Part shown: piece after piece, positions 1 through 64,000 of the stretch
Numbering within the stretch: the stretch's first letter is position 1
Layout: each line of letters starts with the position of its first letter
Position numbers and translations under genes: made by a program
Source of the DNA: Roseovarius bejariae
GTDB lineage: Bacteria > Pseudomonadota > Alphaproteobacteria > Rhodobacterales > Rhodobacteraceae
Assembly (NCBI RefSeq): GCF_009669325.1
Contig: NZ_SZWE01000002.1
Coordinates: 509,120-573,119 of the forward strand
Length of the DNA: 64,000 nucleotides
Direction of reading: 5' to 3'
The notes under the pieces: generated by a model
Seen by the model: the letters and a program-made list of their open reading frames with translations, nothing else
The model's database searches: none
Told to the model about the DNA's origin: nothing

Positions 1-881
1 TGCAACTGGTCGATGCTTCGGAACTGGCGCGCATCACCATGGGGGATTCGATCTTTTCCAACATGATGATCTTTGGCGCGGCATGGCAGCGGGGGTTGAT
101 CCCCGTCAGCTATGAGGCGATCAGCCAGGCGATCGAGTTGAACGGCGCCGCCGTGCAACGCAACCTGCGGGCCTTCGAGATCGGCCGATGGGCGGCTTTT
201 GCCCCGGACGAGGCCGGGAAGCTGCTGACGCCGAATGTGGTGGAAAAGCCCAAGAGCCTTGAAGAGAAGATAGCTTTGCGTGCCGACCACCTGATCGAGT
301 ATCAGGGCAAAGGCTTGGCGAAACGATATCGCAAGCTGGTGGACGGGGTCGAGGATGGCGAACTGCGCGAGGCCCTCGCCAAGGGCTATCATAAGCTCTT
401 GGCCTACAAGGACGAATACGAGGTGGCACGGCTGCTGTTGTCGAGCCGCGAAAAGGCCAAGGGGACCTTCGCCGGGGACTTCAAGATGACCTTCCATCTT
501 GCGCCGCCGCTTTTGTCGAAGACTGGCGCGGACGGGCGCCCCGTGAAACGCGAATACGGTCCGTGGCTTGAGCGCCCCATGCGGATGCTGGCCAAGCTGA
601 AACGCCTGCGCGGTACACCGCTTGATCCCTTCGGCTATACCGCTGAACGCAAGATGGAGCGCGCCCTGATCAAGCAGTACGAGCAGGACATGGCCGAGGT
701 ATTGCCGAAACTGGATGCGCAGACCCGCGAGGCGATCGTTGCCTTGGCCGAGCTTCCGCTGCAAATCCGAGGCTTTGGGCCGGTGAAGCAAGCCAATGAG
801 GCCAAGGCCGCGAAACGACGTGAGGAGCTTTTGACCACGATCCGCGCCGGCGGGGCGCCGGTGGCACGGGCGGCGGAATAA
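1..881 (+). CDS. Indolepyruvate ferredoxin oxidoreductase, C-terminal part (5' end outside window)
   Basis: The frame is open from the first bases of the window, so the start lies upstream; about 292 residues are visible. They resemble the C-terminal end of the large fused indolepyruvate ferredoxin oxidoreductases of proteobacteria, which oxidatively decarboxylate aryl pyruvates from aromatic amino acid breakdown to aryl-acetyl-CoA. The segment MGDSIFSNMMIFGAAWQRG, followed by a stretch on 'AIELNGAAVQRN', is typical of the gamma-type domain; the later GYTAERKMERALIKQYEQD stretch belongs to the family's C-terminal domain. Thiamine-diphosphate and Fe-S domains would lie outside the window. The 79-bp gap to the next gene holds no obvious terminator. 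Confidence 0.8.
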   Translation, partial: QLVDASELARITMGDSIFSNMMIFGAAWQRGLIPVSYEAISQAIELNGAAVQRNLRAFEIGRWAAFAPDEAGKLLTPNVVEKPKSLEEKIALRADHLIEYQGKGLAKRYRKLVDGVEDGELREALAKGYHKLLAYKDEYEVARLLLSSREKAKGTFAGDFKMTFHLAPPLLSKTGADGRPVKREYGPWLERPMRMLAKLKRLRGTPLDPFGYTAERKMERALIKQYEQDMAEVLPKLDAQTREAIVALAELPLQIRGFGPVKQANEAKAAKRREELLTTIRAGGAPVARAAE

Positions 882-960
882 TGTCATGAAATCGTAACCT
901 GTTCTGGTCACACCCTTCGCATATCCCTATGGAACCGGCGAATCGAATGGGAATGGTGCC

Positions 961-1824
961 ATGCGTCAGGAACGCCAAGTCGCGCGCGACATAAGCTATT
1001 CATACTCGGCCCAGACAAAGGGCGGGCGGGCGATGATCCGCACGATGGAGAACCTGACGGGGCGCATCCGCCTGATCAAACGCGCCAAGGGGTATGAACG
1101 CGATGTGGCACAGGGGCGTGACTTCTGGGAGGTCATGGTCGAGCGGTATGGCCTGTCCTTGGATGTGGTGGGCGGGAGCCTTGCCAATATCCCGCGCGAG
1201 GGGCCGCTGATCCTGATTGCCAACCATCCCTATGGCATCTTGGACGGGTTGATGATGGGGCACATCCTGAGCCGGACACGCGGGGATTTCCGTATTCTGG
1301 CGCATCAGGTGTTCCGCAAGGCCGAAGACTTGAACAAGATTATTATGCCAATCAGTTTCGATGAGACGAAAGAGGCGGTTCAGTTGAACTTGCGGACCCG
1401 CAAAACCTCATTGGACTATCTTGCCCAAGGTGGGGCGATTGGCATTTTCCCGGGCGGTACGGTCAGCACGGCGGCCAAGCCCTTTGCACAACCGCTTGAT
1501 CCGGGTTGGCGCGGGTTTACGGCGCGGATGATCGCCAAGTCGAACGCGACGGTGGTGCCGGTGTTCTTTGACGGGCACACCAGCCGCTTGTTCCAGATTG
1601 CCAGCCATCTGCACTATACCCTGCGGATGGGCCTTTTGATCAAGGAGTTCGGCAAGCGGGTGGATACCTCGGTTGGAGTTGTGGTCGGCGAGCCGATTGG
1701 CCGGGCGGAAATGGACCAATACAAGGGTGATACGAAATCGCTCATGGCATTCCTGCGCCGCAAGACGTATGAGCTGTCTCCAAGGCCGATTGATCCTGCG
1801 TCGGTCGGGTTCGAATTCGAATAA
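961..1824 (+). CDS. Lysophospholipid (1-acylglycerol-3-phosphate-type) acyltransferase, PlsC family
   Basis: A 287-residue protein predicted to transfer an acyl chain to a lysophospholipid or related acceptor at the inner face of the cytoplasmic membrane. It carries the acyltransferase signature NHPYGILDG (about residues 90-98) and FPGGTVS (about 162-168), corresponding to the family's His/Asp catalytic block and substrate-binding block. His and Asp are separated by five residues rather than the classical four of NHxxxxD, a spacing that belongs to a divergent subgroup. ATG 961 gives an N-terminus with ARDISYSYSAQTKGG before the conserved core; ATG 1033 is an alternative. The exact acceptor lipid cannot be told from sequence. 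murI follows 30 bp downstream and may be co-transcribed. Confidence 0.82.
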   Translation: MRQERQVARDISYSYSAQTKGGRAMIRTMENLTGRIRLIKRAKGYERDVAQGRDFWEVMVERYGLSLDVVGGSLANIPREGPLILIANHPYGILDGLMMGHILSRTRGDFRILAHQVFRKAEDLNKIIMPISFDETKEAVQLNLRTRKTSLDYLAQGGAIGIFPGGTVSTAAKPFAQPLDPGWRGFTARMIAKSNATVVPVFFDGHTSRLFQIASHLHYTLRMGLLIKEFGKRVDTSVGVVVGEPIGRAEMDQYKGDTKSLMAFLRRKTYELSPRPIDPASVGFEFE

Positions 1825-1854
1825 GGGCGTCCCGCCGGGCGGGGCGGGGACATC

Positions 1855-2667
1855 ATGGCAGTTGGCATTTTCGATAGTGGTCTCGGGGGGTTAACCGTTC
1901 TGGACGCGGTTGAGAAACGCCTGCCGGAGGTGCCTTTCGTTTATCTGGGCGACAATGCGCATGCGCCTTACGGGGTGCGGGATGCGGATGATGTTTACGA
2001 ATTGACAACCCGGGGGGTCGAGCGGCTTTGGGCCGCGGGTTGTGACCTTGTGATCCTGGCCTGTAACACCGCGAGTGCTGCGGCCTTGCGCCGGATGCAG
2101 GAAAGCTGGGTGCCGCGCGACAAGCGGGTGCTGGGCGTTTTTGTGCCTTTAATTGAAGCACTTACAGAGCGGCAGTGGGGCGATAACTCGCCCCCGCGCG
2201 AGGTGCAGGTCAAGCATGTTGCCCTATTTGCCACCCCGGCCACGGTAAGTAGCCGGGCCTTTCAGCGGGAGCTGGCCTTTCGCGCGATTGGCGTGGATGT
2301 GGAGGCGCAGGCCTGTGGCGGGGTGGTGGATGCCATCGAAGAGGGCGACATGATCCTTGCCGAAGCCTTGGTGCGCAGCCACGTGGATGCCCTCAAACGC
2401 AAGATGCCCGAGCCGCAGGCCGCGATCCTGGGATGTACCCATTACCCTTTGATGCAAAACGTTTTTCAGGATGCCTTGGGGGAAGATGTACAGGTCTATT
2501 CGCAGCCCAACCTGGTGGCCGATAGCCTTGCCGATTACCTGACGCGGCGGCCTGAGATGTTGGGTGAGGGGACGGCGAAGCAGTTCCTGACGACGGGCGA
2601 CCCCAAGCGGGTGTCGGCGCGTGCCACGCAGTTTTTGCGACGGGAAATCACCTTCGAGCAAGCCTGA
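1855..2667 (+). CDS. murI: Glutamate racemase
   Basis: A 270-residue cofactor-independent racemase that makes D-glutamate for peptidoglycan. The family hallmarks are all present: DSGLGG at residues 7-12, [11 protein letters not shown] at 30-40, the first catalytic cysteine in ACNTAS (Cys70), and the second in GCTHYPL (about residue 194). The length is normal for the family. The ATG is preceded by a GGGGCGGGG stretch at a suitable distance. It is followed by a GTACG-rich repeat rather than a classical terminator, and argC begins 116 bp downstream. Confidence 0.95.
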
Positions 2668-2671
2668 GCGG

Positions 2672-2764
2672 CGTTTTGTACGACTCGTACGTTTTGTACG
2701 CGAGTTTCGTACGAAAATCGGGCCCTCTTTTCAAAAAGTCGTACGAGTTGTACGAAACTCCCGA
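2672..2764. repeat. GTACG-rich palindromic intergenic repeat, copy 1
   Basis: The murI-argC gap contains six GTACG/CGTAC pentamers, several 9 bp apart, including the perfect palindrome TTTCGTACGAAA. A closely similar block lies behind the acetyltransferase gene at 41140-41189. Both copies start a few bases after a stop codon. The pentamers are themselves nearly self-complementary, so hairpins can form on either strand. Confidence 0.75.
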
Positions 2765-2783
2765 CATTCGGAAGGGATAAGAC

Positions 2784-3812
2784 ATGACCAAACAGATCGC
2801 CATTCTGGGCGCCAGTGGATACACCGGGGCGGAGCTTGTCCGGCTGATTGCCACCCATCCGGGGATGGAGATTGCAGCACTTGGGGCGAACTCCAAGGCG
2901 GGGCAGAGCATGGCGCGGGTGTTTCCGCATTTGCGGCATCTGGACTTGCCCGATCTGGTGAAAATCGACGAGATCGATTTTGCGGGGATCGACCTGTGCT
3001 TTTGCGCCTTGCCGCACAAGACCAGCCAAGAGGTGATCAGCGCGCTACCCAAGGATTTGAAAATCGTGGACCTGAGCGCGGATTTCCGGCTGCGGGATCC
3101 GGCGGATTACGAAAAGTGGTATGGCAATCCGCACTCGGCGGTCGAATTGCAGAAAGAGGCGGTTTACGGACTGACCGAGTTTTACCGCGACGAGATCAAA
3201 TCCGCGCGGCTGGTGGCCGGGACGGGATGTAACGCGGCCACGGGGCAATACATCCTGCGGCCCTTGATCGCCGCCGGGGTGATCGGGCTGGAGGATATTA
3301 TCCTCGATCTGAAATGCGGGGTGTCGGGGGCGGGGCGGTCCTTGAAGGAAAATCTGCTGCATGCGGAGTTGAGCGAGGGCTATCACGCCTACGCCGTGGG
3401 CGGCACGCACCGGCATCTGGGCGAGTTCGATCAGGAGTTCAGCAAGGTCGCGGGGCGGGATGTGAGGATCCAGTTCACGCCGCATTTGATCCCGGCGAAC
3501 CGGGGCATTCTGGCGACCGGTTACGTCAAGGGCGAGGCTGAGGCCATTCACGATGTGCTGGCCGCGCAATATGGAAATGAGCCGTTTATCGAGCTTTTGC
3601 CTATGGGCGAGGTGCCCAGTACCCGCCATGTGCGGGGTAGCAATTTCTGCCATGTGGGCGTGGTGGCCGACCGTATCCCCGGCAAGACCATCGTGATCGC
3701 CGCCTTGGATAACCTGACAAAAGGTAGCAGCGGGCAGGCATTGCAGAATGCCAACCTGATGCTAAATATTCAGGAAACCGAAGGTCTGATGCTGGCCCCG
3801 GTCTTTCCTTAA
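2784..3812 (+). CDS. argC: N-acetyl-gamma-glutamyl-phosphate reductase
   Basis: A 342-residue NADPH-dependent enzyme of arginine biosynthesis that reduces N-acetylglutamyl phosphate to the semialdehyde. The N-terminal nucleotide-binding motif is [13 protein letters not shown] (about residues 9-21), the catalytic cysteine sits in [12 protein letters not shown] (Cys149), and the substrate-binding segment GVSGAGRS follows. Length and motif order match the long-form bacterial ArgC. The start ATG has a GGAAGGGATAAGAC leader giving a good ribosome site. ccmE follows after only 17 bp, so it may be read through from argC. Confidence 0.96.
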
Positions 3813-3829
3813 GCCCTGGGAGGCGGGTT

Positions 3830-4273
3830 ATGAAATCGCTCAAGAAAAAACGCAGAGTTCAGATTATCGCCCTTGCGGCGGTGGCCTTGGTGGTTTCAAC
3901 GGCGCTGATTGGCTATGCGATGCGGGACGGGATCAATTTTTTCCGCTCGCCCACGCAGGTCATGGATGAGCCGCCCGCGCCGACGGAGGTGTTTCGCATT
4001 GGCGGGCTGGTCGAGGACGGCAGCCTTGTGCGGGGCGAAGGCGAGACCATCCGGTTTAACGTGACCGATGGCGGGGCCGTCGTGCCCGTGACCTATACCG
4101 GCGTTCTTCCTGATTTGTTCGAGGAAAATCAGGGGATGGTCGGCATGGGCAGCTATCGGGACGGCGTGTTCGAGGCGACCGAGATTCTGGCCAAGCACGA
4201 CGAGGATTACATGCCCAAGGAAGTGGTGGACAGCCTGAAGGAACAGGGTGTTTACCAAGAGCCGAACGGGTAA
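3830..4273 (+). CDS. ccmE: Cytochrome c maturation heme chaperone CcmE
   Basis: A 147-residue periplasmic heme chaperone anchored by one N-terminal membrane helix (residues about 11-30, after the basic KSLKKKRR stretch). It covalently binds heme handed over by CcmC and passes it to CcmF/CcmH for attachment to apocytochromes c. The heme-binding histidine with its partner tyrosine is visible as HDEDY (His123, Tyr127), and the OB-fold core lies between. It is separated from ccmF by two phage-type lysis genes. The rest of the Ccm system (ccmABCDG and a separate ccmI) is not in the window. Confidence 0.95.
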   Translation: MKSLKKKRRVQIIALAAVALVVSTALIGYAMRDGINFFRSPTQVMDEPPAPTEVFRIGGLVEDGSLVRGEGETIRFNVTDGGAVVPVTYTGVLPDLFEENQGMVGMGSYRDGVFEATEILAKHDEDYMPKEVVDSLKEQGVYQEPNG

Positions 4274-4379
4274 GGCCGCGCAGGGGCTTATTATCGCGGA
4301 CGTCGCACCGCGCGGTCCATCATCGACCTTTTAACTTTTCCCTCTGATCCTGCCGTTCAAAGAGCAGGAGACAGAGGCG

Positions 4380-4991
4380 ATGCAAAGCGTTTCGCAGATT
4401 GCCAAAGAAATCGTCGCCCGCGAGGGCGGATTCGTGAATGATCCCGACGATCCGGGCGGGGCGACGAACCATGGCGTGACCATTCACACCCTGCGGCGCT
4501 TGGGGCTGGATGTGACCGGCGACGGGGTGGTGGATCTGGCCGATGTGCGGGGTTTGAGCCGCGCGCAGGCCGAGCGAATTTTCATCGAGCATTACTTCGA
4601 GCGGCCCGGAATTGCCCGGTTGCCCGAGGTTTTGCAGGCCAGTGTTTTCGATATGTACGTCAACGCCGGGGCCAACGCGGTGAAGATATTGCAGCGGCTA
4701 CTGGGGCAGATGGGCCAGCGGGTGAGTGTTGACGGGGTGATTGGGCCGCAGACCGTGGCAGCGGCGCATTCGGCGACCAGCGCGGCGCCGGATCATATTG
4801 CCGATGCTTACGGGATCGCGCGGCGGAATTATTACCTGCGCTTGGCGGACAGGCGCCCGGCGAGTCGCAAGTTTGCGCGGCGGCGCGATGGCGGCAAGGG
4901 CGGTTGGATCCGGCGGGCCGAGGATTTCATCGCGCCGCGCTATCACCTGTCAGAGGCGGAATTCAGCGAGAGGGTGGCATCATGGGGCTGA
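4380..4991 (+). CDS. Holin-associated N-acetylmuramidase, glycoside hydrolase family 108 type
   Basis: A 203-residue muramidase-like protein expected to cleave the glycan backbone of peptidoglycan. The N-terminal GH108 signature AREGGFVNDPDDPGGATNHG contains the EGG motif with the likely catalytic Glu15. The C-terminal half (from about residue 95, VFDMYVNAGANAVKILQRLL, then VDGVIGPQT) matches the peptidoglycan-binding part of this family. There is no signal peptide, as usual for holin-dependent endolysins. It overlaps the following holin gene by 10 bp, indicating translational coupling. No capsid, tail or integrase genes are nearby, so this is an isolated lysis or secretion pair inside the ccm locus. 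Confidence 0.85.
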   Translation: MQSVSQIAKEIVAREGGFVNDPDDPGGATNHGVTIHTLRRLGLDVTGDGVVDLADVRGLSRAQAERIFIEHYFERPGIARLPEVLQASVFDMYVNAGANAVKILQRLLGQMGQRVSVDGVIGPQTVAAAHSATSAAPDHIADAYGIARRNYYLRLADRRPASRKFARRRDGGKGGWIRRAEDFIAPRYHLSEAEFSERVASWG

Positions 4992-5557
4992 TCGAACGGC
5001 TGTTTACCATCGTGTTCGGCGGAGGCCGGAACGTTGTGAAGGATACCGCGGAGGTGTTTCGCGAGAATGCCGAGGCCGGGGCCGAGCGGGCGGCCGACCA
5101 CAAGGCCGAGGTCGTGGCGCAATATGGTGCGGAGTTCGCCGCGCCCGCGCGGGGCGGGTTTGACCGGTTCATGGATGGGCTGAACCGGGTGCCGCGCCCG
5201 GCGATGGCGCTTGGCACGCTGGGATTGTTCGTCGCGGCCATGGTGGAGCCGGTCTGGTTCGCGGAGCGAATGCAGGGGATTGCCCTTGTGCCCGAGCCCC
5301 TGTGGTGGCTTCTGGGGGCGATTGTCAGCTTTTACTTCGGGGCGCGGCATCAGGTGAAAGGGCAGGATTTTCAACGCTCTATCGCCGCGACGATGGCGCG
5401 CGCGCCTGTGGTGGTCGAGAATCTGCGTGCGCTTGGGGCCTTGCGGGCGGGCAGCCCCGGGGCGGCGGATGCAGGGCGCGATGCGGCGCTTTCGCTGGCG
5501 GTGATCAAGCCCGAGGCGAACCCGGCGCTGGAGGATTGGCGGCATTCGCGCGGCTGA
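4982..5557 (+). CDS. Holin family protein
   Basis: A 191-residue membrane protein read from ATG 4982, which overlaps the end of the muramidase gene. An upstream in-frame start at 4904 would lie inside the muramidase and is unlikely. Two hydrophobic segments, about residues 75-91 and 107-120, are separated by a short loop; the N-terminal 70 residues are charged and amphipathic. This matches the 3TM-type holin family found next to GH108 muramidases. It would form membrane lesions that let the muramidase reach the wall. The C-terminal tail after about residue 125 is long and Ala/Glu-rich. ccmF starts 75 bp downstream. Confidence 0.78.
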   Translation: MGLIERLFTIVFGGGRNVVKDTAEVFRENAEAGAERAADHKAEVVAQYGAEFAAPARGGFDRFMDGLNRVPRPAMALGTLGLFVAAMVEPVWFAERMQGIALVPEPLWWLLGAIVSFYFGARHQVKGQDFQRSIAATMARAPVVVENLRALGALRAGSPGAADAGRDAALSLAVIKPEANPALEDWRHSRG

Positions 5558-5632
5558 CCCCGCGACAAATTGATCACCGGGCAGGGCCGAATGCGCTTTG
5601 CCCGGGGGCGTGTGAAAGTTATATTCCGATTC

Positions 5633-7600
5633 ATGATTACAGAACTCGGTCACTTCGCCCTCATCCTTGCCTTTCTTGTCGCCGCCGTTCAGGCGGTCGT
5701 TCCACTTGTGGGGGCGCAGAAGCGTTGGCCCGGCTGGATGGCCGTGGCCGAGCCCGCCGCGACGGCGCAATTTTTCCTGACGGCGGTCAGCTTTGCGGCG
5801 CTGACCTATGCCTTCGTGGTGTCGGATTTCTCGTTGCGTCTGGTGGTGCTGAACAGCCATTCCGCCAAGCCGATGCTCTACAAGATCACCGGGGTTTGGG
5901 GGAACCACGAGGGGTCGATGCTGCTTTGGGTGTTGATCGTGACGCTGTTCGGTGCGTCGGTTGCGTGGTTCGGGGGAAACTTGCCGCCGGGGTTGAAGGC
6001 GCGGGTGCTGAGTGTGCAGGCGATGATCGGGGTGGCGTTTTTCGCCTTTATCCTGTTCACCTCGAACCCGTTCCTGCGGATGTCGGTGCCGCCCTTTGAC
6101 GGGCAGGATTTGAACCCGCTTTTGCAGGACCCCGGTTTGGCCTTTCACCCGCCGTTCCTGTACCTGGGGTATGTCGGCCTTTCGATGACCTTTTCCTTCG
6201 CGATTGCGGCCCTGATCGAGGGGCGTGTGGATGCGGCCTGGGGCCGGTGGGTGCGGCCCTATACGCTGGCGGCGTGGATGTTTTTGACCGTAGGGATCGG
6301 CCTTGGCAGCTGGTGGGCTTATTACGAGCTTGGCTGGGGCGGGTTCTGGTTCTGGGACCCGGTTGAGAACGCCAGTTTCATGCCGTGGCTCATTGCCGCC
6401 GCGCTGTTGCATTCGGCCGTGGTGGTTGAGAAGCGGGAGAGCCTGAAAAGCTGGACGATCCTGTTGGCCATCATCGCCTTCGGCTTTTCGATGGTCGGCG
6501 CCTTTATCACGCGGTCGGGGATCATCACCTCGGTCCATGCCTTCGCCACGGACCCGGAGCGGGGGATGTTCCTGTTGCTGATCTTGGCGGTTTTCATGCT
6601 GGGCGGGCTGACGATGTTTGCCGCGCGAGCCAATGCCATGCAGGCCAAGGGGGTTTTTGCCCCGGTGAGCCGCGAGGGGGTGTTGGTGATCAACAACATC
6701 CTGCTGGGGGTCTCGGCCTTCGTGGTGTTCGTCGGCACGATCTGGCCGCTGGTCAGCGAGATGGCCTTTGACCGCAAGCTGAGCGTCGGGGCGCCGTTCT
6801 TCAACATGGCCTTCACGCCCTTCATGGTTCTTTTGGGCCTGATCCTGCCGGTGGGGGCGATGTTGCCGTGGAAACGGGCGAATCTGCGCCGTGTGGTCAA
6901 ACCGCTGCGCGGGGCATTCATCCTGTCGCTGGCGATTGGCGCGCTGGCCTTTGCCATGCAGACCGGGCGCAGTGCGCTTGGGCCTGTGGGGCTGTTTCTG
7001 GCGGCCTGGCTGATTTCGGGCGCCTTGGTGGATTTGTGGAGCCGGACGGCCCGGGCCGAGAATCGTTTCGCGCGGTTGCGCCGCTTGCCGCGGGCCGATT
7101 GGGGCAAGGCCATGGCCCATGGCGGCCTTGGCGTGACCATTGCCGGGATCGCGGCGATGATGGCCTGGGAGGCCGAGGATATCCGCGTGGTACAGGTCGG
7201 CGAGAGTTTCGAGGTGGCGGGGTTCACCCTGACGCTTGACGAGGTGCGGCGCCTTGAGGGGCCGAACTACGACGCGACCCAAGGGATTGTGACGCTGGCC
7301 AAGGACGGTCAGGAAATTTCCACAATGTATCCGGAAAAGCGGGTTTACCCGGTGGCCAAGATGCCCACGACGGAAGCCGCGCTTGATAACGGATTCCTGC
7401 GGGATGTTTACGTTGTCATCGGTGATCCGCAAAACAACGGGGGCTGGGCGATGCGCACCTATTACAAGCCGCTGGCGAACTGGATCTGGGGCGGTGCGAT
7501 CCTGATGGCGATCGGTGGGTTGCTGTCGCTGAGTGACCGGCGCTATCGCGTGGCGGCGGGCGCACGCCGCGCGGTGCCCGGCGGGGTGCCAGCGGAATGA
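5633..7600 (+). CDS. ccmF: Heme lyase subunit CcmF
   Basis: A 655-residue polytopic membrane protein, the main component of the heme-apocytochrome c ligation complex. It has the tryptophan-rich WWD-type heme-handling motif WGGFWFWDPVENASFMPW near residue 240 and many transmembrane helices. The chosen start ATG 5633 gives the characteristic N-terminus MITELGHFALILAFL; the frame is open to 5570 but that would add a non-conserved basic leader. It overlaps ccmH by 4 bp (ATGA), so the two are translationally coupled. It normally acts with CcmH and CcmI. Confidence 0.95.
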   Translation: MITELGHFALILAFLVAAVQAVVPLVGAQKRWPGWMAVAEPAATAQFFLTAVSFAALTYAFVVSDFSLRLVVLNSHSAKPMLYKITGVWGNHEGSMLLWVLIVTLFGASVAWFGGNLPPGLKARVLSVQAMIGVAFFAFILFTSNPFLRMSVPPFDGQDLNPLLQDPGLAFHPPFLYLGYVGLSMTFSFAIAALIEGRVDAAWGRWVRPYTLAAWMFLTVGIGLGSWWAYYELGWGGFWFWDPVENASFMPWLIAAALLHSAVVVEKRESLKSWTILLAIIAFGFSMVGAFITRSGIITSVHAFATDPERGMFLLLILAVFMLGGLTMFAARANAMQAKGVFAPVSREGVLVINNILLGVSAFVVFVGTIWPLVSEMAFDRKLSVGAPFFNMAFTPFMVLLGLILPVGAMLPWKRANLRRVVKPLRGAFILSLAIGALAFAMQTGRSALGPVGLFLAAWLISGALVDLWSRTARAENRFARLRRLPRADWGKAMAHGGLGVTIAGIAAMMAWEAEDIRVVQVGESFEVAGFTLTLDEVRRLEGPNYDATQGIVTLAKDGQEISTMYPEKRVYPVAKMPTTEAALDNGFLRDVYVVIGDPQNNGGWAMRTYYKPLANWIWGGAILMAIGGLLSLSDRRYRVAAGARRAVPGGVPAE

Positions 7601-8061
7601 TGCGATTTGCCCTGAGCCTGATCACCTGCCTGATGTTGGCGCTGCCCGCGCTGGCGGTGCAACCCGACGAGATGCTGGACGATCCCAAGCTGGAAGAGCG
7701 CGCGCGGGAGATTTCCAGCGGTTTGCGCTGCCTTGTGTGCCGCAACGAGAGCATCGACGATTCCAATGCCGACCTGGCGCGTGACCTGAGGCTTTTGGTG
7801 CGTGAGCGTTTGGTGGCGGGCGATAGCGACGAGGAGGTCGTCGAGTACATCGTCGATCGCTACGGCGAATACGTTCTGCTGAATCCGCGTGCCACGGGAT
7901 CGAACCTTGTGCTGTGGCTTGCGGGGCCCTTGATGCTGATATTCGGCGGGGCGCTCGGGGCGCTGTACCTGCGGCGGCGGTCGCAGGTGCCCGAGACAGC
8001 CGAGAAAGACGTCTTGTCGCAAACTGAGGCCGAGCGGCTGCGCGAAATCATGGACGAGTGA
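7597..8061 (+). CDS. ccmH: Cytochrome c maturation thiol-redox protein CcmH (CcmL type)
   Basis: A 154-residue periplasmic, membrane-anchored thiol oxidoreductase that keeps apocytochrome CxxCH cysteines reduced for heme attachment. It shows an N-terminal signal peptide (MMRFALSLITCLMLALPALA), the LRCLVC motif (Cys45, Cys48) in the conserved three-helix domain, and a C-terminal membrane helix (about residues 105-128). The size matches the short CcmH/CcmL form that lacks the fused TPR CcmI part. Its start overlaps the ccmF stop by 4 bp. Confidence 0.95.
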   Translation: MMRFALSLITCLMLALPALAVQPDEMLDDPKLEERAREISSGLRCLVCRNESIDDSNADLARDLRLLVRERLVAGDSDEEVVEYIVDRYGEYVLLNPRATGSNLVLWLAGPLMLIFGGALGALYLRRRSQVPETAEKDVLSQTEAERLREIMDE

Positions 8062-8135
8062 CGCGCCGTTTCCCTTTGCAGCGGGCGTGATATGCGGTTT
8101 GAATGCCCGCAAAGCCAAGGCAAGGGATCAGACCA

Positions 8136-8921
8136 GTGAAAGACTACCAGACCATCACGCTTGAGATTGACGAGGGCGCGGCGATTGTGACGCTGAACCG
8201 CCCCGACAAGATGAACGCGCTCAACACCCAGATGCGGGCCGAGATCACCGATGCGATCAAGACCGTGTCGCTTGACAAGCTGGCGCGGGTGATCGTGTTG
8301 ACCGGCAATGGCAAGAGCTTCTGCTCGGGGCAGGACCTGAGCGATGGGGGCAATGCCGCGAACCTCGATCTGGAGCGTGTGCTGCGCGACGAGTATGTGC
8401 CGATGCTGCGGGCGATTTTCGAATGCCCGGTGCCGACGATCTGTGCGGTGAACGGCCCGGCGGCGGGGGCGGGGGCGAACCTTGCGCTGGCGGCGGATGT
8501 GGTGATCGCCACCGAGAGCGCCTATTTCCTGCAAGCCTTCACGCGGATCGGGTTGATCCCGGATGCAGGGGGCACCTATTGGCTGCCGCGCCAGATGGGG
8601 GCAGCCAAGGCCATGGGCGCGGCCCTTTTTGCCGAGCCGATCAGCGCGCGGCAGGCGGATGACTGGGGCATGATCTGGGAAGCGGTGGATGACGATGCCT
8701 TTGACGCCCATTGGCGCGCCCGGGCCGCGAAACTGGCGCAGGGGCCGACGGTGGCCTATCGCGGGCTGAAAGAGGCGGTGCGCGGCGCTTGGGACCACAC
8801 GTTGGACGGACAGTTGGAGTTGGAAGCCAAGCTGCAAGGCACCTGCGGGACGACCCGGGATTTCAAGGAGGGGGTGATGGCCTTCCTCGAAAAACGCCCC
8901 CCGAAATACGAGGGGCGCTGA
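8136..8921 (+). CDS. Enoyl-CoA hydratase/isomerase family protein (PaaG-like)
   Basis: A crotonase-fold protein of about 261 residues starting at GTG 8136 (MKDYQTITLEIDEG), preceded by AAGG-type ribosome sites. An upstream in-frame ATG at 8103 would add 11 poorly conserved residues. The first oxyanion-hole segment is GKSFCSGQDLSD; the second is AVNGPAAGAGANLALAADVV. The FTRIGLIPDAGGTYWLPR segment lacks the glutamate pair of classical hydratases and carries Asp instead, as in PaaG-type ring-epoxide isomerases of phenylacetate degradation. No other paa genes are in the window, so a role in general acyl-CoA metabolism remains possible. A strong terminator follows. Confidence 0.8.
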   Translation: MKDYQTITLEIDEGAAIVTLNRPDKMNALNTQMRAEITDAIKTVSLDKLARVIVLTGNGKSFCSGQDLSDGGNAANLDLERVLRDEYVPMLRAIFECPVPTICAVNGPAAGAGANLALAADVVIATESAYFLQAFTRIGLIPDAGGTYWLPRQMGAAKAMGAALFAEPISARQADDWGMIWEAVDDDAFDAHWRARAAKLAQGPTVAYRGLKEAVRGAWDHTLDGQLELEAKLQGTCGTTRDFKEGVMAFLEKRPPKYEGR

Positions 8922-8934
8922 GAGAGTGGCAGGC

Positions 8935-8961
8935 GCGGCCCCGCGGGGCCGCGTTCTTTTT
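8935..8961 (+). terminator. Rho-independent terminator of the crotonase gene
   Basis: A perfect 18-bp GC palindrome (8935-8952) is followed by TTCTTTTT. The T-run is on the + strand side only, so it serves the + strand gene. The stop codon of the converging RTX gene overlaps its end. Confidence 0.85.
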
Positions 8962-10687
8962 ATGCGCTGCGCTGTGTGAGCGTTACATCCGAGGCGGTGA
9001 AACTGGTGCCGACGCCCTGAACGACAATCACCGGGTTGCCATTGGCCAGTACGGTCGCATCGCCGCTGGTGGCGGTGGCGCCCGGGCTGTAAGCGACAGA
9101 GATGAGCGGGGCCTGAGCCTGAGCGCCGATCGAATAGACGAGGGTATCTTCGCCCGGTTCGAAATCGGTGACGGCGGCAGGTCCATCGCCTGCCGCAAGC
9201 GCGTCGCTGACCCCGATCGTATCCGCGCCCGACCCGCCGGACACGGTATCATTCAGGCCTGCGACAATGGCATCGTCACCCGTCCCGCCGAAGACCATGT
9301 CACCTTGTTGATCGGTATCCTGCGAGAAGTCGAGGTTTGCGGCATTCAGGGTGGCCAGGTACGCGACATTGATGTCTGTCGCGGTCATGGCCTGTCCCAT
9401 GGCTTCGTCGAACATCGCGGCCTCATCAAGGTAGCCACTTGAAATGATGACGTCATCGCCGGTGTCGCCATGGATGGTGTCGGCGCCTGTCCCGTCAATG
9501 ATGGCGTCGCCATCCGCACCGCCGCGCAGGAAGTCATTGCCGGCTCCACCGATCATCGCGTCGTCGCCTTCATTTCCGAAGGCGCGGTCATCCCCTTCAC
9601 CCGCCGAGATGGCGTCGTCGCCGTCATTGCCGCGCAGGATGTCATTTCCGGCATAGGACTGGATCAGGTCACCGCCGCCTTGGCCGTTGATGATGTCAGC
9701 CCCTTCGGTGCCTGCAAGGTTGTCGGAGGTGTCGCTGCCTTCAAGGGCGTCCCCCGTCGCGTTGTTCTGGGTGTACTGGAGCATGGCGACGTCGTCGGCG
9801 GTGATGGTGTCGGCCGCGCCGTTGACGGTTGCGATGATTTGCCCGTCCGCCGAGATAACGGCGTTGCCGGTCCCGTCGTCTGTCACGGTCAGTTCTGGTG
9901 CGGTGTCGCCTTCGTAGGTGAAGGCGATTTGGTCTTCTGTGGGGTCATAATCGGTGATCTCGGCGGCGCGACCGTCCTGGATCCAGTCGCCGAGGGTGAA
10001 GCTATCCGCGCCATCGCCGCCAATGGCGCTGTCTTCGCTGCCGAGCAGCATTTGATCGTCGCCCGTGCCGCCGTTCATGTGGTCGCCCGCGTCCCCGTCG
10101 GCGCCTGTGCCACTGAGCCCCAGAGAGGTGAGAAACGCCTGTGCAGGATCAGTCGCGGCGTTGCTGTCGAGACTTGCCGTGAAATCACCGACCGAGGAAT
10201 CGGCAAGATCGGTTTGCGTCCCGATCAGCACGTCGTCGCCGGAGGAGCCGTTCATCGTATCCGCGCCTTCACCGCCAATGAGAAGGTCGGCGTTGCTGCC
10301 GCCCCAGATATCGTCGTTTCCGGCCCCGCCCAAGGCGATGTCACCGCCGCTGCCGCCGTAAATCCCGTCATCGCCTGCACCGCCGGCGAGAATGTCGTCG
10401 CCGTCATCGCCCGAGACGTGATCCTCTCCGGCGTCGCCGCTGACCTGATCGTTGCCGCCGAGGCCGATCAGGCGGTCATCGCCGTTGCCACCTTCGAGGA
10501 TGTCGTCGCCGATGGCGCCTTGCAGCAGGTCGCTGCCGTCCGTGCCTTGGAGGGTTTCATTGTCATCCGGGCCGTCGCCCGGGGTGTCCGGTGTGGAGGC
10601 GCCGTTATCGTTGTTGTCGTCGAGCCCGAAAAGCAGCCCTCCGGCCGCGCCGACGCCAAGAAGGGCCAAAAGTAGGTAACCAAGCAT
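8960..10687 (-). CDS. Membrane-anchored calcium-binding RTX-repeat protein (large paralogue)
   Basis: A 575-residue protein starting at ATG 10687 (the frame is open further upstream, but the leader there is not protein-like). The N-terminus MLGYLLLALLGVGAAGGLLFGL is a membrane anchor or signal, unusual because RTX proteins are normally secreted by Type I systems with a C-terminal signal. Two blocks of GGxGxDxx-type nonapeptide repeats (about residues 50-190 and 320-440) would form calcium-binding beta rolls. Each block is followed by a beta-rich module of the form TDYDPTEDQIAFTY or TDFEPGEDTLVYS. The protein is highly acidic. A smaller paralogue lies immediately upstream. Function unknown; a cell-surface or periplasmic structural role is an inference. 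Confidence 0.8.
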   Translation of the reverse strand: MLGYLLLALLGVGAAGGLLFGLDDNNDNGASTPDTPGDGPDDNETLQGTDGSDLLQGAIGDDILEGGNGDDRLIGLGGNDQVSGDAGEDHVSGDDGDDILAGGAGDDGIYGGSGGDIALGGAGNDDIWGGSNADLLIGGEGADTMNGSSGDDVLIGTQTDLADSSVGDFTASLDSNAATDPAQAFLTSLGLSGTGADGDAGDHMNGGTGDDQMLLGSEDSAIGGDGADSFTLGDWIQDGRAAEITDYDPTEDQIAFTYEGDTAPELTVTDDGTGNAVISADGQIIATVNGAADTITADDVAMLQYTQNNATGDALEGSDTSDNLAGTEGADIINGQGGGDLIQSYAGNDILRGNDGDDAISAGEGDDRAFGNEGDDAMIGGAGNDFLRGGADGDAIIDGTGADTIHGDTGDDVIISSGYLDEAAMFDEAMGQAMTATDINVAYLATLNAANLDFSQDTDQQGDMVFGGTGDDAIVAGLNDTVSGGSGADTIGVSDALAAGDGPAAVTDFEPGEDTLVYSIGAQAQAPLISVAYSPGATATSGDATVLANGNPVIVVQGVGTSFTASDVTLTQRSA

Positions 10688-10931
10688 ATGTACAGTCCCG
10701 ATATAACACAGTGGGTCGTTTACGAATAAACACGATCTCTGTCTTTTTAACCAAAGGTTGAGTGGGAGCCAGTTAAAACTCTCAAATGCGAGAATTTTGT
10801 ACGGATAGGAGAGGTGCCGAAAAACAAAACCGGCATTCAATATTTGTATATTTCCAAGCCGGAAACAGTCTTTGACCGTGGCAGCCCGAGAACCGCGGAT
10901 GATTCGCGCCAAGCGCGCCCCGGCGGGCCCG

Positions 10932-11696
10932 TTATGCGGCGTAGCGGCTGATCACGACGTTGCGCAACGAGAAATCGGGCGAGGTGTTGCGCAGTACGGC
11001 CACGGCTTCGCCATCGGCGCGCAGGGTCGTCAGGCCGGTTGTTTCGTCCCGTTCGACGGTCAGTTCGGGGTCGGGGCCTTCGGTGTTGTAGACAAAGGAC
11101 AGCACGTCTTCCTCGGTGTCGAAATCGGTGATCTGGACCGGGGCCTCGCCGCTGATCCAGTCGCCGAGGGCGAATTCATCCGCCCCGTCCCCCCCGGTAA
11201 GGGTGTCATCGTCACCGGCCACCACGGTATCGTCACCCGCGCCCAGATTGACGCTGTCGCCGGTATTGGGGGATTGGGTGAGGTCGTATTGAAAGGCAAT
11301 ATCGGACATCCGCTGTATCCCGATAAGCGAGTCGCGCAAGGTGGCCTCGTCCACGAGGTTGGCCGATTCGATGAAGTCGTCGCCGGGCCCGCCGGTGAGC
11401 GTATCACTGTCAGCCCCGCCGATCAGGACGTCGTTGCCACCATCGCCCGTGAGCCGGTCTGCATCTTGCAGGCCGATGATCCAATCGTCGCCGGTGCCCC
11501 CCGACAGGGTATCTTCGCCCTCCAGCCCGACAAGCAGGTCATCGCCGCCGCCGCCATCGACGCTGTCGTCGCCCGTGGTTCCGGCAAAACCGTCGGCATC
11601 GTCCCCGCCGTCAGTATAGGGGTCATCAGGCGCGGCGAGGCCGGTGGCCCCGGCGAGGGTGGCGCCGACCAGCAGGAAGAGAGCGAGAAAAGCCAT
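10932..11696 (-). CDS. Calcium-binding RTX-repeat protein (small paralogue)
   Basis: A 254-residue acidic protein with an N-terminal hydrophobic signal or anchor (MAFLALFLLVGATLAGATG), one block of RTX nonapeptides (for example GGGGDDLLVG, GGTGDDWIIG, GGNDVLIGG, about residues 45-105), then a module with TDFDTEEDVLSFVY. That last module is clearly related to both C-terminal modules of the 575-residue protein 244 bp downstream, so the pair arose by duplication. The ATG lies 197 bp from the gltA end. It probably has its own promoter in the low-GC gap 11697-11830. Confidence 0.8.
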   Translation of the reverse strand: MAFLALFLLVGATLAGATGLAAPDDPYTDGGDDADGFAGTTGDDSVDGGGGDDLLVGLEGEDTLSGGTGDDWIIGLQDADRLTGDGGNDVLIGGADSDTLTGGPGDDFIESANLVDEATLRDSLIGIQRMSDIAFQYDLTQSPNTGDSVNLGAGDDTVVAGDDDTLTGGDGADEFALGDWISGEAPVQITDFDTEEDVLSFVYNTEGPDPELTVERDETTGLTTLRADGEAVAVLRNTSPDFSLRNVVISRYAA

Positions 11697-11835
11697 GGTT
11701 GTGATCCTTCATCGGGGTGGGCACTGGCCCAGTACACCGATGATCCGGCGAGGCACGTAAAGGTCGGGTAAAATACAGAGGGGTGTTTGGGTGAGGTTTG
11801 ATTAAAACTTGAGGGAAACATCTGCCAGACAATGG

Positions 11836-11870
11836 AAAAGGCCGGCCCGCAAGATGCGGACCGGCCCTGA
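11836..11870 (-). terminator. Terminator of gltA (probably bidirectional)
   Basis: A 12-bp stem with a 3-base loop (arms 11840-11851 and 11855-11866) has AAAA on its left, giving a TTTT tract in the gltA direction. The single imperfect pair is a G-U wobble on the gltA strand but a C-A mismatch on the other, so it is a better terminator for gltA. Confidence 0.8.
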
Positions 11871-11892
11871 TTTTTCGAAAGATAAGAGACGC

Positions 11893-13188
<1,296 letters not shown>

Positions 13189-13261
13189 TGGGATCCTCCC
13201 TCAATCAAGCCCACGCCGTGGCGCGTCGGGGGCTGGTTAAACTATCAGCCTTTCGAGAAGG

Positions 13262-14671
13262 TTAACCACTCTCGCAGGCGGCATCGGTGAGCCGGGCAAT
13301 CGTTTCTTCCTGCCCGAGCACGAGCATCATGTCGAACACACTCGGTGTCGCGCTGCGGCCTGCCAGAGCGGCCCGCAAGGGGCCGGCCAGCTTGCCGAAC
13401 TTCATCTCGTGGGTCTCCGCGAATGTCATGGCGCAGGCCTCGAGATCGTCGCGGGTCCACCTAGCATTTTGCAACTGCGGCGTCAATTCTCCCAGTATAC
13501 CACGGGATACATCATCAAGGTTCTTCGCTGCCTTCTCATCCGGTTCAATCGGGCGGTCAGTGAGGATAAACTCTGCTTTTTCAAGTAGTTCCGGGAAGGT
13601 CTTTGCGCGCTCCTTGAGGCAGTACATCCCCTTTTGCATGAGGGTGTTTTTTTCGTCGGACAGCGGGGCATGGCCGGTGCTGGCCAGAAAGCCCTGCAAT
13701 TCATGCAGCAATGCAGCATCGTCAGTGGCCGCGATATGCTGACCACAGAGATTTTCGAGTTTCTTGAAGTCGAAGCGTGCGGGGGATTTGCCGATTCCGT
13801 CAAGAGAGAACCATTCGCGCGCCTGCGCGTCGGTGAAAAACTCGTCGTCGCCATGGCTCCAGCCGAGGCGCGCAAGGTAGTTGCGCATCCCTGCCGCCGG
13901 GTAACCCATCTTCTGGTATTCATCGACGCCAAGCGCCCCGTGGCGTTTGCTGAGCTTCTTGCCGTCGGGGCCATGGATCAGCGGGATATGCGCGTAGATG
14001 GGCAGCGGCCATCCCATGGCCTGATAGACCAGCATCTGGCGGGCGGCGTTGTTGAGGTGATCGTCGCCGCGGATCACGTGGGTGACGCCCATGTCGTGAT
14101 CGTCCACCGCCACGGCGAGCATGTAGACCGGGCTGCCATCGCTGCGCAGGAGGACCATATCGTCAAGCTGATCGTTACGGATGGTGACATCGCCCTGCAC
14201 CTCGTCGTGGATCACGGTGCTGCCATCACGCGGGGCCTTGAGGCGGATCACGTAGGGCGCATCGGGGTGTGTGGCGGGGTCAGCATCGCGCCAGGGGCTC
14301 TGGAAGAGGGTCGAGCGACCCTCCGAGCGGGCGGTGTCGCGGAAGGCTTGAATTTCTTCTTGCGTGGAGAAGCATTTATAGGCGGTGCCGGAGGCGAGCA
14401 TTTGCAAGGCGACCTCGCGGTGGCGGTCGCCGCGTTCGTACTGGCTTATCACCTCACCGTCGTGGTCGAGGCCGAGCCACGCCATGCCATCAAGGATCGC
14501 CTGTGTCGCCTCGGGCGTGGAGCGGGCGCGATCGGTGTCCTCGATCCGCAGGAGAAACTTGCCACCGCGGCCCCGGGCATAAAGCCAGTTGAAGAGCGCC
14601 GTGCGCGCCCCCCCGATATGCAGAAAGCCGGTGGGCGAGGGGGCGAAACGGGTCACGACTTGTGTGGTCAT
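13262..14671 (-). CDS. gltX: Glutamyl-tRNA synthetase
   Basis: A 469-residue class I aminoacyl-tRNA synthetase. The HIGH-type motif is [19 protein letters not shown] near the N-terminus and the KMSKS-type loop is KKLSKRHGA in the middle. ATG 14671 gives the usual start [13 protein letters not shown]; the open frame reaches back to 14707 but with a non-conserved leader. The segment 13466-13650 has visibly lower GC than the rest of the gene, possibly a recombination patch. Alphaproteobacteria often have two gltX copies with Gln-tRNA made by transamidation, so this may be one of two. Confidence 0.95.
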
Positions 14672-14750
14672 GGTCAGGGTTAACCTTTCGGTAATCATGT
14701 GAGGCATAAGTTGGGGCCTGTCTAATGCCGCACCGGAAGGGAGACAAGAC

Positions 14751-16778
14751 TTGGCCCGCCGTCTGGCCCCTTGGTCCGCCTTGGTTGACGCGTGGTTGGC
14801 GCAGCGCGGGCACCTGTTTCCTTGGGCGCCGGTATGCCTTGGGGCGGGCGTGGGGATATATTTCTTGATCGGGTGGGAGCCGGTGCAGACCCATTACGTG
14901 GCGCTGGCCTGTGTCATCCTGTTCGGCCTGTTCTTGATCCGGTGGCTCGGGGTCTGGGCGCCTCTGGCTTGGGCCGTGGTTCTGGTGGCGTTGGGGGTAT
15001 GCCTTGCGGGGCTACGCGCGCATCAGGTGGCGGATCCGGTGCTGGGCTGGCGGTACTATGGGCCCATCGAGGGCCGGATCGTGGATATGGACCGCTCGGC
15101 CTCGGACGCTTTGCGCCTGACGCTGGACCGGGTGGTTCTGGCCGATGTGGCGCCGGATCGGACGCCTGCACGGGTGCGGGTATCCCTGCATGGCCAACAG
15201 GGGTTCATCACGCCCGCGCCGGGAATGGTGGTGATCCTGACCGGGCACCTGTCACCGCCCGGAGGGCCGGTGGAGCCGGGTGGTTTCGATTTCCAACGCC
15301 ATGCGTGGTTTCAGGGGCTGGGCGCCGTGGGCTATACGCGCACGCCGGTCTTGACGTTGGAGCCACCGGGGGCGGGCCTGTGGTGGTTCAAGATGCGCAT
15401 GGCGTTATCGGCGCGGGTGCAGGCGGGCCTGCCCGGGGATGCAGGGGCCTTTGCCGCCGCGATCATGACCGGCGATCGGTCAGGCATGGGGCAGGACACC
15501 TTGCGCGCGCTGAGGGTATCGAACCTTGCGCATTTGCTGGCGATTTCCGGGTTGCACATGGGTCTTCTGGCCGGGTTCGTCTTTGCCGCGTTGAGGGTGG
15601 CTTTTGCCTTGGTTCCTGCCGTGGGCCTGCGGGTGCCTGCCAAGAAACTGTCTGCGCTCGGGGCCTTGGCCGCTGCGGCGGTTTACCTGGGCCTGTCGGG
15701 GGGCAGCGTCGCGACGGAGCGGGCCTTTGTCATGGCCGCGGTCGCCTTGGTCGCGGTGATGGCGGATCGGCGGGTGCTGTCGCTGCGGGCCGTGGCGGTG
15801 GCGGCTCTGATCGTTCTGGTACTGCGACCCGAGGCGCTATTGGGGCCGGGCTTCCAGATGTCATTTGCCGCAACGACCGCCTTGGTGGCAGTATTTGGCT
15901 GGCTGCGCGATGCAGAGGTGCCCTTGGGACCAAGGTGGTTGCGGCCCGTTGTCGCCGTGGTGGTGTCTTCGGTGGTGGCCGGGGTGGCCACGGCCCCGGT
16001 GGCGGCGGCGCATTTCAACCAGTTTGCGCATTATGGGCTGATCGCCAACTTGTTGAGCGTGCCCTTGATGGGCGTGCTGGTGATGCCCGCCGCGGTATTG
16101 GCGGCTTGCCTGATGCCGCTTGGATTGGAGGCACTGGCGCTTTGGGTCATGGGGTTGGGATTGGAGTGGATCTTGGGCGTGGCGCATTGGGTGTCGAACC
16201 TTGAGGGCGCGCGCGGCACGGTGGTGAGCCCAATGTCGAGTGTGCTACCGTTATTGGCGCTCGGCGTGTTTATCATCGTATTGTGGCAGGGGCGTCTGCG
16301 CTGGACCGGGCTTGTGCCTGTCGCCCTGAGCCTGATGCTTTGGATGAATGCGGAGCGGCCCGATGTCCTGATCGCGGACAATGGAAGCCTGATCGGCGTC
16401 ATGACGGAAAAAGGCCGCGCCTTGAACCGGGCGCGCGGCTCGGGTTTTGTCGCCATGAACTGGCTGGAGAACGACGGTGTTGCCCTTGAGCAGGCGGCGG
16501 CGGCGACGCTTTGGCAGGACGGGCAAACGCCGGTGCCGATCATCGCGGTCAGGGGGAAACGCGGCGCGGCCGGATTTGGCGGATGCCGCGCGGGAGAGTG
16601 GGTGGTGATGAATACTGTGCCGGATGCCGACAGTCCCTTCGACAACCTGCCATGCCGCGTGATACATCCCGGCACCCTACGCAAGAGTGGCGCGCTTGCG
16701 CTTTATCTGGAGAACACCGGGGTGCGAGAGGTCAGCGCGCGCCAATTGACGGGCGCGCGCCTTTGGAATGATCAATAG
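14751..16778 (+). CDS. comEC: ComEC/Rec2-family DNA-uptake channel protein
   Basis: A 675-residue polytopic membrane protein. The N-terminal 200 residues form the DUF4131-like soluble region ([22 protein letters not shown]). The competence core follows with [19 protein letters not shown] and about ten helices. The C-terminal beta-lactamase-like part present in longer ComEC proteins is degenerate here (about residues 535-675). It is expected to carry incoming single-stranded DNA across the inner membrane. The TTG start at 14751 is preceded by AAGGGAG at 7-bp spacing. Its end overlaps the end of lexA by 7 bp in convergent orientation. Confidence 0.87.
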
Positions 16779-17473
16779 GTGCGGATAAGCCCCACGAGGC
16801 GCCCCTGCACCTTGACCTTTTCCTCGGGCAGCACGCGGGTTTCATAGGCCGGGTTGGCCGCCTCCAGCGCGATGGCATTGCCCTTGCGGAAGAATTTCTT
16901 GAGCGTCGCCTCGTGATCTTCGACCAAGGCCACGACGATGTCGCCATTATCGGCGGTCTTGGTTTCGCGGATCACCACGATGTCGCCATCGTTGATGCCC
17001 GCCTCGATCATCGAGTCGCCCTTGACCTCGAGCGCGTAATGATCGCCCTGACCGCCCAGCATGGAGTGCGGGACCGCCACGTTATGGCTGACCTGCGCGA
17101 TGGCCTCGATGGGCACACCGGCGGCGATGCGGCCCATGACGGGCAGTTCCATGGCGCCCGCCACTTCGACGGGAAGGGCATTGGCAGGTTGGCCCGCGTC
17201 GGGCTTTTCGCCCTCGATCACCCGGGGGGTAAAGCCGTGGCTCGCCTCGCCGCCCATGCTTTCGGGCAGCTTGATGATTTCCAGCGCGCGGGCCCGATGC
17301 GCCAGCCGCCGGATAAAGCCGCGTTCTTCCAGCGCGGTGATCAGGCGGTGGATGCCGGATTTTGACCGCAGGTCGAGCGCCTCTTTCATTTCGTCAAAGC
17401 TGGGCGGGACGCCGTCACGCTGCACGCGGGCATGGATGAATTCCAGCAGGTCCAGTTGTTTCTTGGTGAGCAT
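16772..17473 (-). CDS. lexA: LexA SOS repressor
   Basis: A 233-residue repressor-protease starting at ATG 17473 ([17 protein letters not shown]). The N-terminal winged-helix DNA-binding domain spans about residues 1-65. The self-cleavage site Ala-Gly is in [11 protein letters not shown] (about 118-119), the catalytic serine in [10 protein letters not shown] (Ser154) and the catalytic lysine in ATLKKFF (Lys192). Like other alphaproteobacterial LexA proteins it has a longer linker than the E. coli protein. A GTTC-N7-GTTC box lies 35 bp upstream of the start, implying autoregulation. It is the last gene of the trp/moa/moe-oriented block but probably has its own promoter. Confidence 0.97.
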
Positions 17474-17507
17474 GATACACTCCCTCCGAGAACATGCATT
17501 TCTTTTT

Positions 17508-17522
17508 GTTCTACGCATGTTC
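17508..17522. promoter_or_regulatory. SOS box (LexA operator) upstream of lexA
   Basis: GTTC-TACGCAT-GTTC matches the GTTC-N7-GTTC direct-repeat operator known for LexA of alphaproteobacteria. It lies 35 bp before the lexA start codon, in the expected place for autorepression. Confidence 0.88.
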
Positions 17523-17569
17523 ACGTTTTGTGTCAACCGGTCTGCCCATGATGGATCACGCCCATGTTT

Positions 17570-17644
17570 TCTTCTTTTCTAAAATATCCCGGGGGAGGCG
17601 TTGAAAATCCAAGATTTTCAACGTTGGGGGCAGAGCCCCCCCCC
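17570..17644 (-). repeat. Double-hairpin intergenic repeat, copy A (behind moeA)
   Basis: Read on the - strand, the sequence starts one base after the moeA stop. It has a G/C hairpin (GGGGGCTCTGCCCCC core), a second hairpin GTTGAAAATC..GATTTTCAAC, then CTCCCCCGGGATATTTTAGAAAAGAAGAAA. It matches the 104-bp copies at 34553-34656 and 42804-42907 over their 3' three quarters. It could act as a terminator or boundary between moeA and lexA. Confidence 0.8.
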
Positions 17645-17645
17645 T

Positions 17646-18818
17646 TTACAACGGCAGGTATTGGATGACCTCACCCGCCTTTCGGGGCGGATCGCCCGCA
17701 GGGCGGATCATCAGGGCGTTGGCATTGGCCAGCACGGAAAGAAGCGCGCTGTCCTGGCGAGGTTCGGGGGTGATTTGCCCGTCGTGGACCTCGGCGCGCA
17801 TGTAGTGTTCGCGCGGCCCGCTGGCGTCGAGGTCATGGGCCAGCCGGGCCTCGTAGCGGGGGGGCAGGGTTTTGCCCAGTCCCAGCATGGCGCGGATCAT
17901 CGGGGCCAGGAAGACATGACCGCAGACCATGGCCGACACGGGATTTCCGGGCAGGCCGACCATGGCGGCCCCGTTCATCCGGCCCGCCATGAGGGGTTTG
18001 CCCGGGCGCATGGCCACCTTGTAGAAGCTGCGTTCCATCCCGAGGCTGGCGGCGACGTCGCCAACAAGGTCATGATCGCCCACCGAGGCGCCGCCGATGG
18101 TGACCACCAGATCGGCGCCTTGCGCCAGATCGAAACAGGCCTCGAGCGAGGCGCGGTTGTCGCGGGCGATGGGCAGGATGCGGGCATGGGCCCCGATGCC
18201 ATCCAGCATGGCCTTGAGGCCATAGGTGTTGGACACGATGATCTGGTCGGGGCCGGGGGTGTCGCCGGGCATGACAAGCTCGTCTCCGGTGGAAATCAGT
18301 GCCACCTGCGGTTTGCGGGTGACCGTGATCTCCGGAATGTTCATCGCCGCCAGAAGGGCGATATCAGTGGCGCGCAGGAGACGCGGCGCGCTGACCTCTT
18401 GGCCGGATTTGAAATCGGCGCCCATGGGGCGGACGAAGGGATTGTCTTCGAGCGTGTCGGCGATGGTGATCTGATCGCCGTTGCGGCTGACATCCTCTTG
18501 GATCACCACGCGGTCGGCGCCTTGGGGCAGGGGCGCGCCGGTGAAGATACGGGCGGCTTGGCCGGTTTCGACGGTGCCATCAAGGGCATGACCCGCCGCC
18601 GCCTCGCCAATCACGGTGAGGGTTTTGCCGGGCTGTGCATCCTCACCGCGCACCGCATAGCCATCCATCGCAGAGGCCGAAAAGGGCGGCTGATCGCGGT
18701 TGGCCTTGGCCGGGGCCACCATGCAGCGCCCCGCGGCCTCGGCCAGCCCGACCTGTTCGGTGGGCAGGGGCGCGACGAGGGAAAAGAGGTGGTCGAGGGC
18801 CTCGATGACGGTGATCAT
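17646..18818 (-). CDS. moeA: Molybdopterin molybdotransferase (MoeA/Glp)
   Basis: A 390-residue enzyme that inserts molybdate into adenylated molybdopterin to form Moco. It starts at ATG 18818 ([14 protein letters not shown]) and carries the domain III/IV signatures PFSASAMDGYAVRG, FTGAPLPQGADRVVIQED and SVGDHDLV, and the substrate segment MRPGKPLMAG. Length is normal. Its start overlaps the stop of the GIY-YIG gene by 4 bp. In the usual alphaproteobacterial order moeA directly follows moaC, so the GIY-YIG gene has been inserted between them. Confidence 0.96.
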   Translation of the reverse strand: MITVIEALDHLFSLVAPLPTEQVGLAEAAGRCMVAPAKANRDQPPFSASAMDGYAVRGEDAQPGKTLTVIGEAAAGHALDGTVETGQAARIFTGAPLPQGADRVVIQEDVSRNGDQITIADTLEDNPFVRPMGADFKSGQEVSAPRLLRATDIALLAAMNIPEITVTRKPQVALISTGDELVMPGDTPGPDQIIVSNTYGLKAMLDGIGAHARILPIARDNRASLEACFDLAQGADLVVTIGGASVGDHDLVGDVAASLGMERSFYKVAMRPGKPLMAGRMNGAAMVGLPGNPVSAMVCGHVFLAPMIRAMLGLGKTLPPRYEARLAHDLDASGPREHYMRAEVHDGQITPEPRQDSALLSVLANANALMIRPAGDPPRKAGEVIQYLPL

Positions 18819-19714
18819 TCTTCGGTTACCTTTGCTAGCTGATCTTCTTCCCACTCAGCATAGGTCCGCCTGTCATTGTGTAGTTTCCATGCGGTTCGGC
18901 CGTTTCTCGAACGCCCATTCACCACCGCGCCTGCGGCACTTGGGCTGGAAAAAGCGTAGTCGCGCGTGAACAGCCTATGTTTGCCGTGCACTTCCAAGAC
19001 GCCATTTTCGCAAAGCTCGTCAAAGAGAGTGTGGTAGTTCGTTTTGTGTGCGCGGTCTCCCACCCATTCGTTCCGGGCCAATGATCCGGCTTGGACAATC
19101 CACTCACCATCTTTCAGAACAGCGGTCGCTTTGATCCCGATGCGAGGCGTAGACAGTTCGAAGACAAGGAGCGACGCATCATTGGCTTTCGCTGGCTCTG
19201 AAGTCGGGCGGGATTTATCCATGAAGATATCGACACGGATTGCAGGCAGGACCATGCGAAGCGTATCCAGAAAGGATTCCATATTGGCCTGGTCCGCCTC
19301 GGAAAGGCTGCTTCTAGGGGGGATGTTTCCATTGTCCAAAGCTGTGGCTTTGACGCCATCCGCGATTTCGACAAGGCGAGACTCTAGATATTTGACATGC
19401 GCCTTGTGAAGGTTGTTAGCGGCAGAGGTGATCAGCACGGCGGTTTCCCACCAGTCTTTCTTTTTGGCGTGGTCTCGCATCCGTTCGCCAAGGTCCTCGG
19501 CTTCGCCGATATAAGCCAGTGCATTGCCATCTCGTTCTCCGAGGAGGACATAAACCCCGGTGAATGCGGCTTGCTCACGCGTTAGGGCGTCTTTCAACTG
19601 GGTCCGGGGAGCACGCAGGACATGGCCCGTCCAATTAAAGACCTCGGCGGTCAGCATCCCGTCGGGGCGGCCGTCGATAAAGAACAATTGAAGCGAGCGG
19701 CCTTTGATGCTCAT
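18815..19714 (-). CDS. GIY-YIG nuclease family protein with C-terminal DUF4357-like domain
   Basis: A 299-residue protein with a GIY-YIG nuclease core at about residues 50-115: [30 protein letters not shown], so the two signature elements read GVY and YIG, followed by an arginine and a downstream glutamate ([11 protein letters not shown]). The C-terminal 50 residues ([23 protein letters not shown]) match the DUF4357 type that accompanies such nucleases, some of them in restriction or mobile contexts. It sits between moaC and moeA with ATGA overlaps at both ends, so it is translated with the Moco genes. Its base composition is visibly lower in GC than both neighbours, suggesting acquisition. 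Target unknown. Confidence 0.83.
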
Positions 19715-20187
19715 GTCGCCTCGTAGCGGCCGGATTTGCCGCCGTCTTTCAGAAGCACGCGGATGCCGCCGATTTTCATGGCCTTGTCCACGGCCTTGGC
19801 CATGTCATAGACCGTGAGGCAGGCGGTGCTGACGGCGGTGAGGGCTTCCATTTCGACCCCGGTTTGGCCGGTGGTTTTCACGGTGCCTTCCACCCGCACG
19901 CCGGGCAGGTCGGGATCGAGGGTGAGCTCCACGGTGACCTTGGTGACGGGCAGGGGGTGGCAAAGCGGAATGAGATCGGGGGTTTTCTTGGCCCCCATGA
20001 TACCCGCAAGCCGGGCCACCGAGAGGACATCGCCCTTCTTGGCGCGGCCTTCGGCGATGATGTCATAGGTGTCGCGGGCCATGCGGATATGGCCCTCGGC
20101 CACGGCCACCCGAGCGGTCACGTCCTTGTCGGACACATCGACCATATGGGCATCGCCCTTGCCATCGAAATGCGTGAGGTCGGACAT
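19711..20187 (-). CDS. moaC: Cyclic pyranopterin monophosphate synthase
   Basis: A 158-residue enzyme of the first step of molybdenum cofactor synthesis, converting the MoaA product to cyclic pyranopterin monophosphate. Signatures are [18 protein letters not shown] at the N-terminus, IPLCHPLP in the middle, and [24 protein letters not shown] with the conserved Glu-Met-Glu. It starts 1 bp after the trpC stop and overlaps the next gene by 4 bp, so it is firmly within the trp operon. moaA is not present in the window. Confidence 0.96.
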
Positions 20188-20188
20188 G

Positions 20189-21004
20189 TCACATGCCCCC
20201 GGCGGTCAGCGGGTTGGCCAGAAGGGTGCGGGTGGCCAAGGCCACGTCCTCGGCGCGCATGAGGGATTCACCGATCAGGAACGACCGCGCGCCGTAGCGC
20301 GCCATCTCGGACAGATCCTCTGGCGTGTTCAGCCCGCTTTCGCAGACGATCATCCGGTCGGGTGGCACCCGTTTGGCCAGTTGCCGGGTGGTGTCGAGGG
20401 TGGTTTCGAAGGTGTTGAGATTGCGGTTGTTAATGCCGATCATGCGGGATTTGAGTGCACTGGCGCGGTCCAGTTCTTCGCGGTTGTGCACCTCGATCAG
20501 GGCATCCATGCCCCAGCTTTCGGCGGCGTCTTCCAGTTCGGCGGCCTGTGCATCGCTGACGCTGGCCATGATGATCAGGATGCAGTCGGCCCCCCAGGCC
20601 CGGGCCTCGGCCACCTGATAGGGGTCATACATGAAATCCTTGCGCAGCACCGGCAGGTCACAGGCGGCGCGGGCCTGTTGTAGGAATTCAGGTGCGCCTT
20701 GGAAGCTGGGCGTGTCGGTCAGAACCGACAGGCAGGTGGCCCCGCCCTCGGCATAGGCGCGGGCCAGGTCAGCGGGCTCGAAATCTTCGCGGATGAGCCC
20801 CTTGGAGGGGCTGGCCTTCTTGATTTCGGCAATCAGGCCGTAGCCCTGTTTGGAGGCTTGCAGAAGCGCGTCGGCAAAGGGGCGGACGTGGTCGGCCTCT
20901 CTTGCCTCGGCCTCGATCACATCGAGGGGGCGTTCGGCCTTGGCGGCCTCGATCTCTTCCAGTTTATAGGCTTTGATTTTCTCAAGGATGGTGGGAGTGG
21001 TCAT
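20189..21004 (-). CDS. trpC: Indole-3-glycerol-phosphate synthase
   Basis: A 271-residue TIM-barrel enzyme of tryptophan synthesis, monofunctional (no fused TrpF). It shows [13 protein letters not shown] at the N-terminus, the catalytic lysine segment [25 protein letters not shown], and the phosphate-binding [10 protein letters not shown] near the end. Its ATG overlaps the trpD stop by 4 bp. Confidence 0.97.
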
Positions 21005-22023
21005 GCGGCCTCCGTCGTGATGCGGGCGAGCGTTTGGATGCTGGACAGCGCGGCGCCGCTGTCGATGCTTTCGGATGCGCGGGCGACGCCCTCTTTGAGG
21101 TCGGATGTCTGACCGGCCACCACGAGGGCGGCAGCGGCGTTGAGCAGAACCGCGTCGCGATAGGCCCCGGGCGCACCTTCCAGCAGGGCGCGGAAGGCTT
21201 TGCCATTCTCTTCGGGCGTGCCGCCGATGATCGACTCGAAAGGGTGGACGGGCAGGCCGAAATCCTCGGGGTGCATTTCGGCGTCGGTGACATCGCCGTT
21301 TTCACCCAGTTGAGCGACCCAAGTGGTGCCGGTGATGGTCATTTCGTCGGTACCGTCCGAGCCATGCACGAGCCATGCCTTTTCAGCCCCCAACTGCCCC
21401 AAGGTTTCGGCCATGGGGTAGATGAGATCGCGGGAAAAGGCCCCGGTCAATTGGCGCTTGACCCCTGCCGGGTTGGTGAGCGGCCCCAGAATATTGAAGA
21501 TCGTCCGGGTGCCCAGTTCGGCGCGGACCGGCCCGACATGGGCCATGGCCGGATGGTGCATGGGGGCCATCATGAAGGCGATTCCGGCCTGTTCCAGCGC
21601 GCGTTCCACCACACCGGCCCCGACCATGACGTTGACGCCCATTTGCGTCAGCGCATCCGCGGCCCCGGATTTGGAGCTGAGGTTGCGGTTGCCATGCTTG
21701 GCCACGGGCACACCCGCGCCCGCCACGACGAAGGCCGTGGCTGTCGAGATATTCAGCGTGCCCTTGCCATCGCCACCGGTGCCGACGATGTCGATCGCGC
21801 CTTCGGGCGCGCGCACCTTGTTGCACTTGGATCGCATGACAGCGGCGGCGGCGGCATATTCATCCACGGTTTCGCCGCGTGTCCGCAGCGCCATGAGGAA
21901 GCCGCCCATCTGGGCCGGGGTCGCCTCGCCCTCGAACAGCGCGGCGAAGGCGGTTTCGGCCTCGGCGCGGGTGAGCGGGCGTTCGGCGGCGGTGCCGATC
22001 AGGGGTTTGAGCGCGTCACTCAT
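21001..22023 (-). CDS. trpD: Anthranilate phosphoribosyltransferase
   Basis: A 340-residue enzyme adding phosphoribosyl to anthranilate. The PRPP-binding motif is [17 protein letters not shown], followed by [15 protein letters not shown], both typical of TrpD. It overlaps trpG by 4 bp and trpC by 4 bp. Lengths and order (trpG-trpD-trpC) match Rhodobacterales, where trpE usually lies elsewhere in the same direction; no trpE is present here. Confidence 0.97.
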
Positions 22024-22601
22024 GCGGGCACCTTCATGGTGTTGAGGAAGTTTTGCAACAGGGCGTGGCCGTGTTCGGAGGCGATGGATTCGGGATGGAA
22101 CTGCACCCCTTCGATGGGCAACTCGCGGTGTTTGAGGCCCATGATGGTGCCATCTTCAAGCTCGGCGGTGATCTCAAGCACCTCGGGGCAGCTTTCGCGT
22201 TCGACCACCAGAGAGTGATAGCGCGTGGCGTCGAAAGGCGAGGGCAGTCCGGCAAAGACGCCTTTGCCGGTGTGGCGGACCTGACCCATCTTGCCATGCA
22301 CGATCTCGGAATGGCGCACCACCTTGCCGCCGAAGGCCTGCCCGATGGTTTGATGCCCGAGGCAAACCCCCAAGAGCGGGGTTTTGGTTTCTGCCGCGGC
22401 CTCGGTCAGGGCAAGGCAGATGCCCGCCTGATCGGGGTCGCAGGGCCCGGGACTGAGCAGGATACCGGCGGGGTTCATCGCCATGGCCTCCTGCACATCG
22501 AGGGCGTCGTTGCGGCGGACCACCACATCGGCCCCCAGTTCGCCCACGTAATGGACGAGGTTATATGTGAAACTGTCGTAGTTATCGATTAGCAGCAGCA
22601 T
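22020..22601 (-). CDS. trpG: Anthranilate synthase glutamine amidotransferase component
   Basis: A 193-residue class I glutamine amidotransferase. The oxyanion segment [13 protein letters not shown], nucleophile [15 protein letters not shown] and catalytic His/Glu [11 protein letters not shown] are all visible. It supplies ammonia to TrpE. It is the first gene of the - strand operon trpG-trpD-trpC-moaC-GIY-YIG-moeA; its promoter must lie in the 128-bp gap shared with the divergent YibQ-like gene. PabA function as well is possible in organisms with a single amidotransferase. Confidence 0.95.
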
Positions 22602-22729
22602 CTTGCCCGAACTCCGTGCAGAATGGGGGGTGGAGGCCCGGCCCCCGGTCGCGGTATACTTGTTCAGTCTTGCGCGGAAGCGTCAAGGGGCGCATAGGTT
22701 AGAAAACGGGCAAATCAGGGGGCAAAGCA

Positions 22730-24109
22730 GTGGCACGTGGGATTTTCTCGGGATTTATCGTCGGGGGCGTGGTGTCCGGTGCGATACTTGGTGCGGCGTC
22801 GCTAATGAGCGAGGTGCCGGGGGCGGCCCCGCCGGAGGCGACGGCACTGGATGTGCCAGCGGGGTCGGAATTCGACCCGTCGCGCGAGGACCGTGAAGCA
22901 GAGTTGCCCGAGGTCGAGAAGACGCCCGAGGCCGGAGAGGCCCCGAAGGTGAGTGCGCCGGAGCCCGATGACCTGTCATCGCTTGAAGGGGCGGATACAA
23001 GCCCGGCGGCACAGCCAGAGGCCGGTGCAGCGGAAGGGACCTTGCCCGCACCCGAAGCGGGTGATGACAGTTCGGGGGTCGCCGTCGACAGCGATAGTCC
23101 CGTCTTGCCCAGCCCGCAGTCCATGGCGCCCGAGGCCCCGGCGGGAGAAGAGGATTTGTCGATCTCGACCGACCCGGCGCAGCCGCAACAGCCCGAGGCC
23201 GAAGGCTCGGCCTTTCCGTCCAAGGACGAGGGAGCGGCAACTGAGGATACCGCGGAAGACCCCATGCAAGAGGAGGGTGACCTTTCGGAAGATGGCGCCG
23301 AGGCGGAAGACGGCACCTCTGAAGGCACCATCGGGGACATGGCGGAAGGGGTGACCACCAACCGCCTTCCCGCGGTGGGGCAGGATGCCCCCGAAGAAGA
23401 CGCCCCGGACGAGATGGCACCTGCGGCACAAGATCTGCCCCCGCTTGAGCAATTCGCCGCAGAATTCGAAAACCCGGAGGGCAAGCCGCTTATGTCGATT
23501 GTCCTTATCGACGATGGCTCCAGCCCCATCGGATTCGATGCGCTGTCGAGTTTTCCCTACCCCCTGAGCTTCGCGGTTGACGCCGATTGGCCGGGCGCGA
23601 AGGCGGCGGCGGCGAAGTATCGCGCGGCGGGATTCGAGGTGCTGGCGATGGCGGATTTGCCGGAGGGAGCCGCTGCGGCGGACACGGAAGTGGCGATGCA
23701 GGCCTATCTGGAGGCAGTGCCCGAGGCGGTGGCCATACTTGAGGGCACCGAGAGCGGCTTGCAAAGCAGCCGCGAGGCGGCCGAGCAATTGGCGCCTATT
23801 TTGCTGGACAGCGGGCATGGCATCGTCATGCACCCCAAGGGCCTGAACACGGCGCAAAAACTTCTTTCGCGTGAGGGGGTTAAGGCGGCGACCGTCTTCC
23901 GCGATTTCGATGCCAAGGGGCAGGAGGCCACGGTTATTCGCCGGTTTCTGGATCAGGCGGCGTTCAAGGCCGGACAGGAGGAGGGTGGCGTCATCATGCT
24001 GGGCCGGATGCGGGCCGAGACGGTGAGCGCGCTGCTTCTATGGGGGCTACAGGACCGGGCGAGCCGTGTTGCGCTTGCCCCCGTTTCCGCGGTTCTCAGG
24101 GCGGAATAA
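22730..24109 (+). CDS. Divergent polysaccharide deacetylase family protein (YibQ-like)
   Basis: A 459-residue protein starting with GTG 22730. One N-terminal membrane helix (about residues 4-24) is followed by a low-complexity linker of some 210 residues rich in Pro, Glu, Asp and Ala. The C-terminal domain from about residue 245 (MSIVLIDDGSSPIGFDALSSFPYPLSFAVDADWPGA) has the fold signature of the divergent polysaccharide deacetylases, with the segment GHGIVMHPKGLNTAQ further on. It is predicted to be periplasmic and membrane-tethered. Family members are linked to envelope maintenance but the substrate is not established. The long acidic linker is the notable feature. Confidence 0.75.
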   Translation: MARGIFSGFIVGGVVSGAILGAASLMSEVPGAAPPEATALDVPAGSEFDPSREDREAELPEVEKTPEAGEAPKVSAPEPDDLSSLEGADTSPAAQPEAGAAEGTLPAPEAGDDSSGVAVDSDSPVLPSPQSMAPEAPAGEEDLSISTDPAQPQQPEAEGSAFPSKDEGAATEDTAEDPMQEEGDLSEDGAEAEDGTSEGTIGDMAEGVTTNRLPAVGQDAPEEDAPDEMAPAAQDLPPLEQFAAEFENPEGKPLMSIVLIDDGSSPIGFDALSSFPYPLSFAVDADWPGAKAAAAKYRAAGFEVLAMADLPEGAAAADTEVAMQAYLEAVPEAVAILEGTESGLQSSREAAEQLAPILLDSGHGIVMHPKGLNTAQKLLSREGVKAATVFRDFDAKGQEATVIRRFLDQAAFKAGQEEGGVIMLGRMRAETVSALLLWGLQDRASRVALAPVSAVLRAE

Positions 24110-24194
24110 GCCAGTCTGTCAAACGTCGGTATTGTGTCGGTCTTGCGTCGGTGGAGAGCGTGCAAAGCTTGCGGCGCGCTTTTGGGTTATTCGG

Positions 24195-24227
24195 GCCTCC
24201 GGCGGGAGTATTTTGCGAAAGATGAAG
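24195..24227 (+). repeat. Degenerate tail of the double-hairpin repeat (copy D)
   Basis: CCTCCGGCGGGAGTATTTT, then GCGAAAGATGAAG, resembles the 3' tail (CTCCCCCCAGGATATTTTTGAAAAGAAGAAG-like) of the repeats at 34.6 and 42.8 kb. It lies behind the YibQ-like gene and in its orientation. The front hairpins are missing, so this is a weak match. Confidence 0.45.
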
Positions 24228-24289
24228 GGGGTGGGGCTTTTCAGTTTCGGGCCGGTTGCGTATGAGGCGGCAGAAATTGGAGACCCGTG

Positions 24290-25036
24290 ATGCCCTCAGA
24301 GACCCCGCAACCCGCTTTCGTGCTTGTGCGCCCGCAGATGGGCGAGAACATCGGCGCCGCCGCGCGGGCGATGTGGAATTTCGGTTTGGACCGGATGCGG
24401 GTGGTGGCGCCGCGCGATGGCTGGCCAAACCAGAAGGCGGTGGCCATGGCCAGTGGTGCGGGGCGGCTTCTGGATGAGGCGCAAATTCGCACGGATGTGG
24501 CCGAGGCGGTGGGCGATTGTCATTTCGTCTTTGCCACGACGGCGCGGGCGCGGGGGCTGACCAAGCCGGTTTATAGCCCCGAGGGCGCGATGGCAGAGGC
24601 TGCCGAGAGGATCGCGCAGGGTCAGAAAGTGGCCGTCATGTTCGGGCCCGAGCGGGCGGGATTGGAGAACGACGATGTGGCAAAGGCCAACGCCATCATC
24701 AACGTGCCGGTGAACCCGGAATTCGCCAGTCTCAATCTTGCGCAATGCGTTCTGTTGACGGCCTATGAATGGCGGCGTGCACAGGGCAATATCGAGGCAC
24801 GCCGGGTGGATATGGCCAAGGCCGATTGGGCCGAGCAGATCGAGATCGAAAAACTGTCGGATCATTACGAGGCGCGTTTGGGCGAGGCGGGTTTTTTCTT
24901 CCCTGAGCACAAGGCCGAGGGCATGAAGATCAACCTGCGCAACATGTGGTCACGGATGCCCTTGACGCGCGCCGATGTGCAGATGTTGCACGGTGTCCTG
25001 CGGCAGATGGTCCGTTGGAAAGAGCGCGGCGACTGA
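24290..25036 (+). CDS. trmJ: tRNA (cytidine/uridine-2'-O-)-methyltransferase TrmJ
   Basis: A 248-residue SPOUT methyltransferase for 2'-O-methylation of position 32 of tRNAs. SpoU-family motif 1 is RPQMGENIGAAARAMWNFG, motif 2 MFGPERAGLENDDVAKA and motif 3 INVPVNPEFASLNLAQCVLL, in the right order. A C-terminal extension with LTRADVQMLHGVLRQMVRWKERG is typical of TrmJ. The start could be the ATG at 24290 or the GTG immediately before it at 24287; both share one ribosome site (GGAGACCC). Confidence 0.9.
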   Translation: MPSETPQPAFVLVRPQMGENIGAAARAMWNFGLDRMRVVAPRDGWPNQKAVAMASGAGRLLDEAQIRTDVAEAVGDCHFVFATTARARGLTKPVYSPEGAMAEAAERIAQGQKVAVMFGPERAGLENDDVAKANAIINVPVNPEFASLNLAQCVLLTAYEWRRAQGNIEARRVDMAKADWAEQIEIEKLSDHYEARLGEAGFFFPEHKAEGMKINLRNMWSRMPLTRADVQMLHGVLRQMVRWKERGD

Positions 25037-25097
25037 GGTCGCTTGAAGGGGCGTGCGGGGCGCACTACTGTTTCGGCGCAGCAGATAGAGGGCGAAC

Positions 25098-26237
25098 ATG
25101 TCAGGCAAGCGCAGCATTTTCGAAGAGGTTGGCGAGGGCGAGGTCAAGCGTGGGGTCCCCAAGGGGGGGATGATCGACTCGGGCCGCCGGGGCGCGCGGG
25201 GCGCGATCCGCATATGGTTAATGATGCTTTTTGCCTTGGTGGTGGTGATGATCGCCGTGGGTGGTTTGACGCGGCTGACAGATAGCGGGCTAAGCATTAC
25301 CGAATGGAAACCCGTGGCCGGGGCCTTGCCGCCGATGGGTGCAGAGGCTTGGGCCGAGGAGTTCGACAAGTACCGCTCCATTCCCGAATACCAGTTGCAG
25401 AACAAGGGCATGAGCCTGTCGGAGTTCCAGTTCATCTATTGGTGGGAATGGGGCCATCGGCAGTTGGGCCGGGTGATCGGCCTGGTCTGGGCCGTCGGCT
25501 TCTTTGGCTTCTTGGTGACGCTTAAAATTCCGCCGGGCTGGACCAAGCGGTTGTTCCTTTTGGGCGTGCTTGGGGGCGCGCAGGGCGCGATTGGCTGGTG
25601 GATGGTATCCTCGGGTCTGGAAGGTGAGATGTTGGATGTGGCGAGCTATCGGTTGGCCACGCACCTTGGGCTGGCCTTTGTCATCCTTGGCTTCATTGCA
25701 TGGTATGCCATGTTGCTGGGCCGTGAGGAGCGCGAGTTGATGCAGGCGCGGCGCGCGCGGGAAGCCAAGCTGTTCGGGCTTGGCACCGGGTGGCTGCATT
25801 TTGCCTTTCTGCAAATCCTGATCGGCGCGCTTGTGGCCGGGATCGATGCCGGGCGGAGCTATACCGATTGGCCGCTGATGGCCGGGGGCTTTTTGCCGCC
25901 TGATTTCTGGATACCCGAGTTGGGTTTGCGAAACTTCTTCGAGAATCCCGGACTGGTTCAGTTCATCCATCGGATGACCGGGTATCTACTGTTGGCATTC
26001 GGGGTCATGGTGTGGCTCAAGGGCCGGCGCAGCGCCCATGCGGCAACGCGGGCGGCGTTCTCGGCGGCGTTCATCGCGCTGTCTGCGCAGGTGGTTCTGG
26101 GCATCGTGACGGTGCGTTATGTCGCCGCGTGGCAAGTGGCGATTGTCCATCAGATCATGGCGGTCGTTCTATGGGTCCTGATCCTGCGAGCGCGGTTCCT
26201 TGCGCAATATCCGCGCGCGCAATCGGTAAGAGGGTAA
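25098..26237 (+). CDS. ctaA: Heme A synthase
   Basis: A 379-residue integral membrane protein of the COX15/CtaA family that oxidises heme O to heme A for aa3-type cytochrome oxidase. It shows the signature GGLTRLTDSGLSITEWKPV, the heme-ligand histidines in WEWGHRQLGRVIGLVW, in THLGLAFVILGF, in FIHRMTGYLLL and in VHQIMAVVLW, and eight predicted helices. Size and spacing match the alphaproteobacterial type 2 enzymes. It is followed after 4 bp by a peptidase gene and preceded by trmJ. Confidence 0.95.
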   Translation: MSGKRSIFEEVGEGEVKRGVPKGGMIDSGRRGARGAIRIWLMMLFALVVVMIAVGGLTRLTDSGLSITEWKPVAGALPPMGAEAWAEEFDKYRSIPEYQLQNKGMSLSEFQFIYWWEWGHRQLGRVIGLVWAVGFFGFLVTLKIPPGWTKRLFLLGVLGGAQGAIGWWMVSSGLEGEMLDVASYRLATHLGLAFVILGFIAWYAMLLGREERELMQARRAREAKLFGLGTGWLHFAFLQILIGALVAGIDAGRSYTDWPLMAGGFLPPDFWIPELGLRNFFENPGLVQFIHRMTGYLLLAFGVMVWLKGRRSAHAATRAAFSAAFIALSAQVVLGIVTVRYVAAWQVAIVHQIMAVVLWVLILRARFLAQYPRAQSVRG

Positions 26238-26241
26238 AAAC

Positions 26242-27711
26242 GTGACAGCCTTTGACGCTTTGATGGCGCATGAGCGCGAAACCCAAGCCCTCGACCGGGT
26301 GGCGGGGCGCCTTTCGTGGGATCAGGAAACGATGATGCCGCGCGGCGCGGTGGAGCAGCGCGCCGAAGAAATGGGCGCCATGCAAGCGATGTTGCACGCC
26401 CGTAAAACCGATCCTCAGGTCGGTGAATGGCTGGAGGATGCCCGCGCGCCGGACGCGGCGGGGGCGGCACAGCTTCGGCTGATTGCGCATCGTTATGCGC
26501 GGCTGACCCGGGTGCCTGCGGACCTGACCCGGGAATTGGCATCTCTGACCAGCCGATCGCAATCGCAATGGGCGGCGGCGCGGGCCGATGATGATTTCGC
26601 GGCCTTCGCACCGACCTTGGAAGAGGTGGTGAGGCTCAAACGTGAGGAAGGCGCGGCCCTGGCCGATGGCGGCGATGTCTATGACGCCTTGGTCGATGAT
26701 TACGAACCCGGGGCACGGGCGGCCGATCTGGCGGGAATATTCGACGACATGCGCCCGGGTTTGGTTGAGTTGCGCCTGGCCGCTTTGGAGGGGGCCGAGC
26801 GCGCCCCGGTTTCCGGGCGTTTTGCCCCGGAGGTGCAGGTGGCCTTGGCGCGGGAACTGGCCGAACGGTTCGGATATGATTTGAACCGGGGACGCATCGA
26901 TATGGCGGTGCATCCTTTCAGCTCGGGGTCAGGGGATGATGTGCGGATTACGACGCGGGTGAGCGAAAATGACCCGTTCAATTGCCTGTATTCGACGATT
27001 CATGAGGTCGGCCATGCCTGTTACGAGCAGGGTATCGATCCGGCCTATCACATGACGCCCGTGGGGCAGGGTGTGTCGATGGGGGTTCATGAAAGCCAGA
27101 GCCGGATTTACGAGAACCAGCTTGGCCGTAGCCGGGCGTTTTGCGAGTTTCTTTATGGGCGGATGTGCGATGAGTTCGGCGACATCGGCGTTCCGGATGC
27201 CGAGGCCTTTTATGCCACGGTAAACCGCCTGCATCGCGGCTATATCCGCACCGAAGCCGATGAGGTGCAGTATAACCTTCACATCATGCTACGCTTCGAG
27301 TTGGAGCGCGCCTTGATTGCCGGGGATTTGCAGGTGCGTGATCTGGAGGCTGCGTGGAATGATCGGTTCAAGGCCGATTTCGGGTATGAGGTCGACCGGG
27401 CCTCGAACGGGGTCTTGCAGGATGTGCATTGGTCAGTGGGCCTGTTTGGCTATTTCCCGACCTACAGTCTTGGCAATGTCTATGCCGGGTGCCTTCATGC
27501 GTCTTTGCGGGCCGATTTGCCCGATCTGGATGAGCATTTGGCGCAGGGCGACCCAAGCCCGGCGACCATCTGGCTGCGTGACAAGGTACAACGTCATGGC
27601 GGGCTGTATGAACCGCGTGAGGTGATCGAGAGGGCCTGTGGAGAGAGGCCGACGGCCGGGCCCCTGATGGCTTATCTCAAGGAAAAGTTCGGCGGCCTTT
27701 ACCCGGGCTGA
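26242..27711 (+). CDS. Carboxypeptidase M32 (thermostable carboxypeptidase 1 family)
   Basis: A 489-residue zinc metallocarboxypeptidase starting with GTG 26242, 4 bp after ctaA. The zinc motif HEVGH is at residues 254-258 (in STIHEVGHACYEQG), with the family block HPFSSGSGDDVRITTRV (from 224) ahead of it and HESQSRIYENQLGRS after it. The length is that of the full M32 family. It is expected to trim C-terminal residues from cytosolic peptides. The 3' end converges with the polysaccharide gene; no terminator is evident in the 50-bp gap. Confidence 0.92.
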   Translation: MTAFDALMAHERETQALDRVAGRLSWDQETMMPRGAVEQRAEEMGAMQAMLHARKTDPQVGEWLEDARAPDAAGAAQLRLIAHRYARLTRVPADLTRELASLTSRSQSQWAAARADDDFAAFAPTLEEVVRLKREEGAALADGGDVYDALVDDYEPGARAADLAGIFDDMRPGLVELRLAALEGAERAPVSGRFAPEVQVALARELAERFGYDLNRGRIDMAVHPFSSGSGDDVRITTRVSENDPFNCLYSTIHEVGHACYEQGIDPAYHMTPVGQGVSMGVHESQSRIYENQLGRSRAFCEFLYGRMCDEFGDIGVPDAEAFYATVNRLHRGYIRTEADEVQYNLHIMLRFELERALIAGDLQVRDLEAAWNDRFKADFGYEVDRASNGVLQDVHWSVGLFGYFPTYSLGNVYAGCLHASLRADLPDLDEHLAQGDPSPATIWLRDKVQRHGGLYEPREVIERACGERPTAGPLMAYLKEKFGGLYPG

Positions 27712-27761
27712 GCTGATGCGTGTTGCCTTTGCCTGATAGCACGGGTTGAAGGTGCAACGCT

Positions 27762-29640
27762 TTATTGGTTGACGCTGACGGTTTGAGGCCCTTCTGCCCG
27801 CTCGATCCATTGCGTGAGCGTTGTTTCGAGGACCTCATGATTGCGAGTTTCGATAGCATGGCGCAGGGATTGCAGCGCCTTTGCGGTCTCGATCTCGGAG
27901 AGGTGGCTTTCCTGTGCGCGCAGAATCTTGGAATGCGGGGTCGTCAACATGTCGGACCCGATCAACAATTCTTCGTGGAGCTTTTCACCGGGGCGCAATC
28001 CGGTGATCTCGATCTCGATATCGCCATCGGGGGTCTTTGAATCGCGCACCTTGAGCCCCGCTTGTTCGATCAAGCGGCGGGCCAAATCACGGATGGGCAC
28101 GGGTTTGCCCATGTCGAGAACGAAGACATCACCCCCCCCGTGCAAAGGAGCCCGCAAGAAGAACGAGACGCACGGCTTCGGGGATGGTCATGAAATAGCG
28201 GGTGACATCGGAATGGGTAAGGGTCACCGGGCCGCCGTGCCGGATTTGACGGGTGAAGAGCGGTATGACCGACCCTGACGAGCCAAGCACATTGCCAAAG
28301 CGGACCATGGAAAAGCGGGTCTTGGTCGAGCGCGTGGCCAAATCCTGCACCACGAGTTCGGCAAGGCGTTTCGAGGCCCCCATGACGGAGGAGGGGCGCA
28401 CGGCCTTGTCGGAGGAGACCAGAATGAAACGCTCGACCCCGGCTTGACGGGCCGCTTCGGCAATGACCTTGGTGCCCAGAACATTGTTGCGCATCCCCTC
28501 AAGGGCGTTTTCTTCGACCATGTGCACATGCTTGTAGGCGGCGGCGTGCAGGACGATGTCAATGGAGTTGTTCTGTAGAACCTCGGCCACAAGGGCCGCG
28601 TCGCAGACTGACCCGAGGACAGCTTTTATCGGGATATCCGGGGCGATATCCCGCAACTCGCGTTCAATTTCGAAGAGGGCCAGCTCACCATGATCCATGA
28701 GCGTAATTTGCTTGGGGCGACAGGAAAGAAGTTGTCGGCAGAGTTCCGACCCGATGGAGCCCCCGGCTCCGGTCACAAGGATATGCCGGGCCCGATAGGT
28801 TTCAGAGACACCGGGCAGTTCTTCTTCCATCAAGTCGCGGTCCATCAGCTTGTTCATGTCGAGCGGCTTGGTATCGACAAGGCCACGATCGGAATTGGCC
28901 ACCAGATCGGCAAACGAGGGCAGGACATGCACCTCGAACCCTGTGGTGCGCAATTGTCCGGCGATCGCTTGTTGGGTCACAGGCCGGGCACTTGGAATCG
29001 CAAGCACGATACGGCGGACGTGGTGCCGGGCGATCAAGTCATCGATGTCAGAGGGGGGATGTACACGAAGCCCACCGATTGTCAGACTTTGCAGCCGACG
29101 ATCATCATCCACAAAGGCCACGGGTTTAACACTTGGATCGGTTGCAAGCGCAGCCGCGAGTTGTCGTCCCGTTTGACCGGCCCCGTAGATGACGATTGCG
29201 ACGCGCGGGTGACCCCGGCGATAAATCTCGCGCAATCCCGCGCGCATCGTAAGCCGGGTGGACACCGACAGGATCGCAAAGAACATTCCTGTGACCACAG
29301 CGACCTGTATTGGAGCGTGCAGGCTGTCGAAAACAATCCCCGCGAATACAGCGGCAAGAATGAGCCCGAGGGCGACACTTCCGGTTTCGAGCATGCCTTG
29401 AATTTCGTAAGCGTTGAGCTTGATCCGGTGCAGCCCTTGCAAGGCAGTCAAGAGGGCGCCGACCCCGGTCAGGGCCGCGAGTGTCAACATCACCTCTGGC
29501 GCAAGGGATAGGGTGGCGACGGGCCCGAGGATGATGAGCCGTGCAAGGCCGTAAGAAAGCGCGATCAAAAAGACATCGATCGAGAGGATGATCGCGCGTT
29601 TCTGGAACCGCGTAAGATTGACCGCGAGATTGTATAGCAT
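27762..29640 (-). pseudogene. FlaA1/CapD-like nucleoside-diphosphate-sugar epimerase/dehydratase, split by a frameshift in a G8 tract
   Basis: The gene starts at ATG 29640 and reads 503 residues: four N-terminal membrane helices, a first Rossmann segment (VIYGAGQTGRQLAAAL) and the catalytic SDR domain (VTGAGGSIGSELCRQLL). It then stops at TGA 28129-28131. The next frame continues the same protein (RGGDVFVLDMGKPVPIRDLARR to SVNQ) to 27762. The break is at eight consecutive Gs on the coding strand (28132-28139); seven would restore AxRGGDVFVLDMG and a protein of about 626 residues, normal for the family. Such enzymes make UDP-sugars for capsule or O-antigen. The frameshift may be a real loss, a phase-variable tract or a homopolymer error. 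The divergent export gene upstream fits a polysaccharide role. Confidence 0.85.
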
Positions 29641-30023
29641 CAGCTTCCTCCAAGTGACCCTGACCCACGTGGTCAGGGCGCGACTAAAGGCACCTAACCG
29701 CTACTTTTACTCGATACTCACGGTCGTTACGGTACACGTAAAAGTGTATCTTTTTGGTTAACGGGTAAACAAGCTAATTCGTCCATATTTGGGAAAATCG
29801 TTTGAAATAAGCGAAAAAAGGCCGCATTCCCCCTAAAGGCATAAGTGCACGATTCGCGCTAAGGATGAACGAGCTTGCGAAAATGGCGTTGTTTGAACTT
29901 GGTTTCGGGGCAATTTTCCTGCTTGATGTGAAATGCATGGGCCTGTGCCAAGCCTGTAGCGAGTTTTCAATTGTCTCTTCCACTTTGACCGGGCTAGGGA
30001 AGGGAAAAACGGGGGATCAACAT
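29641..30023. other. 383-bp AT-richer divergent intergenic region of the polysaccharide locus
   Basis: This gap separates two divergent polysaccharide genes and is noticeably lower in GC than its surroundings. Apart from the inverted-repeat pair at 29703-29748, no gene, RNA or clear terminator was recognised. It should hold both promoters. A frame open from 29865 into the export gene encodes an unlikely Cys-rich leader and is not taken as coding. Confidence 0.5.
29703..29748. promoter_or_regulatory. Nested inverted repeats, possible operator
   Basis: ACTTTTAC (29703-29710) is the exact reverse complement of GTAAAAGT (29738-29745), and the second arm overlaps TACAC-N6-GTGTA (29733-29748). The position between two divergent polysaccharide genes suits a regulator binding site. 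The regulator cannot be named. Confidence 0.4.
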
Positions 30024-31145
30024 ATGTCGGACAACCGGCGCCTTTCATCAGTAATTGCTGCTTTTTCTGTTCTCATGGTCGTGGCCGGTTGTAGCCTGCC
30101 AAGAGGCGCTGCCATCCAGTCGGAAGTGCTGAGTGAACAAAACGCTGAGACTCCGAGTTTTCAGGTCGTTCCTGTAACACGGAACATGACCCCTGTTTTG
30201 GAGGACTGGCCGTCAACCGGGTGGCAGGGGCATTATCATTGGTTCGGTCGTGATCGCGGGCCTGATTCGAATGTGATCCAAGTTGGTGATGTCCTGAACA
30301 TCGTGGTCTGGGAATCGCAGGACAATTCCCTTCTTTCTGCGCCGGGGTCCAACATGGTTGAAATGCCTGCACAGGAGGTTTCAGCCAGCGGCAAGGTGTT
30401 CCTGCCTTATGTGGGGGATCTGAGGCTTAAAGGGCTGACATCGGACGCTGCGCGCCAGCGTATTCAAAACAGTTTTGAGGAGATCGCCCCCTCGGCTCAG
30501 GTGCAGGTGTCCGTCGTCGAGGGGCGCAATAACTCGATTGATTTGGTCGGCGGTGTTGCCGCCCCGGGCAGTTACCCGCTTGAAAGCCGGAACACCAAGA
30601 TTCTAAGCGCGATTGCCAAGGGAGGCGGGGTTAAAAGCGGACTGCGCAATCCCCTTTTGCGGTTGCAAAGGAGGGGCAAGACCTATGAAACGCCGGTGGC
30701 CGATCTCCTTGAGGATGCCAGACGAAACGTGCGCCTGCGCGGGGGCGACCAGATTGCCGTCGTCGAGGACGAACGCAGTTTCAACGTTCTGGGGGCCGCG
30801 GGCAGTCAACAGATGCTCTATTTTGAAAAAGAGAATATGAGTGCCATGGAGGCGCTTTCGGCGATGGGCGGGCTTGAAGCGTCGCGGGCCAATCCCAAAG
30901 GGGTGCTTGTTCTTCGGGAATACGAACCCGACGACCTGAAGCCGGGACCCTCGGGACCAGACATGCAGCAGGTGGTCTTCACCATTGATTTGACCACCGC
31001 CGACGGTCTGTTTGCTGCGCGGCAGTTCCAGATCAATCCTGGTGACACGCTCTTGGCAACAGAATCGCCGGTGAACGCGGCGCGGACCATTATCGGGCTG
31101 TTTGGTACGGTGATCGGCGTGACAGGAACCGTGAATAACCTTTGA
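30024..31145 (+). CDS. Polysaccharide export outer-membrane lipoprotein, Wza/KpsD-like
   Basis: A 373-residue lipoprotein starting at ATG 30024 (MSDNRRLSSVIAAF). The signal peptide ends in a lipobox VVAGC with Cys23. The Poly_export domain follows (QVGDVLNIVVWESQDNS, then ASGKVFLPYVGDLRLKGLTSDAARQRI), and SLBB-type repeats come after (IDLVGGVAAPGSYPLESRNTKILSAIAKGGG; FNVLGAAGSQQMLYFEKENMSAMEALSAMGG). It would form the outer-membrane exit channel for a capsular or exopolysaccharide. No polymerase or ABC/Wzc partner is in the window. A terminator follows. Confidence 0.9.
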   Translation: MSDNRRLSSVIAAFSVLMVVAGCSLPRGAAIQSEVLSEQNAETPSFQVVPVTRNMTPVLEDWPSTGWQGHYHWFGRDRGPDSNVIQVGDVLNIVVWESQDNSLLSAPGSNMVEMPAQEVSASGKVFLPYVGDLRLKGLTSDAARQRIQNSFEEIAPSAQVQVSVVEGRNNSIDLVGGVAAPGSYPLESRNTKILSAIAKGGGVKSGLRNPLLRLQRRGKTYETPVADLLEDARRNVRLRGGDQIAVVEDERSFNVLGAAGSQQMLYFEKENMSAMEALSAMGGLEASRANPKGVLVLREYEPDDLKPGPSGPDMQQVVFTIDLTTADGLFAARQFQINPGDTLLATESPVNAARTIIGLFGTVIGVTGTVNNL

Positions 31146-31170
31146 TCGGATCGGCGTTACCGTCGGAGAC

Positions 31171-31204
31171 ACGCCCCCGTGCTGCATCGCATGGGGGCGT
31201 TTTT
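31171..31204 (+). terminator. Terminator of the polysaccharide export gene
   Basis: ACGCCCCC (31171-31178) pairs with GGGGGCGT (31193-31200) across a 14-base loop and is followed by TTTT. Confidence 0.8.
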
Positions 31205-31232
31205 CTGGAGAACAAGACCGAACCACGTTGAT

Positions 31233-31274
31233 GATAAAAAGTGCCCTGGACTCCTTGGGAATCGAGGGCACTTT
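31233..31274 (-). terminator. Terminator of gyrA
   Basis: AAAGTGCCCT (31238-31247) and AGGGCACTTT (31265-31274) form a 10-bp stem with a 17-base loop. On the - strand it runs into TTTTTATC, so it terminates gyrA, 28 bp beyond the gyrA stop. Confidence 0.87.
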
Positions 31275-31301
31275 GGGTCACATGCCGGATTTTACCGAAG
31301 A

Positions 31302-34058
<2,757 letters not shown>

Positions 34059-34103
34059 CTTGCTGCCCGTCCTGTTTTTGAGGGTCTATATCTTGTTGTC
34101 ACA

Positions 34104-34133
34104 GGTATACCAGAGGCCGGATATGGGGTGCAA
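34104..34133 (-). promoter_or_regulatory. Candidate sigma-70 promoter of gyrA
   Basis: On the - strand, TTGCAC (34128-34133) is followed after 18 bp by TATACC (34104-34109), 46 bp before the gyrA start. The same two hexamers, 17 bp apart, precede the tRNA-Arg gene. Confidence 0.5.
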
Positions 34134-34264
34134 TCCCTGAGGGCATCTGGCCATGGCAGCCGCGGGGGATGCCTGCTAACACACTGTTTTTATTGAAAAG
34201 TAATTTCATTCGGGCATCATGGAAGGGCCTTGCGCCAATAAGACGACCAAAAACAGGAGCAGAC

Positions 34265-34537
34265 ATGATGGAAATGACCGAAACCGAAATGATGCTGAAG
34301 GGCTATGGCCTGACCACCGCCGAGTTCTTCTATCACATGCCCGATTACGTTCATGTGCTGAATACTTTCGTGTGGCAGGACTACGATATCGCGCCGGACC
34401 ATCCACGATTGTTCAAGTTCATCGAGTTCTGGCAGGACAAGATCGAGGGGCCGCTGCATTCGGTCAAATTCAGCCACCGCAAGATGATTTCGCCGGGCGA
34501 GTGGCGCAATGTGGTGGGAGAATTCAGCCTGCATTGA
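34265..34537 (+). CDS. usg: Usg family protein
   Basis: A 90-residue protein starting at ATG 34265 behind AGGAGCAGAC. The core LKGYGLTTAEFFYHMPDYVHVLNTFVWQDYDIAPDHPRL is the signature of the small Usg family of alphaproteobacteria, first noticed beside trp genes in Azospirillum. No biochemical function is established. It stands alone here, divergent from gyrA, with the double-hairpin repeat starting 16 bp after its stop. Confidence 0.85.
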   Translation: MMEMTETEMMLKGYGLTTAEFFYHMPDYVHVLNTFVWQDYDIAPDHPRLFKFIEFWQDKIEGPLHSVKFSHRKMISPGEWRNVVGEFSLH

Positions 34538-34552
34538 TCGTGGCCGTCGAGG

Positions 34553-34656
34553 GATTGCGCCGCCTTCGGCGTCGCCGGGGTGGGGGGCGTTGCCCCCCGC
34601 GTTAAAAAATCAGGGATTTTGAACGCTCCCCCCAGGATATTTTTAAAAAGAAGAAG
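34553..34656 (+). repeat. Double-hairpin intergenic repeat, copy B (behind usg)
   Basis: A 104-bp element that begins GATTGCGCCGCCTTCGGCG. It then has a GGGGGGCGTTGCCCCCC hairpin, an AT-rich pair around AAAATCAGGGATTTT, CTCCCCCCAGGATATTTTT and ends AAAGAAGAAG. It aligns end to end with copy C at 42804-42907, which has the same length, and in part with copy A. Confidence 0.88.
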
Positions 34657-34685
34657 TCCGGTGCCGTTTGTTTGTCGGGCACCGG
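34643..34685 (-). terminator. Terminator of the SYLF-domain gene
   Basis: CCGGTGCC (34658-34665) and GGCACCGG (34678-34685) form an 8-bp stem. On the - strand it leads into ACTTCTTCTTTTT, which is the complement of the tail of repeat copy B, so the repeat supplies the pyrimidine tract. Confidence 0.72.
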
Positions 34686-34693
34686 GGGATGGA

Positions 34694-35254
34694 TCAGGGA
34701 ATGATGCGCGTGTATTTCATGCCTTCAAGCGAGACACCGGCCAGCGCACCGGCCTGACCGAAGATAACGGCCACAACGGGCGCGGTGGAGGTTGTTGTCT
34801 CGGCTCGCAGGTTTTCGCCCTTGTCCTTGAAGACATACTCGATATCCGCGCCAGCGGCCCATCCCGAAGAGCGACGGAAGCCTTCCAATGCGTCCTGTGT
34901 CATGAAGAACAAGACATGCGCAAATTGCTGTGCGCCAATTTGCAGGCCGACACTGCCCTTGGTGGCAGAGTAGTAATCGACGGTCACGTTGTTGATGCGA
35001 AGCGCACCACGGCCATAGCCGCCGCCGACGATGAGGCCGCCTTCGGTCACCAGCGGCATGACCAGCATACCGGTGGATTTCGCCGCGAGATCGCGGGTGT
35101 TGGGGTAGTTGGTGTAGAGATAGTTCAGCGTGGTATCGACGCGGGCGTCGATTTTCTCGGGGCCGCGACTGCCGACGCCGTTGCCGCACGCGGCGAGGGC
35201 GGAGGTACTGGCGAGCGCGCCGAGGGTGAATGCGCGACGGGAAAAGCTGTTCAT
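34694..35254 (-). CDS. SYLF/YSC84-type lipid-binding domain lipoprotein
   Basis: A 186-residue protein starting at ATG 35254 (MNSFSRRAFTLGALAST). The signal sequence includes a twin-arginine-like SRRAFTLG and a lipobox LAAC near residue 22. The mature part is a SYLF domain: TKSTGMLVMPLVTEGGLIVGGGYGRGALR-type glycine-rich strands, YYSATKGSVGLQIGAQQFAHVLFFMTQDAL and a C-terminal GVSLEGMKYTRI. Homologues bind lipids and are envelope-associated; the physiological role in bacteria is unclear. It is a single-gene unit with its own terminator. Confidence 0.83.
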   Translation of the reverse strand: MNSFSRRAFTLGALASTSALAACGNGVGSRGPEKIDARVDTTLNYLYTNYPNTRDLAAKSTGMLVMPLVTEGGLIVGGGYGRGALRINNVTVDYYSATKGSVGLQIGAQQFAHVLFFMTQDALEGFRRSSGWAAGADIEYVFKDKGENLRAETTTSTAPVVAVIFGQAGALAGVSLEGMKYTRIIP

Positions 35255-35381
35255 GGTTTTGCCTGTTCGTTGCCTGACTTGAAGGGGCCGGTCTTGTGAA
35301 TTGCCGGTCTGGTTCCAGTATAACAGGCAAAGCGGAGCTGTCACGCTCGTTATCGAGCGGTGGCAAGGGTTTGCGCAGGGA

Positions 35382-36413
<1,032 letters not shown>

Positions 36414-36474
36414 TCAGTGGCATGGATTTTCCCTCATCTCAAGGGTAGGAATTGCCGCGCGTCGGGGTTAAGAG

Positions 36475-37040
36475 ATGCGAAATTCTTATTTTGAAGGTCT
36501 TCAAGCAGTGGACTGGTACGAAACGGTTTTTGAACTGATTGACATGCGGAGTTTCAGCAACCTTTGGTTCTGGATCGCGCTTGCGGTGCTGTGGTCGTCG
36601 GTCAGTCATTGGGTTCTTGGCGTCCCGTGGGACATGGTATTGAGGGCGCGCAAGAAGACCGCCCGCGAAGAGGCCGTGCAGGACCTTGAGGACATGGTAC
36701 GGATCAACACGAACCGCATCCTTTATATCGTTGGTGAAACGGGCCTTCTGATGGCGGGGTTCGTCTGTTTCATCCTCACTGTGCTTTTCATGCTGGGCTT
36801 CCTGTATGGCCTGAGTTTTCCCAGGCGCTGTTCCTGCTTGGGCTTCCGATGAGCATTGTCTGGCTACTGTCTGTAAGAGCGGCGCGGACGATCCGTGAGA
36901 AGAGTGTTCAGGGTCAGGACCTTTACAAGAGGCTGTACAGGCACCGATTGGTGACACAGGTCATTGGCATGATCTCGATCTTTGTCACCGCGATGTGGGG
37001 GATGTTGCAAAACCTCCAGGTCGGTGTTCTGGGCGGGTGA
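36475..37040 (+). pseudogene. 'Component of SufBCD complex'-type membrane protein, interrupted by a one-base frameshift
   Basis: Frame one (from ATG 36475, or more likely GTG 36508 giving the start DWYETVFELIDMRSFSNLWFW behind GAAGG) ends at a TGA at 36850. The reading continues in the next frame as QALFLLGLPMSIVWLLSVRAART to 37040. A single missing base near 36819-36824 (AGTTTTCCCAGG; one extra base before CCC) would rejoin a protein of about 177-188 residues with two N-terminal and two further hydrophobic segments, the normal form of this Rhodobacterales family that sits next to mfd. The name is a database convention; no function is proven. Either a true pseudogene or a sequence error. Confidence 0.72.
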
Positions 37041-37085
37041 TCCAGTGGTTGCACCGACCGGGGCGCGGCGCTACTTGGCATCGAC

Positions 37086-40000
37086 ATGAGCAGATCTGAA
37101 CATATCACGGTAGGTGGTGCGCCCGAGGGCTTCGATGCGCGCTTGATCCTCGAGGAGGTCGCGCGCAAGGGTGGGCCCGTGGTGCATGTGGCCCGAGACG
37201 ACAAGCGCGCCGAGGCCATGGCGGGGGCGCTGCGGTTCTTTGCGCCGGATATGCCGGTGATGCGCTTTCCGGGGTGGGATTGCCTGCCTTATGACCGGAT
37301 GTCGCCCAATGCCGATATTTCGGCCGCGCGTATGGCGACACTGGCGGGCCTCGTGCATGGCATGCCCGAACGCTTCGTGTTGCTGACGACACTCAATGCG
37401 GCGACACAGCGGGTTCCGGCGCGCGATGTCCTGCGTGAAGCCGCCTTTAGCGCGCGGGTGGATTACCAGATCGACGAAGACGCGTTGAAGGCCTTTCTGG
37501 TGCGAATGGGGTTTTCTCAGGCGCCTACGGTGATGGAGCCGGGCGATTACGCCGTGCGAGGCGGGATCATCGATATCTACCCGCCCGGAGAGTCCGGCCC
37601 GGTGCGGCTGGATTTGTTTGGCGATGTGTTGGACGGCATTCGGCGGTTTGATCCGGCCACGCAGCGGACGACCGAGAAGCTGGACCAGATCGAGCTTGCC
37701 CCGGTGAGCGAGGTGATCCTGGACGAGGCCTCCATTACGCGGTTCCGGCAGAATTACCGCATCGCCTTTGGCGCGGCGGGCACCGACGATCCTTTGTATG
37801 AGGCGGTGAGCGCGGGGCGCAAACATGCGGGGATCGAGCACTGGTTGCCATTTTTCCATGAGCGTCTGGAAACGCTGTTTGATTATCTGCCGCAGGCCAC
37901 GATCACGCTTGACGATCAGGTTGAGGCAGCGCGCGCCGCGCGGTGGGACAGCGTGGTGGACCAATATGAGGCACGTGACCATGCGCTTAAACAGAAAAAC
38001 CGCGAGGATACGGTTTACAAGCCGGTTTCACCCGAGTTGTTGTATCTGGATGAGGCGGCATGGGACGGGGCCGTTGCGGGCCGCCGGGCGATGCAATTCG
38101 CCCCCTTGCCGCAGGCGACGGGGCCGGGGGTGATTGATGCCGGTGGGCGCATCGGGCGGAATTTTGCGCCCGAGCGCCAAAGCGAATCCTTGAGCCTTTT
38201 TGGGGCCTTGAAAGATCATATTCAGGCTAAGCTGGGCGACGGACCAGTGTTGTTGGCCAGCTATTCCGAAGGCGCGCGCGAGCGGCTGGAAGGCTTGTTG
38301 GAAGATGAGGGTCTACAGGGCGCAGTGAGTGTGACCAATGCCATGCGCATCGGTAAGCGGGGGCTGCATTTGGCGGTCTGGCCCTTGGAACATGGGTTCG
38401 AGGCCCCTGACCTGACGGTGATCGCAGAGCAGGACGTTTTGGGGGATCGTCTGATCCGCGCGCCCAAGAAACGCCGCCGGGCCGAGAACTTCCTGACCGA
38501 GGCCCAAAGCCTGACCCCCGGTGATCTGGTGGTTCATGTCGATCACGGGATCGGGCGTTACAAGGGCCTTGAGGTGGTCACGGCGGCAGGCGCGGCGCAT
38601 GAGTGCCTGTTGCTGGAATATGCCGAGAACTCAAAGCTTTACCTGCCGGTCGAGAATATCGAACTGCTGAGCAAATACGGCCATGACGAAGGGCTGTTGG
38701 ATCGTCTGGGCGGCGGCGCGTGGCAGGCCAAGAAAGCCAAGCTCAAGGAACGTATCCGCGAGATGGCCGACAGGCTGATCCGGATCGCGGCCGAGCGCGA
38801 GTTGCGCAAGGCGCCTGTGCTGGAGCCTGAACATCACGCATGGGAGGCGTTCTCGGCCCGTTTCCCCTACACCGAAACCGATGACCAGTTGCGCGCCATC
38901 GAAGATGTCATGGAAGACATGGAGGCAGGGCGCCCCATGGATCGCCTGATTTGCGGCGACGTGGGCTTTGGCAAGACCGAGGTGGCGATGCGCGCGGCCT
39001 TTGTCGCGGCCATGTCGGGGGTGCAGGTGGCCGTGATCGCCCCCACGACCCTTCTGGCGCGGCAGCATTACCAGAGCTTTGCCGAACGGTTCCGGGGGTT
39101 CCCGGTGACGGTGCGTCCATTGTCGCGCTTCGTCAGTCAGAAAGAGGCCAACCTGACACGCGAGGGGCTGGCCAAGGGGACGGTGGATATCGTCGTCGGC
39201 ACCCATGCATTGTTGGCCAAGAACATAAGGTTCAAGAACCTTGGCCTTCTGGTGATCGACGAGGAACAGCGCTTTGGCGTGACGCATAAAGAGCGGCTCA
39301 AGCAGTTGCGCTCGGATATCCACGTGCTGACCCTGACGGCGACGCCGATTCCGCGTACCCTGCAACTTAGCCTGTCGGGCGTGCGCGATTTGTCTATCAT
39401 CGGCACGCCGCCGGTGGACCGCCTGTCGATCCGCACCTATGTCAGCCCGTTTGACGCGGTGACGATCCGCGAGGCGCTCTTGCGGGAGCATTACAGGGGC
39501 GGGCAGAGTTTCTATGTCGTGCCGCGGATCGAGGACCTGCGTGAGATCGAAGATTTCCTGCAAAATCAAGTGCCCGAGGTCAGCTATGTCGTAGCCCACG
39601 GGCAGATGGCGGCCGGCGAGTTGGACGACCGCATGAACGCCTTCTATGATGGCAAATACGATGTGCTGGTCGCCACGACGATTGTCGAATCCGGCCTCGA
39701 TATTCCCACGGCGAACACCATGGTCGTGCATCGCGCGGATATGTTCGGTCTGGGGCAGCTTTACCAGATACGGGGGCGGGTTGGGCGTTCGAAAACAAGG
39801 GCTTATGCCTATCTGACCACCAAGCCGCGCGCCCGCCTGACTCCGGCGGCCGAGAAGCGCCTGCGGGTTCTTGGCTCGCTCGACACGCTGGGGGCGGGCT
39901 TTACGCTGGCGTCGCAGGATCTCGACATTCGTGGCGCGGGGAATTTGCTTGGCGAAGAGCAATCGGGCCAGATGCGCGACGTGGGTTACGAACTTTACCA

Positions 40001-40547
40001 GTCGATGCTGGAAGAGGCGATTGCCAAGATCAAGGCGGGGGAACTGGAAGGCCTGACCGAGGGCGATGAACAATGGGCGCCGCAGATCAACCTTGGCGTG
40101 CCCGTGCTGATCCCCGAGGATTACGTGCCGGACCTTGATGTGCGGCTAGGATTGTATCGTAGACTCAGTGGGTTACACAGCAAAGTTGAACTGGAAGGCT
40201 TTGCCGCCGAACTGATCGACCGCTTTGGCAAGCTGCCCAAGGAAGTGAATACCCTGATGCTGGTCGTGCGGATCAAGGCGATGTGCAAGAAGGCAGGCAT
40301 TGCGAAACTGGACGGCGGGCCGAAGGGCGCGGTCATCCAGTTCCATAACGACAAGTTTGCCTCGCCCCAGGGCCTGGTGGAATTTATCAAGGATCAGAAC
40401 GGGTTAGCCAAGGTCAAGGACAACAAGATCGTGGTGCGGCGCGACTGGCGCAAGGACAGTGACAAGATCAAGGGGGCCTTTGCGATTGCCCGTGATCTGG
40501 CGGAAAAGGTCGTGGCCGAGAAGAAGAGGGCGAAGGGTAATGCTTGA
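37086..40547 (+). CDS. mfd: Transcription-repair coupling factor Mfd
   Basis: A 1153-residue DNA translocase that removes RNA polymerase stalled at lesions and recruits UvrA. From N to C: UvrB-like domains (residues 1-340, FAPDMPVMRFPGWDCLPYDR), the RNA-polymerase interaction domain (GDLVVHVDHGIGRYKGLEVV, about 480), the RecG-like helicase with Walker A CGDVGFGKTEVAMR and DEEQRFGVTHKER, the TRG motif region (QIRGRVGRSKTRAYAYL) and the C-terminal D7 domain. The length is normal. The ATG is 46 bp after the broken membrane-protein gene. It overlaps the acetyltransferase start by 8 bp. Confidence 0.97.
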   Translation: MSRSEHITVGGAPEGFDARLILEEVARKGGPVVHVARDDKRAEAMAGALRFFAPDMPVMRFPGWDCLPYDRMSPNADISAARMATLAGLVHGMPERFVLLTTLNAATQRVPARDVLREAAFSARVDYQIDEDALKAFLVRMGFSQAPTVMEPGDYAVRGGIIDIYPPGESGPVRLDLFGDVLDGIRRFDPATQRTTEKLDQIELAPVSEVILDEASITRFRQNYRIAFGAAGTDDPLYEAVSAGRKHAGIEHWLPFFHERLETLFDYLPQATITLDDQVEAARAARWDSVVDQYEARDHALKQKNREDTVYKPVSPELLYLDEAAWDGAVAGRRAMQFAPLPQATGPGVIDAGGRIGRNFAPERQSESLSLFGALKDHIQAKLGDGPVLLASYSEGARERLEGLLEDEGLQGAVSVTNAMRIGKRGLHLAVWPLEHGFEAPDLTVIAEQDVLGDRLIRAPKKRRRAENFLTEAQSLTPGDLVVHVDHGIGRYKGLEVVTAAGAAHECLLLEYAENSKLYLPVENIELLSKYGHDEGLLDRLGGGAWQAKKAKLKERIREMADRLIRIAAERELRKAPVLEPEHHAWEAFSARFPYTETDDQLRAIEDVMEDMEAGRPMDRLICGDVGFGKTEVAMRAAFVAAMSGVQVAVIAPTTLLARQHYQSFAERFRGFPVTVRPLSRFVSQKEANLTREGLAKGTVDIVVGTHALLAKNIRFKNLGLLVIDEEQRFGVTHKERLKQLRSDIHVLTLTATPIPRTLQLSLSGVRDLSIIGTPPVDRLSIRTYVSPFDAVTIREALLREHYRGGQSFYVVPRIEDLREIEDFLQNQVPEVSYVVAHGQMAAGELDDRMNAFYDGKYDVLVATTIVESGLDIPTANTMVVHRADMFGLGQLYQIRGRVGRSKTRAYAYLTTKPRARLTPAAEKRLRVLGSLDTLGAGFTLASQDLDIRGAGNLLGEEQSGQMRDVGYELYQSMLEEAIAKIKAGELEGLTEGDEQWAPQINLGVPVLIPEDYVPDLDVRLGLYRRLSGLHSKVELEGFAAELIDRFGKLPKEVNTLMLVVRIKAMCKKAGIAKLDGGPKGAVIQFHNDKFASPQGLVEFIKDQNGLAKVKDNKIVVRRDWRKDSDKIKGAFAIARDLAEKVVAEKKRAKGNA

Positions 40548-41130
40548 GGACGGGATGCATGGCGTGCCAGCGGGGCATACGGCCTCGGTGGTGACGCATT
40601 TGGAGATGAAAGCCCTGCCAAATCAAAGGGTTGAGGCGGAGTTGGACCTTGAGTTGATGCCTGTTCCGGCCCCGGATCCGGAGTGGTATCTGGACCTGTT
40701 TCGCAAAGTCGGCGCGCCGTGGCTTTGGTTCGGGCGATTGGTGGTGCAACCTGTTGAATTAAAAGAGCTTTTGTCTGATGCTAGGGTGCATGTCCACGTC
40801 TTGCGGGACAGGGGCGAGGATGTCGGGCTGTTGGAGTTGGACTTCCGGCAGGACGACGAGTGCGAACTGGCCTATTTCGGGTTGACGTCTGGCATGGTCG
40901 GTACGGGGGCCGGCCGGTGGTTGATGAACCGGGCGATTGCCTTGGCATGGGCGCAAAATATCACGCGATTCCATGTGCATACCTGTACTTTGGACCACCC
41001 GGAAGCCTTGGATTTCTACCGACGTAGCGGCTTCACACCCTACAAGCGCGAGATCGAAATCGCACCCGATCCGCGCCTGACGGGGCTTTTGCCGCGCGAT
41101 GCCGCCCCGCATGTGCCACTGATCGCGTAA
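40540..41130 (+). CDS. GNAT family N-acetyltransferase
   Basis: A 196-residue protein starting at ATG 40540 inside the last codons of mfd. The acetyl-CoA-binding region reads AYFGLTSGMVGTGAGRWLMNRAIALAW (Q/RxxGxG/A-like, about residues 108-134), followed by VHTCTLDHPEALDFYRRSGFTPYKRE, the usual GNAT C-terminal block. The N-terminal 70 residues differ from standard RimI-like enzymes. The substrate is unknown. Translation is probably coupled to mfd. A GTACG-rich repeat follows. Confidence 0.82.
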   Translation: MLEDGMHGVPAGHTASVVTHLEMKALPNQRVEAELDLELMPVPAPDPEWYLDLFRKVGAPWLWFGRLVVQPVELKELLSDARVHVHVLRDRGEDVGLLELDFRQDDECELAYFGLTSGMVGTGAGRWLMNRAIALAWAQNITRFHVHTCTLDHPEALDFYRRSGFTPYKREIEIAPDPRLTGLLPRDAAPHVPLIA

Positions 41131-41139
41131 TCACCGGAA

Positions 41140-41189
41140 AGTTTCGTACGAGTCGTACGTTTCGGACGCCAGTTTCGTACGAAACTCGG
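41140..41189. repeat. GTACG-rich palindromic intergenic repeat, copy 2
   Basis: GTTTCGTACGAGTCGTACG is followed by a 16-bp perfect palindrome AGTTTCGTACGAAACT. The block matches copy 1 (2672-2764) over about 45 bp with few differences, and it begins 9 bp after the acetyltransferase stop. Confidence 0.75.
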
Positions 41190-41264
41190 AGAGATGCCGG
41201 CTGACTCTGTACATTCTGGACAGATTATCTTGGTGCGAGGGGTGGCGGAGAGACTCTACAGCCC

Positions 41265-41504
41265 CTAGCCGTCCTGGCCTTCTTTCTTTTCCTTGAACGC
41301 CTTGGCGCGTTCCAGAAGAAGTTTGCGAGCCGAGATGTTGGCGCGACGGACACGCATGGAGGTGAGAAAGGCCTCCTCGGCGGTTTGAGAGGTCGCGCCG
41401 AGGAGTTTGACGATCTCGGAGACGATCTTGTCGTCGCCTGTGGCATCGACGTATTTGATTACGTCGAGGGCCAGTTCGTCGGCCAGATCCTCGGTCACGC
41501 CCAT
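41265..41504 (-). CDS. Small hypothetical protein
   Basis: A 79-residue soluble, helical and highly charged protein (MGVTEDLADELALDVIKYVD to KAFKEKKEGQDG). It is placed 6 bp downstream of the hydrolase gene on the same strand, so it is probably translated with it. GC and codon use match the surroundings, and the reading frame is protein-like. No domain was recognised. It lacks cysteines and membrane segments. Confidence 0.7.
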   Translation of the reverse strand: MGVTEDLADELALDVIKYVDATGDDKIVSEIVKLLGATSQTAEEAFLTSMRVRRANISARKLLLERAKAFKEKKEGQDG

Positions 41505-41510
41505 GGGTGG

Positions 41511-42164
41511 TTACCTCGTGGTTTCGGTCAGGCGGCGTTTGACGTAGCCGGTGACGCTGTCGATCATCGTGTCCATATGCGGCTCTTCGAAGAAGTGACC
41601 GGCGCCTTCGACTTCCTCGTGGCTGATGGTGATGCCCTGCTGTTCCTGCAACTTGGAGACCAGCGCCGTGGTGTCGGCGGGAGGCGCCACGCGATCCGCC
41701 GCGCCGTTGATGATCAGCCCCGAGGAAGGGCAGGGCGCGAGGAAGGAGAAGTCATACATGTTGGCGGGCGGCGAGACCGAGATGAAGCCGGTGATCTCGG
41801 GGCGGCGCATGAGAAGCTGCATGCCGATCCAGGCCCCGAAAGAGAACCCCGCGACCCAGCAATGCTTGGAGTTGTTGTTCATCGACTGAAGGTAGTCGAG
41901 CGCCGAGGCGGCATCCGACAGCTCACCCACGCCTTGATCGTATTCACCCTGACTTCGGCCGACACCGCGGAAATTGAAACGCAGCACGGTGAAGCCCATG
42001 TTGTAAAAGGCATAGTGCAGGTTATAGACGACCTTGTTATTCATCGTGCCGCCGAACTGCGGATGCGGGTGCAGCACGATGGCGATGGGGGCGTCTTTTT
42101 CTCTTTGCGGGTGGTAGCGGCCTTCGAGCCGACCCTCGGGGCCGGGAAAAATTACCTCGGGCAT
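41511..42164 (-). CDS. Alpha/beta hydrolase
   Basis: A 217-residue serine hydrolase-fold protein. ATG 42164 gives MPEVIFPGPEGRLEGRYHP; the open frame to 42284 would run across the iron box and iscR promoter and is rejected. The oxyanion block is HPHPQFGGTMNNKVVY, and the nucleophile elbow is GFSFGAW with the serine between glycines. The acid is in NGAADRVAPP and the catalytic histidine in VEGAGHFFEEP. The arrangement is that of the small YfhR/CocE-like hydrolases. The substrate is unknown. It is divergent from iscR, with a shared control region. Confidence 0.87.
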   Translation of the reverse strand: MPEVIFPGPEGRLEGRYHPQREKDAPIAIVLHPHPQFGGTMNNKVVYNLHYAFYNMGFTVLRFNFRGVGRSQGEYDQGVGELSDAASALDYLQSMNNNSKHCWVAGFSFGAWIGMQLLMRRPEITGFISVSPPANMYDFSFLAPCPSSGLIINGAADRVAPPADTTALVSKLQEQQGITISHEEVEGAGHFFEEPHMDTMIDSVTGYVKRRLTETTR

Positions 42165-42204
42165 GGATTCCCTTGTCCTTCTTGCCAAGGTGCTGGCAAT
42201 ATTC

Positions 42205-42241
42205 TTGACGGAATTGCTCAAGCACCTTAGAAATGTTCTAA
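42205..42241 (+). promoter_or_regulatory. iscR/suf promoter overlapped by an ICE/Irr-type iron box
   Basis: TTGACG (42205-42210), 17 bp, TAGAAA (42228-42233) forms a good -35/-10 pair reading towards iscR. The -10 lies inside the perfect inverted repeat TTAGAA-ATG-TTCTAA (42227-42241), which matches the iron control element bound by Irr in alphaproteobacteria. Binding there would block this promoter. Confidence 0.75.
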
Positions 42242-42323
42242 ATTTGATCGGTGCGGCACGCCCGACCCCCGCCGAGATAAGCATTGCGCGGGGTCAGGTC
42301 AATCTATTCGCGGGGGAAGGGCC

Positions 42324-42785
42324 ATGAAACTGAGCACAAAAGGCCGATATGCCATGGTGGCGCTGGTCGATATCGCCTTGCAGGATGCCGAGACACTGGT
42401 CACGCTGAGCGATATCGCCAAGCGACAGGACATCTCGCTGCCGTATCTGGAGCAGTTGTTCGTCAAGTTGCGGCGCGCGGACCTGGTGACCTCGGTCAGG
42501 GGGCCGGGTGGCGGCTATCGCCTGTCACGTCCGGCGGCGGAAATCCGGGTGTTCGAGGTTCTGGCGGCCGTGGATGAAACGGTGGACGCCCTGCACAAGG
42601 GGGCCGGGGCCTCGGGGGCGGCCTCGGGATCGAAGGCGCAATCGATGACCAACCGTTTGTGGGAGGGGTTGAGTGCGCATGTTTATGTCTTCCTGCACCA
42701 GACGCGGTTGAGCGACGTGGTGGGCAATGGATTGGCCCCGTGCCCGGCGGTGCCGACCTTCTTCACGGTCGTGGACGAGGAGTGA
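42324..42785 (+). CDS. iscR: IscR-like Rrf2-family iron-sulfur regulator
   Basis: A 153-residue regulator with the Rrf2 winged-helix start MKLSTKGRYAMVALVDIAL and helix LPYLEQLFVKLRRADLVTSVRGPGGGYRL. It contains a single cysteine (Cys140 in APCPAV), not the three-cysteine cluster-binding loop of E. coli IscR. This is the arrangement known for Rhodobacter IscR, which binds a cluster with an unusual ligand set. It leads the suf cluster and presumably represses it when Fe-S supply is sufficient. The ATG has a strong GGGGGAAGGG ribosome site. Confidence 0.9.
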   Translation: MKLSTKGRYAMVALVDIALQDAETLVTLSDIAKRQDISLPYLEQLFVKLRRADLVTSVRGPGGGYRLSRPAAEIRVFEVLAAVDETVDALHKGAGASGAASGSKAQSMTNRLWEGLSAHVYVFLHQTRLSDVVGNGLAPCPAVPTFFTVVDEE

Positions 42786-42803
42786 TGCCGGTCTGCACAG
42801 GGC

Positions 42804-42907
42804 GATTGCGCCGCCTTTGGCGTCGCCGTGGGTGGGGGGCTTTGCCCCCCGCGTTGAAAATCGGGGATTTTCAACGCTCCCCCCAGGATATTTTTGAAAA
42901 GAAGAAG
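42804..42907 (+). repeat. Double-hairpin intergenic repeat, copy C (between iscR and the desulfurase gene)
   Basis: A 104-bp element with GGGGGGCTTTGCCCCCC, then GTTGAAAATC..GATTTTCAAC, then CTCCCCCCAGGATATTTTT and GAAAAGAAGAAG. It matches copy B end to end. Its terminal AAGAAGG supplies the ribosome-binding site of the next gene (GTG at 42919). Confidence 0.88.
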
Positions 42908-42918
42908 GTGGGGCACGC

Positions 42919-43962
42919 GTGAGCCGGGTTTATCTGGATTACAATGCGACGGCCCCTTTGCGGGCCGAGGCGCGCGCGGCGATGATCCGGGCGATGGACC
43001 TGGTGGGCAATCCGTCGTCGGTGCATGCCGAGGGGCGCGCGGCCAAGGGGCTAATCGAGCGGGCGCGGGGGCAGGTGGCCCATGCGCTTGGCGCCGATGG
43101 GGCGGATGTGATCTTTACCTCGGGCGCCACGGAAGCAGCGGGTTTGGCCTGTGCCGGGCGGGACCTGCATGGCGCGGCGGTGGAACATGATGCCGTCAGG
43201 GCCTGGATCACGCCGGATTTGCCGGTGGATCCGGCAGGCCATGTGGCGGTGAGTGATCCGGCGCAATCGGTGTTGCAACTGGCGAATTCCGAGACCGGGG
43301 TGGTGCAGGACCTGCCCCAGGGACTGGCGATGTCGGATATGACGCAGGGGTTTGGCAAACTGCCATTGGCGTTCAACTGGTCCGGCTGCGAGATGGCGGT
43401 CATTTCGGCCCATAAGCTGGGCGGGCCCAAGGGGGTCGGCGCCTTGGTGGTCAGGCGCGGCACCGAAGTGGCCGCGCAGATCAGGGGCGGCGGGCAGGAG
43501 ATGGGCCGTCGGTCGGGCACAGAGAACCTGATCGGGATTGCCGGGTTCGGCGCGGCGGCGGAGGCGGCGGCGCGGGATTTGGCCGAGGGTGTCTGGGATC
43601 GGGTTGCGGAATTTAGAAAGATTCTAGAAAAAGTGATTGCAGCCGAGGCAAAAGAGACTATTTTTGTCGGGAAAGGTGGTGCGCGACTGCCCAATACCCT
43701 ATGCATGCTCACACCCGGTTGGAAAGGTGAGACCCAGGTGATGGCCATGGACCTTGCGGGGTTCGCGGTATCCAGTGGGTCGGCCTGTTCGAGTGGCAAG
43801 GTCAGGGCAAGCGGCACCTTGGAGGCCATGGGGATCGACCCCGAAGACGCGGCCTGTGCCTTGCGGGTCTCGATGGGGCCCGAGACGACGGAAGAGGATG
43901 TCATGCGCTTTGGCGAAGCATGGCTGAAGCAATGGAAAAAGCACCGCGCCCGGGCGGCGTGA
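42919..43962 (+). CDS. Cysteine desulfurase (IscS/NifS type)
   Basis: A 347-residue PLP enzyme (class V aminotransferase fold) starting with GTG 42919 (MSRVYLDYNATAPLRAEA). The PLP lysine is in SAHKLGGPKGVGALVV and the catalytic cysteine in SSGSACSSGKVRAS. It is shorter than E. coli IscS (404) and looks like the compact desulfurase that leads suf clusters in Rhodobacterales. A second desulfurase of the SufS class lies at the end of the same cluster. A lower-GC patch at about 43610-43690 contains an ICE-like palindrome. Confidence 0.92.
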   Translation: MSRVYLDYNATAPLRAEARAAMIRAMDLVGNPSSVHAEGRAAKGLIERARGQVAHALGADGADVIFTSGATEAAGLACAGRDLHGAAVEHDAVRAWITPDLPVDPAGHVAVSDPAQSVLQLANSETGVVQDLPQGLAMSDMTQGFGKLPLAFNWSGCEMAVISAHKLGGPKGVGALVVRRGTEVAAQIRGGGQEMGRRSGTENLIGIAGFGAAAEAAARDLAEGVWDRVAEFRKILEKVIAAEAKETIFVGKGGARLPNTLCMLTPGWKGETQVMAMDLAGFAVSSGSACSSGKVRASGTLEAMGIDPEDAACALRVSMGPETTEEDVMRFGEAWLKQWKKHRARAA

Positions 43963-43986
43963 CGAGACAACCAAGGAGGTGGCCTT

Positions 43987-45510
43987 ATGGCGGCACTGGA
44001 TGACACACAAGTCAAGGAAGGCGTCGATCAGGAGACGGTCGATGCGGTGCGCGAGGTTGGCGGCGCTTACAAATACGGTTGGGAAACCGATATCGAGATG
44101 GAATATGCGCCCAAGGGCCTGACCGAAGATATCGTGCGCCTGATCAGCGAGAAGAACAACGAGCCCGAGTGGATGACCGACTGGCGTCTACAGGCCTATC
44201 AGCGCTGGCAACAGATGAAAGAGCCGGAGTGGGCGATGCTGGATTATCCGGAGGTGGATTTCCAGGAGCAGTATTATTACGCCCGCCCCAAGAGCATGAC
44301 CGAAAAGCCCAAGTCGCTGGACGATGTCGACCCCAAGCTTTTGGAGACCTATGAGAAGCTGGGTATTCCGCTGAAGGAGCAGATGATTCTGGCCGGGGTA
44401 GAGGGGGCCGAAGAGGCGCCCGCCGAGGGCCGCAAGGTGGCCGTGGACGCGGTGTTTGACTCGGTGTCGGTTGGCACGACCTTCCAGAAAGAGCTTGAGA
44501 AGGCCGGGGTGATTTTCTGTTCGATCTCGGAAGCGATCGAGAAACACCCCGAGTTGGTCAAGAAATACCTTGGGTCGGTCGTGCCCGTGAGTGACAATTT
44601 CTATGCGACGCTGAACTCGGCGGTCTTCTCGGATGGATCCTTCGTTTACGTGCCGCCCGGTGTGCGTTGCCCGATGGAGCTCAGCACCTATTTCCGGATC
44701 AATGCCGAGAATACCGGGCAGTTCGAGCGGACGCTGATCATTGCCGACAAGGGGGCCTATGTGTCTTACCTCGAAGGCTGCACCGCGCCGCAGCGCGACG
44801 AAAGCCAGCTTCACGCGGCGGTGGTCGAGATTGTCGTCGAGGAAGACGCCGAGGTGAAATATTCCACCGTGCAAAACTGGTTCCCCGGGAACGAGGATGG
44901 CACCGGCGGGATTTACAACTTCGTCACCAAGCGGGCCGATTGCCGGGGCGACCGGGCCAAGGTGATGTGGACGCAGGTGGAAACCGGCAGTGCCGTCACT
45001 TGGAAGTATCCGTCGTGCATCCTGCGCGGGGACGACAGCCAGGGCGAGTTTTACTCGATCGCCATCACCAACAACCACCAGCAGGCCGATACCGGCACCA
45101 AGATGGTGCATCTGGGCAAGAACACCCGCTCGCGGATCGTCTCGAAGGGGATCAGCGCGGGGGTGGCGCAGAACACCTATCGCGGGTTGGTTTCGATGCA
45201 CCCCAAGGCCAAGAACAGCCGGAACTACACGCAATGTGACAGCCTGCTGATCGGCGATAAATGCGGGGCGCATACGGTGCCTTACATCGAGGTCAAGAAT
45301 AACTCCTCCCGCGTTGAGCATGAGGCGACCACCAGCAAGGTGGATGACGACCAGATGTTCTATTGCCGTCAGCGCGGCATGGACGAGGAAGAGGCCGTGG
45401 CCCTTGTCGTCAACGGGTTCTGCAAGGACGTGTTGCAGGCGCTGCCGATGGAATTTGCCATGGAGGCGCAGCAGCTTGTGGCAATCAGCCTTGAAGGGTC
45501 GGTGGGCTAA
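43987..45510 (+). CDS. sufB: Fe-S cluster assembly scaffold SufB
   Basis: A 507-residue scaffold subunit of the SufBC2D complex, on which Fe-S clusters are built. It shows the family blocks [48 protein letters not shown], and [22 protein letters not shown], then the C-terminal SNK-type [27 protein letters not shown]. The length is slightly above E. coli SufB (495). The AAGGAGG ribosome site at 43972 is strong. It is followed by a YbjQ-like gene before sufC, a typical alphaproteobacterial insertion. Confidence 0.97.
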
Positions 45511-45542
45511 GGCCCACCACCCGGCATGACGAGGAGCGCGCG

Positions 45543-45857
45543 ATGATCGTGACCACAACCAACAGCGTCGAAGGCCGTAAGATCACCGATTACCGCGGGA
45601 TCGTGGTGGGTGAGGCGATCATGGGGGCGAATATCTTTCGGGATTTCTTTGCCCAGATCACCGATGTCGTCGGTGGCCGGTCGGGCGCTTATGAAAGCAA
45701 GTTGCAGGATGCGCGCGACACGGCACTGAACGAATTGGAGCAACGCGCGGCGGCGCTTGGGGCCAATGCCGTTGTCGGTGTCGATCTGGATTACGAAGTT
45801 GTGGGCGAGTCGATGTTGATGGTCTCGGCCAGTGGCACGGCGGTCGTGCTGGACTGA
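45543..45857 (+). CDS. YbjQ/UPF0145-like heavy-metal-binding-domain protein
   Basis: A 104-residue protein with the compact YbjQ fold: [35 protein letters not shown], then [18 protein letters not shown] near the C-terminus. It lies between sufB and sufC, 32 bp after sufB behind a GAGGAGCGCGCG ribosome site. The family forms pentamers and has no proven function; the association with suf genes suggests a part in iron-sulfur supply, which is an inference. Confidence 0.82.
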
Positions 45858-45921
45858 ATGAATGGAATATATGCGGGCGCCCGGGGCGGTGCCGCGAGGA
45901 ACGCGAGTTAGGAGCGAAAAC

Positions 45922-46677
45922 ATGTTGGAAATCAAGAACCTGCACGTTGATCTTGAAGAAGAGGACAAGACCATCCTCAAGGGTGTGGACCTGACCGTGG
46001 AAGCGGGCAAGGTGCATGCGATCATGGGGCCGAATGGCTCGGGCAAATCCACCTTGTCCTATGTCCTGTCGGGACGTGATGGCTACGAGGTGACCGAAGG
46101 CTCGGCGACCATGGAAGGCGAGGATATTCTTGAGATGGAACCGGAAGAGCGCGCCGCGGCGGGCCTGTTCCTTGCGTTCCAGTACCCGGTAGAGATTCCC
46201 GGTGTGGGCAACATGACCTTCATGCGCACGGCCCTGAATTCGCAGCGCAAGGCGCGGGGCGAGGACGAGATCAGCGCGGCGGATTTCCTCAAGCTGGTGC
46301 GCGAGAAAGCCGCGACCCTGAAAATGAGCAACGACATGCTCAAGCGGCCTGTGAACGTCGGGTTCTCGGGCGGCGAGAAGAAGCGTAACGAGATCCTGCA
46401 AATGGCCGTTCTGGAGCCCAAGATGTGTATCCTGGACGAGACCGACTCGGGGTTGGACGTGGACGCGATGAAACTGGTCTCGGAAGGGGTGAATGCCCTG
46501 CGTGACGAGGGCCGGGGCTTTCTTGTGATCACCCACTATCAGCGTCTTTTGGACCACATCAAACCCGACGTGGTGCACATCATGGCCGATGGCCGGATCA
46601 TCAAGACGGGTGGCCCGGAACTGGCGCTTGAAGTCGAGAAGAACGGCTATGCCGATCTGCTTGAGGAGGTGGCGTAA
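45922..46677 (+). CDS. sufC: Fe-S cluster assembly ATPase SufC
   Basis: A 251-residue ABC-type ATPase that drives SufBCD. ATG 45922 (MLEIKNLHVDLEEED) is preceded by AGGAGCGAAAAC; the upstream ATG at 45862 is not conserved-looking. Walker A is GPNGSGKSTL, the signature FSGGEKKRNEI, and Walker B MCILDETDSGLDVDAM, where the Glu follows the Asp as DE rather than E after a longer spacing, as is normal for SufC. It overlaps sufD by one base (TAATG). Confidence 0.97.
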   Translation: MLEIKNLHVDLEEEDKTILKGVDLTVEAGKVHAIMGPNGSGKSTLSYVLSGRDGYEVTEGSATMEGEDILEMEPEERAAAGLFLAFQYPVEIPGVGNMTFMRTALNSQRKARGEDEISAADFLKLVREKAATLKMSNDMLKRPVNVGFSGGEKKRNEILQMAVLEPKMCILDETDSGLDVDAMKLVSEGVNALRDEGRGFLVITHYQRLLDHIKPDVVHIMADGRIIKTGGPELALEVEKNGYADLLEEVA

Positions 46678-47963
46678 TGGCGTTGCCGCAGGCAAAACAG
46701 GACGCGACCGAGGCGCGGCTGAGTTCGGTTGACCTGCCCGAGGGGGCGGTGTGGATCGGTCAGGCACGCGAGGCGGCTTTGGCGCGGGTGCGCGCGATGG
46801 GCCTGCCCACGGCGCGCGACGAGTATTGGAAATTCACCCGGCCCGACACGCTGGTTCAGGCCGAGGCGCCCGAGGCGGCGCTGTTCGTAGAGGATGAAGC
46901 GCCGATTTTCGACGGGGTCGACCGCCTGAAGGTGGTTTTCGTCGATGGGGTTTTCGATGCCGAGGCGAGCGATGACCTGTCGCAAGAGGGCCTGACGATC
47001 GAGCGGCTTTCGGACGTGGCGCAGGCCGACATTCACTGGGCCAAGGATCTGTACGGCGCTTTGGAAGAACGCGGGCAGGATCCGGTGCAGCGGCCCTTGG
47101 CGGCGCTGAACACGGCGCTGGCGCAGGATGGTGTGGTGATCCATGCCACCGGCAAGGTGAGCAAGCCCGTGAACCTGATTTATAACCATAAATCAACAAC
47201 TTCCGACGCGATCTTGCATAATGTTATCAAACTGGACCCGGGCGCGGACCTGACCATTCTTGAGAATGGTCCGGCGGCGGCGCGGTTCAACAAGGTCATG
47301 GAAGTGGACGTGGCCGATGGCGCGGCCTTCCATCATGTTCGCGCCCAGGGGCGGGATCATGAGCGCCGCGCTGTGACGCATGTTTTCGCCCGGGTGGGCG
47401 AGGAGAGCGCCTTCAAGACCTTCACCCTGACCGCCAATGGCGTGCTCACGCGCAACGAATGCGTGGTCGAGATGGTGGGCGACAATGGCGTTGCGCATAT
47501 CGCCGGGGCCTGTGTGGGCGATGGCGATTTCCATCACGACGACACGGTGTTCGTCACCCATGACGCGGTGAACTGCGAAAGCCGCCAGGTGTTCAAGAAG
47601 GTGCTGCGCAACGGGGCGCGGGGCGTGTTCCAGGGCAAGATCCTTGTGAAACCGGACGCGCAGAAAACCGATGGCTACCAAATCAGCCAATCGTTGCTTC
47701 TGGATGGCGACAGCGAATTCGACGCCAAGCCCGAGCTTGAGATTTACGCCGATGACGTGGCCTGTTCGCATGGGTCGACCTCGGGGGCGATTGACGAGGA
47801 CGCGCTGTATTACTTGCGGGCGCGGGGCGTGCCCAAGGCGATTGCCACCGATATGCTGACGCTGTCGTTCCTTGCCGAAGCGGTCGAGGAGATCGAGGAC
47901 GAAGCCTTGCGCGACGAGATCAACACACGCCTTGAGGGCTGGTTGGAGCGGCGGCGCGGCTGA
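46677..47963 (+). CDS. sufD: Fe-S cluster assembly protein SufD
   Basis: A 428-residue partner of SufB in the SufBC2D complex. The N-terminus carries helices with RDEYWKFTRPDTLV, a typical SufD region; the beta-helix core includes HHVRAQGRDHERRAVTHVFARVG, and the C-terminus DDVACSHGSTSGAIDEDALYYLRARGVPKAIA is the SufB/SufD signature. The start overlaps the sufC stop. It shares its last base with the start of the next gene. Confidence 0.96.
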   Translation: MALPQAKQDATEARLSSVDLPEGAVWIGQAREAALARVRAMGLPTARDEYWKFTRPDTLVQAEAPEAALFVEDEAPIFDGVDRLKVVFVDGVFDAEASDDLSQEGLTIERLSDVAQADIHWAKDLYGALEERGQDPVQRPLAALNTALAQDGVVIHATGKVSKPVNLIYNHKSTTSDAILHNVIKLDPGADLTILENGPAAARFNKVMEVDVADGAAFHHVRAQGRDHERRAVTHVFARVGEESAFKTFTLTANGVLTRNECVVEMVGDNGVAHIAGACVGDGDFHHDDTVFVTHDAVNCESRQVFKKVLRNGARGVFQGKILVKPDAQKTDGYQISQSLLLDGDSEFDAKPELEIYADDVACSHGSTSGAIDEDALYYLRARGVPKAIATDMLTLSFLAEAVEEIEDEALRDEINTRLEGWLERRRG

Positions 47964-48442
47964 TGCCTGTGACGCGTGATATCGCGGCCTCCTACCGGGG
48001 GCCGCGGGCCGTCTTTCGGCGGCTTCTGGCCATGGGCGACAACGAGGGCCGCGCACTTGCCATCCTGATGGCGGGCTGCGCGGTGACTTTCGTCGCGCAA
48101 TGGCCGCGCCTGTCGCGCGAGGCGCATCTGGCTGAGCAGGATGTCTATCCGATGATGGGCGGCTCGCTTTTGGCGTGGATGTTCATCGCACCGCTGATTT
48201 TCTATGTGCTGGCTTTTCTAAGCGGGCTGATCCTGCGGGTATTTGGCGGCAAGGCCAGCGGGTTCGAAACACGCCTTGCCCTGTTCTGGGCCTTTCTGGC
48301 GGCCAGTCCGCTGATGTTGTTGAATGGCCTCGTTGCGGGGTTCATCGGGCCGGGTGGCGCCCTCATGCTGGTGGGTGCGCTGTGGTGCGTCGTTTTCTTG
48401 TGGTTCTGGTTGGCCAACCTGCGGGAAGCGGGGTGGGGGTGA
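47963..48442 (+). CDS. YIP1-like membrane protein (first of two)
   Basis: A 159-residue membrane protein with about five hydrophobic segments. The first is near residues 30-48 (AILMAGCAVTFVAQW), followed by strong helices around 70-90, 105-125 and 130-150. The start ATG overlaps the sufD stop (TGATG). Together with the following gene it resembles the YIP1 domain fold common in Rhodobacterales suf clusters. The function is unknown; a membrane partner for Fe-S assembly is only a guess from context. Confidence 0.7.
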   Translation: MPVTRDIAASYRGPRAVFRRLLAMGDNEGRALAILMAGCAVTFVAQWPRLSREAHLAEQDVYPMMGGSLLAWMFIAPLIFYVLAFLSGLILRVFGGKASGFETRLALFWAFLAASPLMLLNGLVAGFIGPGGALMLVGALWCVVFLWFWLANLREAGWG

Positions 48443-48444
48443 CA

Positions 48445-49047
48445 ATGGGTTTCGCGGATTGGAAAGCCTTGTTTTTTCTGACGCTGAAGGCCCCGAAAGA
48501 GGCCGCACGGCACCTGATGGCGCTGGACCTGCCGACACAGGCGCTTTGGATGGCGCTTTCATTGGTGTCGGTGGTGACCTCGATGATATTCGCGGGGCTA
48601 TTGCAAATGGCCCCGATGCCCGCCGACGAGATGGGCGCGCTGATCCGGGGGACACCTGCCTATGATGCTCCGCTGATTTTCGCGCTGTTGCAATGGGCGC
48701 GGGCGGTGGTTTCGGTTTTCGTGCTGTATTGGGTCGGCACCGCATTCGGCGGCCAAGGCCGATTGGTGGATGTTCTGGCGGTCATGGCATGGCTTCAGGC
48801 GGTGACCTTTGTCTTGATGCTGGGCATCGTGGTGCTAGGTGTCGCTGTGCCTTTCGTGAGCTCCCTTTTGATCCTTGCCATGGCGGTCTGGTGGATTTGG
48901 GCCGTGATCTCGGCGCTGGACGTGGCGCATGGGTTCGACAGCATGGTGAAATCCGCCGCTGTCTTGATTGTCTCGGTCATCGGCGCGACGATCGGTTTGT
49001 CAATTTTCGTCGGGGTGGTGGCCTCGGTTTTCGTGGGAACGGTTTGA
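48445..49047 (+). CDS. YIP1 family membrane protein (second of two)
   Basis: A 200-residue polytopic membrane protein starting at ATG 48445 (MGFADWKALFFLTLKAPKEAARHLM), 2 bp after the preceding gene. An upstream open frame that overlaps the first YIP1 gene is rejected. A typical YIP1 block is YDAPLIFALLQWARAVVSVFVLYWVGTAFGG, with five or so helices to the C-terminus. It sits one base before sufS. Both YIP1-like genes may descend from one duplicated gene. Confidence 0.75.
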   Translation: MGFADWKALFFLTLKAPKEAARHLMALDLPTQALWMALSLVSVVTSMIFAGLLQMAPMPADEMGALIRGTPAYDAPLIFALLQWARAVVSVFVLYWVGTAFGGQGRLVDVLAVMAWLQAVTFVLMLGIVVLGVAVPFVSSLLILAMAVWWIWAVISALDVAHGFDSMVKSAAVLIVSVIGATIGLSIFVGVVASVFVGTV

Positions 49048-49048
49048 A

Positions 49049-50269
49049 ATGCTGGATGTGAACACAATACGCGCGGATTTCCCGATTCTCAGGCGCGAGG
49101 TGAACGGCAAGCCGCTTGTCTATCTCGACAACGGGGCCAGTGCACAGAAGCCGCAGGTGGTGATTGACGCCATCACCCGCGCCTATGCCGAGGAATATGC
49201 CAATGTGCATCGGGGCCTGCATTACCTGAGCAATCTGGCGACCGAGAAATACGAGGGCGTACGCGGGATCATCGCGCGGTTCCTCGGCGTGGCGGACGAG
49301 GATCAGATCATCCTGAATTCCGGCACCACCGAGGGCATCAACATGGTCGCCTATGGCTGGGCCATGCCGCGCATGGAAGCCGGTGACGAGATTGTCCTGT
49401 CGGTGATGGAGCACCATGCCAATATCGTGCCGTGGCATTTCCTGCGGGAGCGGCAGGGCGTTAACCTCAAGTGGGTGGATGTGGATGCCACCGGCTATCT
49501 GGACCCGCAGAAGGTGATCGATGCCATCGGCCCCAAGACCAAGCTGGTGGCGATCACGCAGCTTTCCAATGTGCTGGGCACCAAAGTGGATGTGCAGACC
49601 ATTTGCGATGCGGCGCGCGAAAAGGGCGTGCCGGTTCTGGTGGATGGTAGTCAGGCGGCGGTGCATATGCCAGTGAATGTCGATGAACTGGGTTGTGATT
49701 TCTATGCGATCACGGGTCACAAGCTTTATGGGCCTTCGGGGTCGGGCGCGATCTTCGTGCACAAGGACAGGCTGGCCGAGATGCGCCCCTTCATGGGCGG
49801 CGGGGACATGATCCGCGAGGTCAGCAAGGACGAGGTGATCTATAACGACCCGCCGATGAAGTTCGAGGCGGGCACGCCGGGGATCGTGCAGACCATCGGG
49901 CTTGGCGTGGCGTTGGAATACATGATGGACGTGGGCATGGAAGCGATTGCCGCCCATGAAGACACGTTAAGCCGCTATGCGCAGGAGCGCCTGACCGGCC
50001 TCAATTGGCTGCACCAGCAAGGGACACGCCCCGACAAGGCGGCGATCTTCTCGTTCACCATGGAAGGCGCGGCCCATGCCCATGACATCAGCACCATTCT
50101 TGACAAGAAGGGCGTGGCCGTGCGCGCGGGCCATCATTGCGCCGGGCCCTTGATGGATCATCTTGGGGTGACGGCCACCTGCCGCGCGTCCTTTGCGATG
50201 TACAACACCACCGAGGAGGTGGACGCCTTGGTTGATGCGTTGGAACTGGCGCATGAGTTGTTTGGCTAA
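49049..50269 (+). CDS. sufS: Cysteine desulfurase SufS
   Basis: A 406-residue PLP-dependent desulfurase that feeds sulfur to the SufBCD scaffold. ATG 49049 gives MLDVNTIRADFPILRREVNGKPLVYLDNGASAQKP, an unambiguous SufS start. The PLP lysine is in YAITGHKLYGPSGSGAIF and the catalytic cysteine in VRAGHHCAGPLMDHLGV, the short-loop form typical of group II enzymes that need SufE or SufU. Neither SufE nor SufA/SufT follows; the tRNA and island come next. Confidence 0.96.
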   Translation: MLDVNTIRADFPILRREVNGKPLVYLDNGASAQKPQVVIDAITRAYAEEYANVHRGLHYLSNLATEKYEGVRGIIARFLGVADEDQIILNSGTTEGINMVAYGWAMPRMEAGDEIVLSVMEHHANIVPWHFLRERQGVNLKWVDVDATGYLDPQKVIDAIGPKTKLVAITQLSNVLGTKVDVQTICDAAREKGVPVLVDGSQAAVHMPVNVDELGCDFYAITGHKLYGPSGSGAIFVHKDRLAEMRPFMGGGDMIREVSKDEVIYNDPPMKFEAGTPGIVQTIGLGVALEYMMDVGMEAIAAHEDTLSRYAQERLTGLNWLHQQGTRPDKAAIFSFTMEGAAHAHDISTILDKKGVAVRAGHHCAGPLMDHLGVTATCRASFAMYNTTEEVDALVDALELAHELFG

Positions 50270-50287
50270 GGTAGGGCAAATTCGCGA

Positions 50288-50316
50288 TTGCACCGTGCCG
50301 GGCGCGCGGCTATACC
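50288..50316 (+). promoter_or_regulatory. Promoter of tRNA-Arg
   Basis: TTGCAC (50288-50293), a 17-bp spacer and TATACC (50311-50316) end 13 bp before the tRNA, an ideal position for a housekeeping promoter. Confidence 0.7.
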
Positions 50317-50329
50317 GCGCCTACGGTAT

Positions 50330-50406
<77 letters not shown>

Positions 50407-50476
50407 TATTTTCTTGAGTTTTTACTCACTTTGTTGTGTCGGCGATTCTGATCTGCAATGAAATCCGCAATGAAAT

Positions 50477-50542
50477 GCACCTGGATAGAGGGTTGGCTTC
50501 CCAGGCCCAAGTTCACAGGTTCGAATCCTGTCGGGTGCGCCA
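50477..50542 (+). pseudogene. tRNA remnant (truncated copy beside tRNA-Arg)
   Basis: A 66-nt sequence begins GCACCTGGATAGAG and ends with the tRNA 3' end GGTTCGAATCCTGTCGGGTGCGCCA. Relative to the tRNA-Arg gene 70 bp upstream, 11 bp of the D-arm region are missing between two CTG triplets. The anticodon stem has a T-C mispair, and the loop would read CCC. It cannot fold as a normal tRNA. It may be an integration scar (att copy) or the decayed end of an island. Confidence 0.72.
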
Positions 50543-50837
50543 ATTTCCTCCATTGTATCCACATCCAAGGTCCAACCAGAGATTACTACAAGATGTAGTG
50601 GTGAATTTTTTTTTGAAGAAATACTCGTGAGCGTCTTTTTCGGTGATGTCGAAGGTGCTTCATCGCGCCTGCGACTGCATCATATATACACACGTCGAAT
50701 CAAGTGGTCGCCTGGCGCGTGTACCAGATGGCAAGACAAGTGCGGGTCTCTCCAAAAAGCCGTCTACTGCTCGGTAGAGCCAGTGTCGCCTACACGTTAG
50801 CTTGACGACTGTTTCAGAAATTCATGGAAACCAACCG
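50543..50837. other. 295-bp AT-rich gap at the island edge
   Basis: No gene, RNA or terminator was recognised here. The sequence has much lower GC than the suf region and contains short runs such as a T8 tract near 50607, consistent with foreign DNA. It may carry the promoter of the following gene. Confidence 0.45.
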
Positions 50838-51248
50838 ATGCAGAAGATCATGAAGGCCAAAACCAAAGATGCTGCACATCTGGCTCAACTGTACGCCAAG
50901 GCGCTGCGAGCTACAGGATTTGCGCGACAAGCCTCGGAAGAGGGGCGCGATGAACTGGTTCAGTGGTTAGAGCAACGGTGTTCTGAAAAGGAAATCTGGG
51001 TGAGAACTGATGAACACGGACCTACGGCTTTGGGTCACTTCGACGAGTCTAAGAATGAAGTGATTACGGTTGTCACTCGTGACGACATCGAGGGCAACGG
51101 AGAAGCCACTGCAATGCTCAGATTTTTGGCGGAGAGATACCCTTCCGTGAGAGTTCGTCCTGTGACGAAAGGCGGCAAAGCCGTAGCTTCCAAGTGTGGT
51201 TTTGTTCCAAGTATTGATGATCCATCTGCGTGGGTCCGTGGTTCGTAA
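50838..51248 (+). CDS. Hypothetical protein, possibly GNAT-like
   Basis: A protein of about 136 residues from ATG 50838 (MQKIMKAKTKDAAHLAQLYAKALRATGFARQ); a TTG at 50802 would add 12 residues. The order of secondary structure is acetyltransferase-like. An N-terminal helix with AAHLAQLYAKAL comes first, then strands around IWVRTDEHGPTALGHF and NEVITVVTRDD, a GEATAMLRFLAERYP helix and a C-terminal KCGFVPSIDDPSAW, which resembles the last GNAT strand. The pyrophosphate-binding motif is not clear. Its GC is lower than the core genome. It is convergent with hsdR. Confidence 0.55.
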   Translation: MQKIMKAKTKDAAHLAQLYAKALRATGFARQASEEGRDELVQWLEQRCSEKEIWVRTDEHGPTALGHFDESKNEVITVVTRDDIEGNGEATAMLRFLAERYPSVRVRPVTKGGKAVASKCGFVPSIDDPSAWVRGS

Positions 51249-51371
51249 TCTATCGCTTTTTGTGACCGCGTCTCCGACGTGGTCCGCAAGCCATTTTCTG
51301 GGAAGCACACGGCGTATCGACCTCTGTGAGGATCTTGCGCATAAAACCGCAAGACTCCCAGACCCTATCCA

Positions 51372-54300
51372 TCATCTTCCATCCAGGTCGTGCAGATCGA
51401 TTTCCGATCCGTTCTTCAACATATCGTAGATCAGATTCGTCATGATCCCGAGGCTCTGGCGGTCTTCCTTCAGTAGGGTGGCAGCTAAGGTACTGTTGGA
51501 GCCCATGGCCCGAACGATCGCGGCCTGGATCGCGCCAGGCAGATTGCCTTTTAGAGCCTGTTCCTTGGGGTTTTTCTCCACCTGTGCCATGACGATCTCA
51601 TTCTCGCGGGTAATGGCTGCGATGTGGTTCACGAAGTTAGCTTGATCCTTCAGGGGCGCCGCTTCACCGAAAATCCCGTTTAGTCTTTCGATTAGTTCCT
51701 GGAGGTAGACAGGTAAACTTCCAGGAGCAGGCGAGCCTCCTGGTCCGATTGGCTTGAGCGTCAAATCCGTTTCCTCGTCCTCGGGATCAGGTTGGCCGGG
51801 AACATCTACGGTCTGGATGTCGTAGCCTGTGAGGCGGATACCTGACAGATCGATTTGATCGGGTGGAATACCGTCAAGGCGCTTCGACAGTAGCTTTGTA
51901 AAGCTGGCAAGATTCTCGAGCTCCGGATCCCCGAGATCGATCAGCTGAGCGATGTAGGCATAGGTTCGAGAGAACCGCGCCAGCCCAGCCTTGAAGTCTG
52001 CCATTTGACCGATAGCCTCATCAATCTGGCGGCGCTCATAATCCGCCTGTTCCATGCCGGCCTCGTTGCCAGCTGCCTTCGCAGCTTGGTAATCTGCTTC
52101 GGCCTGCTGGCTTCGCGTTCGCAATTCCTTCAGGCGCGTGTTGTAGAGGTCGGTGGGCTCTTGGGTGGCCGCATACATCGCCTTGTGTTGCGCGTCTTCT
52201 GAAGAACCGTGCTCGTATCTGGCCTCGCGGAATGCTTTGACGTGAGAGGGCATGAAGATCGCTTGTTCTTCAAGTTGCTCTTTGAGCTCGTAGATGACCT
52301 CGAGGGTTTGCGCCTCCTCTACCTTTGCTCCGGAGTCATACTTCGCGAACGCGTCGAGGACGACCTCCGGATCATTCACGAAGTCGACGACGAAGGTTTG
52401 ATCCTTCCCTGGGGCAGTTCGGTTCAATCGGGACAGGGTCTGAACGATATCGACCTCGTTCGCGATCTTCTTGTCGATATACATTGCCACGAGCTTCGGC
52501 TGATCGAAGCCCGTCTGGAACTTGTTCGCGACGAGCATGACGCGGTACTCGGGTCGGTCGAAGACGATCCGAAGATCCTGGTTTTTCGCGGCGGGGTTCA
52601 TGTTGCTTTCAGTGAACTCGGCATCCTCTTCGCAGACGAAGGTTTCCCCGGAAATCCGATCATCGTCGGAGTGCATGACGTCCTTGCCCGACAGCTTGCC
52701 GGAGAAGGCCACCAAGGCGCGAATTTCCTTGTATTGCGGGTTCGCTTCGATAAAGGCGTCGAAGGCCTTCTTGTACCTGACAGCTGCGGGACGAGAGCTT
52801 GTGACAACCATAGCCTTCGCCTGGCCATCCAGCAGGTGCGCCACGTTCTTGGAGAAGTGTTCCACGATGAACTGCACTTTCTGGGTCACGTTTGTTGGGT
52901 GGAGACTCATCCACCTGGCGAGAGCGCGCTTTGCGGCCTTGCCATCAACACGCTTGTCGTCCGCGATCTGCTTTCCGAGGTTGAAGGCCGTCTTGTAGGG
53001 AAGATACCCCTTCAGAACATCGAGGATGAAGCCTTCATCGATTGCCTGGCGCATCTCGTATTTATGGAAGGATTCCGGCAGGTTGTCTTTGTCGGCGGGC
53101 CGCGACGGATCCGGACGCCGTCCAAAGAGCATCATGGTTGAATGTTTCGGCGTTGCCGTGAACGCGAAGTGGGAGATGTTGCTCGGCCGCACGCGGCTCT
53201 TCTGAATCTCCTCAAGAAGCTCCTCTACCGTCATCCCGGCCGTGTCCTTGTTGGACGACATGGCGAGGGTCGCCTGGAGCTTCGAGGCCGTGCTGCCGGT
53301 CTGCGAGGTGTGCGCCTCGTCGATGATGACCGCGAAGCCACGATCCTTCAGCGAGGTCTCGGTGAGGATCGCCTCCATGGCGTAGGGGAAGGTCTGGATT
53401 GTCACCACGATGATCGGCGTGCCCTTCAGGATCGCTTCTGTGAGCTGCTGGCTCTTGCTCTTGGAGCTCTTGTCGCGATCAATGGCAGCGATCAGGCCTT
53501 CCTGGTGGTCAATCTGCTGGACGGCATCCTGAAGCTGGCCGTCGAGGACATTGCGGTCGGTGACGATGATCACCGTATCGAAAATCGCCTTTCCCTCATT
53601 AGAACGCATCTTGACCAAGTCATGGGCCGTCCAAGCGATGGTCGATGTTTTTCCCGAGCCGGCACTGTGCTCGCACAGGTAGGCATGACCGGGACCGTTC
53701 GCCTTGGCGTCCTCGGTCATTTTGTTGACGGCATCGAGCTGGTGGTAGCGCGGGAAAATCTGGGTTTCCTTGACGGTCCATTTCCCCTTCAAGTCCACGA
53801 CGTCCTTTTTCTCGACATAGACGAAGCTGTGGAAAATCCGCAGCCATGCGTCGGGCTGGCAGATTTTTTCCCAGAAGTAGGCGACGGGATATTCCCGGTC
53901 GTCGCGCGGAGGATTCCCGCCGCGTCCGTCATGCCCCTGGTTGAAGGGGAGGAAGAAGGTGTTCTCTCCGGCCAGCTTCGTCGTCATCCAGATTTCGCTG
54001 TCAGACATGGCGAAATGCACGATGGCGCCGCGCTTGAATGTCAGAAGAGGGTGCTTACGCTTCGTCTTGGGCTCCATCGGGAGCCTGTCTTCGATGTATT
54101 GCAGCTTTGCGGCTTCGGCCGACTGGGTGAAGTCGGTCTTGAGCTCGACCGTGGCGACGGGCAGGCCGTTCAGGAAGAATCCGAGGTCGATCGCATCCTG
54201 GTGGCCGTGCTTGTATTTCAGCTGCGGAACGACGCGCAGGCGGTTGGCGGCGTAGCGGTCGATGATCTTCTGGTTTCGCTGATCCTCTGGCGCGGCCTCG

Positions 54301-54605
54301 GACATGTCGATCTGTCCGCAGCCGGCGATGGCGAAGCCGCGGCGCAGGACATGGATAGGGCCGTTCTTTTCGAGCGCGGCCTCGAGCTTGTCCATGAGGA
54401 CCTTGCGGGCATTGGCGCCATTCATGGCAACCAGTTTTTCCCACTTGGCGGGCTGAGTTGCTTTCAGCCACTCCTCGATATCCTCGGGGTAGAGGGCGTG
54501 ATCCTGGTCGTAGTGCTCCGAGGAGCCCAGCAGCCAGCCTTGTTCGGTCAGCTTCTGGACGATGTACGCCTCGAGATGCTTTTCGTGGTGTTTATCGTCC
54601 TTCAT
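51372..54605 (-). CDS. hsdR: Type I restriction enzyme R subunit HsdR
   Basis: A 1077-residue motor/nuclease subunit. The N-terminal PD-(D/E)XK nuclease shows DAIDLGFFLNGLPVATVELKTDF (Asp ... Glu-x-Lys). The helicase follows: Walker A EHSAGSGKTSTIAW, motif II VIIDEAHTSQTGS, and motif VI-type QTLSRLNRTAPGKDQTFVVDF. The C-terminal part is helical and would dock on the methyltransferase. The size is typical of the large HsdR class. The ATG overlaps the hsdS stop by 4 bp (ATGA). Cutting requires the M and S subunits encoded upstream. Confidence 0.95.
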   Translation of the reverse strand: MKDDKHHEKHLEAYIVQKLTEQGWLLGSSEHYDQDHALYPEDIEEWLKATQPAKWEKLVAMNGANARKVLMDKLEAALEKNGPIHVLRRGFAIAGCGQIDMSEAAPEDQRNQKIIDRYAANRLRVVPQLKYKHGHQDAIDLGFFLNGLPVATVELKTDFTQSAEAAKLQYIEDRLPMEPKTKRKHPLLTFKRGAIVHFAMSDSEIWMTTKLAGENTFFLPFNQGHDGRGGNPPRDDREYPVAYFWEKICQPDAWLRIFHSFVYVEKKDVVDLKGKWTVKETQIFPRYHQLDAVNKMTEDAKANGPGHAYLCEHSAGSGKTSTIAWTAHDLVKMRSNEGKAIFDTVIIVTDRNVLDGQLQDAVQQIDHQEGLIAAIDRDKSSKSKSQQLTEAILKGTPIIVVTIQTFPYAMEAILTETSLKDRGFAVIIDEAHTSQTGSTASKLQATLAMSSNKDTAGMTVEELLEEIQKSRVRPSNISHFAFTATPKHSTMMLFGRRPDPSRPADKDNLPESFHKYEMRQAIDEGFILDVLKGYLPYKTAFNLGKQIADDKRVDGKAAKRALARWMSLHPTNVTQKVQFIVEHFSKNVAHLLDGQAKAMVVTSSRPAAVRYKKAFDAFIEANPQYKEIRALVAFSGKLSGKDVMHSDDDRISGETFVCEEDAEFTESNMNPAAKNQDLRIVFDRPEYRVMLVANKFQTGFDQPKLVAMYIDKKIANEVDIVQTLSRLNRTAPGKDQTFVVDFVNDPEVVLDAFAKYDSGAKVEEAQTLEVIYELKEQLEEQAIFMPSHVKAFREARYEHGSSEDAQHKAMYAATQEPTDLYNTRLKELRTRSQQAEADYQAAKAAGNEAGMEQADYERRQIDEAIGQMADFKAGLARFSRTYAYIAQLIDLGDPELENLASFTKLLSKRLDGIPPDQIDLSGIRLTGYDIQTVDVPGQPDPEDEETDLTLKPIGPGGSPAPGSLPVYLQELIERLNGIFGEAAPLKDQANFVNHIAAITRENEIVMAQVEKNPKEQALKGNLPGAIQAAIVRAMGSNSTLAATLLKEDRQSLGIMTNLIYDMLKNGSEIDLHDLDGR

Positions 54606-55792
54606 GCTGCGCTCCTCGCGTCAATCTTGCCCGTGACGGCGGCTGTGATCAATGCCGCACGCTTTTCCTTGAGGAGGGCGATGCTTTGCTCGGTCTTGGC
54701 GATGAGGTTCCGAATGCGATCCAGCTCACGGTCGATTTCATCCGCGATGGCGCGCTGTTCCTCCAAGGGCGGCAAGAATATCGGCAGGATCAGGAATTTC
54801 TCTGGTTCGAGGCGCCATTGATCGGTCCGAATGCCATTCGAAATGAGCCTGTATAACCAAGGCATTGGGCGCGCGCGCAGATAGTGGTGCATATAGCGGG
54901 GATCATGCTCACCCACCGGTTCCATGACCACATAGTCCGGGCTGGTGATGCCTTGCATGCCAGCGATTCCCATAGAGCCTTGCCACGCTTTCATCTTATT
55001 GATCACCAGATCATTCGGGTTGACCATTTGATACTTCGACAAGTCCTCGGGGGTCTTGTTGATGTTGTCGTCACGCGAGGCTTTTTCGATAACGCCGTAT
55101 TCACGGTAGACGGATAGAACCGTAAGGGTTTCGTATCCCAACCGTTTCTGGGGGCGGAAATGGTTTTTCATTCGTCCTCGCGTCCAGTGAGTTGGAACCT
55201 TGCCGCGCCATTCAACACCGGCATCAATCATCTTGGCGTCTGGGTCGACACCCACGCGGACGAGATGTGAAATCTTGGCCTTTTCCTTCTCATTCAGCAG
55301 TGCGATGAAGCGGGCCTTCTTCTCGATCAACCCGTCAATCCGCGCGGTTTCGCGGTCAAGGAAACGAGTTATTTGGGCCTGATGTGCCACATCAGGAAAT
55401 CGGACGACGATCGAGCCAAGCTGAAACTGCGTGAGTTTGTCCCGGGTCGAGCCGTTCGTATACAGAGAGTAGTCTACTTGGTTTAAGTAGTACGCTAAGA
55501 ATTCATGACTTATCTTGGATGTGTCAGGGCGCAACACATGTATATGATTGTTGGGCCAAATGGGTCCTTCTGAAACAAATGCGACGTCCTTGAAGGGGTC
55601 ATAAAAAGGTGCGCCATCTTCTCCAATAAGAACAACTTTTTCGTCCAATAGGGCGGTGTCTACATAGTCCACGATTTTATTGGCTCCCCAATAGGGGACG
55701 GAGCCCGAAACGTGCTCTCGTTCGACAGCATTTAGAGGAATCCTGAGGTAATCAAGGTTCTCAGTAAGCCAACGAAGACGCGCGTTATTCAT
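54602..55792 (-). CDS. hsdS: Type I specificity subunit HsdS
   Basis: A 396-residue DNA-recognition subunit with two target recognition domains. TRD1 spans roughly residues 1-140 (YWGANKIVDYVDTALLDEKVVLIGEDGAPF, ending FLDRETARIDGLIEKKARFIALLNEKE), and TRD2 roughly 190-330 (LPIFLPPLEEQRAIADEID). Each is followed by a helical spacer, as in standard HsdS. The TRD1 coding stretch (about 55400-55790) is lower in GC than hsdM or hsdR, suggesting a swapped domain. It overlaps hsdM by 4 bp and hsdR by 4 bp. Confidence 0.92.
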   Translation of the reverse strand: MNNARLRWLTENLDYLRIPLNAVEREHVSGSVPYWGANKIVDYVDTALLDEKVVLIGEDGAPFYDPFKDVAFVSEGPIWPNNHIHVLRPDTSKISHEFLAYYLNQVDYSLYTNGSTRDKLTQFQLGSIVVRFPDVAHQAQITRFLDRETARIDGLIEKKARFIALLNEKEKAKISHLVRVGVDPDAKMIDAGVEWRGKVPTHWTRGRMKNHFRPQKRLGYETLTVLSVYREYGVIEKASRDDNINKTPEDLSKYQMVNPNDLVINKMKAWQGSMGIAGMQGITSPDYVVMEPVGEHDPRYMHHYLRARPMPWLYRLISNGIRTDQWRLEPEKFLILPIFLPPLEEQRAIADEIDRELDRIRNLIAKTEQSIALLKEKRAALITAAVTGKIDARSAA

Positions 55793-57810
55793 TCCGTCAC
55801 CTCTGCCAGGATCGCTGCGATTTCGGCCTCCACGGCGTTCAGGTCGGCGTCGATCTCGTCCAGGTCGCGCGGCGGCTGATACTCATAAAAATACCGGTTG
55901 AAATTGATCTCGTAGCCAACGATGCCGACCTCGCCATCGGTCTCGTCCCGGTAGGTGTCGTCGATATAGGCGTCCGCGGCATGGGGCAGGACCTCGGTCG
56001 CCAGATAGTCCTGGATATCCGTGTCCATCGGCACGTTCTCGTAATCCGTCAGGTCGTCATCGGGCAGGACATTGCCCTTCTTGTCGGTGACAGGCTCAAG
56101 CTCTTGGTCGTGCACGCCGAAGGCGCGCTGGAGCATCTTCACATGCGTCGCGGTGAGTTTGCCCAGCCCGGAATCGGCCTTGGCCGCGGCCTTCATCCAG
56201 CCATCGACCCAGTGCCAGTCATGTTCCGTCCCCATCTGTTCTTCCAACAGGGCGCGCCAGCTTTCGCGCTGGTCCTCGGTCAGCTTGGTCCAGGGCTTTT
56301 CTTCTTCCAGCTTGGCCAGCCCGTCCTTGGAGATCACGATCTTCTTGCGCAGGGGGCGCAGGACACGGATGCGGCGGTAGCCGAATTCCGTGCTGTCGAA
56401 GATCTTGCTTTCGCCGGTCTCTTCGAAGGCGGAATACATGCTGACGATATCGCGCGTCTGCGCTTCGCCCACGCGGCGGCGCTTGTTGCCCTCGCTCTTG
56501 CGCATGGACTCGTACATCTCCGTCGCGTTGATCAGTTGCACCTTGCCTTGCCGATGCGCCGGTTTCTTGTTGGACAGGATCCAGATGTAGGTGCCGATGC
56601 CCGTGCGGAAGAATATCTCCTGAGGCAGCGCGATGATGGCTTCGACCACATCCTGTTCCAGCAGGTAGCGGCGAATCTCGGATTCGCCCTGGCCTGCACG
56701 CCCGTTGAAGAGGGGTGAGCCGGAAAGCACGATGGCAGCCCGGCCGCCACCTTTCTCCGGATCCTCCAGCTTGCTCAAAAGGTGGAGCAGGAACAGCATG
56801 GAGCCGTCGCCGACGCCCGGAAGCTTCGGTCCGAACCGGCCTTCGAACTTTTGGTCGTTGTGTTCCCTGACCACCGCAGCTTGGTCCATCTCCCATTTTT
56901 TGCCGAAGGGTGGATTGGAGACGCAATAGTTGAACTTTTCGTTCGACAGCTGGTCGTTCGACAGGGTGCTGCCAAGCTTGATGTTTTGTGACAGGTCGCG
57001 GCCCGGATCGGTCGGGATTGTCTTCAGAAGCATGGATGCGAGCGCGACGGCGTGCGTTTCGGGCTCAAGTTCCTGGCCGTAGGGAACGATCGTCGGGGCC
57101 TGGCCGTAACGGTCCCGCAGGGTGTCCACATGTTCCATCCCATCCGACAGGAAACCACTGGTGCCGCAAGTCGGGTCGTAGAGGGTGGTGATGAGACCAG
57201 GATTGTCGACGAAGATCTGCTCATCAGGGTCAAGAAGAAGCTCGATCGCCAGGTGCACGACATCCCGCGGCGTCATGAAGTCTTCTGCGGCCTCGTTCAC
57301 CTCGGCGCCGAACTTGCGGATCAGATGCTCGTAGACATTGGACATGGTCCGTTCGGGGACCTTGTCGGGGTGGAGGTCGATTGCAGCGAAGTTCAGGCAG
57401 ATCTTGTAGAGCACGCCGGCGCGATCCATGCGGGCGATCGTGTTGGCGAAGTCGAACTGCTCGAAGATCACCCGGGCGTTGGCAGAAAAGCTCGAGATAT
57501 AGTCCTCAAGGTTCTGTCGAGTGCGGGTCGCGCCGAGGCTCTTCAGGTCGTAGTTCGAGGTGTTGTAGAACGGATATCCCGAGATCGGACGCAGGATGAG
57601 ATCCATATCGATCCCCTGATTGGCCATCGACTGGTGCGTCGAGACAACCTGTTCCCGGGTCGGCTCCAATACGCATTCAAGGCGGCGGAGCAGGGTGAAA
57701 GGCAGGATGATCTTACCAAAATCGACATGTTTGAAATTGCCCCACAGGGCGTCGGCGTTTTTCCAGATGAAATCGGCCAGGGTTGTGTTGTTACCGTTGG
57801 TTTTGGTCAT
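55789..57810 (-). CDS. hsdM: Type I methyltransferase subunit HsdM
   Basis: A 673-residue N6-adenine methyltransferase. The N-terminal helical domain begins TLADFIWKNADALWGNFK. The AdoMet motif I is LYDPTCGTSGFLSDGM, and catalytic motif IV is NPPFGKKWEMDQ. The family TADEN region around YGQELEPETHAVALASMLL is intact. A coiled-coil C-terminus (DEIDADLNAVEAEIAAILAEVTE) mediates assembly with HsdS. All residues expected for activity are present, in contrast to the gene 79 bp upstream. It overlaps hsdS by 4 bp. Confidence 0.96.
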   Translation of the reverse strand: MTKTNGNNTTLADFIWKNADALWGNFKHVDFGKIILPFTLLRRLECVLEPTREQVVSTHQSMANQGIDMDLILRPISGYPFYNTSNYDLKSLGATRTRQNLEDYISSFSANARVIFEQFDFANTIARMDRAGVLYKICLNFAAIDLHPDKVPERTMSNVYEHLIRKFGAEVNEAAEDFMTPRDVVHLAIELLLDPDEQIFVDNPGLITTLYDPTCGTSGFLSDGMEHVDTLRDRYGQAPTIVPYGQELEPETHAVALASMLLKTIPTDPGRDLSQNIKLGSTLSNDQLSNEKFNYCVSNPPFGKKWEMDQAAVVREHNDQKFEGRFGPKLPGVGDGSMLFLLHLLSKLEDPEKGGGRAAIVLSGSPLFNGRAGQGESEIRRYLLEQDVVEAIIALPQEIFFRTGIGTYIWILSNKKPAHRQGKVQLINATEMYESMRKSEGNKRRRVGEAQTRDIVSMYSAFEETGESKIFDSTEFGYRRIRVLRPLRKKIVISKDGLAKLEEEKPWTKLTEDQRESWRALLEEQMGTEHDWHWVDGWMKAAAKADSGLGKLTATHVKMLQRAFGVHDQELEPVTDKKGNVLPDDDLTDYENVPMDTDIQDYLATEVLPHAADAYIDDTYRDETDGEVGIVGYEINFNRYFYEYQPPRDLDEIDADLNAVEAEIAAILAEVTE

Positions 57811-57889
57811 GGGATCCTTGGGGGTGTTCGTGTGTTACGCTTTGGCTCAATCGGGATATTGGTCCGAACAGGACGGACCGAAGGCTCTT

Positions 57890-59620
57890 TCAGTCTGCGC
57901 TGTTCAGGGGCGGAAGATCGCGGTGAGGCCAACTCTTCGCCTTCATGGCTCCGATCTCCTGGCGAAGTCGTTCAAGCTCTCGGAAGGCGTCTTGTCTTTT
58001 CGCAAATTCTTCACGAATCTTCGCCTGTTCCTCCATCGTGGGGACCGGGATCGGCAGAGACTTGAGATCCTTCATGTTGAACGCCTGAATGACGGCACCA
58101 CCTGCGAGCGTGTTGAGATGCTCGTGCATCAGCTCGCTCGAAAGGTATTCGTAAAGCGCCTCTGGAAGCATCCCTCCGCGCCTTGGGCGAAGGATCATCA
58201 TGGATTGTCCCACCGTCCAGAATGTGTCGGCGTTGCGATCTGGTACATCATCGGGCACAAGTCCCACCCGGCCAATCGTTCCTTTTACGGAAATGACGAC
58301 ATCGCCAGGTTCCAGTTGCTGATTTCGAGCCTTGCGAAGGCCGCCGCGGCCCACCTTGATGATCTTCGGCGGTTCGGTAAGGAAGCCATCCTCGCCGACA
58401 TCACTGGGCGCCGTTTCGTGAACCAGGTATTCGCCGTCTTCATCTTTCGGCAGTGCGACCGGGCGGATCAATTCGACAATCTCGGAGAGCTCTTTAACCT
58501 CGTATCGGTCATTGAAAGCGGAGAGCTTCGCGGCCGTACGGCTCAGGTAGCGTGAGGGTGTCAGGATGCGGTCCTGCTCTTCGATTTCGGGAACAGGCAC
58601 ATCTCTGGCATAATCGACTTCCAAAGCTGAATTCGACAGCATTTCCGCCCACGTCACATCGAGTCTGGCCTCGTAGCGGCCACGGCTGCTGCGGGAAGCG
58701 AAATGCGGGTCAGAAAGATCAGTAAACCGCACGATATCGCGCTTTTCGCCGACTGGCGACATGACCAGAAGAGCGGTTGCGATGCCGGTCTCGTGATAGA
58801 TCATGCCAGAAGGAACATCGAAGACGGCTTGGAGCCTCCCTGCGTTGATCAATTCGTCACGTGCAGCGACTTCGACCCCAACCATGCGGAAGAGGGGGCC
58901 GGCGGAGACGCCGATGATCGCTTGAGCTTGAGGCGCATGAGCGAGGATATCGGCAATCGCAACCGGTTCTGATGTAAGGCGTCCGGATTGCATGGCTCCC
59001 AGCCATTCAAGGGTTTCCCGGGGGAGGGCGGCAGCCTTGTCCATCTTCCACCCGAACGGAGGAAGGGAAATCTCGGCCTCTGCCTTCACCCCATCAAGGC
59101 GTTCGAAGGGCTGCCCGAGAAAGACAGACATGGTCACCTCAAGGGAAACCGCAGCAAGAGCGGCCATGTCGCAAACCTCTGGGTTTTGATCGACAAAGCA
59201 AAGATCAACCTCATCGCCAGCCTCTGCGGCGGCGACTCCGATCTGCAGAGCAGGATGCAGTGACCACCCGAATGCGCATCGCACCGAGCTGACACCTTCC
59301 ATGATCTGGGCGATCTGCTGTGCGGCGGGCGAGGCAATCCAGAGATGATCTACCAGTTTACCTCGATGGCTGTTTTCCAGGACAACATCCAATGCAGCAA
59401 GGCGATCGCGTGGAGGAAGCCCGAGGAAGGTTTGGGCTGCCGCCTGCAGTTGCGGGTAGGCTTTGTCCGCGGAGAAGTTCTTCCACTTTTGCAGAGCCCC
59501 GCCATGGGTCTCAGGCACATTGCCGATCTTGTGAGCAACTTCCACGAGAAGGAGCGCGGGCAGTTCATCCATGCTCATTGTACCTCGGAGGCCGGCGATA
59601 ATTTCCCAAACTTCTTTCAT
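57890..59620 (-). CDS. Degenerate N6-methyltransferase-like domain fused to an HsdS-like target recognition domain
   Basis: A 576-residue protein not assignable to a standard R-M subunit. Residues about 1-330 follow the layout of HsdM-type methyltransferases but lack the catalytic motifs. In place of motif I (DPxCGxG) is RCAFGWS (114-120), and in place of NPPFG is SLPPFG (185-190), with Asn replaced by Leu. Residues about 380-560 resemble half of an HsdS: GDVVISVKGTIGRVG, then KDLKSLPIPVPTMEEQAKI and a helical tail. It is read into hsdM (gap 79 bp) and follows a DUF4258-like gene by 7 bp. It probably binds DNA or the R-M complex without methylating; that is an inference. Confidence 0.72.
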   Translation of the reverse strand: MKEVWEIIAGLRGTMSMDELPALLLVEVAHKIGNVPETHGGALQKWKNFSADKAYPQLQAAAQTFLGLPPRDRLAALDVVLENSHRGKLVDHLWIASPAAQQIAQIMEGVSSVRCAFGWSLHPALQIGVAAAEAGDEVDLCFVDQNPEVCDMAALAAVSLEVTMSVFLGQPFERLDGVKAEAEISLPPFGWKMDKAAALPRETLEWLGAMQSGRLTSEPVAIADILAHAPQAQAIIGVSAGPLFRMVGVEVAARDELINAGRLQAVFDVPSGMIYHETGIATALLVMSPVGEKRDIVRFTDLSDPHFASRSSRGRYEARLDVTWAEMLSNSALEVDYARDVPVPEIEEQDRILTPSRYLSRTAAKLSAFNDRYEVKELSEIVELIRPVALPKDEDGEYLVHETAPSDVGEDGFLTEPPKIIKVGRGGLRKARNQQLEPGDVVISVKGTIGRVGLVPDDVPDRNADTFWTVGQSMMILRPRRGGMLPEALYEYLSSELMHEHLNTLAGGAVIQAFNMKDLKSLPIPVPTMEEQAKIREEFAKRQDAFRELERLRQEIGAMKAKSWPHRDLPPLNSAD

Positions 59621-59627
59621 TGTATAA

Positions 59628-59909
59628 TCAACCCCTGCTTTTTTTGGCCGCGGTCGAAGAAAAACTGTCAGCGCGGTAAGTTGTAATCACGGTGTCGCCG
59701 CAGCTCACCACAGTCAAGCCACCTTTCTTACTCGCGTGCTCAAGCTTTTTCTGAAGCTGCTTGAGCGCGGCAATCGTCAGACGGCAGTCCTTCGCGGTCA
59801 GCACTGTCTTGTCTCCATCAGACTCGCCATACTCCATGACGAGTTCGATCATTTCTCCGGTAATGCCTCGTTGGTTCATCCGGATGTCGCTGTGTGCAGT
59901 CCTCTGCAT
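59628..59909 (-). CDS. DUF4258-like small protein
   Basis: A 93-residue protein from ATG 59909 (MQRTAHSDIRMNQRGITGEMIELVMEYGE), with a perfect AGGAGA ribosome site. It has the DUF4258 pattern: an early HxxxRxxQRGI helix, then a central basic helix, then a final strand GDTVITTYRADSF. Members of this family are small, often near toxin-antitoxin or phage genes, and not biochemically characterised as a class. It precedes the methyltransferase-like/TRD fusion by 7 bp on the same strand, so the two are probably coexpressed. Confidence 0.68.
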   Translation of the reverse strand: MQRTAHSDIRMNQRGITGEMIELVMEYGESDGDKTVLTAKDCRLTIAALKQLQKKLEHASKKGGLTVVSCGDTVITTYRADSFSSTAAKKSRG

Positions 59910-60069
59910 CGCATTCTCCTTTCTGCTGAAAATATAAATAGCACCTGTAAATCTAAAAGCAACTCCTGATTTTAGAAAATGCAAAAAATTTCTGCGCGGC
60001 CGGGTTTGCCCGTCCGTGCTTTGGATCTACGGTCAAATTCGTGCTAACTTTCCATGGCGGGAGACGCCA

Positions 60070-60285
60070 ATGACAACATTCGAAGTATATCTATCCGTCG
60101 GATCTGTGGTAATTGCGATCGCCGTATCACTGTATGTTCGGCATCTGGTCCGAATCGGTGGCCGAGACCGTCCGCACGATCCGGAGGCTTTAAGGCGATT
60201 CATCGAACGAGCTAAACAGTTATCTGACACGCGCAATGACCACTACGAGAAAAGTGCCATGCGTGAAGAGGGTGATAGAAGGTAA
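60070..60285 (+). CDS. Small single-pass membrane protein
   Basis: A 71-residue protein beginning at ATG 60070 (MTTFEVYLSVGSVVIAIAVSLYVRHLV) behind GGGAGACGCCA. It has one N-terminal membrane helix (about residues 6-23) and a charged C-terminal part rich in Arg, Asp and Glu. It is the only + strand gene in this part of the island and its end faces the end of the antitoxin gene. No family was recognised. The frame extends upstream to 60016, but the leader is not convincing. Confidence 0.5.
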   Translation: MTTFEVYLSVGSVVIAIAVSLYVRHLVRIGGRDRPHDPEALRRFIERAKQLSDTRNDHYEKSAMREEGDRR

Positions 60286-60316
60286 AGAGTTCAATTTTGA
60301 CAAGCATATGCCGCTA

Positions 60317-60676
60317 TCAAGGTGTTGCCTGCTGCTTCTCTTCGACTGCCTCGCTGGGGGCCTCAGTGTCTCCGAGTCCATTGAGCGTAATGGGGGTGTG
60401 CCCCGGCATCTCAACCTGCAGGGTAAGCTTTCCCCCGAGGCCTTCTATGTAAGCGCGAAGGGTGGAGATCATAAGGTCGCTGCGCTGCTCCAGCTGGGCG
60501 ATGGAGGACTGCCGTTTATTAAGGATGCGCGACAACTCCACTTGGGTCACTTTCTTCGCTTTGCGAAGCTCCTGAAGCGACAGGTATTCAGCATATATGC
60601 GCTCCGCGCCGTCCTCGACCTTCGCGCGGTTCTCATCGGACAGCTCGGCAAGGACATCATCCAGCGAAATGGTCAT
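60317..60676 (-). CDS. HigA-type XRE antitoxin
   Basis: A 119-residue protein with a central helix-turn-helix (LQELRKAKKVTQVELSRILNKRQSSIAQLEQRSDLMISTLRAYIEGLGG, about residues 34-82) of the XRE class. The N-terminal LDDVLAELSDENRAKVEDGAERIYAEY and the acidic C-terminus would contact the toxin. Its start overlaps the toxin stop by 4 bp. Toxin-first order matches HigBA-type and Gp49-like systems. It should neutralise the toxin and repress the operon. Confidence 0.85.
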   Translation of the reverse strand: MTISLDDVLAELSDENRAKVEDGAERIYAEYLSLQELRKAKKVTQVELSRILNKRQSSIAQLEQRSDLMISTLRAYIEGLGGKLTLQVEMPGHTPITLNGLGDTEAPSEAVEEKQQATP

Positions 60677-61050
60677 CTGTCTTTTCCCTTCAGTTTTTCC
60701 AGGTGCGCATCGAAGCGCGCATCTGCGGTCTTGATCAACTTCTTGTAGAAGCGTTTCTGGTTCACCCCTGACTTATCGCCGGCCGTCAAAAGCAGGGCCT
60801 TGCGTTCCGTATCGAAGGCGAAGGCAACGCGCCATGTTTCGTCACCTAAATTAAACCTTAACTCCTTCATGTTGGCATGCTTGGAGTCATATAGAGTATC
60901 CACGAGTGGCCGACCCAACTCGGGTCCCACACCCTGAAGTACGAGCGCCATCTCCAAGATTTTCAGGCGTACCTCCTTGGGGAAGTTGTCGAACTCCTTC
61001 TTCTTGAAGTCCTCATCAAAATCTACAATCCATTTCTTCTCAAGAGACAA
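60673..61050 (-). CDS. RelE/HigB (Gp49-like) toxin
   Basis: A 125-residue protein starting with TTG 61050 (encoding SLEKKWIVDFDEDFKKKEF after the initiator). The Gp49-like core is visible: MKELRFNLGDETWRVAFAFDTERKALLLTAGDKSGVNQKRFYKKLIKTADARFDAHL. These toxins are ribosome-associated mRNA interferases. Basic residues in RFYKKLI are as expected for RNA contact. The XRE partner follows with a 4-bp overlap. A palindromic sequence just upstream may be the autoregulatory operator. Confidence 0.85.
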   Translation of the reverse strand: MSLEKKWIVDFDEDFKKKEFDNFPKEVRLKILEMALVLQGVGPELGRPLVDTLYDSKHANMKELRFNLGDETWRVAFAFDTERKALLLTAGDKSGVNQKRFYKKLIKTADARFDAHLEKLKGKDR

Positions 61051-61061
61051 ATAGCTTACAC

Positions 61062-61071
61062 CCTATATAGG
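61062..61071. promoter_or_regulatory. Palindrome upstream of the toxin-antitoxin genes
   Basis: CCTATATAGG is a perfect 10-bp palindrome centred 16-17 bp before the toxin start and contains a TATATA -10-like core. The position suits repression by the antitoxin. A matching -35 was not found. Confidence 0.4.
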
Positions 61072-61135
61072 TTTCAAGTGATATTTTGCTTTTCTTACAA
61101 AAGTGTGATTGCCTGGTACGCCCTGCAGGATTTGG

Positions 61136-63166
61136 TCATCGAAACGCCTCAGCATCACGGGCGATGTGCTGTGCCAGCTTCGCGTTGATTGCGCAGATGA
61201 GGCGCTCAAATCGATCCAGGGACGCAGAAGTCAGGACCTCCTTGGGGGACTGGCCCATCTTTTCAAGAAACAGGCGGGCAGGGCGGGTCTTGCTGAATTC
61301 CAAGTCGGCTTCCTTGAGAGCCTGCTCCATGCGCTTGGCAAGGCGCGGAATGCGATCGTTCACGGTGAGCTTCTTCTTTCCGATCTCGGAAGCATGGCTG
61401 TCGCGAACGAGATTCTCGTAGACATCGGCGTCGAGCAGATCCTCGATGTCGGCATCCTTGGGGCGCGCATCTGTCTCGAAGGCATCGCCGATCGACAGGA
61501 TGTTATTCTCCCGGAGGACCTTCGTTTTCAGGAGATCTTCCCGGGTCGACAGTGCGTCCTTCTCGTGATCGAGCAGGACTAACACGTTCAGGTTCTCCGA
61601 AGCCAGCAGAGCCGCCATGTAAGGGATCTTCTGAGCGCCGCCGGCCGGCGTGATCGTCAGTGCCTCGTTGAGGCTCTGTCGGCCTTGGGAGGCCAGATAT
61701 TCCGACACCGCCGACAGGATCCAGAAATCAGTCACGCCCTCGACGATCAGGTTGCTCCCGCCGAGGAACAGGCTCTGCGCCAGGTCGTAGCCGAGGGCCG
61801 CCTGCAGGGGAAACAGGGTTTTCCGGTCGCCGGACGGATTGTTCGTGACGGTGGTCCCGTCGGCCTCGGCGATACTCACCGTCCGGACCCAGTCGAGGTG
61901 CCTGGTCGGGACCATGAAGGGTGAGTGCGTGGTGTAGAGGATCTGGTTCTCGAAATCGTCTTCAAGGTGGGTAAGCAGGTCGCCCTGAGACTTGGCGTGC
62001 AGGTAGAGCCCCGGCTCGTCGAGAAGCAGTATCGCGGTGTCTTTGTCGCCATTGTCTGTGTCGGCCGCGAAGGCGGTGTAGAAGCTGAAGAACCACTGGA
62101 ACCCGCGACTGCGTTCGTTCAGGTTCACATCCACGTCGAAGCTCTTTGCAGTGTCCGAGACGAAGGTGTGCAGATCGTTGCCGTCGAGATTGAATCGAAC
62201 CTTCACCTTGCGATCGGTCCAGCGCTTCTGCAGTTCCGCTGACATGACAGAGCTGGCGCGGTTCGCGAGCTGGTTCCGTTGCTCTGTGTCGTCTATCTGA
62301 ATCTCCTGAAGCCGGGCCGGATCAAGGCCGGCCACCTTGCAGAGCTTCTCGAAATTCTCGTCAGAGGTTTTCGTAGTGCCCTCGGCCTTGCGCTTGAGAT
62401 ACGCGGGGATGTTCTGGTGACCGGGAATTTCCGGATAGTCGTCGAAATAGACGAACAAGGGCAGCTGCTTCATTAGCCAGGCCCTGGCTGCGGCATGAGC
62501 CTCTTCGTCGCCGGCGATCGCTTTGGCGTCCTTCTGCAGGCCCGTCAAAACCTCTTCTTGCTTGTCGGTGAGCTCCTCGTCGGCCTTGGCCAGTTCGGTT
62601 CGGAGCGTCTCGATCGCCGCAATCGTGGCGGTTGCCCAGTTCTGAGCGTCCTCCTGGGGCGCGGCCGCAGTCTTGAATGTGTCAGCGGCCGCCTCGAGGA
62701 CCGATTTTGCTGCGGCGTCTTCGACCTTGGATGCGGTCGCTTTGACGCTGGCGCCGATCTTCTCCACGGCTTTCTCGATGGCGTCCGTGTCGAAGGGGAG
62801 GTCGTCGTGTGGAATGAACATGGTGCGATTCGCGCCATAGACGCGTGTGATCTTAATGGGTTCATCTGGTCGCGACCGAGGCCAGAGCTTGGATACCTGG
62901 GCCCGCTCCTGTTCGTCCAGCGCCCAAGTCGTGATGGCCACAGGGGTGTGCTCGCAGCATTCCTCCAGTCGGCGGTTGCGAGGGAAGTCCTTCACGTCGT
63001 TCAGCGGCTGTAGGCCGCCGACGGGATTCACATGTGCGAGGGCCCGCAGGAGGTTCGACTTACCGCTTTCGTTCCGCCCCAGCAGAGCCGTTATCCGGGA
63101 AGCTGAAATTTCTCCGCTGTCCTGGATGGAGCGGTAGTTCGTGATCCGGAATGTGGAAAGCTGCAT
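61136..63166 (-). CDS. OLD-family ATP-dependent nuclease (AAA ATPase plus TOPRIM)
   Basis: A 676-residue protein. The N-terminal ABC-type ATPase has Walker A GRNESGKSNLL (residues 30-40), a coiled-coil insertion of about 200 residues, then Walker B AILLLDEPGLYLHAKSQ and the H-loop region TTHSPFMVP. The C-terminal TOPRIM domain shows LIVEGVTDFWILSAVSEYL and VLVLLDHEKDALS, supplying the acidic metal-binding residues of an OLD nuclease. The gene layout is that of the class 1, stand-alone OLD proteins; no UvrD-like helicase is adjacent within the window. A role in phage or plasmid defence is likely from context. Confidence 0.88.
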   Translation of the reverse strand: MQLSTFRITNYRSIQDSGEISASRITALLGRNESGKSNLLRALAHVNPVGGLQPLNDVKDFPRNRRLEECCEHTPVAITTWALDEQERAQVSKLWPRSRPDEPIKITRVYGANRTMFIPHDDLPFDTDAIEKAVEKIGASVKATASKVEDAAAKSVLEAAADTFKTAAAPQEDAQNWATATIAAIETLRTELAKADEELTDKQEEVLTGLQKDAKAIAGDEEAHAAARAWLMKQLPLFVYFDDYPEIPGHQNIPAYLKRKAEGTTKTSDENFEKLCKVAGLDPARLQEIQIDDTEQRNQLANRASSVMSAELQKRWTDRKVKVRFNLDGNDLHTFVSDTAKSFDVDVNLNERSRGFQWFFSFYTAFAADTDNGDKDTAILLLDEPGLYLHAKSQGDLLTHLEDDFENQILYTTHSPFMVPTRHLDWVRTVSIAEADGTTVTNNPSGDRKTLFPLQAALGYDLAQSLFLGGSNLIVEGVTDFWILSAVSEYLASQGRQSLNEALTITPAGGAQKIPYMAALLASENLNVLVLLDHEKDALSTREDLLKTKVLRENNILSIGDAFETDARPKDADIEDLLDADVYENLVRDSHASEIGKKKLTVNDRIPRLAKRMEQALKEADLEFSKTRPARLFLEKMGQSPKEVLTSASLDRFERLICAINAKLAQHIARDAEAFR

Positions 63167-63317
63167 GTCATAAACCTCGGATAATTATGAGAGTTCTTTA
63201 AAAGATATTGGCGCCAAACAAAAACATGAAAACAGTGGCATAGGGTGTGCCTCGCACTGCGTTCCCAATCGAAACCGAAAGGTCTATTGACGGATTTCGA
63301 TTCTGATTATTGAGGGA

Positions 63318-64000
63318 TCAGGCTTCTGCTGTCCCAGAAGGCACCTGGTAGTCGTCTTCATCTTCTTGCAGAACATCTTCCTCGATGCTCGCGGGGCGGG
63401 ACTTCACGGGCCGCGGCGGTGGCGCCTGCCAGGCCCGCAGGTGCTGTCCGACGAGATCATAGAAGTCGGGCACGATGCGCTCGATATCCTCGATGAATGT
63501 GCGGCGGCCGGCAAAGCGCTTTCCGAGGCTCTCGACCAGGAGCACCTCGAATGCGTGCGGCGCAGCATCTTTGTTCTCTGTCTGAAGTGAGTCCGGGTTC
63601 TCACGCAACACGGACAGGGACTCCTGCGTCGCTGGAGCCCGCCCCGGCCAATGAGCCCGAATAATGATCCGGTCATCCTCCTCCTTGAGCATCCTCAGGA
63701 GCCAATTGACACGCGCTTTCGTGGATTTGCGGTCAAGAGGTGCCTTGATCTTCATACCCGCGGACACGGTCTTGCGCGTCAGGTCGGCTATGACATCAAT
63801 GTCGGCCGCACTGTCGGGTATCCGGTAGGTGGACGCGAGGCACTGATCATCCACAAGCTGCGAAATGCCGGCTTTGAGACGCGCGACTGGGTCATCTTTC
63901 AACTTGCGCTCGATGATGGTCTCAACAGGTTGTCCGACATGGCGGGATAGGTGAAGGCTCAGGTCGCGTTCTTCTTCGAACCAGCACCCAACGCCTTCCT
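63318..64000 (-). CDS. Hypothetical protein, 5' end outside the window
   Basis: The frame is open from 63318 to the window edge (at least 226 residues) without a stop. The first in-window TTG at 63902 is not needed as a start, since protein-like sequence (CWFEEERDLSLHLSRHVGQ) continues upstream. The visible part has a helical core (STKARVNWLLRMLKEEDDRIIIRAHWPGRAPATQE) and an Asp/Glu/Pro-rich C-terminus. No domain was recognised. Its 3' end is 151 bp from the OLD gene start, so it may share the operon. Confidence 0.6.
   Translation of the reverse strand, partial: EGVGCWFEEERDLSLHLSRHVGQPVETIIERKLKDDPVARLKAGISQLVDDQCLASTYRIPDSAADIDVIADLTRKTVSAGMKIKAPLDRKSTKARVNWLLRMLKEEDDRIIIRAHWPGRAPATQESLSVLRENPDSLQTENKDAAPHAFEVLLVESLGKRFAGRRTFIEDIERIVPDFYDLVGQHLRAWQAPPPRPVKSRPASIEEDVLQEDEDDYQVPSGTAEA

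Follow-up and report, generated by a model that had tools for sequence, protein, structure and literature searches.

Several regulators encoded within restriction-modification (R-M) systems have been described. RptR, which represses defence islands of the Type I R-M kind, is reported to be a small, all-helical protein that binds the 6-bp sequence TAGCTA, and its gene is described as opening a Type I R-M operon and as commonly preceding Type I R-M genes (PMC12255303). C proteins, known from Type II R-M systems and also encoded upstream of a Type I locus in Mollicutes, are presented as R-M-encoded regulators that act autogenously on nearby operators, to which they bind through HTH motifs (PMC12707154). 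EcoRII, Ecl18kI and SsoII are described there as cases in which the methyltransferase scaffold doubles as the repressor of its own R-M system, the methyltransferase being fused to a transcription-factor domain (PMC12707154). The locus that we describe here shares features with each of these systems. It lies in a 64,000-nucleotide stretch of the Roseovarius bejariae genome (contig NZ_SZWE01000002.1, positions 509,120 to 573,119; hereafter the window, in whose numbering all coordinates are given), where a small DUF4258-like gene and the gene for a 576-aa fusion protein, which we call MS, precede a Type I R-M operon. The position at the head of such an operon recalls RptR, and the operator-like sites close to the cassette recall C proteins. 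Unlike RptR, MS is a pseudo-HsdM/TRD fusion, its candidate sites are longer and group-specific, and it is usually accompanied by a DUF4258-like gene; both RptR and the Mollicutes C protein are small and unrelated to it. With the EcoRII-type repressors MS would share the methyltransferase scaffold, but its enzyme is dead, and a Type I TRD is the one DNA-reading part recognised in it. A Type I TRD serving as the DNA reader of an R-M regulator was not seen in the literature that we examined, and no description of the MS family was found in the titles and abstract starts of open-access PMC literature.

The gene order given in the initial annotation is confirmed by the ORF coordinates. The DUF4258-like gene (59628-59909; 93 aa counted from the ATG; a candidate member of the RelE/BECR superfamily), MS (57890-59620), hsdM (55789-57810; Pfam HsdM_N and N6_Mtase), hsdS (54602-55792; two TRDs, in two Pfam Methylase_S stretches) and hsdR (51372-54605; Pfam HsdR domains) all lie on the minus strand, with 4-nt overlaps between hsdM and hsdS and between hsdS and hsdR. 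MS and hsdM are separated by a 79-nt gap (57811-57889), which contains CGGACCAATATCC at 57854-57866 on the minus strand. This gap element is conserved in several relatives; GGACCNNTATCC was also found with zero mismatches 3' of MS in loci L102, L104, L105, L108 and L109, and L115 has one copy, away from MS. The count of elements of this type in the window is unremarkable by itself. CGGACCAATATCC is an element distinct from the operator-like sites op1 and op2 discussed below and a copy of neither, and control of hsdM through a third such site in the gap is unsupported in the window. In the L112/L114 group, operator-like half-sites were seen in the MS-hsdM gap. An OLD-like gene upstream gave a weak match to mad3 (1.9e-11) and a better one to the Old model (5.1e-25).

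MS had been described as a fusion with the HsdM layout that ends in half an HsdS, and this is borne out by the Pfam matches (N6_Mtase at residues 231-362, 1.9e-6; Methylase_S at residues 371-537, 1.6e-12) and by the AF2 model, in which a full-length HsdM fold is joined to half an HsdS, with one TRD in place of two. The HsdM-like part spans residues 1-362 (58535-59620, minus strand, as are all features of MS), the TRD residues 371-537 (58010-58510), and a long C-terminal helix in the AF2 model, at residues 529-562 (57935-58036), is possibly a dimerisation coiled coil. In fold, both parts resemble HsdM, HsdS and the half-S Esub1 (PDB 7vru, 2okc, 8vsq), from which MS differs in having lost the catalytic residues and in carrying M and half S on a single polypeptide. 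Among NCBIfam and PADLOC models, the best match of the TRD and C-terminal part was MAD5, the S subunit of the methylation-associated defence system, MADS (NF047740, PADLOC mad5), with 45 bits in NCBIfam, far under the 400-bit cut-off, and 2.6e-18 in PADLOC; hsdM gave a weak mad2 match (1.5e-13) and a better match to Type I methyltransferase (4.9e-251).

The catalytic motifs of MS are degenerate, in the way first reported (RCAFGWS and SLPPFG). Motif I is VRCAFGWS (residues 113-120, 59261-59284), and motif IV, SLPPFG (residues 185-190, 59051-59068), has Leu at the catalytic Asn/Asp position; the adjoining hsdM is intact, as also claimed, with DPTCGTSG and NPPFG. In an alignment of 23 members, comprising the window and 22 loci from genome contigs (L101-L122), the glycine-rich motif I (the AdoMet loop), as read from the alignment, is missing in 23/23, and at the motif IV Asn/Asp position 23/23 have Leu, Met, Phe or Cys instead. 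Plasmid members were left out of alignment A4 and of the structure predictions. The initial annotation had allowed for intact catalytic residues elsewhere in the fold; [ND]PP[FYW] was found nowhere in MS, neither in these 23 near members nor in 12 distant plasmid members (11 at 22-30% identity by tblastn in plasmids, the twelfth from Sulfuricurvum). As a control, the neighbouring hsdM carries NPPF or NPPY in all 25 loci looked at, from which 26 sequences were taken because the L118 hsdM is broken; its second fragment is without the motif (L116, L011, L015 and L150 were not included). The frame of MS is open over its full length in all 23 aligned members, and dN/dS is 0.12-0.33 over 10 pairs of relatives, which rules out a duplicate in decay, as the initial annotation had argued; in the plasmid members from Roseovarius S88 and Roseomonas, MS is split into two ORFs. 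The loss of motifs I and IV, the intact hsdM control and the low dN/dS indicate that MS is an old, selected pseudo-enzyme. Sequence comparison thus supports its description as an additional subunit of different build, which has lost catalysis and contains a domain for reading DNA.

Both genomes and plasmids were searched for the cassette. Genome contigs were scanned with six query sequences, each of which adjoins R-M genes; of the 26 loci obtained, 22 were members and four (L123-L126) were excluded as partial matches of 106-164 residues. Among 146 genomes of near relatives, including the window's own, a strong match (E<1e-90) was present in four (its own, G031, G069 and G085). Searches with profile A1 returned mostly ordinary HsdM among the matches listed, and with the best 3 or 4 candidates scored per genome, absences carry little weight. 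In plasmids, tblastn found MS matches in 32 of 72,556 records, one with at least 80% coverage; matches H6, H7, H10-H12 and H20-H32 are outside the plasmid loci examined, and L014, a long methylase of another build, was excluded from the members. No MS relative was found in viral contigs (77 pattern matches) or, by search, in phage records.

A DUF4258-like gene lies directly upstream of MS in 18/22 genome loci (tblastn); L115 holds a decayed trace of it, and none was found in L118-L120. The next same-strand gene after MS belongs to Type I R-M in 20/22 genome loci (exceptions L102 and L119), three of which run off the contig within hsdM. By best phmmer match the HsdM is of the window/L012 kind in 15 loci, of the L003 kind in three (L101, L120, L121) and of the L005 kind in two (L117, L122). 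On plasmids, R-M genes follow MS in 8/14 loci (L002, L003, L005, L011, L012, L013, L015, L150), with one small gene between in L013 and an unannotated stretch in L015, and do not follow it in 6/14 (L004, L006, L007, L008, L009, L010); in L004 they lie upstream. The initial annotation had asked whether the pair always stands beside Type I genes. It does not: the pair recurs, and R-M genes usually follow it in genomes, but they do so in little more than half of the plasmid loci, and the 20/22 derives from the scan whose six queries all adjoin R-M genes. The dissimilar HsdM types behind MS and the recurrent pairing with a DUF4258-like gene suggest a portable cassette. The Type I systems that M/S-type genes accompany are dissimilar and come from Pseudomonadota, Campylobacterota and Bacillota, with no DUF4258-like gene found for the Bacillota members; one cyanobacterium also has an M/S-type gene beside Type I genes.

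Were MS a specificity subunit, its TRD would be expected to diversify. In 10 close pairs of relatives the MS TRD is 87-98% identical, each time above the rest of MS (75-90%). HsdS identity in the same pairs is 27-43% in nine and 71% in one (L107-L111), and HsdM identity is 44-46% in three (L104-L105, L104-L109, L112-L114), 85% in one and 96-98% in six. The values of 96-98% in one group of four loci suggest that in this group the cassette and the R-M core move together. Since the TRD stays fixed while HsdS diverges and, in three pairs, HsdM is replaced, MS appears to read a fixed sequence and to keep its target, and therefore does not follow R-M specificity; an alternative specificity subunit is disfavoured. 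This bears on the functions proposed in the initial annotation. Redirection of restriction and sensing of modified DNA are both unsupported, because the TRD does not track R-M specificity and the likely target is an operator-like site in its own cassette, and inhibition of restriction is retained solely in the form of transcriptional repression through that repeated site.

The candidate target is a 19-bp sequence of the type AAAATCAG-N3-TTGCTTTT, present in two copies in the cassette, both on the minus strand. The first copy, op1 (AAAATCAG-GAG-TTGCTTTT, or AAAATCAGGAGTTGCTTTT; 59955-59973), overlaps the putative -35 of a promoter that we read by eye as TTGCTT-N16-TATTTA (59935-59962, minus strand); a consensus promoter scan called no promoter and did not list this one. 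The second, op2 (AAAAGCAG-GGG-TTGATTAT, or AAAAGCAGGGGTTGATTAT; 59624-59642), lies over the stop codon of the DUF4258-like gene, before the MS start codon. With a joint pattern built from op1 and op2 themselves, the 3.5-Mb genome gave two intact matches, both in the cassette, and two more at 2 mismatches; a control pattern read backward had no match in the genome. Within the window, allowing up to 3 mismatches, there were 2 pattern matches vs 0.05 expected. In relatives, whose upstream regions are otherwise hard to align, one short block is common to the regions at the -35, and another like it precedes the MS start, so that diverged forms of the site recur. At the level of sequence, MS thus has what is expected of an R-M controller or repressor, an operator-like site near its own promoter that relatives have in common.

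The pairing of the two sites was assessed in 13 representative loci, near-duplicates excluded, of the 20 having both regions. The best 14-mer matches within loci summed to 146, vs 129.8+-3.8 when permuted (0/100,000 permutations), so that copies in one locus are more alike than copies from different loci. Taken singly, 9/13 loci had at most 15/200 single-base shuffles as good, and no significant pair was present in L103, L106, L121 and L122 by this measure. Arm probes from other loci, picked by eye and with the 3-nt centre masked, had their top match inside the two regions, which make up 0.3-1.7% of each locus, in 98/168 trials. Shuffled probes reached 25.6+-4.8 over 30 rounds, with at most 33 in a round, and reversed probes 33. 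This count excludes the probe from L121, a different-looking site that was matched within the regions in 3/12 targets; with it the result is 101/180. In the 64-kb window, the top match was in op1 or op2 for 11/15 probes and elsewhere for those from L104, L112, L114 and L121. The probes from L102, L107 and L120 ranked op1 first, L102 and L107 also ranked op2 second, and for the L015 probe op1 was tied with one other place. Both sites are constrained in several loci, where op2 coincides in part with the Shine-Dalgarno region and op1 with a -35. The sites are present in loci in which no DUF4258-like gene was detected (L118-L120 and Lactococcus L005/L011), which points to MS rather than the DUF4258-like protein as the likely binder. 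By a partial Mantel test over the 13 loci, operator similarity had a coefficient of -0.22 with the TRD and 0.36 with the N-terminal part. Similarity in the N-terminal part is thus at least as good a guide to it as the TRD, which does not stand out, and co-variation of TRD and operator above overall relatedness is not supported.

A single-TRD protein that dimerises would be expected to bind a symmetric site. Engineered EcoR124I with a half S subunit reportedly recognises a symmetric site. A report on this enzyme carries the word "symmetrical" in its title (PMC3320862). In a first pooled palindrome test (20 regions, arm 8, spacer 3) the score was 127 vs 110.6+-2.8; because four loci read by eye had been added to it, along with a longer stretch for L119, the test was redone on 28 loci, always taking the 150 nt that precede the first gene of the cassette. 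With arm 8, the odd spacers 1, 3, 5, 7 and 9 then had z of 4.9-6.8 (0/300 shuffles each), peaking at spacer 3 (181 vs 157.7+-3.4, 0/300 shuffles), compared to 1.0-2.2 for even spacers. Without the four loci first read by eye, spacer 3 still gave 154 vs 135.5+-3.2 (z 5.7). The enrichment is a pooled one: single-locus palindrome tests were mostly insignificant, and the window site, with 6/8 pairs symmetric, is insignificant alone (94/200 shuffles as good). Individual sites read by eye include AAATCAG-TTG-CTGATTT in L015 and two GTAC-N3-GTAC sites flanking the -35 in L003, both loci with a DUF4258-like gene, as well as two sites before MS in each of L119 and L120 and TAGTATTTCGAATACTA and TAGTATTAGCCATACTA in Lactococcus, where no DUF4258-like gene was found.

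The small protein encoded ahead of MS is itself conserved, with dN/dS of 0.08-0.21 over the same 10 pairs. DUF4258 is listed as one of 13 BECR-fold toxin families, with its target given as unknown (PMC11980606), and public records label three relatives of the small protein DUF4258. The window protein matches Pfam PF14076 with 17.5 bits (E=0.005), under the curated cut-off of 25 bits and over about its N-terminal third; a match was obtained for 17/18 members of alignment A3, the window's included, with E up to 1 and a best value of 1e-5. Among other positions, H6, R10, Q13, R14, K54, K62-G63-G64, T76 and Y78 are invariant in 19 sequences. Its AF2 model (pLDDT 85.5, pTM 0.60) has a topology that looks BECR-compatible by eye, had no significant match to solved structures in the Foldseek or VIA-align lists (PDB), and differs from BECR toxins in a predicted long helix before the last two strands. 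The arrangement resembles that of DUF4258/RelE-ParE (BECR) toxins in that a DUF4258-like small protein stands beside a putative DNA-binding partner (PMC11980606); here the partner is a dead HsdM-TRD protein in place of MqsA. The strong family (E<1e-39) was found in 5/295 genomes of the window's family, the same five in which the listed A1 match spans both methyltransferase and TRD parts, and among 398 genomes drawn from the phylum it was strong in the window's own alone, with two weak matches. For ten weaker relatives in the family, 8 neighbours were scanned and 7 have a Pfam HTH domain, suggesting that MS holds the place taken there by an HTH-domain neighbour. On plasmids of Acinetobacter, Aeromonas and Azospirillum, the genes annotated next to DUF4258-like ones are of other kinds and none is an M/S gene, so the DUF4258-like protein is not tied to MS.

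Taking lost catalysis under purifying selection, cassette linkage, a fixed TRD, paired sites and enriched symmetry together, we lean towards the view that MS descends from a Type I methyltransferase and acts as a transcriptional autorepressor, which controls the DUF4258-like gene and probably the R-M operon. MS, a pseudo-HsdM with one TRD, would pair via its C-terminal helices, and the dimer would bind the short, roughly two-fold symmetric site at op1, which lies on or beside the promoter of the DUF4258-like gene, and at op2, directly before the MS start. Binding would hold down the cassette and also the R-M genes that follow, if these are transcribed by read-through. The small protein would be a co-regulated member of the RelE/BECR superfamily, probably a toxin or a co-factor, with MS as its partner instead of the HTH protein of more distant relatives.

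The leading rival makes the cassette a toxin-antitoxin system. The DUF4258-like protein could be an RNase toxin and MS a large antitoxin and operon repressor, with the R-M genes as passengers or as the guarded party. Autorepression is common to this reading and to ours, the two differing on the purpose of the cassette, and we regard it as a serious contender that falls somewhat short of even odds. It draws on the place of DUF4258 among the BECR-fold toxin families, on the conserved H/R/R/K/Y residues, on the HTH-domain neighbours of 7/10 weaker relatives, and on the four of 22 loci in which the DUF4258-like gene is decayed or not found and MS is kept, as fits a dispensable toxin and a needed antitoxin. 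Against it stand a Pfam match that is weak and partial and a small-protein model without a significant solved-structure match. An antitoxin of 576 residues would be of unusual size. R-M genes following in 20/22 genome loci also seem to fit a mere passenger poorly. The paired elements themselves could, instead of being operators, reflect promoter and ribosome-binding constraints, or could have arisen by duplication on either side of a DUF4258 gene that is mobile; the overlaps with the Shine-Dalgarno region and the -35 in several loci, the position of the repeats on either side of the gene and the 4/13 loci without a significant pair all suit this explanation. We consider it unlikely, as the copies co-vary within loci, shuffled and reversed probes fail, odd-centred symmetry is enriched, the common CTGCCT-containing block of L112/L114 is neither a Shine-Dalgarno sequence nor a -35, and L119, L120 and Lactococcus retain the pairs although a DUF4258 gene was not found in them.

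The HsdM/HsdS-type fold of MS and its position in the operon raise the further notion that it joins HsdM, HsdS and HsdR as an alternative or poisoned specificity subunit that blocks or redirects restriction. This is improbable in our estimate, given that the TRD is kept despite changes in HsdS and, for some pairs, in HsdM, that MS is accompanied by three HsdM types that are dissimilar by best match, and that 6/14 plasmid loci have no R-M genes following it. Some distant Bacillota members keep a motif-I-like stretch, as in the VLDATAGTAG of the Lactococcus members, and the Salimicrobium member keeps an Asn, in NFPF, so that an active methyltransferase with unusual motifs might be imagined; we give this hardly any credence, [ND]PP[FYW] being absent from all 23 near and 12 distant members. 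Within the autorepressor reading, MS could be a sensor that works as a decoy. With its HsdM/HsdS surface retained, it would also be seized by the DNA-mimic anti-restriction proteins that phages or plasmids direct against Type I enzymes; these would pull it off its operators, raising the R-M genes and the DUF4258-like toxin. We hold this to be a rather distant prospect. If true, disarmed restriction would trigger a second line of defence, and it would be explained why a dead methyltransferase and not an HTH protein acts as the repressor.

Our findings add two observations to what is known of such loci: an MS TRD that is fixed while HsdS and HsdM vary, and a 19-bp site found twice in the cassette and nowhere else intact in the genome. 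MS is real and conserved and, on the present sequence comparisons, most likely a repurposed dead methyltransferase acting as a repressor, an idea that the predicted sites make directly testable. Public entries of the MS family that are named N-6 DNA methylase or subunit M/S and bear a DNA methylation GO term are probably misannotated. If the autorepressor reading is true, a restriction-specificity domain would have been reused as a transcription factor.

The stretch between the stop codon of the MS gene, which encodes the 576-residue fusion of a catalytically dead HsdM to half an HsdS, and the start of hsdM carries GGACCNNTATCC on the minus strand (window 57854-57866), an element conserved after MS in relatives. 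It was found in the MS-hsdM gaps of the window and of the genome loci L104, L105, L108 and L109, and in L102 it is kept after MS despite the absence of a following R-M gene. In L107, L110, L111 and L113 the gap contains the CACGCCAAGCGTG inverted repeat ahead of hsdM; in L111 and L113 its arms are longer.

On plasmids, MS is divided into two ORFs in Roseovarius S88 (L002, 8830-10532; break at about residue 190) and in Roseomonas (L015, 5841-7735). In two cyanobacterial plasmids, similar 37-residue ORFs lie between an AGTA-N5-TACT palindrome and the MS gene (L008, 6420-6533; L009, 4335-4448). In plasmid locus L004, a perfect 19-bp inverted repeat (6616-6658) surrounds the point where the DUF4258 gene is annotated to begin. 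Weaker DUF4258-like relatives (97-120 aa) from Rhodobacteraceae recur beside an HTH-domain protein (319-359 aa) and a 172-202-aa protein in L136, L137, L138, L140 and L142, a trio that possibly represents a toxin-antitoxin-like unit.

Directly upstream of the window's cassette, a HigB/Gp49-type toxin is followed by an HTH protein (60317-61050, minus strand); a HigB homologue is also close to the cassette in both L108 and L109. The window further encodes an AAA/OLD-TOPRIM-like protein (61136-63166, minus strand) resembling the Old, AriA and GajA models, and the region may therefore be a small defence island.
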